A stretch of DNA of 64,000 bases from Bacillota bacterium (lineage in GTDB: Bacteria > Bacillota > Clostridia > Tissierellales > MES13). Position numbers and translations under genes: made by a program. The stretch covers positions 1-64,000 of the forward strand of contig VEND01000097.1 in NCBI GenBank assembly GCA_009711765.1, in the 5' to 3' direction. This document shows positions 1 to 64,000 of this stretch, in pieces; the stretch's first letter is position 1, and each line of letters starts with the position of its first letter. Under the pieces are notes generated by a model that ran no database searches, was not told where the DNA came from, and saw nothing but the letters and a program-made list of their open reading frames with translations.

Positions 1-324
1 CAAAACAATGGGCTATTTTGCTTATTTTTATGCAAAAAAATCAAATCTGTTAATAAAGATATTACTCCTATTTTACTTATCCACAACAAACTTTTCATCT
101 ACTCTCAAAAAAATGGGGAAACTCTAATTATCTATGATGTTTACGATGAACATGCTATAATATATAATGAAAATTTTAATCAAACATTAAGTGTAGGGGA
201 TAAGGTGGAAATTATACCTAACCATATATGTCCTGTGGTAAATCTCCATGAATTTGCCTATTTAATATCAAAGGGTCAAATTATAGAGAAAGTACCTGTA
301 GACTGTAGAGGGAAGTTAAAATAG
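1..324 (+). CDS. C-terminal part of a D-threonine aldolase/D-serine deaminase-like (DSD1/alanine racemase-fold) PLP enzyme, truncated by window start
   Basis: Frame 1 open from base 1 to TAG at 322-324; C-terminus LSVGDKVEIIPNHICPVVNLHEFAYLISKGQIIEKVPVDCRGK resembles the family PNHxC...NLH...RGK ending. Confidence 0.65.
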   Translation, partial: QNNGLFCLFLCKKIKSVNKDITPILLIHNKLFIYSQKNGETLIIYDVYDEHAIIYNENFNQTLSVGDKVEIIPNHICPVVNLHEFAYLISKGQIIEKVPVDCRGKLK

Positions 325-389
325 TGATCTGTAATGTTTTTATTTACATAAAAGCTAAAAGCCTGTATTTATATAAATATACAAGGCTT

Positions 390-715
390 TTAGCTTTTTA
401 ACATACTAATCCTTTTTAAACCTGAGTCACATAAAGGAATAACCACATATGAAGGCATATCTCCATTTAATTGTTCATAAATTTTATAAGCATAAGTTTT
501 TGTACCTTGGTAGAAAAATGGATTATATACATGACTAGCATAGAAACCTTCACCATTTTCTACTGCATTTAATGCTGCCTTTTGAGTATCTTCTCTAGTT
601 CCTATTCATTCTGTAGTATATCTTCTTTTGAAAAATAAAAATGAAATTCATCTAGATTTAATAACCCTCCACAGTTACATTTAAAGATAAGTGTTTTAGG
701 ATCATATTTTTCCTA
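390..715 (-). pseudogene. Threonine synthase-type PLP enzyme remnant (internally deleted, frameshifted)
   Basis: Minus strand encodes YDPKTLIFKCNCGGLLNLDEFHFYFSKEDILQNE then stop, followed in another frame by GTREDTQKAALNAVENGEGFYASHVYNPFFYQGTKTYAYKIYEQLNGDMPSYVVIPL. Confidence 0.6.
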
Positions 716-935
716 CATTCATACTTAAGTGTTTTTCAAATGTTTTTAATTTGATTTTTAATATAAAATGGCTATATTAAAAAATTATCTTTTAAATAGT
801 TCTATAAATTTTTTTATATATCCTTTTAATTTTTTATATAGACATAGGATTTAGATAATTACCGTTAGTTAATTTTACTTAGCAAATTTATGTATACGTA
901 ATATTAAGATTTAATGTAGTGGATGTAAATAGTCA

Positions 936-1763
936 TTAATTTCTAAGTTGGATATTGTTATTATATATTAAGTTGATTATGTCTGATACATATACAAATT
1001 TTATTCCCTTCTTTTGTAATTTAGGATACATTGATTCTATAGCCTTTGCAGTAACTTTGCCACCTTCTATTCCAACATGACCTATTCCTATAGCGTAGCC
1101 TCTCTTTGATGCAATATCTCCTAATTTTTCTATTTGTTTTTTTATGTAATCTTTATCTTGAGTTCCATCAAGAAAGATATCACGGGTTGCAAATTTCACA
1201 TGCATTTCTTTAGATATACTGGAAATTACAGAATGGGAAGTTGTTTTACTGTCAATAAAAAATAATTCTTTTTCTTTTGAAACTTTTAGTATAGATTTTA
1301 TTACTCTTTCATTTTTTGTAGCCTTTGAGCCCATGTGATTATTCATACCTATAGCCTCAGGAATCTGAGATAAGCCATCTTTAATACGCTTTTCAATCTC
1401 TTTATTTGATAGATCGCAAGTAATTCCTTTAGGTCCTAGCCATTCTTTTTTTCCATGTTCAGGCTCCATTGGGATATGTAATATTATTTCTAAACCAGAT
1501 TCATAAGCAGCCTTTGCATCACTTTCACTGAAAGGTTGAAATGGCATTACTGCTGCAGTTAATGGAATGTCTAGCTTAAGCATATCTTCTGTACCTTTAG
1601 CTTTATATCCAAAGTCATCTATTATTATAGCTACATAACTAGTTGTATTGACAGTTGTTGTTTTTGTGTTGTCAGTATGTATAATATAGAAAAAAAGAAT
1701 AAGAGTTAGTATAAATATAAATAAAGAAAAACTTAAGGTTTTTTTTGAAATAATAATAAACAT
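936..1763 (-). CDS. Divergent polysaccharide deacetylase family protein (YibQ-like)
   Basis: IIIDDFGY, NNHMGSKAT, FFIDSKTT and IGIGHVG motifs; N-terminal TM. Confidence 0.8.
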   Translation of the reverse strand: MFIIISKKTLSFSLFIFILTLILFFYIIHTDNTKTTTVNTTSYVAIIIDDFGYKAKGTEDMLKLDIPLTAAVMPFQPFSESDAKAAYESGLEIILHIPMEPEHGKKEWLGPKGITCDLSNKEIEKRIKDGLSQIPEAIGMNNHMGSKATKNERVIKSILKVSKEKELFFIDSKTTSHSVISSISKEMHVKFATRDIFLDGTQDKDYIKKQIEKLGDIASKRGYAIGIGHVGIEGGKVTAKAIESMYPKLQKKGIKFVYVSDIINLIYNNNIQLRN

Positions 1764-1904
1764 TAAAACCTCCTTTTTGAGTAATAAGATGATTGCTTAT
1801 AGCTTATAGATATTCATAAATGCTAGATAAAGAACATAACATTTAGATAAATTATTTAATAAGAAAAATTAAATAATGAATGGTAAATTTTGAAAAGTTA
1901 AGAA

Positions 1905-1954
1905 TTGACTAAGGTGGTCAAATGTAATATAATGTAATTGACCACTTTAGTCAA
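1905..1954 (+). promoter_or_regulatory. Promoter with two TetR-type operator palindromes
   Basis: TTGACTAAGGTGGTCAA (1905-1921) and TTGACCACTTTAGTCAA (1938-1954); -35 TTGACT inside the first, TATAAT at 1928-1933 with 17 bp spacing. Confidence 0.75.
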
Positions 1955-1984
1955 TGATAATTTATGACATTAGGAGGTATTATA

Positions 1985-2605
1985 ATGAACGAAGCTTTTG
2001 AAAAAATCGATATGGAAAAAAGGGATAGAATTATAAATTGTGCCTTTAAAGAATTTAGTAAATATAAGTTTGATAAAGCATCAACTAACAATATAGTTAA
2101 AGATGCTAATATATCTAAAGGACTTTTATTTTATTATTTTAATAATAAAGAAGACTTATTTAAATACTTATCAGAGTTTTGTGTAAATACAATACTAGAA
2201 GAAATAAAAAATAATATAGATTGGAATATTACAGATATATTTGAACGTGTGAAACAAGCAGTATTTTTTAAAATGAAAATAACTGAACGTTATCCTTATA
2301 TATTTCACTTTGGCAAACTTTTATTTGATAGTGAATCAAAGGATGTAATTTTTAAAAATAAGGACTTAATGGAATTGAGTTCTAAAATTTATAGCTATAA
2401 TATTGATTTTACAAAGTTTAAAGAAGAAGTAGAATTAAAAAAGGCAATAAATATTATTAGATGGACCCTTGAAAAATATGGAGAAGAGTCTTCTAATAGA
2501 TTTAAAGGAATAGATAAAGAAATAGATTATGATGCTTTATTAGAAGAAATAAATAGTTATATAGAAGTACTAAGAATAGCTTTTTATAAAGGTGAATACT
2601 TATAA
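1985..2605 (+). CDS. TetR/AcrR family transcriptional regulator
   Basis: N-terminal HTH RIINCAFKEFSKYKFDKASTNNIVKDANISKGLLFYYFNNKEDLF; AGGAGG upstream of ATG 1985. Confidence 0.9.
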   Translation: MNEAFEKIDMEKRDRIINCAFKEFSKYKFDKASTNNIVKDANISKGLLFYYFNNKEDLFKYLSEFCVNTILEEIKNNIDWNITDIFERVKQAVFFKMKITERYPYIFHFGKLLFDSESKDVIFKNKDLMELSSKIYSYNIDFTKFKEEVELKKAINIIRWTLEKYGEESSNRFKGIDKEIDYDALLEEINSYIEVLRIAFYKGEYL

Positions 2606-2650
2606 TAGTTTTAATGTCTTTATATGTACATTAAAAAGGAGGTTTAATTT

Positions 2651-3505
2651 ATGATTACTGTTAAAAATCTATATCATTCCTATAATAAGGATGACAACTT
2701 TGCTGTTAAGGATGTAAGTTTTAAAGTTAAAAAAGGAGAGATATTTGGCTTTTTAGGACCATCTGGTGCTGGTAAGTCAACAACACAGGGTATATTAACA
2801 GGACTATTAAAACTTCAAAAGGGGAATGTATCAGTAGCAGGTTATGACGTAAAAGAAATAAAACAAAAAATGTTTAATAAAATCGGTATGTCCTTTGAAC
2901 AGTCAAATGTCTATAGTAAATTAACAGCTAAAGAGAATTTGGAGTTTTATAGAAAGTTATTTGATGTAGAGACTTACAAACCCGAAGAATTATTAAAGTT
3001 AGTAGGGTTAGAGGGTAAAGAGAATATAAAAGCAGGGGAGTTTTCTAAAGGAATGAAGCATAGATTAACCTTTGCAAGGTCTATGATTAATAATCCTGAA
3101 CTTTGGTTTTTAGATGAACCTACAACTGGATTAGATCCTGCTATAGCATCACAAATCAAAGATATTATTAAACAAAAAAATGCTAATGGAGTAACGATAT
3201 TTTTAACTACTCACAATATGTTTATAGCAGATGAATTATGTGATAGGGTTGCCTTTATTGTAGATGGTGAAATAAAGTTAATAGATTCACCAAAGAATTT
3301 GAAACTTCAATATGGAGATAATCTTATTGATGTAGAATACATTAATAATGGAGAGAGTATTATTGAAACCTATTCTACTGTTTTAGAAAAGGATAAAAAG
3401 ACCTTAAAGAATATAATTGATAATTATGAAATTCAAACGATGCATACTAAAGAAGCTACTCTTGAAGAGATATTTATTAAAGTAACTGGAAGGGAGCTTA
3501 TATAA
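2651..3505 (+). CDS. ABC transporter ATP-binding protein
   Basis: Walker A GPSGAGKST, signature-like FSKGMKHRL, Walker B LWFLDEPTTGLD. Confidence 0.93.
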   Translation: MITVKNLYHSYNKDDNFAVKDVSFKVKKGEIFGFLGPSGAGKSTTQGILTGLLKLQKGNVSVAGYDVKEIKQKMFNKIGMSFEQSNVYSKLTAKENLEFYRKLFDVETYKPEELLKLVGLEGKENIKAGEFSKGMKHRLTFARSMINNPELWFLDEPTTGLDPAIASQIKDIIKQKNANGVTIFLTTHNMFIADELCDRVAFIVDGEIKLIDSPKNLKLQYGDNLIDVEYINNGESIIETYSTVLEKDKKTLKNIIDNYEIQTMHTKEATLEEIFIKVTGRELI

Positions 3506-3506
3506 T

Positions 3507-4616
3507 ATGAAATTATGGTATAGCTTTATTAAAGAAGTTAAACTTGCATCGAGGGGTTTTTATTTCTATATAGAGTTATTTATGGCTTTATTATTACTTT
3601 TGATTCTTATGTTTGTTGTACCTAAAAACTTTGAAAGTAGACAGTCAGAATATATTCATCTTGACTTACCTAAAACAGTGAAAAAAGCCTATATTAAAGA
3701 GATTAAGGATAAAGATTTAGATGGAAAAGTTGAAAAAGTAGAAATTAAAAATGATGATAAAGTAATTAATTCTAGATTATATAAAACTGAGGATAAAGAA
3801 ATTTATATTATAGATGATAAAAAAGATGTAATTAAATTAGCAGATAAAAAACAAAAGATAGGTGCTGTTATAAAACTAGATAATAAAAATAATCTCGATT
3901 ATGAATATTATCTACAAGGCTATGAATCTAAACGTTTAAAAAACTTAATTTTAATAATTCATAATGTAGGAACAGACACTATAAAAACTGTGTTTGATAA
4001 ACAGGATGTAAGACCATTATCTACTGAATATGAAGCATTAACAGATAGAGAAAATCTGATACCTTCATTTTTAACATTTAATGGGAGCTTAATGGGACTA
4101 TTTATTATTGCAGCTTATATATTTCTAGACAAACAAGAAGGAGTTATTAAAGCCTATGCAGTTACTGCTTCTACTGTAAGGGAGTATCTTTTAAGTAAAG
4201 TAGGAGTTCTTTTACTAACTACAATAGTATCAAGTTTCATTATTGTTGTGCCTGTAATGGGATTAAAACCGAACTATTTATTGTTATTAGTATTTCTCTT
4301 TGCTACCGGTTTTTTCGCTTCTTCTTTAGGTCTTTTAGTTGCAAGTTTTTATAAAAATATTATGCAAGCCTTTGGAACAATATATTTAATAATGATAGCT
4401 ATGATTATACCAAATATAGCATATTTTATTCCAAGTTGGAATCCAACATTAATAAAAATTTTACCCACCTATCCTATGCTTGAAGGATTTAAAGAAATTA
4501 TTAAGGAAAGTGGAGATGTTTCCTATATATTAACTGTTTCTTTAGTGTTTTTTATAGTAGGTTTAATATTATTTGAGATTGCTAATAAGCGTTATAAAAA
4601 GACACTAACTGTTTAA
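3507..4616 (+). CDS. ABC transporter permease (ABC-2 type)
   Basis: Multi-TM protein directly downstream of ABC ATPase. Confidence 0.8.
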   Translation: MKLWYSFIKEVKLASRGFYFYIELFMALLLLLILMFVVPKNFESRQSEYIHLDLPKTVKKAYIKEIKDKDLDGKVEKVEIKNDDKVINSRLYKTEDKEIYIIDDKKDVIKLADKKQKIGAVIKLDNKNNLDYEYYLQGYESKRLKNLILIIHNVGTDTIKTVFDKQDVRPLSTEYEALTDRENLIPSFLTFNGSLMGLFIIAAYIFLDKQEGVIKAYAVTASTVREYLLSKVGVLLLTTIVSSFIIVVPVMGLKPNYLLLLVFLFATGFFASSLGLLVASFYKNIMQAFGTIYLIMIAMIIPNIAYFIPSWNPTLIKILPTYPMLEGFKEIIKESGDVSYILTVSLVFFIVGLILFEIANKRYKKTLTV

Positions 4617-4635
4617 ATTAGAAAGGAGGTTAGAA

Positions 4636-5637
4636 ATGTTTAAAAAGGTATGGGCAATTTTTATGAGGGATTTAAAGGTAAATATAAGAGATTTTCTATC
4701 ATTATATATATTTGTAGTACCATTACTATTTGCTATTGCTATTAATATATTTACTCCAGGAATTAATGATACAACGGTAAATTTAGCTTTATTAGAAGGA
4801 GAAAATCCTAAGCAAATTTCTTATTTCAAAGATTTTGCAAAGGTTGAAGTTTTTAAAGATATTGATGAAATTAAAAAAAGAGTTGAAGGTAGAGATAATT
4901 TAGTAGCTATTCTTCCTGAGGGTGAAAAATATTATATTATGACACAGGGAAATGAGCCAGAGGGGATTGTTGAATACGCAAAACTCCTTAATACCTTTTT
5001 TCAGTTAGATGTACAAATTGAAGATTCAAATGCAGAGATTTTTGAGTTTGGTAGAACAGTACCACCACTAAAAAAATTACTAGTAAATACTAGTATACTT
5101 TTCATATCAGTATTAGGGGGTATGCTAATAGCTTTAAATATTGTAGAAGAAAAGGTTGACCGTACTATTAGTGCAATAAACCTAACACCTACTAGTCGTA
5201 AGTCTTTTATCCTTGGGAAAAGTATAATTGGTTTAATATTACCTATCTATGGTTCTATAGCAATAACTTGGATTACAGGATTTAAAAGTGTTAATTTCTT
5301 TCAGTTATTAATCATAGTTTTTGCTTCTACATTGTTAAGCTTATTAATAGGATTTATAGAAGGTATTAACAATGAAGATTTTATGAATGCAGCAGGAAGT
5401 ATAAAATTATTATTCTTACCCTTAGCTGCATCAATTGTAGCCATAGAAATATTATCAGATAAATGGCAAAAGTTTTTTTATTGGAGTCCATTTTATTGGG
5501 CGTATAAAGGAAATGATATAGTATTATCACAAAATGGAAGTTGGCAGCAAATATTAATGTATTCAGGTATTGTTTTAGTTATATGTAGTATAGTATATAT
5601 TTTTTTAGCACCAAAAATAAGAAAAGGATTAGAATAA
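4636..5637 (+). CDS. ABC transporter permease (drug-export type)
   Basis: Multi-TM, same operon, SD AAAGGAGG. Confidence 0.8.
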   Translation: MFKKVWAIFMRDLKVNIRDFLSLYIFVVPLLFAIAINIFTPGINDTTVNLALLEGENPKQISYFKDFAKVEVFKDIDEIKKRVEGRDNLVAILPEGEKYYIMTQGNEPEGIVEYAKLLNTFFQLDVQIEDSNAEIFEFGRTVPPLKKLLVNTSILFISVLGGMLIALNIVEEKVDRTISAINLTPTSRKSFILGKSIIGLILPIYGSIAITWITGFKSVNFFQLLIIVFASTLLSLLIGFIEGINNEDFMNAAGSIKLLFLPLAASIVAIEILSDKWQKFFYWSPFYWAYKGNDIVLSQNGSWQQILMYSGIVLVICSIVYIFLAPKIRKGLE

Positions 5638-5649
5638 GGGGGAATTTTT

Positions 5650-5856
5650 ATGAATGCTAAAGCATTATTAGGTTTGTTAGCATTAATCTATAGTGGGTTT
5701 GTTATCTTTCTAACTATTAAGAAACCAACTAAGATATGGAGTATGAAAAAAATTCAATGGTTTGAAAAAGCTTTAGGTAAGAAGGGGACAGAGATTTTCT
5801 TTTATATTTGGTCATTATTATTTGTAGTATTAGGTATTTGGTTACTTACTAAATAA
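5650..5856 (+). CDS. Small membrane protein, unknown
   Basis: 68 aa, two predicted TM segments, operonic, good SD. Confidence 0.6.
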   Translation: MNAKALLGLLALIYSGFVIFLTIKKPTKIWSMKKIQWFEKALGKKGTEIFFYIWSLLFVVLGIWLLTK

Positions 5857-5989
5857 TATTTAAATTAGTTTGCTGTTAAATTCAATAGATTGTATATTTA
5901 GAGGCGTAAGTCTCTTTTTTTTTGTAAATATATTAAGTACATTTAGTTTAATATTTTCTATGATAAAATATATTTTAGGGGGGTTTAAT

Positions 5990-6802
5990 GTGAATAAAAA
6001 AATTAATGCAATGTATTTTAGTGCTACTGATACTACGAAAAAAATAGTAACAGGTTTAGCTAAAAATATTTCCTATAAATTTGATAAAAAAATACATAAA
6101 GAAATAAATTTTACATTACCTAAAATTAGAAAAAAATCAATAATTTTCACAGAGGAAGATATTGTTGTTATAGGAGTTCCAGTTTATGCAGGAAGAGTTC
6201 CTAATGTATTGCTTAGATATTTAAACTCAATTAAAGGTAATAATTCATTAGCAATTCCTATTGTTGTTTATGGTAATAGAAATTATGATGATGCATTAAT
6301 AGAATTAAAAGATATTCTTAAGTTAAATGGATTTAATATTCCTGGGGCAGGAGCTTTTATAGGGGAGCATTCATTTTCTAAAAAACTTGCTAAGGATAGA
6401 CCTGATGAGAAAGATATGGCTATAGTAAATGATTTTTCTAATAAAATATATAAAAAAATAAGTGAAAATAAAATAAAAAGGGTAATTGTAAAGGGAAATA
6501 GACCCTATAGAAAGTATTATATGCCTAAAAATGAAAAAGGAAATCCCGTTGATATAAGAAAAGTAACTCCAAAATTAAATAATAATTGTATTGATTGTAA
6601 ACAGTGTGTAGATCTTTGTCCTATGGGTTCTATTTATTTTAAAGATGTATCTAAATTAAATTATATCTGTATTAAATGCGGGGCTTGTATTAAAAAATGT
6701 CCTACTAATGCAAGATATTATGATGATAAGGATTATTTAAAGCATAAATATGAATTAGAATTAGAATTTAAAGAAAGAAAAGAACCTGATATATTTATAT
6801 AA
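5990..6802 (+). CDS. EFR1-type flavodoxin-like protein with two 4Fe-4S clusters
   Basis: Flavodoxin-like N-terminus YFSATDTTKKIV; CIDCKQCVDLCP and CIKCGACIKKCP; GTG start after GGGGGG SD. Confidence 0.85.
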   Translation: MNKKINAMYFSATDTTKKIVTGLAKNISYKFDKKIHKEINFTLPKIRKKSIIFTEEDIVVIGVPVYAGRVPNVLLRYLNSIKGNNSLAIPIVVYGNRNYDDALIELKDILKLNGFNIPGAGAFIGEHSFSKKLAKDRPDEKDMAIVNDFSNKIYKKISENKIKRVIVKGNRPYRKYYMPKNEKGNPVDIRKVTPKLNNNCIDCKQCVDLCPMGSIYFKDVSKLNYICIKCGACIKKCPTNARYYDDKDYLKHKYELELEFKERKEPDIFI

Positions 6803-6858
6803 TATTAATTTAAATGTATTTGATATAATAAATATATCATTTGAATTGAGGTGTCAAA

Positions 6859-8808
6859 ATGTATAAAACAATTGGTATATTAGCCCATGTAGATGCAGGT
6901 AAAACTACATTTTCAGAGCAACTTCTTTATCATACAAAGAGTATTACAAAAAGAGGAAGAGTAGATCATAAGGATTCTTTTTTAGATAGTCATGAGATAG
7001 AAAAAGAAAGAGGAATAACAGTATTTTCAGATCAAGCTATAATGAATTATAAAGATTCAAGGTATTATTTAATAGATACTCCTGGCCATGTGGATTTTTC
7101 ACAAGAAATGGAAAGATCAATTAAAGTAATGGATTATGCTATCGTTTTAGTTAGTGCAGTAGAAGGTATTGAAGGGCATACAGAAACAGTTTGGAATCTT
7201 TTAAAGAAACATAGGGTGCCAACTTTTTTCTTTATTAACAAAACTGATAGAGTTGGTTCTGATGTAGAAGGAGTATTTAAAGAAATTAAAAAAAATTTTA
7301 CTAAGGATGTTTGTGATATAACAAGTTCTTATAAACAGGGTGAAATTAAAGATAAACTTAAGGAATTTATTGCAGAACGGGATGAGTTATTACTTGAAAA
7401 ATATTTAATGGAGAGTTTTGAAAAAGAATTATGGTTAAGTAAAATGAAATCGATGATTAAAGAAAATAGAATTTTTCCATGTTCTAAAGGTTCTGCCTTG
7501 AAAGATATTAATATATTAGATTTTTTTAATAAATTTAATGAGTTAACTACTACAACATATTCAATAGATAAACCATTTTCAGGACAAGTTTATAAAATAC
7601 GTTATGAAAATGAAACAAGACTAACTTATATTAAAGCTTTAAGTGGAAAATTAAAGGTAAGGGATGAATTAAGCTATGTCTATAAAGGTAATTCAATTGA
7701 AGAAAAAATCACTGAAATTAGATCCTATAGTGGAGATAAATATAATATAGAAAACGAAGTAGTAGCAGGGCAGTTATTTGCAGTAACAGGGTTATCCAAT
7801 TTAAATACTGGAGATTTCTTAGGAACTTTAAAAGAAAAGGCAAATTATAAAATAATTCCAACCTTAAAATCTAAGGTGATATACGGTAAAGATATAAATG
7901 AAAAAAAAGTTTTTAATATTTTTAAAATATTAGAAGAGGAAGATCCCTCTTTAAATGTAATATGGGAGAAAGAGTTAAAAGAAATACATATTAAAGTTAT
8001 GGGAACTATACAATTAGAAGTGTTAAAACAATTGGTGAAAAAAAGATTTGATTTAAAAGTTGAATTTGGTTTGCCTGAAATAATATATAAAGAAACTATA
8101 AATACAACGGTAAAGGGTTGTGGTCACTTTGAACCTTTAGGTCATTATGCTGAAGTTTATCTTAAGATAGAACCAGGAAAAAAAGGAAGTGGAATAGAAT
8201 TTGAAAATGCTTGTCATGCTGATCATTTAACAATAGGACATCAAAATTTAGTAAAGCATCACATCTTTGAAAGAGACCATAAAGGCTTATTGACTGGTTC
8301 AGCTTTAACTGATATAAAGATAACTTTACTAACAGGACGGGCACATAATAAGCATACCAGTGGAGGTGATTTTAGACAGGCAACCTATAGAGCATTAAGA
8401 CAAGGGTTAGAAAAAGCAAAAAATATATTACTTGAACCATATTATAATTTTAAAATTAAAATAGATTTAGACTATATGGGAAGAGTAATATCAGATATAC
8501 AAAATGCATGTGGGAATTTTGATTCTCCTAAAACTATAGGTGATAAGACTATAATAACAGGAAAGGTACCAGTAGCTACCTTTATGGATTATAGTACAAA
8601 GTTAGCTTCATTTACCCAAGGTAAAGGGATAATAAATTTAACCTTTGCAGGTTATTATCCCTGTCATAATCAAAGGGAAGTTATAAAAAGAAAAGGATAT
8701 AATAAAAATGCAGATCCTAATTACACATCATCTTCTATATTTTGTTCAAAGGGACAAGGCTATACAGTAACTTGGGATAAAGTAGAAGAAAAAATGCATA
8801 GTTTATAA
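6859..8808 (+). CDS. EF-G-like translation GTPase of the Tet(M)/ribosomal-protection superfamily
   Basis: GILAHVDAGKTTFSEQLLY, DSHEIEKERGITVFSDQA, DTPGHVDF, NKTD. Confidence 0.9.
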   Translation: MYKTIGILAHVDAGKTTFSEQLLYHTKSITKRGRVDHKDSFLDSHEIEKERGITVFSDQAIMNYKDSRYYLIDTPGHVDFSQEMERSIKVMDYAIVLVSAVEGIEGHTETVWNLLKKHRVPTFFFINKTDRVGSDVEGVFKEIKKNFTKDVCDITSSYKQGEIKDKLKEFIAERDELLLEKYLMESFEKELWLSKMKSMIKENRIFPCSKGSALKDINILDFFNKFNELTTTTYSIDKPFSGQVYKIRYENETRLTYIKALSGKLKVRDELSYVYKGNSIEEKITEIRSYSGDKYNIENEVVAGQLFAVTGLSNLNTGDFLGTLKEKANYKIIPTLKSKVIYGKDINEKKVFNIFKILEEEDPSLNVIWEKELKEIHIKVMGTIQLEVLKQLVKKRFDLKVEFGLPEIIYKETINTTVKGCGHFEPLGHYAEVYLKIEPGKKGSGIEFENACHADHLTIGHQNLVKHHIFERDHKGLLTGSALTDIKITLLTGRAHNKHTSGGDFRQATYRALRQGLEKAKNILLEPYYNFKIKIDLDYMGRVISDIQNACGNFDSPKTIGDKTIITGKVPVATFMDYSTKLASFTQGKGIINLTFAGYYPCHNQREVIKRKGYNKNADPNYTSSSIFCSKGQGYTVTWDKVEEKMHSL

Positions 8809-8831
8809 ATATAAAAAAATGGAGTGATTAT

Positions 8832-9140
8832 TTGTCTTACCTTTTAAAAATAGCACCCTATATAGGTGGTTTTATAATTATAGTGTTTTTAATTTCTTTG
8901 GTTAATTTTTATTTTTATAGAAAAAGAAAGATTGATAAAGTTAAAATACTTAAATATATTATTGAGAGTGATAATGCAGTATCAAAACATACTCTACATA
9001 AAAAGGTCTTTAGCAATGAAAGTTTAAAATATGTAAATAATTTATTAAATGAACTTGAAACTGAAGATTTAATAAGAGAAATTAAATTAGGAAGTTTAAA
9101 TAGTGACGGTCTTTGGGAATATAAAAATCAAGAGAATTAG
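8832..9140 (+). CDS. Membrane-anchored winged-helix-like small protein, unknown
   Basis: N-terminal TM, then KILKYIIESDNAVSKHTLHKKVFS...LLNELETEDLIREIKLG wHTH-like; TTG start. Confidence 0.5.
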   Translation: MSYLLKIAPYIGGFIIIVFLISLVNFYFYRKRKIDKVKILKYIIESDNAVSKHTLHKKVFSNESLKYVNNLLNELETEDLIREIKLGSLNSDGLWEYKNQEN

Positions 9141-9147
9141 TACGTTT

Positions 9148-9186
9148 TAAAGTATAGCTAAAAGGTTAGTTATACTTTTTGATTTT
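9148..9186 (+). terminator. Intrinsic terminator upstream of hgcA
   Basis: AAAGTATAGCTAA..TTAGTTATACTTTTT stem with T-rich tail. Confidence 0.6.
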
Positions 9187-9216
9187 TAAAGTATTTAAAA
9201 TAAATAATGTATTTAT

Positions 9217-9232
9217 ATAGATGACTATCTAT
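9217..9232 (+). promoter_or_regulatory. Candidate operator in hgcA promoter region
   Basis: Perfect palindrome ATAGAT-GACT-ATCTAT, 39 bp upstream of hgcA ATG and beside a TAAAAT -10-like element. Confidence 0.45.
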
Positions 9233-9270
9233 GTTAAAATAAAATATATAAAAGAAAAGAAGGTGATTAA

Positions 9271-10401
9271 ATGACAGATAAATCTAAATCATGTTGAACT
9301 AGTAAAAAAGATACCTCTAGTTTAGAGGTTAAACTAAAAAATAAAATCACTCAAAAAGATGAAGTTATAGATAATAAATGGATTAAACATGCCTTTGATG
9401 GACATTTAAATACAAAAATAGGTTTAATAAAACGAATAAAAACTTATATTAGCTTAAAAGACAAATTATTAAATTCAGCAGTTAGATTAGGGGTTAATAG
9501 AAATAATTATAAAATACAACCTGGAATTTATGCAGTAGGTAACCCAAATGAAAGATCTCAAGTTTTAGTAACTTCAAATTATAAGTTAACCTTTGATGAA
9601 TTAAGAAAAAATTTATCTAGACTTGATGTTTGGATATTAGTATTAGATACTAAAGGAATTAATGTTTGGTGTGCTGCAGGGAAAGGGACATTTTCAACAG
9701 AGGAATTAATATATAGAATCAAAAAGCATAAAGTAGATAAACTTGTTGCCCATAAAAATTTAATACTACCGCAGCTTTCTGCACCAGGGGTTAGTTCATA
9801 TAAAGTAACTAAGTATATTGGTTTCAAAATAAATTATGGACCTGTTAAAGCAAGTGATATAAATAAATTTTTGAATAATAATATAACTAAAGATATGAGA
9901 AAAGTTACATTTAACTTAAAAGAAAGACTTTCAGTCACTCCACTAGAGTTTGTATATTCAGTTAAATATATTCCTTTTATAATATTATTTTTTCTTTTTT
10001 TAAATATATTATCAGGTAGTAGTTTAATTGATGGATTAAAGGATAGTATAATAAATATTGTACCTTATATAGGGGCAATTTTTATAGGAACTATATTGTT
10101 TCCTATGTTAATTCCAATTCTACCATTTAGGATATTTTCATTTAATGGTATATTATTAGGAATAATTTATTGTATAATACTGTTTAATAATAAATACATA
10201 TTATATGATAAACCCTTTTTATGGATAATTGGGAATTCTTTATTGTTAATATCCATAATTGCTTATTTAGCAATGAATTTTACAGGATCAACTACGTTTA
10301 CCTCCCATTCTGGGGTAAGAAGGGAAACAATAATTACAATACCTATATTACTTTTACTAGTCCTAAGTGGAATAATATTAATTATATTAAATGCTTTTTA
10401 A
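9271..10401 (+). CDS. hgcA: Mercury-methylation corrinoid protein HgcA, candidate selenoprotein (in-frame TGA 9295-9297 = Sec9)
   Basis: SD AGGTG; MTDKSKSC-U-TSKK...; cap-helix motif NVWCAAGK at 9661-9684; C-terminal multi-TM domain; followed by hgcB. No ATG/GTG/TTG in frame between the TGA and 9871. Confidence 0.85.
9313..9329 (+). promoter_or_regulatory. bSECIS-like hairpin in hgcA
   Basis: ACCTCTA-GTT-TAGAGGT, 7 bp perfect stem, loop starts with G, 22 nt between UGA and loop. Confidence 0.6.
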
Positions 10402-10413
10402 GGAGTGAATAAA

Positions 10414-10674
10414 ATGAGATATATAAAAGATATAGCAAATATAACCATGGATAAAGATAAATGTATAGGTTGTAAAATGTGTATTAAAGTATGTCCCCAT
10501 GGGGTATTTTCTATAAGTGAAGGTAAAGCTTTTATTAATTATAAGGATAAATGCATAGAATGTGGGGCATGTAGTAAAAATTGTCCTAAAGAAGCAATAA
10601 AGGTAAGTGCAGGTGTTGGATGAGCTTATGCTATTATAAAGGGATGGCTCACTGGAAGTGAGTCTTGTTGTTAA
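10414..10674 (+). CDS. hgcB: Mercury-methylation ferredoxin HgcB, candidate selenoprotein (in-frame TGA 10621-10623 = Sec70)
   Basis: Two 4Fe-4S motifs CIGCKMCIKVCPHGVF and CIECGACSKNCP; GVG-U-AYAIIKGWLTGSESCC tail with terminal vicinal Cys; directly downstream of hgcA; SD AGGAGTG. Confidence 0.87.
10646..10664 (+). promoter_or_regulatory. bSECIS-like hairpin in hgcB
   Basis: GGCTCAC-TGGAA-GTGAGTC, 7 bp stem with one G-U, G in loop, 29 nt between UGA and loop. Confidence 0.6.
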
Positions 10675-10698
10675 ATTAAAAAGCTTTAATATAAACTT

Positions 10699-10746
10699 AA
10701 AAAGAGCTATCAAAATGATTTTAAAACATTTTGATAGCTCTTTTTT
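10699..10746 (+). terminator. Intrinsic terminator after hgcB
   Basis: AAAGAGCTATCAAAATG...CATTTTGATAGCTCTTTTTT. Confidence 0.85.
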
Positions 10747-10768
10747 AAACAAATTGATTAATTAAATT

Positions 10769-11713
10769 TTAATTATGTTTTTTAAATTTATCAGTTGATT
10801 TAAAATTACTTTTCTTTATATGATTACCTATAATGATTCCTGAAATAATTAAACCTAAACTTATAATATGAATATATGAAATGTCTTCATTAAGAAAAAG
10901 TCCTGCTGCTAAATTACTAAAAATAGGAGTTAAATAATATAAAATGGCCGCTTTTGAAGGACCTAGTGTATCAATTGTTTTATTCCATGAGAAAAATGAT
11001 ATTAACGAAGCAAATATTCCCACATATAAAAGGCTTAATATTAATGTTAAGTCTATCGTTATAAAAGAACCACTTAACTTCTCACCTATATAAAAGGGAA
11101 TTAAAAACCCCCATCCTATTAAAAATGTAGATATTAAAAAAGTTTCCATATCAAATTCTTTAGGCTTTTTCTTAACAAGGATATTGTAAATAGCAAAAAC
11201 TATTGCTGCAAAAAGAGCATATATATCTCCTGGTGTAAAAGAAAAGGATAACAAGTTTTTAATATTTCCTTTGGATATAATAAAAAGCACACCACTTAAA
11301 GCAATAATTAAACCTAAAGCTTTATTTAAAGAGATTTTTTCATTACAAAAGAATTTTGCCAAAATTATAATAAAAACAGGTGAAGATGCTATAATTACAG
11401 CTAGATTACTAGCATATGTTGTGTGACTTCCAAAATATATTAATGTATTAAAAAGTGTAATACCTAAAAAAGACACTATTGAGAGATATTTTATGTTGGC
11501 TAAAATTAATTTTTTGTTCTTTATTAATTTTTTATAGGTGAATGGTAAAAGGGCAATCAATGCTATACTCCAACGCAAGAATGAAAGAGTAATTGGAGTG
11601 ATTTCTTCATAAATTATTCTAGCTATTACAAAATTACCAGCCCATAAAATTGTTGCTATTATTGCAAATATATACCCTATTCCATTAGATAAATTAAATT
11701 TTTTAGTTTTCAT
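10769..11713 (-). CDS. EamA/DMT family transporter
   Basis: 10-TM pattern with EamA repeats; SD GGAGG before ATG at 11713. Confidence 0.85.
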   Translation of the reverse strand: MKTKKFNLSNGIGYIFAIIATILWAGNFVIARIIYEEITPITLSFLRWSIALIALLPFTYKKLIKNKKLILANIKYLSIVSFLGITLFNTLIYFGSHTTYASNLAVIIASSPVFIIILAKFFCNEKISLNKALGLIIALSGVLFIISKGNIKNLLSFSFTPGDIYALFAAIVFAIYNILVKKKPKEFDMETFLISTFLIGWGFLIPFYIGEKLSGSFITIDLTLILSLLYVGIFASLISFFSWNKTIDTLGPSKAAILYYLTPIFSNLAAGLFLNEDISYIHIISLGLIISGIIIGNHIKKSNFKSTDKFKKHN

Positions 11714-11904
11714 TTTATCCTCCATAATATAAATTAATAAATAGATTATATAATAACTTTAATAAATTTAAAAATAAAATATATAATAATATAGAAATCT
11801 AGATGTAGCATTTTGTCGATAAATAAGGAATTATGCAATGATATATGATAGAATAAAAGAAAGTAAAGTGAGAAATATATATAAATAACCGTTGGAGGGA
11901 ACAT

Positions 11905-12861
11905 ATGATAAAATTAATGGCTGATTCTACATGTGATTTGTCTTTAGATATTATTAAAAAATATGATATTAGTATAGCACCTTTAAATATAAATATTGAA
12001 GGTAAGACTTATAAAGATAGAATAGATATAAAACCAGATTTTTTTTATAGTATAATTGAGGAATTAGATGAATATCCAACAACTGCCATGCCAAGTCCTA
12101 ATGAGTTTTTAGAAATAATAAATAATGCAGTTAAATCTGGCTATAAAGAAGTATTATGTATATGTATGTCAAGTGGTACTAGTGGGTCTTATCAGTCTGC
12201 TGTAATTGCAAAGGATTACTTTTTTGATAACAATCCTGATTCTAGTATTAAAATTCATATTGTAGATTCAAAATGCATGAGTCACGGTAGTGGTTGGTTA
12301 TTATTAAAAAGTGCTTTATTAAGAGAAAGCGGCGCAACATTTAAAGAGTTAGTTAAGTTTAATGAAACTTATAAAACAAGTGTTAAACATTTTCTTTCAG
12401 TTGATGATTTAGACCATTTAATTAAAAGTGGTAGACTTACAAATGCTAGTGCTTTTATAGGTAAGATATTAAAACTTAAACCTATAATGACAATGAGAAA
12501 AGGAAAAGGTGCAATTGTAGCTAAAGTAAGGGGACGAAAAAAAGTATTAAAACATTTCATTAGTGAATTTAATAAAAGAAATGATAAAGATATTACAGAC
12601 TTTATAATAATTGGATATACTTCTGATATAAAAATAGCTGAAAACTTAAAAAATAGGATTATTAAAAATACAGATTTCAATGGAGATATTCATATTATGC
12701 AAATGGGAGTATCAGTTGGAACCCATGTTGGTTTAGGTGCAATATCTATGTTTTTTGTTGAAAATGGTCACAAAAGGGATGGATTATTAGTTAATGAGGT
12801 ACATGAAATTATGGAAAAAAGAAAAAATTTAATAGGAAAAATTAAATCAAAAAATAAATAA
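11905..12861 (+). CDS. DegV family fatty-acid-binding-like protein
   Basis: LMADSTCDLS, AMPSPNEF, MSSGTSGSYQSA, VDSKCMSHGSGW. Confidence 0.92.
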   Translation: MIKLMADSTCDLSLDIIKKYDISIAPLNINIEGKTYKDRIDIKPDFFYSIIEELDEYPTTAMPSPNEFLEIINNAVKSGYKEVLCICMSSGTSGSYQSAVIAKDYFFDNNPDSSIKIHIVDSKCMSHGSGWLLLKSALLRESGATFKELVKFNETYKTSVKHFLSVDDLDHLIKSGRLTNASAFIGKILKLKPIMTMRKGKGAIVAKVRGRKKVLKHFISEFNKRNDKDITDFIIIGYTSDIKIAENLKNRIIKNTDFNGDIHIMQMGVSVGTHVGLGAISMFFVENGHKRDGLLVNEVHEIMEKRKNLIGKIKSKNK

Positions 12862-12873
12862 AAAGTGGGGTTA

Positions 12874-12915
12874 AAAAACTATCTTGTAAGTTAATACTTA
12901 AGATAGTTTTTTTAT
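12874..12915 (+). terminator. Intrinsic terminator
   Basis: AAAACTATCTT...AAGATAGTTTTTTTA. Confidence 0.7.
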
Positions 12916-12978
12916 TATTTCGATAATAAATAGTTTTTAGTGGTATATAATATATAACAAGAATTTGAGGTGATACTA

Positions 12979-13515
12979 TTGTTTAATAAAGTTATTAAAA
13001 AGGCAACCTTTGCAGGGGGATGCTTTTGGTGTATGCAACCTCCATTTAATAAATTAGAGGGAGTTTTAGATGTGAAAGTAGGATATATAGGAGGATATGT
13101 AAAAAATCCTACCTATACCCAAGTGTCATCAGGTAATACAGGACATATTGAAGCTGTGGAAATAAAATTTGACTCTGAAATAATTAGTTATAATGAATTA
13201 TTAGATGTATTTTGGAAACAAATTGACCCAACCGATGAAGGAGGACAATTTGTGGATAGAGGAAGTCAGTATAAAAGTGCTATATTTTATCATAATGATA
13301 GGCAAAAGAGATTAGCCATTAAATCAAAAAAGAAACTTAAAGAAAGTAAGCACTTTGATAAACCTATAACTACTAAAATACTAAAAGCTACAGAATTTTA
13401 TAAAGCAGAGGAGTATCATCAAGATTTTTATAAAAAGGAAAACTTAAGATATAAACTTTACAAAAAAGCTTCTGGTCGGGAACAATTCATTAAGAAGAAT
13501 TGGAGTAAAGAATAA
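12979..13515 (+). CDS. msrA: Peptide-methionine (S)-S-oxide reductase MsrA
   Basis: KATFAGGCFWCMQPPFNKLEGV, TQVSSGNTGHIEAVEI, DRGSQYKSAIFYH; start TTG 12979 inferred from SD position (ORF track extends to GTG 12970). Confidence 0.93.
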   Translation: MFNKVIKKATFAGGCFWCMQPPFNKLEGVLDVKVGYIGGYVKNPTYTQVSSGNTGHIEAVEIKFDSEIISYNELLDVFWKQIDPTDEGGQFVDRGSQYKSAIFYHNDRQKRLAIKSKKKLKESKHFDKPITTKILKATEFYKAEEYHQDFYKKENLRYKLYKKASGREQFIKKNWSKE

Positions 13516-13540
13516 AGCAGCATCAATATTGATACTGCTT
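13515..13540. terminator. Bidirectional terminator between convergent genes
   Basis: AAGCAGCATCAATATTGATACTGCTT palindrome. Confidence 0.65.
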
Positions 13541-13545
13541 ATTTT

Positions 13546-14199
13546 TTATATATACACTTTTTTTAAAGGAGTTATTCCTTGCATTGCAAGAAGAAGTCTT
13601 TTTTCTACTTCATCCCAGTTTATTAACTCCCACAAAGCATTAATATATTCTTTTCTTTTATTTTGGTAATCTAGATAGTAAGCATGTTCCCAAACATCGA
13701 CTACTAAAATAGGTATACTACTCCACTGGGTTAAATTTTGATGTTTTTCAGCCTGAAGAATAACAAGCCTTCTCCATGCAGGATTCCAGGCTAATATCCC
13801 CCAACCTGAAGCCTCTACTTTTGAAGCACTTTCAATAAATTGCTCTTTAAATGATTCAAAACTACCAAAAGAAGTTAAAATTTGATTATAAGTTAAAGGT
13901 TTTATTTGAGTCTTTTTATTTAAAGGAGCCATAATAGTCCAGTAAATACTATGAAGTATATGTCCTGAACCATTAAATGCTATTTCATTTTCTAAGTATT
14001 TAATTAGACTAAAATCTTTGTTTTTTCTTGCATTTACAAGTTGTAATTCTGCTTTATTTAAACCATCAACATAACCTTTATGATGTTTATTGTGATGTAT
14101 TTTAACTGTTTCAGAGCCTATTATTGGTTCTAATGCATTATAAGGATAGGCTAGAGGTGGTAGTTTATGTTGACCAGGTAAAATTATATAATTTTCCAT
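13546..14199 (-). CDS. Fe/Mn superoxide dismutase family protein
   Basis: LEPIIGSETVKIHHNKHHKGYVDGLNKA and VVDVWEHAYYLDYQNKRKEYI. Confidence 0.9.
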   Translation of the reverse strand: MENYIILPGQHKLPPLAYPYNALEPIIGSETVKIHHNKHHKGYVDGLNKAELQLVNARKNKDFSLIKYLENEIAFNGSGHILHSIYWTIMAPLNKKTQIKPLTYNQILTSFGSFESFKEQFIESASKVEASGWGILAWNPAWRRLVILQAEKHQNLTQWSSIPILVVDVWEHAYYLDYQNKRKEYINALWELINWDEVEKRLLLAMQGITPLKKVYI

Positions 14200-14340
14200 T
14201 TTAAAACCTCCAATTAATTTTATTTTAATTTATATTATTCTTATATGAAATTAATAGTGTGAAAGAATAAGAAGAAAGTTTACACATACCACTCTGGGGT
14301 ATATATTTTATAACATAAAAATTAAGGGAAGGTGTTAAAT

Positions 14341-15294
14341 ATGGTAGCAAATTTATTAAAGGGAGTTAAAAAAGGTTTACCCTTTTTATTATTAGTATTT
14401 ATAGTTTTGGGTTTGATATTTGGCTATTATACAAATCCTAGTTTTCTAAAAAATTATGTAACTATAGTTTTATTTATTATGATATATCCTATGATGATAA
14501 ATCTAAAAGTTACTGATGTTTTTAAAAGTTTTAAAAATAAAAAGGCAATAGCATTAAGTTTAGGGATAAATTTCATTATAGTTCCTATAACAGCATTTTT
14601 ATTAGGAAAAATATTTTTTAGTGATGAGCCTATGCTACTTACAGGTATAATATTAATAGGATTAATACCAACAAGTGGAATGACAGCTTCATGGACGGGG
14701 CTTGCTAAGGGTAATTTAAAGCTTTCTTTAGTAATGATTTCTATAAATTTATTAATTTCTATTTTAATAATACCATTATATATGAAATTATTTTTAGGAA
14801 AGTTAATAACTATAAATACATTTATAATTTTTAAAAGTCTATTTAAAGTAGTAATAATCCCATTAATATTAGGGGATTTAACAAGAAGGCTTTTAATAAG
14901 GAAATATGGTATTAAAGGTTATAAAGATATAAAACCTAATTTTAGCGGAATAAGTTCTTTAGGTGTATTAGCTATAGTTTTTATTGCAATGGCTCTAAAA
15001 AGTAAAACTATAATAAATCAACTTAATTTAGTATTATTATCTATAATACCATTAATCATTTTATATATTATTATAATATTTATTTCTCATTTTCTTGGCA
15101 ATAAATATTTATCTAATAAGGATAAAGTTGCTTTAGTGTATTCTACAACAATGAGAAATTTAACTATAGCTTTAGGGATTTCATTAGCATCTTTTGGAGA
15201 GAGTTTAGCAGTATTTTTAATTGCAATAGGCTATATAGTACAGCTTCCTATTGCAGCTTATTATATGAAAAGGTTTAGTGTAAAACAAAGTTAA
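14341..15294 (+). CDS. ACR3/bile acid:Na+ symporter superfamily membrane protein (arsenite efflux-like)
   Basis: Multi-TM, IGLIPTSGMTASWTGLAKGN and TTMRNLTIALGISL motifs. Confidence 0.75.
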   Translation: MVANLLKGVKKGLPFLLLVFIVLGLIFGYYTNPSFLKNYVTIVLFIMIYPMMINLKVTDVFKSFKNKKAIALSLGINFIIVPITAFLLGKIFFSDEPMLLTGIILIGLIPTSGMTASWTGLAKGNLKLSLVMISINLLISILIIPLYMKLFLGKLITINTFIIFKSLFKVVIIPLILGDLTRRLLIRKYGIKGYKDIKPNFSGISSLGVLAIVFIAMALKSKTIINQLNLVLLSIIPLIILYIIIIFISHFLGNKYLSNKDKVALVYSTTMRNLTIALGISLASFGESLAVFLIAIGYIVQLPIAAYYMKRFSVKQS

Positions 15295-15414
15295 TAACAT
15301 ATAAAGGTATGGCTAATTTTTAGCTATACTTTTTTTGTATTTTAAATATTTAAGAAATAAATTTTTTTATAAGTGAAAGAATAATTATATATTAAGTATG
15401 AAAGGAAGTATTAC

Positions 15415-15981
15415 ATGTATACTAAAATAGGAACGATTGAAACAGAAAGATTAGTTTTAAAAGTTGCAAATGAGCTATTTGCAAGTATAATATTAAATTA
15501 TTTTTTACGAAATAAAGAATTTCTTAATAAGTGGGAACCTAATAAAAAAGAAGATTTTTATACTTTAGATCACTGTAAAAAAGCATTAAATAGAGATCTA
15601 CATGCTATGAACCAAGGTGATATTTTTAAAGTTTGGATATTTAAAAAGACCGATAGGACATTAGAAAAAACAATTGGTTCTATTATTTTAGATAATATTA
15701 TCTGGGGGGATATAAAATCATGTCATTTAGGATATAGACTTGATAAAGATGAAATAAATAATGGATATATTACAGAGGGATTAAAAGCAATTATTGATTT
15801 TGCTTTTAATGAGCTTAAACTTCATAGAATTGAAGCTTATATTATGCCTAGAAATATTAGATCATTAAAAGTAGCAAGGAAACTTAATTTTTATGAAGAG
15901 GGTATAGCGAGGGAATATATTAGGATAAACAGAAAGTGGGAAGATCATAAAAGAATGGTTTTATTAAATAATAAAAAATAG
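15415..15981 (+). CDS. GNAT N-acetyltransferase (RimJ/RimL type)
   Basis: IETERLVLK, GYRLDKDEINNGYITEG, LKVARKLNFYEEGIAREY. Confidence 0.9.
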   Translation: MYTKIGTIETERLVLKVANELFASIILNYFLRNKEFLNKWEPNKKEDFYTLDHCKKALNRDLHAMNQGDIFKVWIFKKTDRTLEKTIGSIILDNIIWGDIKSCHLGYRLDKDEINNGYITEGLKAIIDFAFNELKLHRIEAYIMPRNIRSLKVARKLNFYEEGIAREYIRINRKWEDHKRMVLLNNKK

Positions 15982-16044
15982 AATTTAAAGGGAAACCTTT
16001 TTAATTATAAATCTATACTTATAATTAAATGTAAAGAGGTTGAT

Positions 16045-16300
16045 ATGATGAGAAATGAGTTTAATCCTACTCAAGGTGAGAATATTTGGTCTGACTAGAA
16101 AAAAAGGTTGGATGAAATTAAATCTTGAAAAAATACATTAGAATAAATAGAAAAAATCTAGGATAATTAGAAGAATTGTTATTTTAAAACAAATGTGATC
16201 CCATTATTTATAATGATTTACATAGTATATGACCAAGCATATTTTATAAAGAATTTAAAAAGATTATATGGAAAAACACCTAAAGTTTTGTAAGCTTTTA
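16045..16300 (+). pseudogene. Degraded ORF, unknown family
   Basis: SD-like AGAGGTTG then MMRNEFNPTQGENIWSD followed by TAG, TGA and TAA stops. Confidence 0.3.
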
Positions 16301-16432
16301 AAGTATTTTATATAATTGATTAGCCCACAAAATATTAAAAAAGTGTAATATTAGTGATTATACAAATAAATTTAGGATATATAGGTATTAAGGGATTATA
16401 TAGATTTATTTTAAATTCTAAGGGAGGATATT

Positions 16433-17572
16433 ATGCTTTATAGAGAATTTGGAAAAACAGGTAAAAAGGTTTCAATATTAGGCTTTGGTTGTATGAGATT
16501 TCAAGTAGTTGATGGTCAAAATGATAAAATTGATGAAAAGAAAGCTATTAAACAGGTTAGATATGCTATAGATAATGGAGTAAATTATATAGATACAGCA
16601 TATCCATATCATGATGGTATGAGTGAAGTAGTTACAGGAAAAGCACTAAATGATGGATATAGAGATAAAGTATATTTAGCTACAAAACTTCCTTCTTGGT
16701 CTATAGATAGTAGAGAAGATATGGATAAAATATTAAATGAACAATTAGAAAAATTAGGGACTGATTATATAGATTTTTACCTAGTACATGCTTTAACTAA
16801 GAAAAGGTGGGAAAATGTAGTTAAACATGATGTATTTGATTTTCTTGATAAAGCAGTAAAAGACGGGATAATAAAATATGTTGGTTTTTCATTTCATGAT
16901 GAATATCCCCTTTTTAAAGAAATAATAAATTCTTATAATTGGGATTTTTGTCAGATACAATATAATTATATGGACCAGAACTATCAAGCAGGAAAAGAAG
17001 GTTTAAAATTAGCTAAAGATAAAAATTTAGGAATTGTAATAATGGAACCTTTAAGGGGAGGAAGTTTAGTAAAAAATGTTCCAAAGGATATTCAAGACAT
17101 TTGGGATAAGGCAGATATTAAAAGAACACCAGCTGAATGGGGATTAAGATATTTGTGGGACCATCCTGAAATTAGCGTTGTACTTAGTGGTATGAATAAT
17201 ATGAACCATATTAAAGAAAATATAGATAGTGCAGAAATGGCCTATAGAAATTCACTAACCGATGATGAAAAAGACATAATCAAAGAAGTAAAAAATATTT
17301 ATGAAGATAAAATGGTTGTAGGTTGTACTGATTGTAAGTATTGTATACCATGTCCTGAAGGTGTTGATATACCAGAATGTTTCACACAACTTAATAATGC
17401 TTCGATGTATAATGATATAAAAGGGGCTAAGTTTCATTATAATATCTTAACAGTTAAACATGATAAAGAAGCTTCTAGATGTGTAGAGTGTGGAGAATGT
17501 GAAAAGAAATGTCCTCAAAATATAGAAATAAGAAAAATGTTAAAAAAGGCTGTAAATACATTTGAAAGGTAA
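16433..17572 (+). CDS. Aldo/keto reductase with C-terminal 4Fe-4S domain
   Basis: FGKTGKKVSILGFGCMRF, GVNYIDTAYPYHDG, CVECGECEKKCPQ. Confidence 0.92.
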   Translation: MLYREFGKTGKKVSILGFGCMRFQVVDGQNDKIDEKKAIKQVRYAIDNGVNYIDTAYPYHDGMSEVVTGKALNDGYRDKVYLATKLPSWSIDSREDMDKILNEQLEKLGTDYIDFYLVHALTKKRWENVVKHDVFDFLDKAVKDGIIKYVGFSFHDEYPLFKEIINSYNWDFCQIQYNYMDQNYQAGKEGLKLAKDKNLGIVIMEPLRGGSLVKNVPKDIQDIWDKADIKRTPAEWGLRYLWDHPEISVVLSGMNNMNHIKENIDSAEMAYRNSLTDDEKDIIKEVKNIYEDKMVVGCTDCKYCIPCPEGVDIPECFTQLNNASMYNDIKGAKFHYNILTVKHDKEASRCVECGECEKKCPQNIEIRKMLKKAVNTFER

Positions 17573-17588
17573 TAGTTTGAAAATATAC

Positions 17589-17680
17589 TTGTTAATATGC
17601 AATAAATAGTATATAATGGTACTATTGCATAGCGACCATTATAAAGCAGCGAATGAAATGGTTCATTTGTTGCTTTTTTA
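17589..17680 (+). promoter_or_regulatory. Promoter plus leader hairpin/terminator upstream of DEAD-box helicase
   Basis: TTGTTA-N17-TATAAT (17589-17617), then AAAGCAGCGAATGAA-ATGG-TTCATTTGTTGCTTTTTT (17643-17680). Confidence 0.55.
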
Positions 17681-17754
17681 CGTTAAATAAAACTTATATG
17701 TTATTAAATAATGGGTAATAATATATAAAAAGAGTTAAAGAAAGGAATTAGATA

Positions 17755-19335
17755 ATGAAAACAGTAAAGTTTAATGAACTAAATTTATCAAAACAGTTAG
17801 AAAGAGCAATTCAAGATATGGGGTTTGAAGAGGCAACTCCAATTCAATCTAAATCAATACCGAAATTAATGGAAGGTTTAGATGTAATCGGACAGGCGCA
17901 AACTGGGACAGGGAAAACAGCTTCCTTTGGTATTCCGATTTTAGAAAAAGTAAACACGAAAGATAAAAATGTGCAAGCTTTGATACTTTGTCCAACTAGG
18001 GAGTTAGCTATTCAGGTTTCAGAAGAAATAAGAAGGTTAGGAAAATATAAAAAAGGTATAAAGACCCTTCCAGTCTATGGAGGACAACCGATAAATAGAC
18101 AGATTCGCGCATTAAAAAAGGGAGTTCAAATCGTTATAGGTACTCCTGGTAGAGTTATGGACCATATGCGTAGAAAAACTTTAAAGATTAATAATCTTAA
18201 AATGGTTGTTTTAGATGAAGCTGATGAAATGTTAAATATGGGTTTTAGAGAAGATATAGAAACTATTTTAGATGATACTCCAAATAAAAGACAAACAGTT
18301 TTATTCTCTGCAACGATGCCTAGGGCTATAAAAGATATAGCAAAAAATTACCAAAATAGTCCTAAAACTATAAAAGTAGCTCATAAAATGGTGACTGTTC
18401 CTAGTATAGAACAATATTATTTCGAAATTAAAAGAAGTAATAAATTTGAAATATTAACTAGACTTATAGATATTCATAATCCAAAATTAACCCTAGTATT
18501 TTGTAATACTAAAAAGAAAGTAGATGAATTAGCAGGTCAATTACAAGGAAGAGGCTATTTTTCAGATGCTTTACATGGTGATATGAAACAAAGACAAAGA
18601 GATAGAGTTATGAATAAATTTAGAAAAGGAAATGTTGATGTATTAGTAGCTACTGATGTTGCAGCAAGGGGTATAGATGTTGATGATATCGAGTTAGTTA
18701 TTAATTATGATGTTCCACAGGATGAAGAATACTACGTTCATAGGATAGGTAGAACTGGAAGAGCTGGACGTTCAGGAAAGGCTTATACTTTCGTAGTGGG
18801 AAGGGAAGTATATAAGTTAAAGGACATTAAAAAATATACAAAAACTAAGATTAAAAGAAGGAAAGCACCATCAGTAAGCGATGTTGAAGAAGCAAAATCA
18901 AGAATAATATTAAATCGAATTAAAGATATAGTCGATAATGATAATTTAAGTAAAGAAACCCATTTAATAGAAAAGTTAATTGATCAAGATTATACATCTA
19001 TTGATGTAGCTGCAGGGTTACTTAAAATGGTTATGGGACAACAGGAACAAGAAGAAGTAGCAGAAGACGAATTTGAAGATACAGGTGCTGAACCGGGGAT
19101 GGTAAGATTATTTATAAATATAGGTAAAAAGCAAAAGGTAAGACCTAAAGATGTTTTAGGAGCTATTGCAGGAGAAACTGGAATGCCAGGAGAAGTAATA
19201 GGTACTATTGATATCTTTAATAATTATACTTTTGTTGAAGTACCTAAAGAATATGCTAAAAAAGTATTAAAGGTAATGAAGAAAAATAGAATTAAGGGTA
19301 AATCCATTAGTATAGAGCCTGCAAATAAAAAATAA
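17755..19335 (+). CDS. DEAD/DEAH-box RNA helicase with DbpA-type RNA-binding domain
   Basis: GQAQTGTGKTASFGIP, PTRELA, VLDEADEML, SATMP, HRIGRTGRAG. Confidence 0.95.
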   Translation: MKTVKFNELNLSKQLERAIQDMGFEEATPIQSKSIPKLMEGLDVIGQAQTGTGKTASFGIPILEKVNTKDKNVQALILCPTRELAIQVSEEIRRLGKYKKGIKTLPVYGGQPINRQIRALKKGVQIVIGTPGRVMDHMRRKTLKINNLKMVVLDEADEMLNMGFREDIETILDDTPNKRQTVLFSATMPRAIKDIAKNYQNSPKTIKVAHKMVTVPSIEQYYFEIKRSNKFEILTRLIDIHNPKLTLVFCNTKKKVDELAGQLQGRGYFSDALHGDMKQRQRDRVMNKFRKGNVDVLVATDVAARGIDVDDIELVINYDVPQDEEYYVHRIGRTGRAGRSGKAYTFVVGREVYKLKDIKKYTKTKIKRRKAPSVSDVEEAKSRIILNRIKDIVDNDNLSKETHLIEKLIDQDYTSIDVAAGLLKMVMGQQEQEEVAEDEFEDTGAEPGMVRLFINIGKKQKVRPKDVLGAIAGETGMPGEVIGTIDIFNNYTFVEVPKEYAKKVLKVMKKNRIKGKSISIEPANKK

Positions 19336-19338
19336 TTT

Positions 19339-19366
19339 TAAAACTGCTTTTAAAAGCAGTTTTTTA
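19339..19366 (+). terminator. Intrinsic terminator
   Basis: AAAACTGCTTTTAAAAGCAGTTTTTTA. Confidence 0.75.
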
Positions 19367-19501
19367 TTTTGTCCAAATTAATATTTATTAAATTAATTAC
19401 ATTAAAAACCTTATAATAAAAAGATGTGACTTAGTGAATAATAAGTATATTTTTAATGAAAAATAAGAAAGAATAATAATAACTATACTGGAGGAAATCA
19501 T

Positions 19502-20731
19502 ATGAAATTAGTTTCAGGAGATATGGTTTGGACAAATCTAAGTAATATACCTATTAAATATAATTATTTAGACAAAAACATAGAATGTGATGTACTTATA
19601 ATAGGAGCAGGAGTAACTGGCGCTATAGCTTCTTATTATTTAACTAAAGAAAATATAAATACAGTTATGGTAGATAAAAATATAGTAGGTTATGGAAGCA
19701 CAAGGGCATCAACATCTATTTTACAATATGAAATAGATACTGATTTAGTTGGGTTAAAGGGTTTAATAGGTGAAAAAAAGGCAGTTAGAGGATTTAAATT
19801 GTGTGAAAAGGCAGTTTATGATATAAAAAATATAGTTAATGATCTTGATGATGATTGTGATTTTACATTAAAAGAGTGCTTTTATTATACAAAAAACTCT
19901 TCAGAAGTTGACTTATTAAAAAAAGAATATCAGTTAAGAAAAAAACATGGTTTTGATGTAGAATTTTTAGGAAAGGAAAAATCTAAAAAGTATTTTTCTT
20001 TTCCTATAGAAGGTGGTATTTATTCAAACAAAGGAGCAGCTCAAATAAATCCTTATAAGTTTACCCATGCCTTAATAAATAAAGCAAGAAAAAAGAGTCT
20101 TAGAGTTTATGAAAATACTAGGATAGATAAATATTTTATAGAAAATGATCATGTAGTATTAAAAACTAATAATGATTTTTTAATAAAAGCAAAAAAAGTT
20201 ATAATAGCTACAGGTTATGAAGGTAAAGATTTTATAAAAAAAGACATTGTTAATCTTACTAGAACATTTACAATAGTAACTAAACCAGTAAAGAAATTTC
20301 TAGGTTGGTTTAATACATCTATAATTAGGGATAATGAGGATAGTTATACTTATTTAAGGACGACTAAGGATAATAGAATAATTATAGGTGGAGAAGATAT
20401 TAAAATAGGTAATGAAAACAGTAAAATATCTAATTTAACAAATGATGACTTAATTGCAAAGAAAAAGTATGATATATTATCTAATAAACTTAAAGGATAT
20501 TTTCCAGGGATAAATGATATTGAAATAGAATATAGATTCAGCGGAGTTTTTGGAGTCACTAAGGATGGTCTTCCATATATAGGTGAGTATGATAAATGTC
20601 CTAATTTTTATTTTTGTCTTGGATATGGTTCAAATGGTATAATCTACTCAGTATTAGGAGGACAGATAAATAGAGATATTATCTTAAACAAAGATAATCC
20701 AGATAAAGAATTATTTAAATTTAATCGATAA
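19502..20731 (+). CDS. FAD-dependent oxidoreductase (DAO family)
   Basis: CDVLIIGAGVTGAIASYYL; C-terminal GLPYIGEYDKCPNFYFCLGYGSNGI. Confidence 0.9.
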   Translation: MKLVSGDMVWTNLSNIPIKYNYLDKNIECDVLIIGAGVTGAIASYYLTKENINTVMVDKNIVGYGSTRASTSILQYEIDTDLVGLKGLIGEKKAVRGFKLCEKAVYDIKNIVNDLDDDCDFTLKECFYYTKNSSEVDLLKKEYQLRKKHGFDVEFLGKEKSKKYFSFPIEGGIYSNKGAAQINPYKFTHALINKARKKSLRVYENTRIDKYFIENDHVVLKTNNDFLIKAKKVIIATGYEGKDFIKKDIVNLTRTFTIVTKPVKKFLGWFNTSIIRDNEDSYTYLRTTKDNRIIIGGEDIKIGNENSKISNLTNDDLIAKKKYDILSNKLKGYFPGINDIEIEYRFSGVFGVTKDGLPYIGEYDKCPNFYFCLGYGSNGIIYSVLGGQINRDIILNKDNPDKELFKFNR

Positions 20732-20825
20732 AGTCAGTCAAATTAGGCTGACTTTTATTTGTGTATAATTTTATCATTAGTTATAATTAATTTAAATAAA
20801 AGAAAATCATTTAAAGGATGATAAT

Positions 20826-21878
20826 ATGAACTTAGATAAAAATAAAGTAGTTGTAGGTTTAAGTGGTGGAGTTGATAGTACAGTAGCAGCTTATTTACTT
20901 AAAAAGAAAGGATATGATGTAATAGGGATTACTTTTAAACTTTCTGAAGAGTTTAATATTTATGAAGCTAAGAAAGTTTCTGAAAAATTAAATATTCCTT
21001 TATATATAAAAGACTATAGTGAAGAATTTGATTTAGTCGTAAAAAGTGAGTTTGCTAGAGAATATCTCAAAGGTAGGACGCCTAATCCTTGTGTTACATG
21101 TAATAAATACATAAAATATGATAAAATGCTTAAATTTGCTAAAAGTATAGGAGCATATTATATTGCAACAGGTCACTATGCTAATATTATATACGATAAA
21201 AGTATTAATAGATACAAAATATATAAGTGTAAAATTAATTTAAAAGATCAATCATATGTATTATATTCATTACCACAAAACATTTTAAAGCATACTTTAT
21301 TACCCCTTGGAAATTTCAAATCAAAAAAGGATGTAAGGGATATTGCAAAACTTATAGATATAAATATTTCAGAAAAAAAGGAAAGTAAAGGTATTTGTTT
21401 TATACCTAATAATGATTATGTTTCTTATATAAAAAATAAATTTAAAGGAGAGATTTTAAAGGGAAACATAGTAGATTTAAATGGTAATGTTTTAGGAAAA
21501 CATGATGGGATAATAAATTATACCATAGGACAAAGAAAGGGACTTGGTGATTTCAATAAGAGGATGTATGTGATAGATATTAATCCAGATAAAAACGAAG
21601 TTATTTTAGGAAGTGATAATGATACCTTTGTAAAGGGGCTTATAGCTAAAGAAGCTAACTTTATATTATCTGATAAACTAAAAAAGGATATAAAAGTTAA
21701 AGCTAATATAAGTCAACACGGATTTTTATTTGATTGCAAAGTTTTTAATTACGAAAAAGAAAAAATTAAAGTTATATTTGAAAAAAAAGTAAGATCAGTA
21801 GCGCCTGGACAGTCTATCGTATTTTATGATGATGATAAATTAATAGGAGGTGCAGTAATAGATTATATAATAAAGTAA
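20826..21878 (+). CDS. mnmA: tRNA 2-thiouridine(34) synthase MnmA
   Basis: VVVGLSGGVDSTVAAYLLKKKGYDVIGI, PNPCVTCNKYIKYDKM, ATGHYA, YTIGQRKGLG. Confidence 0.93.
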   Translation: MNLDKNKVVVGLSGGVDSTVAAYLLKKKGYDVIGITFKLSEEFNIYEAKKVSEKLNIPLYIKDYSEEFDLVVKSEFAREYLKGRTPNPCVTCNKYIKYDKMLKFAKSIGAYYIATGHYANIIYDKSINRYKIYKCKINLKDQSYVLYSLPQNILKHTLLPLGNFKSKKDVRDIAKLIDINISEKKESKGICFIPNNDYVSYIKNKFKGEILKGNIVDLNGNVLGKHDGIINYTIGQRKGLGDFNKRMYVIDINPDKNEVILGSDNDTFVKGLIAKEANFILSDKLKKDIKVKANISQHGFLFDCKVFNYEKEKIKVIFEKKVRSVAPGQSIVFYDDDKLIGGAVIDYIIK

Positions 21879-21940
21879 ATATCCCTAACTATTTTTAAAG
21901 CATATACTATTATAAAAATAGTTTAAAAAGGGATGATAAT

Positions 21941-22552
21941 ATGAGTCTTGTTAAATTTCCATTGTGTATTAAAACTCAATTATATTTAAAACCAAGGATA
22001 AAGATGTATTATCCTTTAGTTTATGGATTATGTGATTATATAATACAACAGAAGATAAATGGTCAAATATATAAAAAAATGTTTTATTTATTTAATGAAG
22101 TAAGACATCTTAATTTACCTACTAATATTGAAGGTTCTTATGAGATAAAAACAAATGAAAGGAATGTATTAAGTTTATCTTTAACAGCTTTAGGAGATTT
22201 TAAAGGAGCCCATCCTAAAACAGTAATTAAATCTCTTAACTTTGATGTAAATATAGGTCAAAACTATCCATTAAAGGATTTATTTAAACCTGGAAGCGAT
22301 TATATTGAAAGGATATCAGATATAATAAAAAAAGAAATTAACGAAAGAGAAATACCTTTAATAGAAGATTTTAAATCAATAAGACCTAATCAGGATTATT
22401 ATATAGCCGATAAAAATTTAGTAATATATTTTCAACAGTATGAAATATCACCATATTATGTTGGATTTCCTTACTTTTCAATACCTATTTATTATTTAGA
22501 AGATATTATTAAGGAAAATAGTATATTAGAAAGAATGATTCGTTTCTTTTAA
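21941..22552 (+). CDS. DUF3298/RsiV-like domain protein
   Basis: SLSLTALGDFKGAHPKTVIKSLNFDVNIGQNYPLKDLFKPGSDYIERISDIIKKEI. Confidence 0.7.
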   Translation: MSLVKFPLCIKTQLYLKPRIKMYYPLVYGLCDYIIQQKINGQIYKKMFYLFNEVRHLNLPTNIEGSYEIKTNERNVLSLSLTALGDFKGAHPKTVIKSLNFDVNIGQNYPLKDLFKPGSDYIERISDIIKKEINEREIPLIEDFKSIRPNQDYYIADKNLVIYFQQYEISPYYVGFPYFSIPIYYLEDIIKENSILERMIRFF

Positions 22553-22580
22553 CAGACCAACTTGGTCTGTTAACTTTTTT
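22551..22580 (+). terminator. Intrinsic terminator
   Basis: AACAGACCAACTTGGTCTGTTAACTTTTTT. Confidence 0.75.
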
Positions 22581-22659
22581 AGAAAAATTTTAAAAAACAT
22601 GACATTTGTCCTTTAAAATATTTAAAGTATGAAATATACTATTTGAGGGAGGAAGGAAG

Positions 22660-23340
22660 ATGAAAAGAATATATGATGAAAAACTACTTAAATATTATAT
22701 AGAAATATTTAGAATATATGATTACTTAGATGGTGATATACTTGAAGATATGAAGCTATTTAAGTATGAAAAAGGAGAAGTAGTTTATAAAGAAAATGAT
22801 AAGATTAATTATTTTTACTTTTTAGTAAAGGGCAGATTAAAGATATATGTATTGCAGGAAAATGGAAAAAAGTTATTGCTTCGTTTTAATAAACCCTTGG
22901 CAATTTTAGGTGATTTAGAATATTTAAATAATTACACAATAAAAACTAATGTTGAGTCTTTAGATAGTTCTTTACTTATAGGTATTGATATTAATGTATT
23001 AAGAGAAAAGACAAAGGATAATATCAAATTTTATAGATTTATTATAAAAAATTTGAGTCATAAGTTATATACTATATCTAATTCATCTTCCATTAATTTA
23101 CTATACCCAGTAAAAAATAGGTTTGCTAGTTATTTAGTATCAGTATTAGATGGTACTAAAAAAGAGATAATGACAAGCAATTATATAGAATTAGCAAATC
23201 TTTTAGGAACAAGTTATAGACAATTAAATAGAGTTATAAATGATTTAATTGAAAATGGTATTATAATTAAAGAAAATAAAGAAATAAAAATTATAGATTA
23301 TAATAAGTTAAAAACATTATCTAAAGGTTTATATAAATAA
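22660..23340 (+). CDS. Crp/Fnr family transcriptional regulator
   Basis: cNMP-binding fold plus C-terminal HTH IELANLLGTSYRQLNRVINDLIENGII. Confidence 0.85.
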   Translation: MKRIYDEKLLKYYIEIFRIYDYLDGDILEDMKLFKYEKGEVVYKENDKINYFYFLVKGRLKIYVLQENGKKLLLRFNKPLAILGDLEYLNNYTIKTNVESLDSSLLIGIDINVLREKTKDNIKFYRFIIKNLSHKLYTISNSSSINLLYPVKNRFASYLVSVLDGTKKEIMTSNYIELANLLGTSYRQLNRVINDLIENGIIIKENKEIKIIDYNKLKTLSKGLYK

Positions 23341-23350
23341 GGAGGGTTTT

Positions 23351-23782
23351 ATGGTAAAGGGGATTATATACTCAGTATTAGCCGGTGTATTAATATGTAT
23401 TCAAGGAATTTTTAACACAAGAGCAAGTGAAAAAATGGGGCTTTGGACAACTAATTTTTTAGTTCATGGTTCAGGAATGTTGGCTGTTTTTATTATTTTA
23501 TTACTCCTTGGAAATAATGGCTTAACAAGCTTTACTAAAGTTAATAAATTATATCTTTTAGGTGGAGTTATAGGAGTTGTTATAGTATTTAGTGTAATGA
23601 AAGGAATAACCCTTTTAGGGGCTAGTTATTCAATAACTATAGTATTAATTGTTCAAATAATTATATCAGCTTTTATAAGTAATTATGGCTTGTTTAATGA
23701 AGCGGTAATTTCTTTAGATATCACTAAGATTATAGGGTTAGGTTTTATGGTGCTTGGTATAGTATTGTTTCAATTAAGATAA
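23351..23782 (+). CDS. DMT family transporter (DUF606/YdcZ-like)
   Basis: Four-to-five TM, ICIQGIFNTRASEKMGLWTTNFLVHGSG. Confidence 0.8.
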   Translation: MVKGIIYSVLAGVLICIQGIFNTRASEKMGLWTTNFLVHGSGMLAVFIILLLLGNNGLTSFTKVNKLYLLGGVIGVVIVFSVMKGITLLGASYSITIVLIVQIIISAFISNYGLFNEAVISLDITKIIGLGFMVLGIVLFQLR

Positions 23783-24403
23783 TTTTAATATGGTTTCTTT
23801 AATTTCTTTATCTGTTACTTGCTTAAATTCATGATAATAATTTCCTACAGAATAAAACTTATTAGGTACATATAAACAAATAACTTCATCAACTTCTTTT
23901 TTTAATTTATCTATAGATATCTTAGGAGCAACAGGTACAGCTATTATTATTTTTTTTGCCTTTTGTTTTTTTAATGATTTAATAGCAGCTTTTATTGTAA
24001 ATCCTGTGGCTATACCATCGTCAATTATTATAACAGTTTTATTTTCTAAATTAGGAAACTTTTTATTTGGTCTATATTTTTCTATACGTTTACGGATTTC
24101 TTTTAATTGTAATAAAACTTCTCTTTGTATATATTCCTTTGAAATATTTAATTTTTTTACATAATTATTATCAATGAAATATGTCCCATCGGATGAAACT
24201 GCGCCTATAGCAATTTCTTTATTTGAGGGTGCTCCAATTTTTCTTGGCATTAAAAAATCCCAGTCTGAATTAAAGTTTATTATCGTGCTATAAGCAACAA
24301 TTAAGCCTCCCCTTGGAATAGAAAGGATTATGGGGGAATCTTTTTTATATTTTTCTAGTTTATTTCTTAATTTATTCCCTGCATCTAATCTATTTAAAAA
24401 CAT
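23774..24403 (-). CDS. Phosphoribosyltransferase domain protein
   Basis: PRPP-binding motif VIIIDDGIATGFTIKAA; SD before ATG at 24403. Confidence 0.85.
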   Translation of the reverse strand: MFLNRLDAGNKLRNKLEKYKKDSPIILSIPRGGLIVAYSTIINFNSDWDFLMPRKIGAPSNKEIAIGAVSSDGTYFIDNNYVKKLNISKEYIQREVLLQLKEIRKRIEKYRPNKKFPNLENKTVIIIDDGIATGFTIKAAIKSLKKQKAKKIIIAVPVAPKISIDKLKKEVDEVICLYVPNKFYSVGNYYHEFKQVTDKEIKETILKLS

Positions 24404-24487
24404 TATATCAACTCCTAAAAAAATATAAATATAGTTTATAACTTTTTTAAAAAAATATACAAAAAAAGTCTTCATAAAGAAGACTTT

Positions 24488-25177
24488 TTAACCTAATATT
24501 GAAATAGTTACATCTAAAAGATGCATTTTTTTATCTTTATATTTCCATAAAGAATTAACATATCCTAAAGTATCTGCATTTGATATACCTATAATTCTTT
24601 GTTTTGCTAAGAGTTCAAAACTATTATCTAAAGAGTATTGTATTGGAAAAAGACCTCCTAGATATAATATAGTTCCTTTAGTTGGTTTAATAAGCATACC
24701 ATTATCATCATAAATATTTAATTCTTCATATAAATCTTTTTTATTACTAACATCAATTATAAAGGTTTTATCTAAACTATCATTAGATACCCTAACCTTA
24801 TAATTATTCTCATAATTAATATCAAAATTAAGACCTTTATTAAATTTTTTATCATCAAATAACGGAAAAAGATTATTATTAAGATAACTAAAAAGATAAT
24901 AGTATATATAACCTCCACTACCACCAGTAGGAATACTTAGGAATATATCATTTACATTCATATTATTAAAATCACCTAGAAAAATTTGAGGATTATAGCC
25001 ACCATCAAATTCTAAGGGATAAATATTACACTTACCTGAAAAGCCATCTTTAACAGTTAGTTTCAAATTATATATAAAATTTGAATCAATCTCTTTTTTA
25101 CCTGTTAGATAAATATAATCAGGTATTTTATCTCCGTTAACATCCCCTATTTTAAAATCAGCAATAACATTATTCAT
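24488..25177 (-). CDS. Hypothetical VCBS/FG-GAP-like protein
   Basis: FKIGDVNGDKIPDYIYLTG Ca-binding-like loop. Confidence 0.6.
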   Translation of the reverse strand: MNNVIADFKIGDVNGDKIPDYIYLTGKKEIDSNFIYNLKLTVKDGFSGKCNIYPLEFDGGYNPQIFLGDFNNMNVNDIFLSIPTGGSGGYIYYYLFSYLNNNLFPLFDDKKFNKGLNFDINYENNYKVRVSNDSLDKTFIIDVSNKKDLYEELNIYDDNGMLIKPTKGTILYLGGLFPIQYSLDNSFELLAKQRIIGISNADTLGYVNSLWKYKDKKMHLLDVTISILG

Positions 25178-25197
25178 AGTATCACCCTTTTATTTTT

Positions 25198-26094
25198 TTA
25201 TATTAAAGCAGTACTAAAGTATCTTTCAGCCCTATCAGCTAAAATAGTTACTATGTTTTTATCTTTAGCTTTTTTTGCTATTTTACTTGCAGCCCATATA
25301 TTAGCTCCTGACGATGTACCAACTAAAGCACCCTGAACTTTAGCAATTTTTCTAGCCATATTTATAGCGTCGTCATCACTAACTTCGATAATATCATCTA
25401 TTATAGAAGTATCTAAAATATTAGGGATAAATCCATCACCTATACCTTGAATTTTATGAAGTCCTGGTTCATGTCCTAATAAAGCTGACATGTTTTTAGG
25501 TTCTACTGCAATCACTTTACAATTAGGATTCTTTTCTTTTAAATATTTTCCCACACCAGCTAATGTGCCACCACTTCCAAGGCCAGAAATAAATATATCT
25601 ACTTTACCATTTAATTGTTTCCAAATTTCAGGACCTGTAGTAAGGTAATGACATTTCGGATTATCTGGATTTTCAAATTGTTGAGCTAGAAAAAAATTAC
25701 TATTTTTAGATATTTCTTTTACCTTTTTTATTGCTCCATAAATATTATCTTTACTAGGTGTAAGAATAAGCTTAGCACCTAAGGCTTTTATAATTTTCTT
25801 TCTTTCATCACTCATATTTTCTGGCATTACTATAATAACTTTGTAGCCCTTTTGTACACCTATTAAGGATAAACCTATCCCTGTGTTACCAGAAGTAGGT
25901 TCTATTATTGTCATGCCAGGGTTTAAATCTCCACGTTTTTCAGCTTCTTCTATCATATATTTAGCTATTCTATCCTTTATACTTCCACCAGGATTTAAAA
26001 ATTCAGCTTTAGCATATATATTATATTTAGTCATGTTTTTAAAAGAAATAAGTGGCGTATTACCAATAATGTCTATAATATTTTTATTTAGCAT
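25198..26094 (-). CDS. cysK: Cysteine synthase family PLP enzyme
   Basis: IGNTPLI, NPGGSIKDRIA, PTSGNTGIGLS, GSGGTLAGVGKYLKEKNP, GTSSGANI. Confidence 0.93.
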   Translation of the reverse strand: MLNKNIIDIIGNTPLISFKNMTKYNIYAKAEFLNPGGSIKDRIAKYMIEEAEKRGDLNPGMTIIEPTSGNTGIGLSLIGVQKGYKVIIVMPENMSDERKKIIKALGAKLILTPSKDNIYGAIKKVKEISKNSNFFLAQQFENPDNPKCHYLTTGPEIWKQLNGKVDIFISGLGSGGTLAGVGKYLKEKNPNCKVIAVEPKNMSALLGHEPGLHKIQGIGDGFIPNILDTSIIDDIIEVSDDDAINMARKIAKVQGALVGTSSGANIWAASKIAKKAKDKNIVTILADRAERYFSTALI

Positions 26095-26208
26095 TTTCTC
26101 TCCTCCACATATTTGGTTATAATAATCTATGCTTATTGACTAAAGAAAGTGATAACTATTGTGTTATAATTAACTAATAATAAATAATAAAAAGGGAGAG
26201 AAATAAAT

Positions 26209-27129
26209 TTGATTTTAAGTGTAAGTAGAAGGACAGATATACCCTATTATTATAGTGAATGGTTTATTAATAGATTAAAAGAAGGGTTTGTTTATGTTAG
26301 AAACCCAATGAATTATCATCAAGTAAGTGAAATAGATTTAAGTAAAAATAATATTGATTGTATAGTGTTTTGGACTAAAAATGCAAAAAATATAATACCT
26401 AAATTAAATAAACTATCAGAGTATAATTACTACTTTCAATATACATTAACCCCTTATGATAATAATATAGAAAAGAATTTAAACAAAAAAGATGCATTTA
26501 ATAATTTTATTAAACTTTCAAAATTAATAGGAAAACATAAAGTTATATTAAGATACGATCCAATAATTATTTCAGAAAATATTACAAAGGAATATCACTA
26601 TAAAAAATTTAATAACTTATTAAAAAATCTTAGTAAATATACTGAAAAGTGTATTATAAGTTTTTTAGATATGTATAAAAAAACTAAAAATAATTTAAAG
26701 AATACTAATATAATAAAAATTAGTAATAATGAAAAGATAGAAATTGTTAAGTCATTAAAACAGATTAGTGATAAATATAATATTAAATTAGAATCTTGTT
26801 GTGAAGATTTAGAAATCATTAATAATGGTAAATGTGTAGATGATATATTAATATCAGATATTTTAGGATTTGATATTAAAGTAAATAAAGATAAAAACCA
26901 AAGAAGTAAATGTAATTGTATAGAAAGTATAGATATAGGGACATATAATACCTGTAAAAATAATTGTATATATTGCTATTCAAATTATAGTTATTCTTCT
27001 GTGATAAAGAATGTTAAAAAGCATAATAAGTATTCACCATTATTGATAGGAGAAATAACAAAGGATGATAAGATATATATAAGAGAAGTGAAATCCCTTA
27101 GAAAAAAACAAATGGATTTTCTAGATTAA
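26209..27129 (+). CDS. DUF1848 domain protein
   Basis: SVSRRTDIPYYYSEWFINRLKEGFVYVRNP; C-terminal CIESIDIGTYNTCKNNCIYCY. Confidence 0.85.
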   Translation: MILSVSRRTDIPYYYSEWFINRLKEGFVYVRNPMNYHQVSEIDLSKNNIDCIVFWTKNAKNIIPKLNKLSEYNYYFQYTLTPYDNNIEKNLNKKDAFNNFIKLSKLIGKHKVILRYDPIIISENITKEYHYKKFNNLLKNLSKYTEKCIISFLDMYKKTKNNLKNTNIIKISNNEKIEIVKSLKQISDKYNIKLESCCEDLEIINNGKCVDDILISDILGFDIKVNKDKNQRSKCNCIESIDIGTYNTCKNNCIYCYSNYSYSSVIKNVKKHNKYSPLLIGEITKDDKIYIREVKSLRKKQMDFLD

Positions 27130-27151
27130 ATAGTAAATAAGGAGGTCTCAA

Positions 27152-27934
27152 ATGATAGATTTAAAAGAAGTTTTGAAAAATGTAAAATTATGGGCCAAAA
27201 GGGTAGGTAAGATGCAAAAGGATAATTTAAGGAATGCTGACCTATTAATAAATAAAAAATCAACAGATGTTGATTTAGTAACAGAAGTAGATGAATTATC
27301 AGAAGAGTATATAATAAAAGCTATTGAAAGCACTTATCCTGAACATGGTATATTATCAGAGGAAGCAGGAAAAAAGAATTGTAAATCAGATTATCTATGG
27401 ATAGTAGATCCATTAGATGGTACAACAAATTATGCTCAAGGTTTACCTATTTTTGCAATATCTATAGCATTAAAATATAAAGAAGATTATGTTTTAGGAG
27501 TTATTTATATACCTATGTTAGGTGAATTATTTGAAGCAATAAAGGGAAATGGTGCATATTTAAATGGTAAGCCTATTACTGTTTCAAGTAAGAATAAATT
27601 AAATCAGTGTGTATTAGCTACAGGTTTTCCCTATGATAGAGCTATAAATAAAGATAATAATGCTAATTATTTTGCACATTTTGTACCTAAAGTAAGGGGG
27701 CTTAGAAGAATGGGAGTTGCTGCATATGATTTAGCTAATATTGCTTGTGGTCGGTTAGATGGATTTTGGGAGATTAATTTAAGTTTATGGGATGTTGCAG
27801 CAGGTATTTTAATAATAAAAGAAGCTGATGGATATGTTAAATATTTAGAAGATAAAAGAGGGATTTCTTTAGTAGCAGGAAATGAAAATATATGTAAGAA
27901 CATAATAAAAGAGATAAAAAAAGTAGATAAATAA
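27152..27934 (+). CDS. Inositol monophosphatase family protein
   Basis: LWIVDPLDGTTNYAQGLPIFAISIAL, ILSEEAG. Confidence 0.93.
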   Translation: MIDLKEVLKNVKLWAKRVGKMQKDNLRNADLLINKKSTDVDLVTEVDELSEEYIIKAIESTYPEHGILSEEAGKKNCKSDYLWIVDPLDGTTNYAQGLPIFAISIALKYKEDYVLGVIYIPMLGELFEAIKGNGAYLNGKPITVSSKNKLNQCVLATGFPYDRAINKDNNANYFAHFVPKVRGLRRMGVAAYDLANIACGRLDGFWEINLSLWDVAAGILIIKEADGYVKYLEDKRGISLVAGNENICKNIIKEIKKVDK

Positions 27935-28016
27935 CTTGAAATAATAGGGTATTTAATATATGATATACAGAAATATTATACTTATATATTTTTAATTTTT
28001 TCTATAGGGGGTTTTT

Positions 28017-28739
28017 ATGGTTAATAAAAAAGTTTCTTTGGATTCATATGATTTTATGGCAGAGTATTATTTTAAACATATTGATAACAAAGCTTATAAT
28101 GCCTATTATGAAAGACCAGCTACTTTATCTTTATTACCTGCTGTAAAAGGAAAAAAAGTATTAGATGCAGGTTGTGCAGCCGGATGGTATTCTGAGTGGT
28201 TATTAGATAAAGGAGCGGATGTAACATCAATAGATTTTAGTAAAGAAATGGTTAAGATGACTAAAAAAAGATTAGGTAAAAGAGGAAAAGTAATTAAAGC
28301 TGATTTAAATGAACCATTAGGTTTTATTGAAAAAGGTTCTTTTGATATTATATTAGCATCCTTAGTTTTACATTATATTAAAGATTGGAATATTGTTATG
28401 AAAGAATTTAATAAGACATTAAAACTTTCAGGACATTTAATTTTTTCAGTTCATCATCCATTTATGGATTTTACATATTTTAAAAGAGATAATTATTTTC
28501 AAACTGAATTATTAGAAGATGAATGGGACACCCATAAAGGAAAAACTAAAGTGAAATTTTATAGAAGACCTTTAAAGGATATAATTTCACAAATTCTAGA
28601 TAATGGTTTTACAATAGAAAAGCTAGATGAGCCTATGCCAACAGATAAATTTAAAGAAAATGCTCCTAAAGCCTATAATAAGTTAACAAAAAAACCACAA
28701 TTTTTATTTATTAGAGCTAAAAAGGTAAGGGATATATAA
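28017..28739 (+). CDS. Class I SAM-dependent methyltransferase
   Basis: KVLDAGCAAGWYSEWLLDKGADVTSIDFS. Confidence 0.9.
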   Translation: MVNKKVSLDSYDFMAEYYFKHIDNKAYNAYYERPATLSLLPAVKGKKVLDAGCAAGWYSEWLLDKGADVTSIDFSKEMVKMTKKRLGKRGKVIKADLNEPLGFIEKGSFDIILASLVLHYIKDWNIVMKEFNKTLKLSGHLIFSVHHPFMDFTYFKRDNYFQTELLEDEWDTHKGKTKVKFYRRPLKDIISQILDNGFTIEKLDEPMPTDKFKENAPKAYNKLTKKPQFLFIRAKKVRDI

Positions 28740-28776
28740 TAAATAAGAGATTTTAAAACAGTAAAGGGGGATAATT

Positions 28777-29319
28777 ATGGCAAGAATTCATGGTGAAGAT
28801 ATAATGCTTAGAGAGTATAGAGAAGATGATTTAAAATATATAAGAAAGTGGGTTAACAATCCTCAGATAACAAAATGGTTATCTGATGCATTTTTAACAC
28901 CCCATACATATCAAACTACAGAAAAATATTTAAAACATATTTTAGACTATACTGGAAAAGAGCAAATATATTTTGTAATAGCAAATAAAGATACAGGTGA
29001 ATATATAGGTCAACTTGATTTAATTAGAATAGATTGGAAAAATAGAGTAGGTGAATTAGGGATAGTTATAGGTACTGAGAATAATCGAGGAAAGGGATAT
29101 GGAACAAAGGCTATAAAATTATTACAGAAATATGTTTTTGAAAGTTTAAATTTAAATAGACTTGAATTAGAACTTAGAGGATATAATAAAAGAGCTTATA
29201 AGTGTTATAAAAAATGTGGTTTTATAGAAGAGGGGAGAAAAAGAAAAGAATTTTATATAAATGGAGAGTTTACTGATACTATTATTATGAGTATATTAAA
29301 AGAAGAATATAAAAAATAG
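28777..29319 (+). CDS. GNAT N-acetyltransferase
   Basis: GELGIVIGTENNRGKGYGTKAIKLLQKYVF...RAYKCYKKCGFIEEGRKRKEF. Confidence 0.9.
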   Translation: MARIHGEDIMLREYREDDLKYIRKWVNNPQITKWLSDAFLTPHTYQTTEKYLKHILDYTGKEQIYFVIANKDTGEYIGQLDLIRIDWKNRVGELGIVIGTENNRGKGYGTKAIKLLQKYVFESLNLNRLELELRGYNKRAYKCYKKCGFIEEGRKRKEFYINGEFTDTIIMSILKEEYKK

Positions 29320-29396
29320 TAAATTTAAAGTCTTGAATAAATATTTTTTATAGGTATGTAAATACTAAATATAAAATATTTTATTGGAGGCTTGTT

Positions 29397-29639
29397 ATGA
29401 ATAAAAAAATAGTAGTAGAGAATACTTTAACAGATGTTAGAAGTTATTTTAAAGATAAGGGTTATGATGTTAGAACCATGTATAAAAATAGTACATTAAA
29501 CGATATTACTACTAACGATTATGATGCAATTATTTTAGAAAAAGATACATTAGCAGAATTAAAAACATCATCACCAATAATAGAAGCATCTGGATTATCG
29601 GCTGAGGATATCTATAAAAAATTAAATAACATAAAATAA
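29397..29639 (+). CDS. YkuS/UPF0180 family protein
   Basis: 80 aa, VENTLTDVRSYFKDKGYDV. Confidence 0.7.
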   Translation: MNKKIVVENTLTDVRSYFKDKGYDVRTMYKNSTLNDITTNDYDAIILEKDTLAELKTSSPIIEASGLSAEDIYKKLNNIK

Positions 29640-29658
29640 AGCTGGATAACTTCCAGCT

Positions 29659-30270
29659 TTATTTAGTAGATCTCATAAACATTTGAGTCCAGTGATATGT
29701 TCCATACTTATCCTTAGCTAATCCTACTCCTATTTCACTAAATGAAGGACTTAGTATATTATTTCTATGTCCAGGGGAATTCATCCAAGAATTCATAACC
29801 TGTTTAGGGCTTTGTTGGCCTTTTGCTATATTTTCACCAGCAGCTGTAAATTTAAGACCGAAATTTTCCATCATTTTAAAAGGTGAACCATAGACAGGAG
29901 AATAATGAGCAAAGTAATTATTATTAACCATATCATTAGATTTATATCTAGCACATCTAGAAAGTTGCCAATTACCCTTTAACATTTCAAGTCCATGTTT
30001 TGATCTTTCTATGTTAACAAGCCTTATTACTTCATTTTCTAAGGCTTTTATATCTTTAATGTTTGGAACTTTTATTATTTGTCCTGGATATATTAAACTT
30101 GGATTTTTTATTTGAGGGTTTTCTGAGATAATTTCACTTAAACCTACTTCATATTTTACAGCAATTTTCCATAAGCTGTCTCCAGGTTTAACAGTATAGC
30201 TAAAGGATTCAGCTAATACTGGAGTAGAAAGTAGTAAAAGAATTAATACAACTATAAAAGTTTTTTTCAA
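29659..30270 (-). CDS. LysM + CAP (SCP/YkwD-like) domain secreted protein
   Basis: Signal peptide, YTVKPGDSLWKIAVKY LysM, ENIAKGQQSPKQVMNSWMNSPGHRNNIL. Confidence 0.93.
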   Translation of the reverse strand: MKKTFIVVLILLLLSTPVLAESFSYTVKPGDSLWKIAVKYEVGLSEIISENPQIKNPSLIYPGQIIKVPNIKDIKALENEVIRLVNIERSKHGLEMLKGNWQLSRCARYKSNDMVNNNYFAHYSPVYGSPFKMMENFGLKFTAAGENIAKGQQSPKQVMNSWMNSPGHRNNILSPSFSEIGVGLAKDKYGTYHWTQMFMRSTK

Positions 30271-30434
30271 TTTATCACCACCAATTTGTTTTATAATTAT
30301 ATTATTTGATATTAAAAAACTAATATTCTATCTGATTTTGTGATAATTAGTATATTATACTAATACTTTAGTAAAAGAAGGAATATTTTAAGAATTACAG
30401 AATTATTAAGTAATAAGTTCTAAGGAGGATTTAA

Positions 30435-30722
30435 ATGGAAAAAGGAGATAAATTATTTGTAAGAATTGATAAGAGAGTTAAAGGTTCTAATATAAGTTCT
30501 AACGATTTTAAAGATCATATTAATTATGTAAAGACGATTGCTAATGAAAGATATTTCATAGGTGGTGGTTTTGAAAAGAAAGATGGAGGCATGACTTTAA
30601 TGAAAGCAAATGATATAGAAGAAGCAAAAGAAATTGCTGAAAATGACCCTTTAATTAATAGAAAACTCTACACTTGTGAAATCTATGAATGGAATATTCA
30701 AGTTCTTAATAAGAAAAGTTAA
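30435..30722 (+). CDS. YciI-like protein
   Basis: FKDHINYVKTIANERYFIGGGF...AKEIAENDPLINRKLYTCEIYEW. Confidence 0.75.
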   Translation: MEKGDKLFVRIDKRVKGSNISSNDFKDHINYVKTIANERYFIGGGFEKKDGGMTLMKANDIEEAKEIAENDPLINRKLYTCEIYEWNIQVLNKKS

Positions 30723-30736
30723 TTAGGAGGATATAA

Positions 30737-31396
30737 ATGCATTTTGTAACTGGTGAAAAAATGAGAAAAATAGATAAATATTGTATAGAAAATTTAGGCA
30801 TACCAGCCATAGTATTAATGGAAAATGCAGCTTTGAAAGTTTTAAAACATTTACATACTGATAAATTAAAAAAATATATTATAGTAGCAGCTACAGGAAA
30901 TAATGGAGGAGATGGCTTAGCAGTAGCTAGACATTTAATAACAATGGATAAGGAAGTTAAGGTTTTTATACTTGGTTCTCTAGATAAAACAAGCAAATGT
31001 TTTAGTATAAATTATAATATATTAAAAAATATGGAAGCCGATATCCAAGTTATAAAAAATCAAAATAATATTAACAATTTAAAAAAAGAGATAAAAAAAG
31101 GAGATATAGTTATAGATTCAATATTTGGAACCGGTCTTTCTAAAAGTATAAAAGGTGAATATAAAGAAACTATAAAAGTTATAAATAAATATAGTAAACA
31201 TATTCTATCAATAGATATACCATCTGGACTTAATTGCGATACTGGGGAAATTTATAATGTATGTATAAAAGCAAATGAAACAGTAACTTTACAATTAAAT
31301 AAAAAGGGTTTTTTAAATCCTAATGCAAAGGATTACACGGGTGAAGTTTTAATTGAAAGAATAGGAATGCCACCTAATATAGTAGATATATTTTAA
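30737..31396 (+). CDS. nnrE: NAD(P)H-hydrate epimerase (YjeF_N domain)
   Basis: MRKIDKYCIENLGIPAIVLMENAA, TGNNGGDGLAVAR, DSIFGTGL, SIDIPSGL. Confidence 0.9.
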   Translation: MHFVTGEKMRKIDKYCIENLGIPAIVLMENAALKVLKHLHTDKLKKYIIVAATGNNGGDGLAVARHLITMDKEVKVFILGSLDKTSKCFSINYNILKNMEADIQVIKNQNNINNLKKEIKKGDIVIDSIFGTGLSKSIKGEYKETIKVINKYSKHILSIDIPSGLNCDTGEIYNVCIKANETVTLQLNKKGFLNPNAKDYTGEVLIERIGMPPNIVDIF

Positions 31397-31401
31397 AGCT
31401 T

Positions 31402-31427
31402 AAAGGAGCCAAAATAGGCTCCTTTTT
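31402..31427 (+). terminator. Intrinsic terminator
   Basis: AAAGGAGCCAAAATAGGCTCCTTTTT. Confidence 0.8.
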
Positions 31428-31430
31428 ATC

Positions 31431-31523
31431 TTAATTACAATATGAGCAGAATAAAACTATTAGTAATAAAAAGAAAAATAGTAAACTACTGTCATAACCA
31501 CATCCACATTTACCATCTGCCAT
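31431..31523 (-). CDS. Small Cys-containing membrane peptide (30 aa)
   Basis: MADGKCGCGYDSSLLFFFLLLIVLFCSYCN with GGAGGGA SD; not in ORF track. Confidence 0.65.
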   Translation of the reverse strand: MADGKCGCGYDSSLLFFFLLLIVLFCSYCN

Positions 31524-31558
31524 AATATCCCTCCTATTATTATTTAAAATATGATTAT

Positions 31559-31663
31559 TTATCTATAACTATAGTAATTAGTAAAGAGTACAACAACAAG
31601 TAAGAAAAAGAAAAGTAATTCTGTTTTATTTCCATCAAAAAGACCTTTTAACACTTCAGCCAT
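31559..31663 (-). CDS. Small membrane peptide (34 aa)
   Basis: MAEVLKGLFDGNKTELLFFFLLVVVLFTNYYSYR with GGAGGTAATTAA SD; not in ORF track. Confidence 0.65.
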   Translation of the reverse strand: MAEVLKGLFDGNKTELLFFFLLVVVLFTNYYSYR

Positions 31664-31756
31664 TTAATTACCTCCTTTAGTAAAAATAATAAGTTAATAT
31701 AGTATATGGTATGAAATTAAATTTGGTGAAAAAAAAACAGTTCAAAAATGAACTGT

Positions 31757-32758
31757 TTAAAATCTTGTTTCTTTAATTTTTTCTTCAAATTTTTCATTAA
31801 TTTCTTTTTCAACATCATTTAGCTTACTAAGTATGTTAGATCTCATAATTTTACCAATTTCATCTTTAGACATTTTATTTCTATCTTTTAAACTAGTCCA
31901 AGATATTTTCTTTCTTTTATAAAACAAATCATAATCTACAATTCTAGTACCGTCTTGTAAATGTTCAAGACCGATTAATATTTTCTTTATATATTCAGGT
32001 TGATAAAAGGTAAATAACTTTAATCTATAGATTTTAACTGCTCTAAATATTGATACGGTATCTTTGCCCCAAGACTCCCCTAAAATTAGACCTAGTTCTA
32101 AACTTTCAACAATATGTAATAATCTCTCATAATGTAGTTTATATTCTTCATAGGCATCATATATTTTAATATCTAGTTCACACCAATCTTTTTTATTCAA
32201 TCCAGCATTTAGATATTCAAGGGCACGAATTCTTAAACTTCTTTCTATTTCAGTATAGGATTTATCTATATAAATAGATTTTTTATATAAGTCATTAATA
32301 GAGAGGGTGTTATGTAGAGGTCTTTTAGTTAAAGTTATTAATGTGCCAGAATTAAATTCTTCCCAAATATTAGGTATATAAGTAATATTACAATCATAGT
32401 GTTCTTTAAATTTATTTATAACCTTTTCTTCGTCACCAAAGACTCTCATTACTAAAGTTTTTGGAGCTAATCTAATATTTTGAATTAAATTATTTTTTTT
32501 ATCCTTTATGATATTAACTAAAAGAATATCACTTTCTAAGGGAACTGTTAATACACTTTTTGGGTCTGAAAATTCTACTAAGGGTTTCATTTTATCTAAT
32601 ATTAGTACGATAGTATTATGTTCACTTGAATTAGCTAAAGCTGATGAAAGTTTTGTTTTTATAGCACTATGTTTTTTTATTAAATAGTTTTCTAACAAGT
32701 TATCTTTTGAACTTTCTACTAATAAAACATTAGCAGAGCTTCTTAAAAATGAAAGCAT
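31757..32758 (-). CDS. Hypothetical protein
   Basis: Long ORF with SD, operonic with phosphoesterase; family not recognised. Confidence 0.7.
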   Translation of the reverse strand: MLSFLRSSANVLLVESSKDNLLENYLIKKHSAIKTKLSSALANSSEHNTIVLILDKMKPLVEFSDPKSVLTVPLESDILLVNIIKDKKNNLIQNIRLAPKTLVMRVFGDEEKVINKFKEHYDCNITYIPNIWEEFNSGTLITLTKRPLHNTLSINDLYKKSIYIDKSYTEIERSLRIRALEYLNAGLNKKDWCELDIKIYDAYEEYKLHYERLLHIVESLELGLILGESWGKDTVSIFRAVKIYRLKLFTFYQPEYIKKILIGLEHLQDGTRIVDYDLFYKRKKISWTSLKDRNKMSKDEIGKIMRSNILSKLNDVEKEINEKFEEKIKETRF

Positions 32759-32770
32759 ATTTATCCTCCT

Positions 32771-33382
32771 TTATATACCTGTTTTTCCTTTTTTTAATCT
32801 GCTGTAGTCAGTACCATAGGGATATAGTAAATATGTTACTTCCTTTGTATCTAAATCATAGATATGGATATTTAAAAGTCCATTTAAATATAATTTTCCA
32901 TTATCCTCTTTTGTTTTTATACTTAAGTTATGTCCAAACATATTAATTTGAGATGGAGATATTTTAATGTCTTTAGGAAAATGACTTATATAAAACTTAA
33001 TATTTTCTATTAAAAATTTTTCTTTAGTTAATAGAGTGCTTTTTTTAATGTGTTTTTGTAGTATGGATTTATTATCGTGATTTCCCATAGCTATATAGAT
33101 TTTTTCAGCAGAAGAATTTTCTAAGATATGTACTAACTTTTTTATTGATTTTTCATAGCGATTTATAAACTTAGGATGAAATTCTAATTTAATATTATCA
33201 GCTACATCACCAGTATGAACTATATATTTTGGTTTTAGTTCTTTTATTAAATTATTTATAGCACCGTATATACAAGTGGGAGTATCCGATATATGAAGCA
33301 GTAAATTATCTTTATTTTTAATACTATTAGGTAAATATATTTGGCCTAAGTAATAATAAAAATATTTTTTAAGATTATCCAT
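32771..33382 (-). CDS. Metallophosphoesterase family protein
   Basis: HISDTPT, VHTGDVAD, MGNHDN, FGHN motifs. Confidence 0.85.
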   Translation of the reverse strand: MDNLKKYFYYYLGQIYLPNSIKNKDNLLLHISDTPTCIYGAINNLIKELKPKYIVHTGDVADNIKLEFHPKFINRYEKSIKKLVHILENSSAEKIYIAMGNHDNKSILQKHIKKSTLLTKEKFLIENIKFYISHFPKDIKISPSQINMFGHNLSIKTKEDNGKLYLNGLLNIHIYDLDTKEVTYLLYPYGTDYSRLKKGKTGI

Positions 33383-33525
33383 AGCATCTTCCTTTTTTTA
33401 TATTTAGATTTTAATTTTTAATAGTATTTTTAAAAATTTCTTATTAACAAAATATTTACATATATTTCATCTATTTTAAACACTTTATTAATATTATTAA
33501 AACAAAGAAAAAGGGAGTGTGGAAT

Positions 33526-34431
33526 ATGGTTAGACTTAGAGAAAATAAATTTACTATTAATAATAGAAATATTTTGTTATCTTTTATTATAACACTATTT
33601 AGTGCTTTTATATTTAAATTTTTACACAGAGTAGGAGTGATTATATTTTTTGTAACAAAGTTTCAAAATAAAGAACTTGATCAAAGTACGATTGATATAA
33701 TTATTAAAGGGGATTTAGGTTTACAAGCCTTACTTTATTTAGGAGTTGAATTATTATTTTTACTTATAACATATCTATTTATGAATATAGTAGAAAGAGG
33801 AGAATTTTCAATATTTAATATAGATTATAAACTGACTAAAGAAAACAAAATCCTTCTTTTATATTTTACTATTACTATAATAACTTTTAAAGTCATTAGT
33901 TATTTTTTATTTGATCATTTAGGGTTAGTAGATATTAATTTTATAGGGTTTTCTAAATTTTTAGTAGGAGAAATAATAGGATTTGCACTTTTTATGATTA
34001 TTATTTCATCAATAAAAGCATTATGTGAGGAAATATATTTTAGATATTATCTTTTAGATAGAACTAAAAAATATATAGGGGATATAATAGGGGGCTTATT
34101 TACATCTTTTTTATTTAGTTTATTATATGTATTAATATATTTTAAATTTAATTTAGAAATATTAATACTTTTTATTTTAGCTTTATTTATAGGATATATA
34201 TATTTAAAAACTAATTCATTATTTTTAACTATAGGAACTCACGCTATATGGTTTTTCACAGGAGGTTTAATAAAGGGAAAGGGAGTATTTTTTTCTAATG
34301 AGGGTATTTTTCTTCTAAAAAACATTAATGAATTTAGTCCTTTATTTCTAACCTTTGTTGATTTAATTACAATACTATTATTAATATTGATATTTAAAAA
34401 TAGAGAGATTATAAAAGACCATCTCCATTAA
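33526..34431 (+). CDS. CPBP family intramembrane metalloprotease
   Basis: IKALCEEIYFRYYLLDRTKKYIG, multi-TM, GTHAIWFFTGG. Confidence 0.85.
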   Translation: MVRLRENKFTINNRNILLSFIITLFSAFIFKFLHRVGVIIFFVTKFQNKELDQSTIDIIIKGDLGLQALLYLGVELLFLLITYLFMNIVERGEFSIFNIDYKLTKENKILLLYFTITIITFKVISYFLFDHLGLVDINFIGFSKFLVGEIIGFALFMIIISSIKALCEEIYFRYYLLDRTKKYIGDIIGGLFTSFLFSLLYVLIYFKFNLEILILFILALFIGYIYLKTNSLFLTIGTHAIWFFTGGLIKGKGVFFSNEGIFLLKNINEFSPLFLTFVDLITILLLILIFKNREIIKDHLH

Positions 34432-34444
34432 TGTAGGTGGTCTT

Positions 34445-34537
34445 TTATAATATAAATCTTAAAAAAAGCGCGATAACAATACTTATAGATCCAATAATAA
34501 AACTATAAATAGTTATGTTTTCTTTATATTTTTGCAT
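34445..34537 (-). CDS. Small membrane peptide (30 aa)
   Basis: MQKYKENITIYSFIIGSISIVIALFLRFIL, SD GGAAGATA. Confidence 0.45.
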   Translation of the reverse strand: MQKYKENITIYSFIIGSISIVIALFLRFIL

Positions 34538-34704
34538 ATTATCTTCCTTTCAAAAATAGTAAAAATTCATAAGTACTTATATATTAGTATTAACTAAAAA
34601 AAGTTTATTAATATATTTTATGTAGAAAAGTTTAATTTGTAACTAGTTTCACAAAATATTAATTAATGAATATTATAAATAAGGAAAATAAAGAGGTGAA
34701 TATT

Positions 34705-35886
34705 ATGAAAATAATAATTGATCCAGGTCATGGAGGAAAGGACCCAGGAGGAGGGAATAATAAATTTTTCAAAGAAAAGGATATGACCCTTAAAATTTCT
34801 ATCTATCAGTATAATAGATTAAAAGAATTAGGAATAAATGTTGATATTACTAGAAAAGATGATATTTATTTAAGTCCTAAAAATAGAACTAAAATTGTTA
34901 GAAATTCAGAATCAGATATATGTATATCAAATCATATAAATTCAGTTTCAAATAAATATGTTCAAGGAGCAGAGATTATTCACTCAATTTATACCGATGG
35001 AGAACTTGCTAATATTTTATTAAATGAACTTGTAAAAAAGGGAGCTATTAGAAGAAGAGTTTTTTCTAAAGCTAATCCACAAAACCCTAATAAGGACTAT
35101 TATTATATGAACAGAGATACAGGGAGTGTAGAAACAGTAATAGTTGAATATGCTTTTGCAAGTAACTTAAATGATACACAAAAGTTATTAAATAATTGGA
35201 TGGACTATGCAGAAGCTGTTGTTAAGGGAATATGTAGTTATATTAATCATCCTTATAATAATAACACTTCTTTAAAACTAATGGGACCATCAAAGTCGAG
35301 TCTTTTACAAATGGAAACATGGGCTAGAAATAATAAGGCAACTTATAAGTTTATAGATGCAGCAAAATTATATTTAAAATATGGTAGTTTAACAAAACTA
35401 AGGGGAGATATTTTATATTGTCAAAGCGCAAAGGAAACTAATTTTGGAAAATATACAGGTATAGTTAAGGAAGAGATGAATAATTTTGCAGGAATAAAAA
35501 TTAAAAATCCAACAGGGGATAATATATCAGATCATGAAACTTTTAAAAGTATGGAAGATGGTATAAGAGCTCATTTCAATCACATGTGTGCTTATGTAGG
35601 ACTAACTCCAATAGGAAATCCCCATGATAGATATTATATTGTAAAATCCCTTAATTGGGCTTCAACAGTTAGATATGTGGAAGAACTAGGAGGGAAGTGG
35701 GCCCCAGATAAAAATTATGGAATATCTATAAAAAATTTATTAAATGAGTTATTAAATACTGAAATTGATGTAATTAATTATAAAAAACTTTATGAAAAAT
35801 GTCTTAAGGAGAGAAAAAGATTAAATTATGAGATAGAGTTATTAAAAGAAAAGATAAATAAAATAAAATCAATAGTGGAGGATTAA
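34705..35886 (+). CDS. N-acetylmuramoyl-L-alanine amidase + glucosaminidase bifunctional lysin
   Basis: IIIDPGHGGKDPGGGN...SNHINS...VIVEYAFASN; second domain YCQSAKETNFGKYTG...NNFAGIKI; SD before ATG 34705. Confidence 0.88.
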   Translation: MKIIIDPGHGGKDPGGGNNKFFKEKDMTLKISIYQYNRLKELGINVDITRKDDIYLSPKNRTKIVRNSESDICISNHINSVSNKYVQGAEIIHSIYTDGELANILLNELVKKGAIRRRVFSKANPQNPNKDYYYMNRDTGSVETVIVEYAFASNLNDTQKLLNNWMDYAEAVVKGICSYINHPYNNNTSLKLMGPSKSSLLQMETWARNNKATYKFIDAAKLYLKYGSLTKLRGDILYCQSAKETNFGKYTGIVKEEMNNFAGIKIKNPTGDNISDHETFKSMEDGIRAHFNHMCAYVGLTPIGNPHDRYYIVKSLNWASTVRYVEELGGKWAPDKNYGISIKNLLNELLNTEIDVINYKKLYEKCLKERKRLNYEIELLKEKINKIKSIVED

Positions 35887-35888
35887 TA

Positions 35889-36251
35889 ATGCTTAATTTA
35901 ATTCAAATGAATTTAAGTCAAATTTTAATAAGTTTAATTGTTATTGGTATTTTATTATTTTTATACAAGAGAGGTAAAAAAGAAATTGTAAAGAAAATAA
36001 TCTTATCACTAGTTATTCAGGCAGAAAAAACATTAGGATCTAAAACAGGTGATTTAAAGTATGCTTATGTAATACAAAAGGTATATGAAATATTACCTTT
36101 TTATATAAGGGGTTTATATACTAAAAAGGAAATAGGTAATATGATTGAAGAAGCAGTTATTTATTTAAAGAAATTTCTAAATTCAAATAAAGATTTACTT
36201 GGATATATAGAAGAATATAAAAAGGTTGAAATAGATAATATGAAATTGTAG
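35889..36251 (+). CDS. Holin-like (LLH-type) small protein
   Basis: N-terminal TM then basic/coiled region IILSLVIQAEKTLGSKTGDLKYAYVIQKVYEILP; adjacent to lysin. Confidence 0.55.
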   Translation: MLNLIQMNLSQILISLIVIGILLFLYKRGKKEIVKKIILSLVIQAEKTLGSKTGDLKYAYVIQKVYEILPFYIRGLYTKKEIGNMIEEAVIYLKKFLNSNKDLLGYIEEYKKVEIDNMKL

Positions 36252-36322
36252 TAATTTAATTAATCGAATAAACTTTAAAAAAATGGTTATTATAATTATA
36301 AGACTTAAATAGGAGGTATATT

Positions 36323-36829
36323 ATGGGTTTTTTAACTAGAGATAAATTTAATCCTATGCATTATGGCGAAGTATTTCATATATGGACTCATTTAATGGGT
36401 TCAAAGGGGTGTATAGGTAAATTTCAGATGCTAAGTAATCATGTTGAAGATAAAGATTTAAAAAAATTTATTGAAGATATTATAGAGAATATGATTAAAC
36501 CAGAAATTAAAGAATTAGACGAATTTTTAAAAGAAAATGGAATAGAACTTCCTCCTTGCTCTCAAGAAAAACCTGAAGTTGAATTTGAATCAATACCTAA
36601 GGGTGCTCGTATGGAAGATAAAGAGGCAGCTTATTGTGTTTATAATGATTTAACGAAAAATTTGGTAAATTGTAGTCAAATAATAGGCTTAAGTATTAGA
36701 ACTGATATAAGTAAGATTTTTTTAGACCATCATCAAGATATTGCTAGATATGGATCAAAGCTTTTAAAACTAATGAAAGATAAAGAGTGGTTAGAAAAAC
36801 CACCACTTCATATTACAGATAATTATTAA
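36323..36829 (+). CDS. DUF3231 family protein
   Basis: GEVFHIWTHL...MIKPEIKELDEFLKENGIELPP. Confidence 0.75.
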   Translation: MGFLTRDKFNPMHYGEVFHIWTHLMGSKGCIGKFQMLSNHVEDKDLKKFIEDIIENMIKPEIKELDEFLKENGIELPPCSQEKPEVEFESIPKGARMEDKEAAYCVYNDLTKNLVNCSQIIGLSIRTDISKIFLDHHQDIARYGSKLLKLMKDKEWLEKPPLHITDNY

Positions 36830-36894
36830 AATTATGTTTGACTTATAATGGTTATATATATATAATTTAACTAAAATAATATATAGTGGTAGAT

Positions 36895-36990
36895 AATCAT
36901 TGAAGATATTCATTATTGAATGACCGTAGGAGCAAGAAATAAAATTAGCTAAAGTTTTATTTTGAATCTTTCAGGTTTGATACAATGATT
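36895..36990 (+). ncRNA. Glycine riboswitch-like aptamer 1
   Basis: P1 AATCATTG/CAATGATT; CCGTAGGAGCAAG and CTTTCAGG core pieces. Confidence 0.6.
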
Positions 36991-36997
36991 TGACACG

Positions 36998-37078
36998 CCC
37001 CTGGAGAGACCTATAAAGGGCATCGAAGAAGCAACTTACAGTTTAATGTAGGGAAACTTTCAGATAAAAGGACAGGGA
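36998..37078 (+). ncRNA. Glycine riboswitch-like aptamer 2
   Basis: CCCTGGAGAGACC...GGGCATCGAAGAAGCAA...GGGAAACTTTCAGATAAAAGGACAGGG. Confidence 0.85.
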
Positions 37079-37127
37079 ATAAATTAGCATAGATTAGTCT
37101 ATGTTAATTTATTCCCTGTCTTTTTTT
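37071..37127 (+). terminator. Riboswitch expression-platform terminator
   Basis: GACAGGGAATAAATTAGCATAGA-TTAG-TCTATGTTAATTTATTCCCTGTC followed by T7; overlaps aptamer-2 P1 3' strand. Confidence 0.85.
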
Positions 37128-37150
37128 AATTATAATTTAGGAGGGATAAT

Positions 37151-38179
37151 ATGTTTTTAATGACAAAGGGAATAGGCTTATTAGTATTAACTTTAATAGT
37201 TTTTTCTGGATTTAGTTTAAAGGCACCAAAGGGAGATAAGGCAATGTCAGGTTTAGCCGGTGCTGCAGTAGCAACATTCTTAGTAGAGGCAGTACACAAA
37301 TATATAAGTGGTGATTTCTTCCATTTAGCCTTTTTAGGGGAAGTAGGTAGTTCTTCAGGTAGTATGGGAGGACCTATAGCCTCTATATTAGTTTCTTTAA
37401 GTATGGGAATAAATCCAATATATGCGGTAGTCACTGGAGCTGCATTGATGAATTTAGGTATTTTACCAGGGTTTATCGCGGGTTATGTTATAGGAATTAT
37501 TGGACCTAAATTAGAAAATAAACTTCCTAAAGGTATAGATACAATTTTTGGAGCATTATTGATAGCTCCATTATCAAGGTTTGTAGCTGTTTTAGTTGCT
37601 CCAGTAATCAATAATACATTATTTACAATAGGTGATATGATTTCTATAGCAGCAGATCAATCTCCTTATGTGATGGGCTTTATATTAGGAGGAATAATAA
37701 AAATAATGTGTACATCACCTTTAAGTTCAATGGCTTTAACAGCTATGTTAGGACTTGAAGGCTTAGCAATGGGTATAGCGTCTATAGCTAGTTTCTCAGG
37801 TGCATTTACCAATGGTTTATTATTTAAAAGATTAAAATTAGGAGATAAGGGAAATGTATTAGCTGTTATGTTAGAACCACTGACTCAAGCTGATATTATT
37901 ACTAAAAACCCTCTTCCTGTATATATTTCTGATTTTATAGGAGGTGGACTAGGAGGAATAGTCGCTGCATATTTTGGAATTATAAATAATGCACCAGGGA
38001 CAGCAGCACCTATTCCAGGATTATTAGCTCCTTTTGGATTTAATCCACCATTAAAAGTTATTATGGCTTTAATTTTAGGTTCATTGGGTGGATTATTAGG
38101 TGGATATATAGGTTCAACCATATTTATATTAATTAGAAATATTAAAGATGCTAGAAAGAAAAAAATTATTACAGAGTAA
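37151..38179 (+). CDS. PTS_EIIC_2/PfoR-like (COG3641-type) multi-TM membrane protein
   Basis: Multi-TM with glycine-rich segments GSSSGSMGGPIASILVSLSMGINPIYAVVTGAALMNLG. Confidence 0.75.
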   Translation: MFLMTKGIGLLVLTLIVFSGFSLKAPKGDKAMSGLAGAAVATFLVEAVHKYISGDFFHLAFLGEVGSSSGSMGGPIASILVSLSMGINPIYAVVTGAALMNLGILPGFIAGYVIGIIGPKLENKLPKGIDTIFGALLIAPLSRFVAVLVAPVINNTLFTIGDMISIAADQSPYVMGFILGGIIKIMCTSPLSSMALTAMLGLEGLAMGIASIASFSGAFTNGLLFKRLKLGDKGNVLAVMLEPLTQADIITKNPLPVYISDFIGGGLGGIVAAYFGIINNAPGTAAPIPGLLAPFGFNPPLKVIMALILGSLGGLLGGYIGSTIFILIRNIKDARKKKIITE

Positions 38180-38186
38180 TTTATAA

Positions 38187-38222
38187 AACCTACTATAAAG
38201 ATTCTTTATAGTAGGTTTATTT
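38187..38222 (+). terminator. Intrinsic terminator
   Basis: AACCTACTATAAAGATTCTTTATAGTAGGTTTATTT. Confidence 0.75.
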
Positions 38223-38327
38223 AAAGGTTAAATTTTCAGAATTTTTCGGATTTTTAAATTTCACTTGAATAATATATCGTTATATCGTAATATATTAATA
38301 TAAGAATACAAATAAGGAGGAATAATT

Positions 38328-38840
38328 ATGAAAAGGAAATCACATATGAATTGGTCATGGATATTTATGGTTATATTTTTAACTTTAGGAATATTAGATA
38401 TTAGGTTTGGTATATTAGGTTTTATATGTATGGGAGCACCTATATATCATGCTGTTAGAGGAGACGGAAAAGTACATTGCTCAAAATATTGTCCAAGGGG
38501 ATCTATATTGGGTAAATTCTTACAAAATGTAAATTTAGATAAAAATATGCCAAAATTTTTAAAGAAAAAAACATTTAAGAATTTATTGCTTGGATTGATG
38601 ATAATAGTATTTAGTATATCTTTATTTCACGCTGGATTAAATTTTACAAAAATTGCTTTTAGCGTATTTAGATTTATGACAATGTCATTAGCAATAGGAG
38701 TAATTATGGGAGTTATTTTTAAACCTAGAAGTTGGTGTATGGTATGTCCTATGGGGCATGCAACAGGTTTAATTAAAAAATCTAAGGAAAATAAAAAAGC
38801 ATCAAAATCTAATAAAAGAATACAAACAAAAGTAGCTTAA
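38328..38840 (+). CDS. 4Fe-4S binding membrane protein (NapH-like)
   Basis: CSKYCPRGS and CMVCPMGH motifs plus TM segments. Confidence 0.75.
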   Translation: MKRKSHMNWSWIFMVIFLTLGILDIRFGILGFICMGAPIYHAVRGDGKVHCSKYCPRGSILGKFLQNVNLDKNMPKFLKKKTFKNLLLGLMIIVFSISLFHAGLNFTKIAFSVFRFMTMSLAIGVIMGVIFKPRSWCMVCPMGHATGLIKKSKENKKASKSNKRIQTKVA

Positions 38841-38977
38841 AAATCTACCCATATGGGTAGATTTTATATTTTTTTAACATTTAAAAATAATTAAAGGATA
38901 ATAAAATAGAATATTGAAGTTAATATAGTGAATATAATGTACATAGTTATGTTAATTATATAAAGGAGGTTTTTGTT

Positions 38978-40435
38978 TTGAGTAAAGTGTTAAAGGATTT
39001 AGAACCAAAGAAAGTATTTGAGTTTTTTGAAGAACTGACAAAAATACCGAGATGTTCTGGAAATGAAAAAAAGGTTAGTGATTATTTAGTTAATTTTGCT
39101 AAAGAACGTAATTTAGAAGTTATTCAAGATGAAGCTTTAAATATAGTTATAAAAAAACCAGCTACTAAAGGGTATGAGAATGCAAAAAGAGTTATTTTAC
39201 AAGGACATATGGATATGGTTTGTGAAAAAAATAAGGATACAAAGCATGACTTTTCAAAGGATCCTTTAAATTTAAGAATTAAAGATGAGTTATTAATGGC
39301 AACAGGTACAACTTTAGGTGCTGATAATGGAATAGCAGTTGCTTATTGTTTAGCATTATTAGATTCAAATGATATACCCCATCCTCCATTAGAGGTATTA
39401 GTGACTACAGAAGAAGAAACAGGTATGGGAGGAGCCCAAAAGTTAGACCCTGATAGTGTTAATGGTGATATATTAATAAATATAGACTCAGAAGAAGAGG
39501 GAGTATTTTTAGTAAGTTGTGCAGGAGGAGTTAGAACAAAGGCTAAGCTTCCTATAGAGTGGACTAATAAAGATGAGAATAAAAATTCTTATACAATTAA
39601 AATAAGAGGTTTAAAAGGCGGCCATTCAGGAATGGAGATTAATAAAGGTAGAGGAAATTCTAATAAAATTATGGGAAGAATATTATATAATTTAAACGGG
39701 TGTTTAGAGTTTGATTTAGCTGAAGTAAATGGTGGAGCTAAAATGAATGCTATACCAAGGGAAGCAGATGCTATAGTTTTAGTTGATAAAGAAAATAAAG
39801 AAAAACTAATAAATGAAATAGGTAAATGGGATAATATATTAAAAAATGAATTAAAAGCAGCAGATCCTAATGTAAGTGTTGTAGTGGATGAGTGTAAAAA
39901 AGAGGTCAAAAAGACATTTAATAAAATAACAAAGGAAAGTATAATTTCATTATATAATTTAATACCAAATGGTATTGAAACAATGAGTATGGAAATAAAA
40001 GGCTTAGTTGAAAGTTCAACTAACTTAGGTGTAGTTACAACCTATAAAAATGAAATTGTTTTAGAAAGTGCAACAAGAAGTTCAATAGAAAGTCTAAAAA
40101 GCCGTATAGTTGAAAAAACAAGTTTAGCAGCAAAAGTAACAGGCGCAGAATTTGTAACAAACGACCCTTATCCAGCATGGCAATATAATTCTGAATCTAA
40201 AATTAGAGATTTATTTGTCAAAGTTTATAAAGAAAAATTTGGAGTAAAACCAGAGATAACTGCAATACATGCAGGTTTAGAGTGTGGTTTATTTAGAGAG
40301 AAATTAGGAGATTTAGATATGATTTCTTTAGGACCTGATATGCATGATGTACATACACCTGATGAGAATTTAAGTATATCATCGACTAAAAAAACATGGG
40401 AATTTTTATTAGATGTGTTAAAAGAAATTAAGTAA
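38978..40435 (+). CDS. pepD: Aminoacyl-histidine dipeptidase PepD
   Basis: RCSGNEKKVSDYL, LQGHMDMVCEKN, LGADNGIAVAYCLALL, HAGLECGLF. Confidence 0.93.
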   Translation: MSKVLKDLEPKKVFEFFEELTKIPRCSGNEKKVSDYLVNFAKERNLEVIQDEALNIVIKKPATKGYENAKRVILQGHMDMVCEKNKDTKHDFSKDPLNLRIKDELLMATGTTLGADNGIAVAYCLALLDSNDIPHPPLEVLVTTEEETGMGGAQKLDPDSVNGDILINIDSEEEGVFLVSCAGGVRTKAKLPIEWTNKDENKNSYTIKIRGLKGGHSGMEINKGRGNSNKIMGRILYNLNGCLEFDLAEVNGGAKMNAIPREADAIVLVDKENKEKLINEIGKWDNILKNELKAADPNVSVVVDECKKEVKKTFNKITKESIISLYNLIPNGIETMSMEIKGLVESSTNLGVVTTYKNEIVLESATRSSIESLKSRIVEKTSLAAKVTGAEFVTNDPYPAWQYNSESKIRDLFVKVYKEKFGVKPEITAIHAGLECGLFREKLGDLDMISLGPDMHDVHTPDENLSISSTKKTWEFLLDVLKEIK

Positions 40436-40441
40436 TATTGT

Positions 40442-40465
40442 GCACTCGATTTATTCGAGTGCTTT
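40442..40465 (+). terminator. Intrinsic terminator
   Basis: GCACTCGATTTATTCGAGTGCTTT. Confidence 0.7.
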
Positions 40466-40481
40466 ATTACTATAAAAAGCA

Positions 40482-40528
40482 TTGACACGACTTAAACGTT
40501 CTTGTATAATGTTTGTAAAAATACAAAC
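40482..40528 (+). promoter_or_regulatory. Consensus promoter with palindrome near +1
   Basis: TTGACA-N17-TATAAT (40482-40510), then GTTTGT-AAAAAT-ACAAAC (40511-40528). Confidence 0.65.
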
Positions 40529-40550
40529 GAGGCGAAGGTGATGTTTGAAC

Positions 40551-41315
40551 ATGCGTTCTGTTGATAAGATGTTTTGGCAATCAAGTATTAATGATATAAA
40601 AAGAGGATATTGTTATGATGAAAATGAGGATGAATATATATGTTTAATTTGTGGTAAATGTTATACAAAGGGTATAATATATCCTTTTGAAGGTAAGCTT
40701 TATGAAGCTGAAAAGGCAGTTAAAAAACATATTAAAGATGAACATGGAAGTACTTTTGATTATCTTGTAAATATGAGTAAAAAATATACAGGTCTTACAA
40801 ATGTACAAAAGGAATTATTAACTTGTTTTTTTGAAGGTTTAAGTGATAAAGAAATAGTAGGTAAACATGGTTCTGGAAGTACTTCTACTATAAGAAATCA
40901 TCGTTTTAGATTAAAGGAGAAAGAAAAACAAGCAAAGGTTTTCCTGGCAATAATGGATTTACTAAGAGAAAAAGATAAAAACGAAACTGAATTTATAAGC
41001 ATTCATAAGGGTGCTAAAATGGTTGATGAAAGGTATGCTATTACAAAGAAGGAAAGGAAGAAAGTTTTAAAAAATTATTTTGAAGATGAAAAAAAACAAA
41101 CCCTTAAAACTATACCAAGTAAGGAAAAGAAAAAAATTATAGTACTACAACATATTATGAAACATTTTGATAGAAATAAAAGATATACAGAAAAAGAAGT
41201 AAATAAAATATTAATTAGTTTTTATGAAGATTATGTTACACTGAGAAGATATTTAATAGAGTATGGGTTTATGGAAAGAAATAAAGATTGTAAATATTAT
41301 TGGGTTAAAGTATAG
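40551..41315 (+). CDS. DUF2087-type transcriptional regulator
   Basis: LTNVQKELLTCFFEGLSDKEIVGKHG HTH; C-terminal MKHFDRNKRYTEKEVNKILISFYEDYVTLRRYLIEYGFMER. Confidence 0.8.
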   Translation: MRSVDKMFWQSSINDIKRGYCYDENEDEYICLICGKCYTKGIIYPFEGKLYEAEKAVKKHIKDEHGSTFDYLVNMSKKYTGLTNVQKELLTCFFEGLSDKEIVGKHGSGSTSTIRNHRFRLKEKEKQAKVFLAIMDLLREKDKNETEFISIHKGAKMVDERYAITKKERKKVLKNYFEDEKKQTLKTIPSKEKKKIIVLQHIMKHFDRNKRYTEKEVNKILISFYEDYVTLRRYLIEYGFMERNKDCKYYWVKV

Positions 41316-41467
41316 TATAATAATAAAGAAATATTTAAGAAAGTTATATCCACAGACACATATGATTTTTGTGAAAATAAGACGAAGTTTTAATAGGAAA
41401 GATAAAAGGATTTAGTAAAAGAATATTGAATTTTATATAAAGATTACTTTATAAAGGAGAATGCCAA

Positions 41468-41797
41468 GTGAAAGATAATAAAGGATGCAATTGTAACCAC
41501 AACCACGATCATAACCATGACGGATGTAATTGTGATGGGGATAATCATGGGCACCATAAAGTTATTCATTTAACTTTAGAAGATAATAGCACAATAGACT
41601 GTACTGTTATTGGTGAGTTTGATGTAGATAAAAAAAATTATATAGCACTACTTACTGAGGATGAAAGGGTTTTTATATATGAGTATAAAAATAAAAATGA
41701 TAAAGGAATAGAACTACTAAATATTGAAAATGAAGATGAGTTTAACTTAGTTTCAGAGAGATTTAATGAGTTGTTTAATCAAGAAGAGGGGGAGTAA
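41468..41797 (+). CDS. DUF1292 domain protein with His/Cys-rich N-terminus
   Basis: MKDNKGCNCNHNHDHNHDGCNCDGDNHGHHK then DUF1292-like domain. Confidence 0.8.
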   Translation: MKDNKGCNCNHNHDHNHDGCNCDGDNHGHHKVIHLTLEDNSTIDCTVIGEFDVDKKNYIALLTEDERVFIYEYKNKNDKGIELLNIENEDEFNLVSERFNELFNQEEGE

Positions 41798-41799
41798 TC

Positions 41800-43101
41800 T
41801 TGAATATAGAACAAAAGTTTGCAAATGAATTAATAGACTTTATATATGAGAGTCCAAGTCCATTTCATGTTGTTGAAAATGTACGAGAAAACCTTCTAGG
41901 TAAAGGTTTTAAAGAACTTAAACTTACAGATAAATGGAATTTAAATAAGGGTGGCAAGTATTTTATTTCTAAAAATGAATCAGCGGTGGTTGCTTTTGTT
42001 GTAGGAAATGGAGAAATTGAAAAAGAGGGCTTTAAACTTATTGGAGCCCATACAGATGCACCTACATTTAGAATTAAGCCTTCTCCAGAGATGGTTGTTA
42101 ATAATAATTATCTAAAGTTAAATACAGAAGTTTATGGTGGACCTATATTAAATACTTGGTTTGATAGACCCCTTAGTATAGCAGGAAGAGTTACTTTAAA
42201 AAGCGATAATATAATGTGTCCAGATAGCCGATTAATAAAGATAGATGAGCCAATATTAATTATACCTAATGTGGCTATACATATGAATGGAAAGGTAAAT
42301 GAAGGAAAAGAAATAAATAAACAAAAGGATACTTTACCATTACTTTCATTAATAAATGAAAAATTTGAAAAGGATAATTATCTAGTAAAAATATTAGCAA
42401 ATAAATTAAATGTAGATATAGATGAGATTATTGACTTTGATTTATTTTTATATGAATATGAAAAGGGAACTATAATGGGATTAAATAATGAATTTATCTC
42501 AGCAGGAAAATTAGATGATTTAGCTATGGTACATGCAGGAATTGAAGCTTTAATTAATAGTAAAGTATCTAAAGCTACAAACGTAATGGTTTGTTTTGAT
42601 AATGAAGAAGTTGGTAGTAGAACTAAACAAGGAGCAGGTTCTCCTATGCTTAAAAATATATTAGAAAGAATAACTTTAGCTCTTAGAAAGGATAGGTCTG
42701 AATTTATTAGAGCTATCTATAATTCCTTTATAATATCAGCAGATATGGCCCATGCTTTACATCCAAATGCTACAGAAAAGCATGATCCTGTTAATAAACC
42801 GGTTATAAATAAAGGACCTGTAATAAAAATTAATGCAAATCAAGCCTATACTACAGATAGTGATTCTAATTCTGTATATGAAGAAATTTGTAAAAAAGCA
42901 GAAGTACCTGTACAAAAGTTTGTAAATCGCTCAGATGAAAGGGGAGGAAGTACTATAGGACCTATTTCATCAAGTCAACTAGATATAAGATCAATAGATA
43001 TAGGAAACCCAATGCTTGCTATGCATTCAGTAAGAGAATTAGGTGGAGTATTAGACCATTACTATGTTAAGAAATCTTTTGAAGAATTTTATAATCTATA
43101 A
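41800..43101 (+). CDS. M18 family aminopeptidase
   Basis: SPSPFHVVENV, IGAHTDAP, GGPILNTWFDRPLS, FDNEEVGSRTKQGAGSP. Confidence 0.95.
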   Translation: MNIEQKFANELIDFIYESPSPFHVVENVRENLLGKGFKELKLTDKWNLNKGGKYFISKNESAVVAFVVGNGEIEKEGFKLIGAHTDAPTFRIKPSPEMVVNNNYLKLNTEVYGGPILNTWFDRPLSIAGRVTLKSDNIMCPDSRLIKIDEPILIIPNVAIHMNGKVNEGKEINKQKDTLPLLSLINEKFEKDNYLVKILANKLNVDIDEIIDFDLFLYEYEKGTIMGLNNEFISAGKLDDLAMVHAGIEALINSKVSKATNVMVCFDNEEVGSRTKQGAGSPMLKNILERITLALRKDRSEFIRAIYNSFIISADMAHALHPNATEKHDPVNKPVINKGPVIKINANQAYTTDSDSNSVYEEICKKAEVPVQKFVNRSDERGGSTIGPISSSQLDIRSIDIGNPMLAMHSVRELGGVLDHYYVKKSFEEFYNL

Positions 43102-43106
43102 ACTTT

Positions 43107-43138
43107 AAGGATACAGTTTTTTTACTGTATCCTTTTAA
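43107..43138 (+). terminator. Intrinsic terminator
   Basis: AAGGATACAGTTTTTTTACTGTATCCTTTTAA. Confidence 0.8.
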
Positions 43139-43189
43139 ATTTGTATTTATGGGGTAAATTAATAATAAATACATAGTAGAGGTGATATT

Positions 43190-43765
43190 TTGGCTCATAA
43201 ATTTAATCCTAAAAATAAGGGGAAATTAGATGATATATTACGGGAAAGAGAAATGCCACCAAAAGAAACGTTGAAAAAATTATATCTAAAAAGGGGTGAA
43301 GATGTATTAGATATAGGATGTGGAATAGGTTATTTTACTATGGCTGCATCGGAAATTATAGGAGATAATGGAAAAGTATATGCAACTGATGTATCAAGGG
43401 ATATGTTAAAAGAGCTAGAAATTAGACTTCATAAAAAGAGAAAAGATAATGTTAAAGTAATTAAAGGTTTTGAATATGATACAGACATTAATAAAACTTT
43501 AGTTGACTTTATACTTATTTCTAATGTATTACATGAAGTAGAGGATAAGAAAAAATTTTTAAATAATTATCTTAAAAAGCTAAAAAATGGAGGCAAATTA
43601 GCTATTATTGAATGGAAAAAAACTATAACAAAATCAGGCCCTCCATATAAAGAAAGAATAGATATAAAAAAACTTTTAAAGATATTTAAAGAACATAATA
43701 TAGAAATTATAAAGGATATAGATTTAACAGATACTCACTATGGAGTTGTTGGAATTAAAAGATAA
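43190..43765 (+). CDS. Class I SAM-dependent methyltransferase
   Basis: VLDIGCGIGYFTMAASEIIGDNGKVYATDVS. Confidence 0.9.
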   Translation: MAHKFNPKNKGKLDDILREREMPPKETLKKLYLKRGEDVLDIGCGIGYFTMAASEIIGDNGKVYATDVSRDMLKELEIRLHKKRKDNVKVIKGFEYDTDINKTLVDFILISNVLHEVEDKKKFLNNYLKKLKNGGKLAIIEWKKTITKSGPPYKERIDIKKLLKIFKEHNIEIIKDIDLTDTHYGVVGIKR

Positions 43766-43788
43766 GGATGGGGTTATCCCCATCCATT

Positions 43789-44451
43789 TTAATATTTACC
43801 TACATATTCCCAACCTAGTTTTATACCTGGATCTCCTGGGACCCATCCTGCTTGAGCTCCTCTACCGGTTTTTCTATTAAATTGTAGTCCTGCTATAATC
43901 CTTAATATTTCATCTATATTTCTTCCTACAGGTTGGGGATTAATAATTATAGATTGTATTTTACCCTCAGGGTCAATAATAAAGGCTCCTCTATATGCAA
44001 AACCCTCTTTTTCATTGAGAATTCCATACATTCTTGATACTTTTTGAGTTCTATCTGATAATAGAGGATAATTAATTAATTTTGCAGAAGGAGATGTCTC
44101 TTTAAATATTTTATGAGAGTATATACTATCTGTACTTATTGCTAGTACTTCAGTGTTTAAATCTTTAAATTCATTATATTTTTCAGCAACTGCTGCTAAT
44201 TCTGTAGGTCAAACAAAGGTGAAATTTGAACCATAGAAAAACAAAACTACCCAGCTTCCTAAATAATCTGATAAAGATACATTCGTAGGTTCATTATTTA
44301 CAATACCTTGTAATGTAAAATCAGGAGCCTTATCTCCTAGGTTAAAATAATCATAATATCTATTATTTAATATACTCTTATTAGAATATCTAAATGATTT
44401 TGGTCTATAATTAAGATATCTAGGAACGTAATACCAATAATAACTATTCAT
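43789..44451 (-). CDS. Peroxiredoxin, selenoprotein (in-frame TGA 44209-44211 at the peroxidatic position)
   Basis: NLGDKAPDFTLQG...VVLFFYGSNFTFV-U-PTELAAVAEKYNEF...VLAISTDS...RGAFIIDPEGKIQSI; SD AAAGGAGTG before ATG at 44451. Confidence 0.88.
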
Positions 44452-44552
44452 ATCTACACTCCTTTCAAATTTATTCAATATATATTATGCATATATAATG
44501 GGACTTGTTAATCTTATATAAAAACTGATATAGTGAAAAAGAGGTGTTGAAA

Positions 44553-45389
44553 ATGAAATATAAATTAATTGCTATAGATTTAGATGGAACCTTACTTACT
44601 GATAATAAAAAATTATTAAAAGAAAATAAAAGAATTCTTAAATTATTAAATGATATGTCTGTTGAAATAGTTATAGCAACTGGAAGAAGATATTGGGCAG
44701 CTAAAAATTTTGTTAAAGAACTTAATATGGATTTAGTTGTAATGGCTAACAATGGAAATATAGTTAGAAAAATAGATGATGATAGTATCTTAGTTAGTAA
44801 ATATTTAGATAAGGATGACTTTTTTAAACTTATTAAAAAAGGAAAAGATAAAAGTTTATATCCTGTTATACATGTAGATCATTACGATGAAGGATATGAT
44901 ATTATTATAGAGTTAGATATTAATAATGAAAAATATTCTAAATATATGCATAATAATCTAGAGCGGTTTAGGCAGATAGAAAGTATATCAGATTATGAAA
45001 ATCCCAAAGTATTATCAGTTTGTTATATGTCAGATTATGAAATTTTAAAAAAATTTGAAAATAATTTAAAGAATAAATTTCCTAATAAGTATAATTCACA
45101 TATTATGAATAATACACCAACAGTAGGACCAATTTTAGAGGTTATGAATCCCTTAGGTTCTAAATGGACTTCATTAAAAGAATATGCTTTGGATAAAGGA
45201 ATTAATATAGATGAAATAATAGCTATTGGTGATGATAATAATGATGTAGAAATGATACAAAATGCTGGCTTAGGTATAGGGATGAAAAATTGCTCACAAG
45301 CAGTGAAGAAAGTTGCTGATATTATTACAGATAAAAATAATAACGAAGCAGGGGTAGCTTCTATACTTAAAAAAATTTATAAACTATAA
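44553..45389 (+). CDS. Cof-type HAD-IIB family hydrolase
   Basis: LIAIDLDGTLLT, IATGRR, IAIGDDNNDVEMIQNAGLGIGM. Confidence 0.93.
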   Translation: MKYKLIAIDLDGTLLTDNKKLLKENKRILKLLNDMSVEIVIATGRRYWAAKNFVKELNMDLVVMANNGNIVRKIDDDSILVSKYLDKDDFFKLIKKGKDKSLYPVIHVDHYDEGYDIIIELDINNEKYSKYMHNNLERFRQIESISDYENPKVLSVCYMSDYEILKKFENNLKNKFPNKYNSHIMNNTPTVGPILEVMNPLGSKWTSLKEYALDKGINIDEIIAIGDDNNDVEMIQNAGLGIGMKNCSQAVKKVADIITDKNNNEAGVASILKKIYKL

Positions 45390-45464
45390 TAATTAAAGTT
45401 ATTTTGCATATTTATTTAACCCCTTTAATATAATTTACTATCAACTATATTAGGGGGAGTATAT

Positions 45465-45650
45465 ATGAAAATAATAAACGCTATAGCTTCTATACTTATC
45501 ATTATCGGTGCATTAAATTGGGGATTAGTTGGACTTTTTAAGGTTAATTTAGTTGAATCAATATTTAAGAAAGATTCACTAATAACAAAAATGATTTACA
45601 TATTAGTGGGATTGGCAGGTTTATGGACAATTTTGTATTTGATTTTTTAA
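45465..45650 (+). CDS. DUF378 family protein
   Basis: INAIASILIIIGALNWGLVGLF. Confidence 0.88.
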   Translation: MKIINAIASILIIIGALNWGLVGLFKVNLVESIFKKDSLITKMIYILVGLAGLWTILYLIF

Positions 45651-45749
45651 CCTAAGCACATGCTTAGGTTATTTTCTTGTTGAAAAAAATATTATTTTAA
45701 GCTAAAATTTAATTAGAGACTCTAAACATATGATGAAGGAAGTGAAAAA

Positions 45750-46676
45750 ATGGAAAAATATAGAGAGTATCTCCCCATAATAGCAGGATTTTTAATATCG
45801 ATTATTTTTGGTTTTTCTTTTTTATTTACAAAAATAGGATTAATGAATATTGATAATGACCCATTTCATTTATTAGGTTTTAGATTTGCTGTGGCTGCAG
45901 TAATTTTAACTATATTAATGATATTTGGAATAATAAAAATAAATTTTAAGGGTAAGAAGCTTCATATATTATTTTTATTATCTCTTTTTCAACCAATAAC
46001 TTATTTTATATGTGAAACCGTGGGAATAAAAATGACTTCTTCTTCAGAAGCAGGGATGATGATAGCTTTAATTCCTGTAATTGTTACGATTTTTGGAGCG
46101 TTATTTTTAAAAGAGAAACCATCATTATTACAGACTGTTTTTGTTATAACTTCAGTGGCTGGTGTTTTATTTATTAATATTATGAAGGGTGAAACAACTG
46201 GAAATATTACTGGAATGTTAATATTATTAGGAGCTATTATAGCGGCAGGCTTTTTTAATATTTTATCTAGAAAATCATCCCTTCATTTTAAACCAGTTGA
46301 AATTACTTTTATAATGATGTGGGTTGGAGCTATTGTTTTTAATGGAATTTCAATTACACAACATGTATTAAATAATGAGTTAAATACATATCTTATACCA
46401 CTGGGTAATATAAAAGTAGTTATATCAATTCTTTATTTGGGTATACTATCTTCAGTAATAGCTTTTTTTATGGTTAATTTTATGTTATCAAAAATAGAGG
46501 CTTCTAAATCGGCAGTTTTCGCTAATATAACAACTATAATTTCTATACTAGCTGGAGTTATTATATTAGGTGAGGATTTTTATTGGTATCATATTTTAGG
46601 AGGAATATTGATATTAGTAGGAGTTTGGGGTACAAACTACTATGGAAAAAAAGAAAGGACATTAAAGGTTAAATAG
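45750..46676 (+). CDS. DMT/EamA family transporter
   Basis: 10-TM EamA repeats. Confidence 0.88.
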   Translation: MEKYREYLPIIAGFLISIIFGFSFLFTKIGLMNIDNDPFHLLGFRFAVAAVILTILMIFGIIKINFKGKKLHILFLLSLFQPITYFICETVGIKMTSSSEAGMMIALIPVIVTIFGALFLKEKPSLLQTVFVITSVAGVLFINIMKGETTGNITGMLILLGAIIAAGFFNILSRKSSLHFKPVEITFIMMWVGAIVFNGISITQHVLNNELNTYLIPLGNIKVVISILYLGILSSVIAFFMVNFMLSKIEASKSAVFANITTIISILAGVIILGEDFYWYHILGGILILVGVWGTNYYGKKERTLKVK

Positions 46677-46747
46677 GCAAAAATTAGACAATAGTCTATT
46701 TTTCTGTTATCATAGCAATGAATAGATAATAAAGGAGAGTTTATTTA

Positions 46748-47494
46748 ATGGAAAATAATAAAGTTTTAGCTGTAGTTGAAGGTAAAGAAATAACACAAAA
46801 TGATGTTAATGCGCTTTTACAGGGTCTAGGACCACAACAAGCGATGCAATTTAATTCTGAAGAAGGAAAGAAAAAACTTTTACAAGAATTAATTAATCAA
46901 GAATTATTTTACTTAGATGCTAAGAAAAAAGATTTAGACAAAGAAGAAGATTATAAAAAAGAATTAGAAAAGACAAAAGAAAATCTTTTAAAGCAATATG
47001 CAATAAGAAAGCTTTTAAGTGATGCTAAGGTAACAGAACAAGAAGTTACTGATTACTATGAAGAGAATAAAGAAAAATTCAAAAGCCCAGAAAGTGTAAA
47101 GGCTAGTCATATATTAGTTGATGAAGAAGAAAAAGCTAAAGAAATAAAGAAAGAATTAAATGATGGATTAGAATTTGCAGAAGCTGCAAAAAAATATTCT
47201 AAATGTCCTTCTAAAGAAAAAGGCGGAGATTTAGGATCATTCTCTAAAGGAAAAATGGTTCCTGAATTTGAAGAAGCTGCATTCAAAATGGAAAATGGAG
47301 AAATTAGTGAGCCAGTAAAAACTCAATTTGGATATCACATAATTAAAGTAGAAGATAAACAAGCAGAATCTCAAAAGACTTTAAATGAAGTTAAAGATCA
47401 ATTAACTCAACAATTAATGGCTATGAAGCAGAATAAATTATATTTAAATGCTGCTAATGAGCTTAAAGAAGAGTATAGTGTAGAAGTTAAATAA
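46748..47494 (+). CDS. Parvulin-type peptidylprolyl isomerase (PpiC/SurA-like)
   Basis: VKASHILVDEEEKAKEIK...KCPSKEKGGDLGSFSKGKMVPEFEEAAF...VKTQFGYHIIKV. Confidence 0.93.
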   Translation: MENNKVLAVVEGKEITQNDVNALLQGLGPQQAMQFNSEEGKKKLLQELINQELFYLDAKKKDLDKEEDYKKELEKTKENLLKQYAIRKLLSDAKVTEQEVTDYYEENKEKFKSPESVKASHILVDEEEKAKEIKKELNDGLEFAEAAKKYSKCPSKEKGGDLGSFSKGKMVPEFEEAAFKMENGEISEPVKTQFGYHIIKVEDKQAESQKTLNEVKDQLTQQLMAMKQNKLYLNAANELKEEYSVEVK

Positions 47495-47542
47495 TTAACT
47501 TTATGTATAAGTGGAATGTCATTTTGACATTCCACTTAATTT

Positions 47543-47737
47543 TTAGTGAACTGAATAATTTTTCTCTCCATTTTCTCTGTGTTGAACTAAATCTATTGAA
47601 CCTAAAACAACATGGGCCAATCCAAATCCTATTACACCCCATGCAACGGTTTCTGGCATAAATTTTTTTGCTGCATATGCACCTGTAGAGACTGCAGTAC
47701 CTAATGCAGTAGGAATTAAACCTTCTCTTACTTGCAT
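47543..47737 (-). CDS. Small hydrophobic conserved-looking protein
   Basis: 64 aa, SD AGGAGG, TM segments. Confidence 0.6.
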   Translation of the reverse strand: MQVREGLIPTALGTAVSTGAYAAKKFMPETVAWGVIGFGLAHVVLGSIDLVQHRENGEKNYSVH

Positions 47738-47913
47738 AATATTACCTCCTTATTTTTAAGGGATATTAATATTTTCTCCAAAATAGTTTAAAATAGTAGA
47801 TGATAAATTAATCAAATAAAGGACTATTTAGATAAAGTGGAATTATTTTTGTATTTTTTTATATAATATTTTATTATTAACATAGGAAAAGTTTTTATGA
47901 AAGGAGAAAATAT

Positions 47914-48465
47914 ATGACAACTTGGAAAAGTTTTGGACATAGAGGAGATGTTTTAGAGGAATTAATAATTTTTACAAACGAACAATATAGAAAAAGAAAT
48001 CTAGGACGTATAGATAAAGTTCCTACTCCAGTAACAGTGACTAAAATAGATAATCAAGGTAGAATTACTAAAGCTTTCTTTGAAAAAAAGGGTACTGTTG
48101 ATTTTAATGGATTAATACAGGGAATAGGAGTATATTTCGATGCAAAAGAAACAGAAAAAAAGAGTTTACCCTTAGCAAATATTCATAAACATCAAATAGA
48201 TTATATGGTTGATATGGATAAACAAAAGGGATTAGCTTTCATTTTAGCCCATTTTAAATATTATAATGAATATTACTTGATACCTTTAGAAGTGCTTTTA
48301 CATTATTATAATAATAGTTTAAAAGGTGGAAGAAAATCTATACCATATAAAGCATTAAATAAAGATTTTTTAATATTTAAAAGTCCAAATGGTGTACTTG
48401 ATTATTTACCAGTATTAAATATATATTTAAAATATAAAAAAAATAATAAATTTATAAATCTTTAG
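47914..48465 (+). CDS. Hypothetical protein, possible recombination/nuclease-like (RecU-like N-terminus)
   Basis: FGHRGDVLEELIIFTNEQYRKRNLGRIDKVPTPVTVT; SD AAGGAG. Confidence 0.6.
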   Translation: MTTWKSFGHRGDVLEELIIFTNEQYRKRNLGRIDKVPTPVTVTKIDNQGRITKAFFEKKGTVDFNGLIQGIGVYFDAKETEKKSLPLANIHKHQIDYMVDMDKQKGLAFILAHFKYYNEYYLIPLEVLLHYYNNSLKGGRKSIPYKALNKDFLIFKSPNGVLDYLPVLNIYLKYKKNNKFINL

Positions 48466-48592
48466 TATAGTTTATCCTTTAACACAATGAGTGTTAAGGG
48501 ATATATTAATTTTTTTCCAATACTTTACTTTTACAGTTTATGTTTATTAATATAAAATAGTTATATAATACTCTTATAAAGAGGTGTAAAAG

Positions 48593-50272
48593 GTGATTTT
48601 TGAAATATTACTAAACTTAGTAAATAAGATAGGAATAATTGCAATATTAGCTTTTATGTTATCTAAGGTAAGATTATTTAGACATTTACTTGCTAAGGAT
48701 AATATTAGTTACAAAGATAAAATCTTTTTATCTATATTTTTTGGACTTTTTGGAATAATGGGAACATATTTAGGAACATGGATACAAGGTGCTTTGGCTA
48801 ATTCAAGAGTAGTTGGAGTATTTGTCGGTGGTCTATTAGGAGGGCCTTTTGTTGGTATTTTTTCAGGAATAATAGCAGGTTTTCATAGATGGCTAGTAGT
48901 TGGCGGATTTACTGGTTTATCTTGTGGTATATCAACGATAGTTGAAGGTATTATTGCAGGATATGTAAGTAAAAAGTTCTATGAAAAAGATAATAAATGG
49001 ATGTATTCCTTAGGTTGGGGAGCTTTAGCTGAGGTTGTGCAAATGATTATTATCTTAATGGTTGCTAAACCTTTTTTTAGAGCATTAAACTTAGTTGAGA
49101 TAATAGCTATACCTATGGTTGTAGCTAATTCTTTAGGGATATCAATATTTATTGGAATAATAGAAAGTATATTTAAAGACCAAGAAAGGGCTGCAGCTAT
49201 ACAGGCTCAAAGAGCACTTAAAATAGCTAATAGAACACTACAATATTTAAGGAAAGGGTTTAATGTAAATACAGCCTATGAAACAGCACAGATTATTTAT
49301 GGTATGACCGATGTAAAAGCAGTATCTATTACTGATAAGGAAAAGATATTAGCTCATATTGGTATAGGAGAGGATCATCATGTTATAGGGGATGATATAA
49401 AAACTGGACTTACAAAGGAAGTAATAAAAACTGGTAACTATAAAGTTGCATATTATAGTAATGATATTGGATGTGATTATAAAGGATGTGAATTAAAGTC
49501 TGCAATTATAGTTCCTTTAAAAGAAGGTAAAAAGACTATTGGTACTTTAAAACTTTATAAAACAACTGAAAATTCAATAACACAAATAGATTTAGAACTT
49601 GCTTTAGGTCTTGCTTCATTGTTTTCTACTCAGATTGAATTAAGTAAATTAGAATATCAAGCTAAGCTTTTGGCAAAATCAGAATTAAAAGCATTACAAG
49701 CACAGATCAATCCTCATTTTTTATTTAATGCAATAAATACTATAGTTTCTTTTATAAGAACCAAACCAGATAAGGCTAGGGAACTTTTAATACATTTAGG
49801 GTCTTATTTTAGAAAAAATTTACAGCAAACAGAAGATGAAGTCGATTTATTAAAGGAAATTGATCATGTTAAATCATATGTAGAAATAGAACAGGCAAGA
49901 TTTGGAGACCAGTTAAATGTAAGTTTTAATGTAGATGAAAATATTAGATGTTATCTTCCTCCATTAATATTACAGCCTATAGTTGAAAATGCTATTAAAC
50001 ATGGAATAATGGAAAAAATAGATGGAGGAAATATAGAGATAACAGCAAAAGAAACCTCAGAAAATACATTGCTTATAGTTAAGGATGATGGAATAGGTAT
50101 GAGTAAGGAAACTTTAAATAATATTTTCAATGAAAATAAAAATAGTAATTCTGTGGGACTTACCAATGTTAATAATAGATTAAAGAATAAATATGGAGAG
50201 GACTATGGACTTAATATAAAAAGTGAAGTTGATAAAGGTACTGAAGTTTATATGAAAATACCTAAAGAGTGA
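48593..50272 (+). CDS. LytS-type sensor histidine kinase (5TM-5TMR_LYT, GAF, His_kinase)
   Basis: Multi-TM N-terminus; ALQAQINPHFLFNAINTIVSF; GIGMSKETLNNIF; terminates at TGA 50270-50272. Confidence 0.93.
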   Translation: MIFEILLNLVNKIGIIAILAFMLSKVRLFRHLLAKDNISYKDKIFLSIFFGLFGIMGTYLGTWIQGALANSRVVGVFVGGLLGGPFVGIFSGIIAGFHRWLVVGGFTGLSCGISTIVEGIIAGYVSKKFYEKDNKWMYSLGWGALAEVVQMIIILMVAKPFFRALNLVEIIAIPMVVANSLGISIFIGIIESIFKDQERAAAIQAQRALKIANRTLQYLRKGFNVNTAYETAQIIYGMTDVKAVSITDKEKILAHIGIGEDHHVIGDDIKTGLTKEVIKTGNYKVAYYSNDIGCDYKGCELKSAIIVPLKEGKKTIGTLKLYKTTENSITQIDLELALGLASLFSTQIELSKLEYQAKLLAKSELKALQAQINPHFLFNAINTIVSFIRTKPDKARELLIHLGSYFRKNLQQTEDEVDLLKEIDHVKSYVEIEQARFGDQLNVSFNVDENIRCYLPPLILQPIVENAIKHGIMEKIDGGNIEITAKETSENTLLIVKDDGIGMSKETLNNIFNENKNSNSVGLTNVNNRLKNKYGEDYGLNIKSEVDKGTEVYMKIPKE

Positions 50273-50285
50273 AAGGAGTTTAAAT

Positions 50286-51050
50286 ATGCTGAAATGCTTA
50301 ATAGTTGATGATGAAATGCCAGCTAGAGAAGAACTTAAATATCAATTAGAAGATTTTAGTAATATAGAAATAGTTGATATGGCAAAAAATGGACTAGAAG
50401 CCATAGAGATGAATAATAAATATAAACCAGATATTATATTTTTAGATATACAAATGCCTAAAATTAATGGAATTGATGTAGCAGAAAAAATTCTTGTAAG
50501 TGTTCATACTCCTTTAATTGTTTTTGTAACTGCCTATGATGATTTTGCTATTAAGGCTTTTGAAGTGAATGCTATCGATTATCTTTTAAAACCTGTCTCA
50601 AAGGATAGATTAACCCAGGCGCTTAGTAAAGTAGAAAAAGTTTTAGGAAATGAAAAGGAATATGAAGGAAAGTTAAAAAAATTATTAGGGGATTTAAAAC
50701 TTAATAAAGAGCAGGGTGTAAATAAAATATGTTCCTATAAAAATGAAACATTAGTACCAATAGACCCTGATGATATAATATATGCAACAATAGAAAATAG
50801 AAATACGATAATTATAACAAAGGAAGAACAATATGTATATTCAGAACCTTTAAGTAATTTAGAAAAAAAATTAAGAAAGAATAACTTTTTTAGAAGTCAT
50901 AGAAGTTTTTTAATTAATTTAGATTACATTGCTGCTATCGAACCATGGTTTAATAGCACTTATCAGATACAGATGAAGAATATTGAGGAAAAAATACCAG
51001 TTAGTAGAAGTCAGGTTAAGGAATTTAAAATGATAATGGATATCAACTAA
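50286..51050 (+). CDS. LytTR-family response regulator
   Basis: CLIVDDEMPAREEL, FLDIQMPKINGI, LytTR domain FFRSHRSFLINLDYI. Confidence 0.93.
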   Translation: MLKCLIVDDEMPAREELKYQLEDFSNIEIVDMAKNGLEAIEMNNKYKPDIIFLDIQMPKINGIDVAEKILVSVHTPLIVFVTAYDDFAIKAFEVNAIDYLLKPVSKDRLTQALSKVEKVLGNEKEYEGKLKKLLGDLKLNKEQGVNKICSYKNETLVPIDPDDIIYATIENRNTIIITKEEQYVYSEPLSNLEKKLRKNNFFRSHRSFLINLDYIAAIEPWFNSTYQIQMKNIEEKIPVSRSQVKEFKMIMDIN

Positions 51051-51183
51051 TCACAAAAAAAATTATATATTGCAAGTTAGACATAAATATATACATTTCG
51101 ACACAAAAACGTCTCTTTTAGTGGTTTTACTATGTATAATGTAATTAAAATAAAACAATTCAAAAATCACAAGGAGGCAAACT

Positions 51184-52614
51184 ATGGTATCATTTTTAAT
51201 TTCTATTGTTGTATTAGTAGTAGGTTATTTTACCTATGGAGCATTTGTGGAAAAGGTTTTCGGAGTTGAAGAAGAGAGAACGACCCCCGCTGTAGAGTTA
51301 GAAGACGGAGTGGACTTTCTTCCGTTAAGTTGGGCAAGAATATTTTTAATTCAGTTTTTAAACATAGCAGGACTAGGTCCAATATTTGGAGCTATTATGG
51401 GAGCATTATTTGGTCCGGCAGCATTTATTTGGATAGTACTAGGAAGTATATTTGCAGGAGGAGTTCATGATTTCTTCTCAGGTATGTTATCAATAAGACA
51501 TCAAGGAAAGAGTATTTCAGAGATTGTAGGAATTTATCTTGGAGAGAATGCAAGAAAGATAATGGTAGTTTTCTCAGTAGTATTATTAATATTAGTTGGT
51601 ACAGTATTTATGACAGGACCAGCTACATTATTAGCTAATCTTGAATTAGGCGGACTTTCAAGTGTTACTATGTGGCTAGGAATTATAATTGTTTATTACT
51701 TCTTAGCAACAATATTACCAGTTGATAAGATTATCGGTAGAATATATCCATTATTCGGTGCAGCGTTATTAATAATGGCAGTAGGTATTGGTAGTATGCT
51801 AGTTATTAAAGGGTATAATATTCCTGAAATTCAATTAACTAATATGCATCCAAAATCATTAGAGGTTTGGCCAATGTTATTTGTAACAATAGCATGTGGT
51901 GCGATAAGTGGTTTCCATGCAACACAATCACCTATGATGGCAAGATGTTTACCTAATGAAAAATACGGAAGAAGAGTATTCTATGGTTCAATGATAGCAG
52001 AAGGTATTATAGCTTTAATTTGGGCAGCAGCAGCTATGACATTCTTTGATGGAGGAATATTAGGTTTAAATGAAGCTGTAGCAAATGGAGGACCAGCAGC
52101 TGTAGTTAAAACAATATCAAGTTCATTATTAGGAACAGTAGGTGGAGTATTAGCTATGTTAGGAGTTATTGCAGCTCCAATAACATCAGGAGATACTGCA
52201 TTTAGATCTGCAAGATTAGTTATTGCCGATGCTGTTAATTTCAAACAAGGTGAGACTAAAAATAGATTAATGTTAGCATTCCCTATATTTGCAGTAGGTT
52301 TTTTACTAACAAGAATAGACTTTAGTGTAATATGGAGATATTTTGCTTGGTCTAATCAAACATTAGCAATGATTGTACTTTGGGCTACAGCAGCATATCT
52401 AATTAAAAATGAAAAATTACACTGGATTGCAACAATCCCTGCCACATTTATGACAGCAGTAAGTTCAACTTATATATTACAAGCACCAGAAGGATTTAAG
52501 TTACCAACAACTATATCATACCCTGTAGGAATAGTTGTTGCGATAGTAGCGATTACAGTATTTATGAAAAAATTCTCAAATTCAAATGGTGTAGTACAGA
52601 CAGAAACAAATTAA
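51184..52614 (+). CDS. cstA: Carbon starvation protein CstA family transporter
   Basis: QFLNIAGLGPIFGAIMGALFGPAAFIWIVLGSIFAGGVHDFFSGMLSIRHQGKSISEI. Confidence 0.94.
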   Translation: MVSFLISIVVLVVGYFTYGAFVEKVFGVEEERTTPAVELEDGVDFLPLSWARIFLIQFLNIAGLGPIFGAIMGALFGPAAFIWIVLGSIFAGGVHDFFSGMLSIRHQGKSISEIVGIYLGENARKIMVVFSVVLLILVGTVFMTGPATLLANLELGGLSSVTMWLGIIIVYYFLATILPVDKIIGRIYPLFGAALLIMAVGIGSMLVIKGYNIPEIQLTNMHPKSLEVWPMLFVTIACGAISGFHATQSPMMARCLPNEKYGRRVFYGSMIAEGIIALIWAAAAMTFFDGGILGLNEAVANGGPAAVVKTISSSLLGTVGGVLAMLGVIAAPITSGDTAFRSARLVIADAVNFKQGETKNRLMLAFPIFAVGFLLTRIDFSVIWRYFAWSNQTLAMIVLWATAAYLIKNEKLHWIATIPATFMTAVSSTYILQAPEGFKLPTTISYPVGIVVAIVAITVFMKKFSNSNGVVQTETN

Positions 52615-52630
52615 AAGGATTTAATATTTA

Positions 52631-52665
52631 AGAGACAGTCAATTTATTGACTGTCTCTATTTTTT
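52631..52665 (+). terminator. Intrinsic terminator
   Basis: AGAGACAGTCAATTTATTGACTGTCTCTATTTTTT. Confidence 0.85.
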
Positions 52666-52734
52666 TGCATTATTTGATATATGAGAATAATATTATATAA
52701 TAAGGGTAGATTTAAGAAAAAGGGGGATTTCTTT

Positions 52735-53202
52735 ATGAAGAGAGATTATGTAAGTGGTATAATTATAATACTTTTAGGGGTATTTTTTCTTTTGACTAAC
52801 TTAGGAATAATAGATGTTGAGTTTTATAATATTTGGCCACTACTACTTTTATTACCTGGAATTATATTTGAATTAAGTTACTTTGTAAGTAGAAAAAATC
52901 CAGGTTTATTAGTACCAGGAGGTATATTAACTACTTACGGTTTATTATTTTACATAAATATAAGATATGGCTGGTACTGGCTAAGCTATTTATGGCCTTT
53001 ATTTTTACTAGGGGTAGCTATAGGTTTATTTCAGTTATACATATTTGGTGAAAGAGATAAGGAATTATTGATACCAGTTGGAATATTAGGAGGTTTATCT
53101 GCCTTCTTTTTATTAAATGCTTTTTATATATTAGATTTTACATTAATTATTTCAATAGCTCTAATTATTATTGGACTTATAATAATACTAAGGAAAAAGT
53201 AG
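52735..53202 (+). CDS. LiaF/DUF5668-like membrane protein
   Basis: GIIIILLGVFFLLTNLGIIDVEFYNIWPLLLLLPGI. Confidence 0.75.
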   Translation: MKRDYVSGIIIILLGVFFLLTNLGIIDVEFYNIWPLLLLLPGIIFELSYFVSRKNPGLLVPGGILTTYGLLFYINIRYGWYWLSYLWPLFLLGVAIGLFQLYIFGERDKELLIPVGILGGLSAFFLLNAFYILDFTLIISIALIIIGLIIILRKK

Positions 53203-53223
53203 AAAGGAGAAAAACTATAAACT

Positions 53224-54168
53224 ATGGATGAAAAAAACTTTTATAGAATTTACTCATCGTATTTAAAAAATAAATATGGACAAAAGGTTTATAAACTACC
53301 TATTAATGTTTCAGTTACATGTCCTAATCGAGATGGTGTTTTAGGATATGGAGGATGTATATTTTGTGGAGAAAAGGGAGCTGGTTTTGAAAATTTATCA
53401 AATCAGTTATCAGTAAAGGAACAACTTAATAAAAATATGGGGTATATTAGAAGAAGATATAAAGCAAATAAATTTATTGCTTATTTTCAAAATTTCACCA
53501 ATACATATATGCCTACTGAAAAATTCAAAAGAATAATAAAAGAAGCATTAATAGAAGATATAGTAGAAATATCAATTTCAACAAGACCAGACTCTATATC
53601 AGATGAACAATTAAAATTTTTAAAACAAATAAAAGATGAGAGAAAAGTAAATATAACTATAGAATTAGGACTTCAATCTGTAAATTATCATACATTAGAA
53701 AAGATAAATAGAGGTCATACTCTAGCAGAGTTTATAGATGCTGTTTTAAGAATAAAAAAGTATAACTTTGAAATCTGTACACATATAATTTTAAATTTAC
53801 CATGGGATGATAAAGTAGACGTTTTAGAAAATGCTAAAATATTATCAGCACTAAATATAGATAGCGTAAAACTTCATTCTTTATATATTGTTAAAGATAC
53901 TCCATTGGGAGATATGTATCAGAAAGGTGAAATTAAGCTTATAAGCAAAGAAGAGTATATTGATAGGGTAATACTGTTTCTAGAACATATAAAGCCTGAT
54001 ATCGTCATTCAAAGACTTACAGGCAGAGCTCCTAAGGAAGGTACGTTATTTGTAAATTGGAATACAAGTTGGTGGAAAATAAAGGAGCAAATATTAACTA
54101 AAATGGATGAAAATAATATAAAACAAGGGATAAAATATAATTATCTTAAAGGGAAAACACTAAAATAA
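53224..54168 (+). CDS. TIGR01212-type radical SAM protein (YtqA-like)
   Basis: CPNRDGVLGYGGCIFCGEKGAG, YFQNFTNTYMPTEKFKRI. Confidence 0.9.
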   Translation: MDEKNFYRIYSSYLKNKYGQKVYKLPINVSVTCPNRDGVLGYGGCIFCGEKGAGFENLSNQLSVKEQLNKNMGYIRRRYKANKFIAYFQNFTNTYMPTEKFKRIIKEALIEDIVEISISTRPDSISDEQLKFLKQIKDERKVNITIELGLQSVNYHTLEKINRGHTLAEFIDAVLRIKKYNFEICTHIILNLPWDDKVDVLENAKILSALNIDSVKLHSLYIVKDTPLGDMYQKGEIKLISKEEYIDRVILFLEHIKPDIVIQRLTGRAPKEGTLFVNWNTSWWKIKEQILTKMDENNIKQGIKYNYLKGKTLK

Positions 54169-54205
54169 ATTTTTAAAAGGCAGAATATATTCTGCCTTTT
54201 AAATG

Positions 54206-54376
54206 TTATCCTTGCATGTTATTACTTTGAAAAGTTGCACAGTCTGTTTCTTGAACATTCTTTGCATTCATAGGTTGAATCTGAATACTAGAGGCAGTAC
54301 AATAATGACCATCATTATTATATTTACATGTTTTCACATTACATTGTACTCTTTGTATAGGATTGTGATTTGTCAT
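54206..54376 (-). CDS. DUF1540 domain protein
   Basis: VQCNVKTCKYNNDGHYCTASSIQI...ETDCATF; SD GGAGGAAA before ATG 54376. Confidence 0.88.
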   Translation of the reverse strand: MTNHNPIQRVQCNVKTCKYNNDGHYCTASSIQIQPMNAKNVQETDCATFQSNNMQG

Positions 54377-54485
54377 GATTTTTCCTCCTTCAAAGAAATT
54401 GACGATAAAAAATCGTCTAACTATATTTTGTGAAATTAAAAGATATATATACATTAATAATAATTAAAGAAAAAAGGATGATATA

Positions 54486-55205
54486 ATGAGTAAAAAGGAA
54501 AGAATAGATAAAATTTTATCTAATATGGGATATGGTAGTAGAAAAGATGTAAAAAAGAAAATTAAAAATGGAATTGTTACTGTTGATGGAAAGATTATAA
54601 AAAATAATTCTTTTAAGGTTAATCCTTATGATTCAAAAATTAAAATAGGTAGAAATGTGGTAAAATATAGAGAATATGTATATATTATGTTAAATAAACC
54701 GGATGGTTTTGTATCTTCAACTTACGATCCAATAAATACAACTGTAATTGAACTTTTAGATGAAAAATATAAAATTTTTGACCCATTTCCTATAGGGAGA
54801 CTTGACAAGGATACAGAAGGATTATTAATATTATCAAATGATGGTAAACTTGCCCACAATATTTTGTCTCCTAACAAACATGTGGATAAAACATATTATG
54901 TTGAAGTAAAAGGAAAAGTGACTAAAGAAGATATTTTAAAATTTAAAGAAGGCGTATATATAGAAGAGGATTATAAAACTAAACCTGCCGATTTAGAAAT
55001 TTTGACTACAGATGATATATCAAAAGTTAATTTAACAATTAGGGAAGGGAAATTTCATCAAGTCAAAAGAATGTTCAAAGCTGTTGATAAGGAGGTAATT
55101 TACTTAAAGAGAGTGAAAATGGGTAAGTTATGTTTAGATGAGGATCTAAATTTAGGAGAATATAGAGAATTAAATAAAAAAGAAATCGAGTTATTATCTA
55201 AATAG
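54486..55205 (+). CDS. RsuA-family pseudouridine synthase
   Basis: S4 domain; YIMLNKPDGFVSST, FPIGRLDKDTEGLLILSNDG. Confidence 0.92.
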   Translation: MSKKERIDKILSNMGYGSRKDVKKKIKNGIVTVDGKIIKNNSFKVNPYDSKIKIGRNVVKYREYVYIMLNKPDGFVSSTYDPINTTVIELLDEKYKIFDPFPIGRLDKDTEGLLILSNDGKLAHNILSPNKHVDKTYYVEVKGKVTKEDILKFKEGVYIEEDYKTKPADLEILTTDDISKVNLTIREGKFHQVKRMFKAVDKEVIYLKRVKMGKLCLDEDLNLGEYRELNKKEIELLSK

Positions 55206-55274
55206 AAATATTTGGATTTTTAACAGATTGAATGTATTATGGTATAATAATATAAAATTATATATTTAGATAGG

Positions 55275-55835
55275 GTGTTAAAATTGAATTATGTAAAGAA
55301 AGAAAATATATTTGATAAGTTTTTTAATCATAGGGATTCTCTTATCATTCAGTTTAAAAATGGAGATATTACTAAAAGGGAATATATAAAGCTTAATATG
55401 GATTTTATGCAAAAGATGAATGTAAAACCATTTAAAAAAATCGATAGTTTTGAAAAAGGGATATATAACTATCAATATTTCAATATGTTAGCTAAGTATT
55501 ATTATATGGAAGCAAAAGAACTTAATAAAAAAGAAGAAGACAAAAAATATAGTCAATCTTTCTTAGATGAAGGATATCATTATTACAAACAGAAGGATAA
55601 GTCAACTTTTAAATTACTTAAATTTCTAAAGTTTAAAAATATTGAAGCCTATTATATTAAGGTGAATTCAGAAAATTTACAGGGTAAATTGTATGAAATT
55701 AATTTAAAAGATTACGATAAAGCTATTTTGCATTCAAAAAGTTTTAAAATATTAGATACACTTAAAAAAGAAGGAGTTTTCATTGAGGGAGTAAAAAAAT
55801 CTTTAATAGATGATTATGTAAATGTAAGATATTAG
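55275..55835 (+). CDS. Hypothetical protein (DUF6648-like)
   Basis: 186 aa ORF with upstream SD-like sequence. Confidence 0.55.
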   Translation: MLKLNYVKKENIFDKFFNHRDSLIIQFKNGDITKREYIKLNMDFMQKMNVKPFKKIDSFEKGIYNYQYFNMLAKYYYMEAKELNKKEEDKKYSQSFLDEGYHYYKQKDKSTFKLLKFLKFKNIEAYYIKVNSENLQGKLYEINLKDYDKAILHSKSFKILDTLKKEGVFIEGVKKSLIDDYVNVRY

Positions 55836-55865
55836 GCATAATAAAAAGGAGTCTTTTAAGACTCC

Positions 55866-56426
55866 TTAATTTCTTCCTGCAATAATTTTTATAATATTTT
55901 CTAAGGAACTGTTTGTTTTAATTTTATAGTTACCTGATCTTAGGTATCTATCAAGACCTAGTTCTTCAGCTGTTGATAAGAATTCACTTTTGCTTTCAAT
56001 TAAATCATTGTCAATAAGTATCTTAGCAATAGTAGGTCCTAAGGAACCTTGAGGTATTGAAATAGTTATTGTTTTTACTTCTTCTTTAACCTCTGTGTTT
56101 TCTTTAGTAGTATCATCTGTATCTTTAGTTGAATCTTTAGATGAAATGTCAGCTACGTCCTTAGTTGAATCTTCAGAAGGGGTAATTTCATCTGTATCTT
56201 CTTCTTTATCAACAGATGGAGTATCTGAACTGTTAGAAATATTATCTTCATTATTTTCATTGTTTTCAGCTGCTACTGATATTGGTGTTTTTTCTATATC
56301 ACTATCGAATAAAACGCCCAGTCGCCAACCAATTACTCCGCCTACAACTAAGACAACTACTAAAATTATTAAGTAATCCATTGAATCATATAAAATGTCT
56401 TTTAAACCTTCGAATAGATTTTTCAA
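55866..56426 (-). CDS. Membrane-anchored protein with acidic Ser/Thr linker and MltG-like C-terminal domain
   Basis: TM anchor; linker TPSEDSTKDVADISSKDSTKDTDDTTKENT; ISIPQGSLGPTIAKILIDNDLIESKSEFLSTAEELGLDRYLRSGNYKI. Confidence 0.75.
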   Translation of the reverse strand: MKNLFEGLKDILYDSMDYLIILVVVLVVGGVIGWRLGVLFDSDIEKTPISVAAENNENNEDNISNSSDTPSVDKEEDTDEITPSEDSTKDVADISSKDSTKDTDDTTKENTEVKEEVKTITISIPQGSLGPTIAKILIDNDLIESKSEFLSTAEELGLDRYLRSGNYKIKTNSSLENIIKIIAGRN

Positions 56427-56567
56427 TATCTTCCCTCCATCCTGCTCTTATAAGAAAATAATATCATATAGTGAATGTTATTTTCAACTAATAATGTTAG
56501 TAAAGCTAACATATTTTAGAAAAATATTACATTATGTTTTATTCTGACGAAAGGTAGGTAATTAATA

Positions 56568-57536
56568 TTGAAAGAAATAAAGATAGATACTAATGATAAA
56601 AATCAAAGAATGGATAAATTTTTAAAGAAATTTATGCCAAAGGCAAATGCAGGCTTTATTTATAAGATGTTAAGAAAAAAAAGAATAAAGTTAAATGGTA
56701 AGAAAGCTAAAGCTAAAACTAAATTAAAAAAAGGTGATACAATTCAACTTTATTTAAGTGAACAAACTATTAATAAATTCAAAGGAAATATTAATATAAT
56801 AAATAGTGAAATTAATTTAGATATAGTATATGAAGACGAAAATATCGTATTAATTAATAAGAAAAAAGGAGAATTATCACAACCTACAGGTAAAAAGGGA
56901 GAGATAAGTTTAGTTGACAAACTTATTAAGTACTTATATGAAAAAAAGGAATATGATCCTAAGAGAGAAAAAACCTTTAAGCCAGCTATTTGTAATAGAT
57001 TAGATAGAAATACAGGTGGGATAGTTATAGGAGCTAAAAATTTTAAAGCTTTACAGAGTATAAATAGGACAATTAGAAATAAGGAATTAAAAAAATATTA
57101 TAAGTGTATGGTAAAGGGAAGAATTCATAAAGAAATTGATATTGAAGGATATCTTATAAAGGATAATAATAAAAATTTAGTTGAAATTAGTAAAACTAAA
57201 AAAAGTAATAGTAAAAAAATAAATACCAAAATAAAACCAATAAAAACTTTAAAAAAATATACACTAATAGAAATAGATTTAATAACTGGAAGAACCCATC
57301 AAATTAGAGCTCACTTAGCTTCAATAGGCAATCCTATAATAGGAGATTATAAGTATGGAGATAGACATATAAATAATAAGTTTAAAAATGAATATAAGCT
57401 AGAAAGTCAAATATTATATGCATATAAAATAGTATTTCATGGATTAAATGATGAACTTAGCTATTTAAATGATAAAAATTTCACTGCAAATATGGACAAT
57501 AATTCTCAAAAGATAATAAATAAGTTTTTTTACTAA
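56568..57536 (+). CDS. RluA-family pseudouridine synthase
   Basis: S4 N-terminus; NRLDRNTGGIVIGAKN; LITGRTHQIRAHLASIGNPIIGDYKYG. Confidence 0.93.
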   Translation: MKEIKIDTNDKNQRMDKFLKKFMPKANAGFIYKMLRKKRIKLNGKKAKAKTKLKKGDTIQLYLSEQTINKFKGNINIINSEINLDIVYEDENIVLINKKKGELSQPTGKKGEISLVDKLIKYLYEKKEYDPKREKTFKPAICNRLDRNTGGIVIGAKNFKALQSINRTIRNKELKKYYKCMVKGRIHKEIDIEGYLIKDNNKNLVEISKTKKSNSKKINTKIKPIKTLKKYTLIEIDLITGRTHQIRAHLASIGNPIIGDYKYGDRHINNKFKNEYKLESQILYAYKIVFHGLNDELSYLNDKNFTANMDNNSQKIINKFFY

Positions 57537-57618
57537 GTATAAAACTTTATAATTTATGTTTAAAAATTTCAAAATTACATAACCTAAGAATGATTAAAAT
57601 TTAAAGGAGGTTATAATT

Positions 57619-58047
57619 TTGAAAGTACGCGATGTAATGACTAAGAATGTTACATTTTTAAAAGAAAATAACACAGTAAAAGAGGCAGCATCTCAAATGA
57701 GAAGTTTAAATGTAGGTTCTATGCCTGTATGCAATAATACTAACACACCAGTAGGTGTAATTACAGACAGAGATATAGTTTTAAGAAACGTATCAGAAGG
57801 TAGAGACAGTAATATGAATATACAAGATATTATGACTGATAAAGTTGTGAGTGTATCTCCTGAGACGGATATTCATGAAGCTGCAAATATAATGGCACAA
57901 AATCAAGTTAGAAGACTTCCAGTTGTTGAAAATAATCAACTAGTAGGTATAGTTTCCATTGGTGATTTAGCAGTTAGAAATATATATGTAAATGAAGCAG
58001 GAACAGCTCTATCTAGTATTTCACAACCAAGTAGACCTTTAAGATAA
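57619..58047 (+). CDS. Tandem CBS domain protein
   Basis: VRDVMTKNVTFL...GVITDRDIVLR...IQDIMTDKVVSVSPE...GIVSIGDLAV. Confidence 0.93.
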   Translation: MKVRDVMTKNVTFLKENNTVKEAASQMRSLNVGSMPVCNNTNTPVGVITDRDIVLRNVSEGRDSNMNIQDIMTDKVVSVSPETDIHEAANIMAQNQVRRLPVVENNQLVGIVSIGDLAVRNIYVNEAGTALSSISQPSRPLR

Positions 58048-58144
58048 TATAAAGCCCCTAAAATGGGGCTTTAATTATAATTTGGTAATAATTCATAAAT
58101 TTTGGGTATATATTTATTATAACTTAAAACGAAGGGGGAAAAAT

Positions 58145-59806
58145 ATGACTATTGAAAAGGAAGTAAACATAAAAGGAATAGGAAAAGTTAAAGTTAAAAA
58201 AGGTACACCGTTAAAAGATTTATTATTAGAGGTAAGTGAACTTAAGGACAAAAACTTTTTATGCGGAAGAATAAACAATGAAATAAAACATTTAGATTAT
58301 AAAATAGATAATAATTTAGAAGTAGAATTTTTAGATATAAAAGATAAAGATGGTTTAAGGGTTTATAAAAGAACGTTATCATACATATTTGTTAAAGCAT
58401 GTAAAGAATTATATGAAAACTCAAGGGTTTCTATAGAACATTCATTAAGTAATGGGTTATATGTAGAGATACATAATGTATATATAACCCCTAGAGATGT
58501 AAAAAAAATAAAAGGAAAGATGAAAGAAATTATAGATAAAGACCTAGATATAAAAAGGGAGTTAATAAAAACTAATGAAGCTGATAAAATATTTAAAAAG
58601 CAAAATATGAAAGATAAATTAAGGTTATCAAAGTATAGACAAAAGAAAGATATTCATGTCTATAATTTAGATGGATTTTACGATAAGTTTTATGGATATT
58701 TAGCTCCTTCAACTGGTTTTATTGATAAATTCAACTTAAAATACTACAGACCAGGTATAATAATACAATATCCAAGGGAAGATAGTAACTTTGATATACC
58801 AAATTTTATAGAACAGAATAAGTTAGCTAAAATATTCAAAGAAACTGAAACTTGGGGTGAAATTTTAGATGTTGGTAATGTGGGGGCTTTAAACGACAAA
58901 GTAAAAGATGGATCGATAGGAGATATTATAAGAGTTTCAGAAACATTACATGAAAAGAAACTATCATATATCGCAGATAGTATAACAAATGATAAAAATA
59001 TAAGGATTATTTTAATAGCTGGACCATCTTCTTCAGGTAAAACTACCTTTGCCCATAGATTGTCTATACATTTAAGGGTAAATGGTAAGAAACCAATATC
59101 AATTTCTTTAGATGATTATTTTGTAAATAGAGAAGATACACCTCTAGATGAAAATGGAGAATACGACTTTGAATCTATAGATGCGATAGATATTGAGAAG
59201 TTTAATGAAGATTTGATAAAGCTTATAAATGGTGATGAAGTTAGATTACCTAAATTTGATTTTATATCAGGAAAACGAAAATTTAGAGATAAACCTACTA
59301 AAATAAATAAAGATCAACCTATAATAATTGAAGGTATCCATGGATTAAACGAAAAATTAACTAGATCTATACCTAAAAATAATAAGTTTAAAGTATATGT
59401 AAGTGCATTAACCCAATTAAATATAGATTATCATAATAGAATTCCTACAACTGATACAAGGTTACTAAGAAGAATGGTTAGAGATCATAATTATAGAGGA
59501 AATGATGCAGTTAGGACTTTGAAATTGTGGGATTCTGTTAGAAAAGGAGAAGAGAGCAATATATTTCCATATCAAGAAGAAGCCGATGTTATGTTTAACT
59601 CAGCCTTAGTATATGAACTAGCAGTATTAAAAAAATATGCAGAACCTCTATTAAAGGAAATAGATTCTTCAAGTAAGTATTATGCAGAAAGCAAAAGATT
59701 ACTTAAATTTCTTAAATATTTTAAAGATATATCAGAAGAAGAAAATATACCTAATACATCAATAATAAGAGAATTTGTAGGTGGAAGCTGTTTTAGAGAG
59801 GATTAA
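58145..59806 (+). CDS. Nucleoside (uridine) kinase with N-terminal TGS/ThrRS-like region
   Basis: Walker A AGPSSSGKTTFAHRLSIHL, SLDDYFVNRE; SD before ATG 58145. Confidence 0.9.
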   Translation: MTIEKEVNIKGIGKVKVKKGTPLKDLLLEVSELKDKNFLCGRINNEIKHLDYKIDNNLEVEFLDIKDKDGLRVYKRTLSYIFVKACKELYENSRVSIEHSLSNGLYVEIHNVYITPRDVKKIKGKMKEIIDKDLDIKRELIKTNEADKIFKKQNMKDKLRLSKYRQKKDIHVYNLDGFYDKFYGYLAPSTGFIDKFNLKYYRPGIIIQYPREDSNFDIPNFIEQNKLAKIFKETETWGEILDVGNVGALNDKVKDGSIGDIIRVSETLHEKKLSYIADSITNDKNIRIILIAGPSSSGKTTFAHRLSIHLRVNGKKPISISLDDYFVNREDTPLDENGEYDFESIDAIDIEKFNEDLIKLINGDEVRLPKFDFISGKRKFRDKPTKINKDQPIIIEGIHGLNEKLTRSIPKNNKFKVYVSALTQLNIDYHNRIPTTDTRLLRRMVRDHNYRGNDAVRTLKLWDSVRKGEESNIFPYQEEADVMFNSALVYELAVLKKYAEPLLKEIDSSSKYYAESKRLLKFLKYFKDISEEENIPNTSIIREFVGGSCFRED

Positions 59807-59944
59807 AGTAAAAGTAGGATTAAGTTCCTGCTTTTTTTTTGCCATAATCCTATTGACTTATAAAGGCATTTAATATATTTTATATATAAGTAGGATAAAT
59901 ATTTGACATACTTTTAATCAACATAACATAAGGGGTTTTTTAAT

Positions 59945-60862
59945 ATGAATGAATTATTAGAGAATTTAGTTAAGAGTAATAAGAAACTTACAAAAAAAGG
60001 GGAAGTAGCATCATATATACCAGCTTTAGAAAATGCTAATAAAGATGATTTAGGTATTTGTTTAGCTGATTTAGACGGAAATTTTTATACTGCTGGTGAT
60101 TATAATAAAAAATTTACAATACAAAGTATATCAAAAACGGTAACCTTAATGTTAGCAATTATGGATAACGGTGAAAAAGAGGTTTTTAAGAAAGTTGGAA
60201 TGGAACCTACAGGAGATGCATTTAACTCAATAATAAAATTAGAAACAACAATGCCATCAAAACCATTAAATCCTATGATAAATGCAGGAGCTATCGTTAT
60301 TTCTTCATTAATTAAAGGAAAGAATAAGGACGATAAATTTAATAGGTTACTAGACTTTGTCAGGAAAATAACAAGGAATCAAAATATAAATATAAACAAA
60401 GAAGTATATTTATCTGAAAAAAGAACAGGTGATAGAAATAGAGCTATGGCCTATTTTATGAGAGATGTAGGTATTATAAAAGGAGATGTTGAAGACATAT
60501 TAGACCTTTATTTTAAACAATGTTCTTTAGAGGTTAATTGTGTTGATATAGCAAATATCGGATTATTTTTAGCAAATGAAGGAGTAGTACCAGAAACAAA
60601 TGAAGTATTAGCTAATAAATATATAACTAGATTAGTAAAAACTTTTATGATAACCTGTGGCATGTATAATGGTTCAGGAGAGTTTGCTATTAATGTAGGA
60701 ATCCCAGCAAAAAGCGGTGTTGGAGGAGGTATATTAGCATCAATACCTAATAACATGGGCATAGGTGTTTATGGACCTTCACTAGATGAAAAAGGAAATT
60801 CTATAGGAGGATATGGAATTTTAAAGGAATTATCTGAAGAAAAAAATCTAAGTATATTTTAA
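59945..60862 (+). CDS. glsA: Glutaminase A
   Basis: YIPALENANKDDLGICLADLDGNFYTAGDYNKKFTIQSISKTVTLMLA, NPMINAGAI, IPAKSGVGGGI. Confidence 0.94.
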   Translation: MNELLENLVKSNKKLTKKGEVASYIPALENANKDDLGICLADLDGNFYTAGDYNKKFTIQSISKTVTLMLAIMDNGEKEVFKKVGMEPTGDAFNSIIKLETTMPSKPLNPMINAGAIVISSLIKGKNKDDKFNRLLDFVRKITRNQNININKEVYLSEKRTGDRNRAMAYFMRDVGIIKGDVEDILDLYFKQCSLEVNCVDIANIGLFLANEGVVPETNEVLANKYITRLVKTFMITCGMYNGSGEFAINVGIPAKSGVGGGILASIPNNMGIGVYGPSLDEKGNSIGGYGILKELSEEKNLSIF

Positions 60863-60871
60863 TCGTTGCTT

Positions 60872-60898
60872 AAGTGGCGGTTTTGCCACTTTTTTTTA
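60872..60898 (+). terminator. Intrinsic terminator
   Basis: AAGTGGCGGTTTTGCCACTTTTTTTT. Confidence 0.85.
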
Positions 60899-60990
60899 CA
60901 TTTTAAAATTACAGAATATTTAAAAAATTAAAATTATATCGTTTGAACTTTTTTTTCATAATATAATATATAAATATTTTTAGAAAGCAG

Positions 60991-61455
60991 GTGGAATTAT
61001 TGAAAGAATATAATTTTAAAGGAACAAATGGGGATATTAAAATGTTCATAGGAGTAAACCCTTTAAGTTTAGAAGATTCTAATGGAAGTTTAGTGATACC
61101 TTTTTATGGTGGGAAATTTGTTATGACTTATCATATAAAGAGAAGGGGTTGGGAATTTCCAGCAGGTAAAAGGGAAACAAAAGAAACAATATTAGAGTGT
61201 GCTAAAAGAGAAACATATGAAGAAATTGGTGGTATACTTTCTGATATTATACCTTTAGGTTATTATACAGTGGATAATGAAAAAGGGCCATTTAAAACTG
61301 CTATATATATTGCTACTGTTGATAAATTTGAACCAAAACCTAGAAATAGTGAAACTGATTTAGTAAAATTATTCGATGAAATACCAAAAAACGTAACATA
61401 TGATGATGATGTTTATAAATTAGTATTAGAAAATATAAAAAATAAAACAGTTTAA
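60991..61455 (+). CDS. NUDIX hydrolase
   Basis: WEFPAGKRETKETILECAKRETYEEIGG. Confidence 0.93.
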   Translation: MELLKEYNFKGTNGDIKMFIGVNPLSLEDSNGSLVIPFYGGKFVMTYHIKRRGWEFPAGKRETKETILECAKRETYEEIGGILSDIIPLGYYTVDNEKGPFKTAIYIATVDKFEPKPRNSETDLVKLFDEIPKNVTYDDDVYKLVLENIKNKTV

Positions 61456-61534
61456 TATTTGTTTATAAGTCATACATTTTTTAAGATGTATGACTTTTAT
61501 CTATAAAAAAACAGTAGAAAAGTTTTCTACTGTT

Positions 61535-62656
61535 TTAAAAGTTTATTTTATTTTTTCTAATTCCTATACTTAAAGCTAATCCTATACTTATCATATTTGA
61601 AATTAAAAATGTTCCACCTTTACTAATAAAGGGAAGGGGTATACCAGTAACTGGTAGTAGTCCCATTGTCATTCCGATGTTTTGTATAATATGAAATACC
61701 ATCATTGCTGTAACTCCTACAATAACCAATGAGCCAAATAAATCTTTAGCTGCCTTTGCAATAGATATTAATCTATATATCATAATAAAATATAGACTTA
61801 TTAACACAAGTCCACCTATTAGACCAAAGGCTTCACCGATAACTGAAAATATAAAATCTGTGTGTTTTTCTGGAAGAAATCCACCGGATGTGAAATTAAT
61901 TTCATCAAATAAAAATCTTCCTAATTTTTTTCCAGAACCTATAGCTATTTTAGATTGAGCTACATGATATCCTGAATTCAAATTATCAGCTTCAGGATTT
62001 AAAAATACGTTTAGTCTGTCCTTTTGATAATCATCAAAGGTAAAAAAGTACATAAAGAACATACTAGCTATAGCTGTTATTCCAGCATATAAAAAATATT
62101 TTATATCTAAACCAGTAACAAAAAGCATAGCTACTATAAAAAATATAAAAACAACTGCTGTCCCAAAATCAGGTTGCATTAATATTAAAAAAACAGGGAT
62201 GAATGAGAATGTCAAAACCTTTATTAGAGTAAAAAGTTCATTAATTTTTTCACTATTTTTTTCAATGTATTTAGCAACGGATATTATTGTACCTATCTTA
62301 ACAATTTCAGAGGGTTGAAAACTAAAAGAACCAATTACAAGCCAACTTCTTGCTCCCCATTGTTTTTCACCTGTTCCAAATAATAATACTGCTATTAAAA
62401 GTAAATTGCAAAATATATAAATTGGAAGATAAAATTTACCTAAGACATCATAATCGAAAAATGTTAATATAAGCATAGTAACAATACCAATAAAAAAAGC
62501 AATAGCTTGAGTTTTTACATCTCCTATATGGGCTATACCCTTTGTACCAATACTAGAAGCGTACAATGAGATAAAACCAAACATGCTTAATAAAGTTATT
62601 GACAGAAAAAGTATATAGTCGAACTTTCTTAAAAGTTTCTTTTCAAAATTTATCAT
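61535..62656 (-). CDS. rodA: FtsW/RodA/SpoVE family glycosyltransferase (RodA-like)
   Basis: QPSEIVKIG, MQPDFGTAVVFIF, FLPEKHTDFIFSVIGEAFG, LLPVTGIPLPFISKGGT. Confidence 0.93.
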   Translation of the reverse strand: MINFEKKLLRKFDYILFLSITLLSMFGFISLYASSIGTKGIAHIGDVKTQAIAFFIGIVTMLILTFFDYDVLGKFYLPIYIFCNLLLIAVLLFGTGEKQWGARSWLVIGSFSFQPSEIVKIGTIISVAKYIEKNSEKINELFTLIKVLTFSFIPVFLILMQPDFGTAVVFIFFIVAMLFVTGLDIKYFLYAGITAIASMFFMYFFTFDDYQKDRLNVFLNPEADNLNSGYHVAQSKIAIGSGKKLGRFLFDEINFTSGGFLPEKHTDFIFSVIGEAFGLIGGLVLISLYFIMIYRLISIAKAAKDLFGSLVIVGVTAMMVFHIIQNIGMTMGLLPVTGIPLPFISKGGTFLISNMISIGLALSIGIRKNKINF

Positions 62657-62783
62657 AGAATTATCCTTTCTAATTACTATATAATAATAGATTATAACAT
62701 AATTTAGGAGAGTATTAAACTTAAGTTTAAAATTAAAGTTTATATAATTAATAATGGGTATAATAATATGGAGGAGGTAGTAT

Positions 62784-63266
62784 TTGAATACAATATTAAC
62801 AATAATAGCTATTATATGTATGATTATAGGTTTTTTCGGTGTTTTTATTCCTATTATACCTGGTACAGGTCTTATATTTATTGTAACATTTATATATGCA
62901 CTTTTGACAAATTTTAAAGATATTACTCTGACTATGGTAATTATTTTTGCTATTTTAACTTCTTTATCCTTTGTGTTTGATTACTTAGCTTCTATAATAA
63001 CTACAAAAAAGGTAGGAGCATCAACTAAGGGAATAATAGGGATGTGTTTAGGTGCAATAAGTGGTTTTTTACTATTTAATATTATAGGTCTTATAATTGG
63101 ACAATTTATAGGGGCAATAATAGGAGAATTATTATCTAATAATAAGTTTAAAAAATCAGTTAACATAGGTTTAGCTACGTTTATAGGATATTTACTTGGA
63201 ATTGTTTTTGATAGTATAATAGCAAGTATTATAATCTTTGTTTTTATTATAAAAGTTTTAATTTAA
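62784..63266 (+). CDS. DUF456 family membrane protein
   Basis: [26 protein letters not shown]-terminal glycine-rich TM pair. Confidence 0.85.
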
Positions 63267-63283
63267 TATTAGGGGTGATTATT

Positions 63284-64000
63284 ATGAATATAGGAAGTCA
63301 TTTAACAATATCAAAAGGATTTGAAAATGCAGGGAAATTAGCATTAGATATTGGCGCAAACACGTTTCAATTTTTTACAAGAAACCCAAGGGGAGGAAAA
63401 GCTAAAGCATTAGATTTAGAAGATATAAAAAAACTTAAAAATATTATGAAAGATAATAATTTTGCTCCGTTATTAGCCCATGCTCCATATACATTAAATA
63501 TGGCATCTTATAAAGGACACGTTTGGGATTTTGCTAAAGAAATGTTTAAAGATGATTTAAAAAGACTTGAAACTATTCCTTGTGATCTTTATACTTTTCA
63601 TCCAGGAAGTCATACAGGTAAAGGGGTAGAGTTTGGTATTGAAAAAATAACTAAACTAATCAATGGAGTATTAACTGGAAATGAAAATACTACAATTCTT
63701 TTAGAAACAATGTCTGGAAAGGGTACAGAAATAGGTTATACCTTTAAACAACTTAAAGAAATTAAAGATAGAATAAAATATAAAGAATTAATAGGAGTTT
63801 GTTTAGATACTTGCCATATATATGCAGCAGGTTATGATATAGTAAATGATTTAGATAATGTATTAGAGAAATTTGATAAAACTATAGGAATAGATTCCTT
63901 AAAGGCAATTCATCTAAACGATAGTATGAAAGAATTTGATTCTAATAAGGATAGACATGCAAAAATTGGAGAGGGATTAATAGGACTTGAAGGTATTAAA
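63284..64000 (+). CDS. nfo: Deoxyribonuclease IV (AP endonuclease), truncated at window end
   Basis: [83 protein letters not shown]. Confidence 0.92.

Follow-up and report, generated by a model that had tools for sequence, protein, structure and literature searches.

HgcA is a corrinoid methyltransferase, and HgcB is a dicluster ferredoxin that re-reduces HgcA. In the pair from Pseudodesulfovibrio mercurii ND132, for which SAM is the methyl donor (PMC11588087), the C73A substitution in HgcB abolished Hg methylation and the C94A/C95A double mutant lost 95% of it (PMC7305189). In the proposal of Cooper et al., Hg(II) is supplied by the C-terminal cysteine pair of HgcB, and CH3Hg+ is taken up by Cys73 (PMC7305189). 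Some hgcA and hgcB homologues are possibly selenoproteins (PMC11588087), and a review (PMC13188914), citing, as does PMC11588087, Haft & Gwadz 2023, J Bacteriol 205:e0025922, lists HgcA (NF040863, motif CU) and HgcB (NF040864, motif GVGU) as selenoprotein families.

Here we describe an hgcAB locus in a 64,000-nucleotide stretch of Bacillota DNA, referred to below as the window (Table 1). The best explanation of the locus, to which we assign a probability of roughly 0.8, is that hgcA and hgcB form a two-gene operon, that both products are selenoproteins, and that their selenolates take part in a soft-metal relay.

Table 1. Coordinates of the hgcAB operon, its regulatory and recoding elements, and other features of the window
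Feature	Position	Strand	Description and basis
EFR1-family flavodoxin/ferredoxin fusion	5870-6802		91 bits, cut-off 75; TTG start doubtful
Tetracycline ribosomal-protection-like GTPase	6859-8808		NF012153 451 bits, cut-off 775
Shine-Dalgarno-like AGGTG	9261-9265	+	upstream of hgcA; read directly
hgcA	9271-10401	+	376 aa with UGA as Sec; NF040863 389 bits, cut-off 275; PF03599 (CdhD domain)
In-frame TGA of hgcA	9295-9297	+	predicted Sec9 of HgcA, second residue of the Cys-Sec pair; sequence comparison
bSECIS-like hairpin in hgcA	9313-9329	+	ACCUCUA-GUU-UAGAGGU; loop 22 nt past UGA
Shine-Dalgarno-like AGGAG	10401-10405	+	upstream of hgcB; read directly
hgcB	10414-10674	+	86 aa with UGA as Sec; NF040864 118.3 bits, cut-off 99; translation
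In-frame TGA of hgcB	10621-10623	+	predicted Sec70 of HgcB, at the ND132 Cys73 position; translation, alignment; PMC7305189
bSECIS-like hairpin in hgcB	10646-10664	+	GGCUCACU-GGA-AGUGAGUC; loop 30 nt past UGA
Intrinsic terminator	10702-10746	+	16-bp inverted repeat, 9-nt loop, T run; operon end; read directly
ACR3/bile-acid-symporter-like transporter	14332-15294		127 bits, ACR3 cut-off 283; about 4 kb from hgcAB
Glycine riboswitch aptamer	36991-37085		53.5 bits

Two in-frame TGA codons in one operon

Translation of hgcB reproduces exactly the coordinates, frame, TGA and terminal Cys pair given in an earlier note on this DNA: 69 codons run from the ATG at 10414, the TGA is codon 70, and 16 sense codons follow before the TAA at 10672-10674. 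The assignment to HgcB in that note also holds, by the NF040864 score and by the presence of both 4Fe-4S motifs of the form CxxCxxCxxxCP (CIGCKMCIKVCP and CIECGACSKNCP); the remaining layout comprises GVGU, a helix and the C-terminal Cys pair (...SESCC). The proposed equivalence of Sec70 with the conserved extra cysteine is borne out by position, both Sec70 and ND132 Cys73 lying 13 residues past the last cluster Cys, and by an alignment of 41 HgcBs, in which all 41 sequences have Cys or Sec in this column. The alignment has 15 invariant columns, this one included, and the cysteines of the cluster motifs account for eight of them. The functional importance of Cys73 and the tail, stated in the same note, agrees with the C73A and C94A/C95A mutants (PMC7305189).

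If both TGAs were ordinary stops, as TGA is by default, HgcB would end after GVG and HgcA would be a remnant. Such a trimmed HgcB (69 aa from the ATG) would retain both cluster motifs. However, the in-frame peptide past the TGA (AYAIIKGWLTGSESCC) is conserved: 12-14 of its 16 residues are identical in five of six comparisons with other TGA-bearing HgcBs (7/16 in the remaining one, L033), a rate mostly higher than that for the 69 residues before the TGA, where 35-45 are identical to the same six proteins. This conservation, together with the Cys/Sec column of the alignment, confirms at the level of sequence that the frame beyond the TGA is not due to chance. Termination at both codons is also opposed by the otherwise invariant state of the Cys73 column, which is essential in ND132 (PMC7305189), by relatives having the same TGAs and hairpins, and by the loss of the HgcA corrinoid domain that it would entail in spite of the persistence of its invariant residues. 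We regard it as very unlikely.

The earlier note was correct on hgcB and incomplete on the operon, as it missed the second in-frame TGA, which lies in hgcA. This gene adjoins hgcB upstream, and its frame ends 12 bases before hgcB. With the TGA read through, HgcA begins MTDKSKSCU... and consists of an N-terminal Cys-Sec tail, a corrinoid-binding domain and a C-terminal membrane domain; its cap motif NVWCAAGKG, containing Cys134, conforms to the cap-helix pattern N(V/I)WCA(A/G)GK, in which the Cys ligates Co, and alignment shows that the invariant residues of the corrinoid domain are retained. Most Cys-form HgcAs have Cys-Cys pairs in the N-terminal tail. The first ATG, GTG or TTG past the TGA is found only at 9871, beyond the cap-helix Cys, so that without read-through no common start codon would allow translation of the corrinoid domain, and ordinary annotation misses this domain. 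The terminator behind hgcB is absent from the output of the scanner, which considers loops of at most 8 nt.

Several other features of the window are given in Table 1 as separate observations, including the ACR3-like transporter, the glycine riboswitch aptamer and the EFR1-family fusion. The GTPase gene upstream of hgcA appears to encode a relative of the Tet family; because its score is below the curated cut-off, a resistance function is unsure.

Selenocysteine machinery of the genome

The earlier note had called for a search of the genome for the Sec machinery, and all parts were found: tRNA-Sec (anticodon TCA), selA (644 bits), selB (400 bits) and selD (376 bits) are clustered on one contig (C8) of this low-GC, 3.83 Mb draft assembly of 180 contigs. 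The lineage is clostridia-like Bacillota, perhaps of the order Tissierellales. In the same genome, a UGA is present in selD itself (L016:10760-11830, ...TSGUAAK), and the gene for GrdA of glycine reductase contains a single internal TGA, at ...CFVUTAAGA. Given the complete tRNA-Sec/selA/selB/selD set and the UGA codons of SelD and GrdA, decoding of UGA as Sec is expected. As a side observation, SelD is a predicted selenoprotein for which ordinary ORF calling begins too late, at a TTG.

A genome-wide reassignment of UGA to tryptophan or glycine might be suspected from the window, where only one of the 45 ORFs of at least 200 aa ends in TGA. However, the use of 41 TAA against 3 TAG codons points to a mere low-GC stop bias, the TGAs of hgcA, hgcB, selD and grdA fall at cysteine or Sec positions, and a full Sec set is encoded. 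Reassignment can be given almost no credence.

SECIS-type hairpins

The published bSECIS consensus calls for a G at one of the first two positions of the loop and a distance of 16-37 nt after the UGA. Hairpins with these properties follow the TGAs of both hgcA and hgcB in the window. For comparison with homologues, we applied a strict definition: a stem of at least 6 uninterrupted pairs, a loop of 3-6 nt with G within the first two bases, and the loop located 16-37 nt past the codon. By this definition hairpins are present in 7/7 Sec-form versus 3/34 Cys-form HgcBs (Fisher 5e-6), and in the tails of 9/11 CU-HgcAs versus 1/24 CC-HgcAs (Fisher 7e-6), both values being uncorrected for relatedness. 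The two CU-HgcAs that fail the definition (L033 and L061) both have a bulged hairpin. The distance from the codon is near-constant, 29-30 nt in hgcB and mostly 19-22 nt in hgcA, and in hgcA the position is steady despite the lack of conservation in the tail sequence itself. After random synonymous recoding of the window stretches, an equally long stem arose in 3.1% (HgcB) and 4.5% (HgcA) of draws; one hairpin alone is therefore modest to weak evidence, and the strength lies in the set.

From the codons, hairpins and machinery taken together, we infer Sec insertion at both UGAs: each would be decoded by SelB and tRNA-Sec, aided by the hairpin that lies a short way beyond it within the reading frame.

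One Cys-form HgcB (L034) has a hairpin almost identical to that found after the Sec codons, perhaps left over from a time when this gene had such a codon itself, perhaps dictated by the conserved WLTGSEP peptide.

Distribution and exchange of Sec and Cys forms

Profile searches of Bacillota genomes identified about 50 HgcA loci, and 47 rows were used for the HgcA tree. These searches also revealed the six other UGA-bearing HgcBs, a class of relatives that the earlier note had suggested looking for. Every locus with Sec in HgcA, HgcB or both, 13 in number, falls into one HgcA clade (bootstrap 100, SH-aLRT 99), within which three combinations are observed: i) CU-HgcA with Sec-HgcB in the window, L018, L033, L056 and L057; ii) CU-HgcA with Cys-HgcB in L019, L029-L032 and L061; and iii) CC-HgcA with Sec-HgcB in L058 and L059. 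These mixed combinations inside the clade indicate that exchange between Sec and Cys at one site is not tied to exchange at the other, with at least four changes at the HgcB site and at least two at the HgcA site. L032, L033 and L061 form long branches, and their placement in the tree is unsure. In one other genome of the same genus, the only further one of the family examined, no HgcA match scored above the cut-off.

The TGAs and hairpins recur in genomes of other families and classes, a distribution that bears on whether a sequencing error or a recent pseudogene could have produced them. Each TGA is one base from TGT or TGC and the assembly is a fragmented draft, both compatible with such an origin; nevertheless, it would have to introduce a TGA twice into a single operon, both times at a cysteine position of homologues and ahead of a hairpin, and to repeat the same TGAs in distant genomes, which makes it exceedingly improbable.

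Three further observations concern the relatives. The HgcB tail in L056 (L056:2512-2800) contains a second TGA (HCD-TGA), where its sister L057 reads HCDC before the stop; this TGA is probably an ordinary stop. We considered additional Sec residues at this codon and at CC-TGA ends elsewhere, and set them aside, as an ordinary stop suffices. One genome (contig G357:C1) has two Cys-form hgcAB copies (L021 and L034) located about 107 kb apart. Two genomic matches in Chloroflexi and Spartobacteria MAGs, obtained with a seleno-HgcB motif pattern one N short between the CP motif and the Ala codon, were without hgcA or hgcB motifs and were rejected as chance.

Proposed function

In the HgcB model (mean pLDDT 82), Sec70 opens the helix 69-80, as described for Cys73. 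In the AF2 model of HgcA (mean pLDDT 89), residues 1-7 are the sole stretch below pLDDT 50, adjoining the Cys-Sec pair at 8-9, and among solved structures HgcA matched corrinoid iron-sulfur proteins only. Sec70 would occupy the site of the residue proposed as the CH3Hg+ acceptor, and Sec9 would be part of a Cys-Sec pair on a flexible N-terminal tail, supplying one more soft-metal site. Most likely, the two selenolates and the C-terminal Cys pair of HgcB would act as a soft-metal relay, for Hg(II) capture or for passing on the methylated product; this relay role is our inference, as is the expectation of tighter binding of Hg(II) or CH3Hg+ by the selenolates than by Cys.

The same selenoprotein pair might naturally act on arsenic, antimony, tin or some other soft element, with Hg methylation as a side reaction or absent; this proposal overlaps with the relay described above save for the substrate. 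There is no agreed native role for HgcAB, and the neighbourhoods of the 13 Sec-clade loci contain no conserved genes beyond hgcA and hgcB, hence no conserved metal-specific neighbour. A MarR-like regulator, its type judged from sequence, lies upstream of hgcA in three of these loci. In some loci, Cys-form hgcB is followed by a gene recognized from its sequence as that of an ACR3-like transporter (L044) or of a phosphatase resembling ArsC (L024, L050), hinting at a putative arsenic link of hgcAB in Bacillota. Against a different substrate, every HgcA and HgcB landmark is kept in the window proteins and both scores exceed the family cut-offs. We view another natural substrate as possible, though the less likely choice. 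Returning to the selenolate relay, a broader and tentative proposal, which we consider rather doubtful at present, is that the Bacillota Sec clade combines a mobile Cys-Sec HgcA tail with Sec at the Cys73 site as a relay tuned to the capture and release of a soft element, be it methylated mercury or a different one, and that surveys of hgcA relying on standard gene calling undercount this clade, the UGA depriving the genes of their start or their end.

Cys73 is essential for methylmercury formation while its role is unsettled, and a clade in which this position is naturally Sec in some members and Cys in others lends itself to testing whether the residue handles the metal. Under ordinary start and stop rules HgcA is left without its entire corrinoid domain and HgcB without its tail, and surveys of potential mercury methylators that are based on protein predictions can miss such genes. 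The present example is useful chiefly for showing the selenium-occupied sites and these gene-finding losses.

Comparison with known systems

The earlier note was aware of no characterised seleno-HgcB; as a prediction, however, such a protein already appears in the literature (PMC13188914, PMC11588087). The Sec-assisted organometallic (SAO) system of Haft & Gwadz 2023, as represented in citing work, resembles the present locus in involving organometal-related selenoproteins in clostridia and seems to differ from it, hgcAB here apparently standing alone. SaoC and SaoL model searches of the genome gave no match, and no control genome matched either.

The window operon shares with ND132 HgcA/HgcB (NF040863, NF040864) the gene order, the cap-helix Cys motif, the membrane domain, the two 4Fe-4S motifs, the extra Cys73 position and the C-terminal Cys pair. 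It differs in having UGA/Sec at the HgcB Cys73 position and an HgcA whose N-terminal tail carries a Cys-Sec pair. The predictions of Haft & Gwadz 2023 concern the same families and Sec motifs, and the window operon has CU and GVGU both; as far as can be judged from PMC13188914, the difference is one of organism only. It was worked out here that both genes occur paired in one operon, that the Sec loci form a single clade, that Sec and Cys exchange separately at the two sites, and how often hairpins accompany either form, the overlap with Haft & Gwadz 2023 being judged via citing papers. Seleno-HgcA and seleno-HgcB have thus already been predicted as a kind, and the window provides a further clear example of it.
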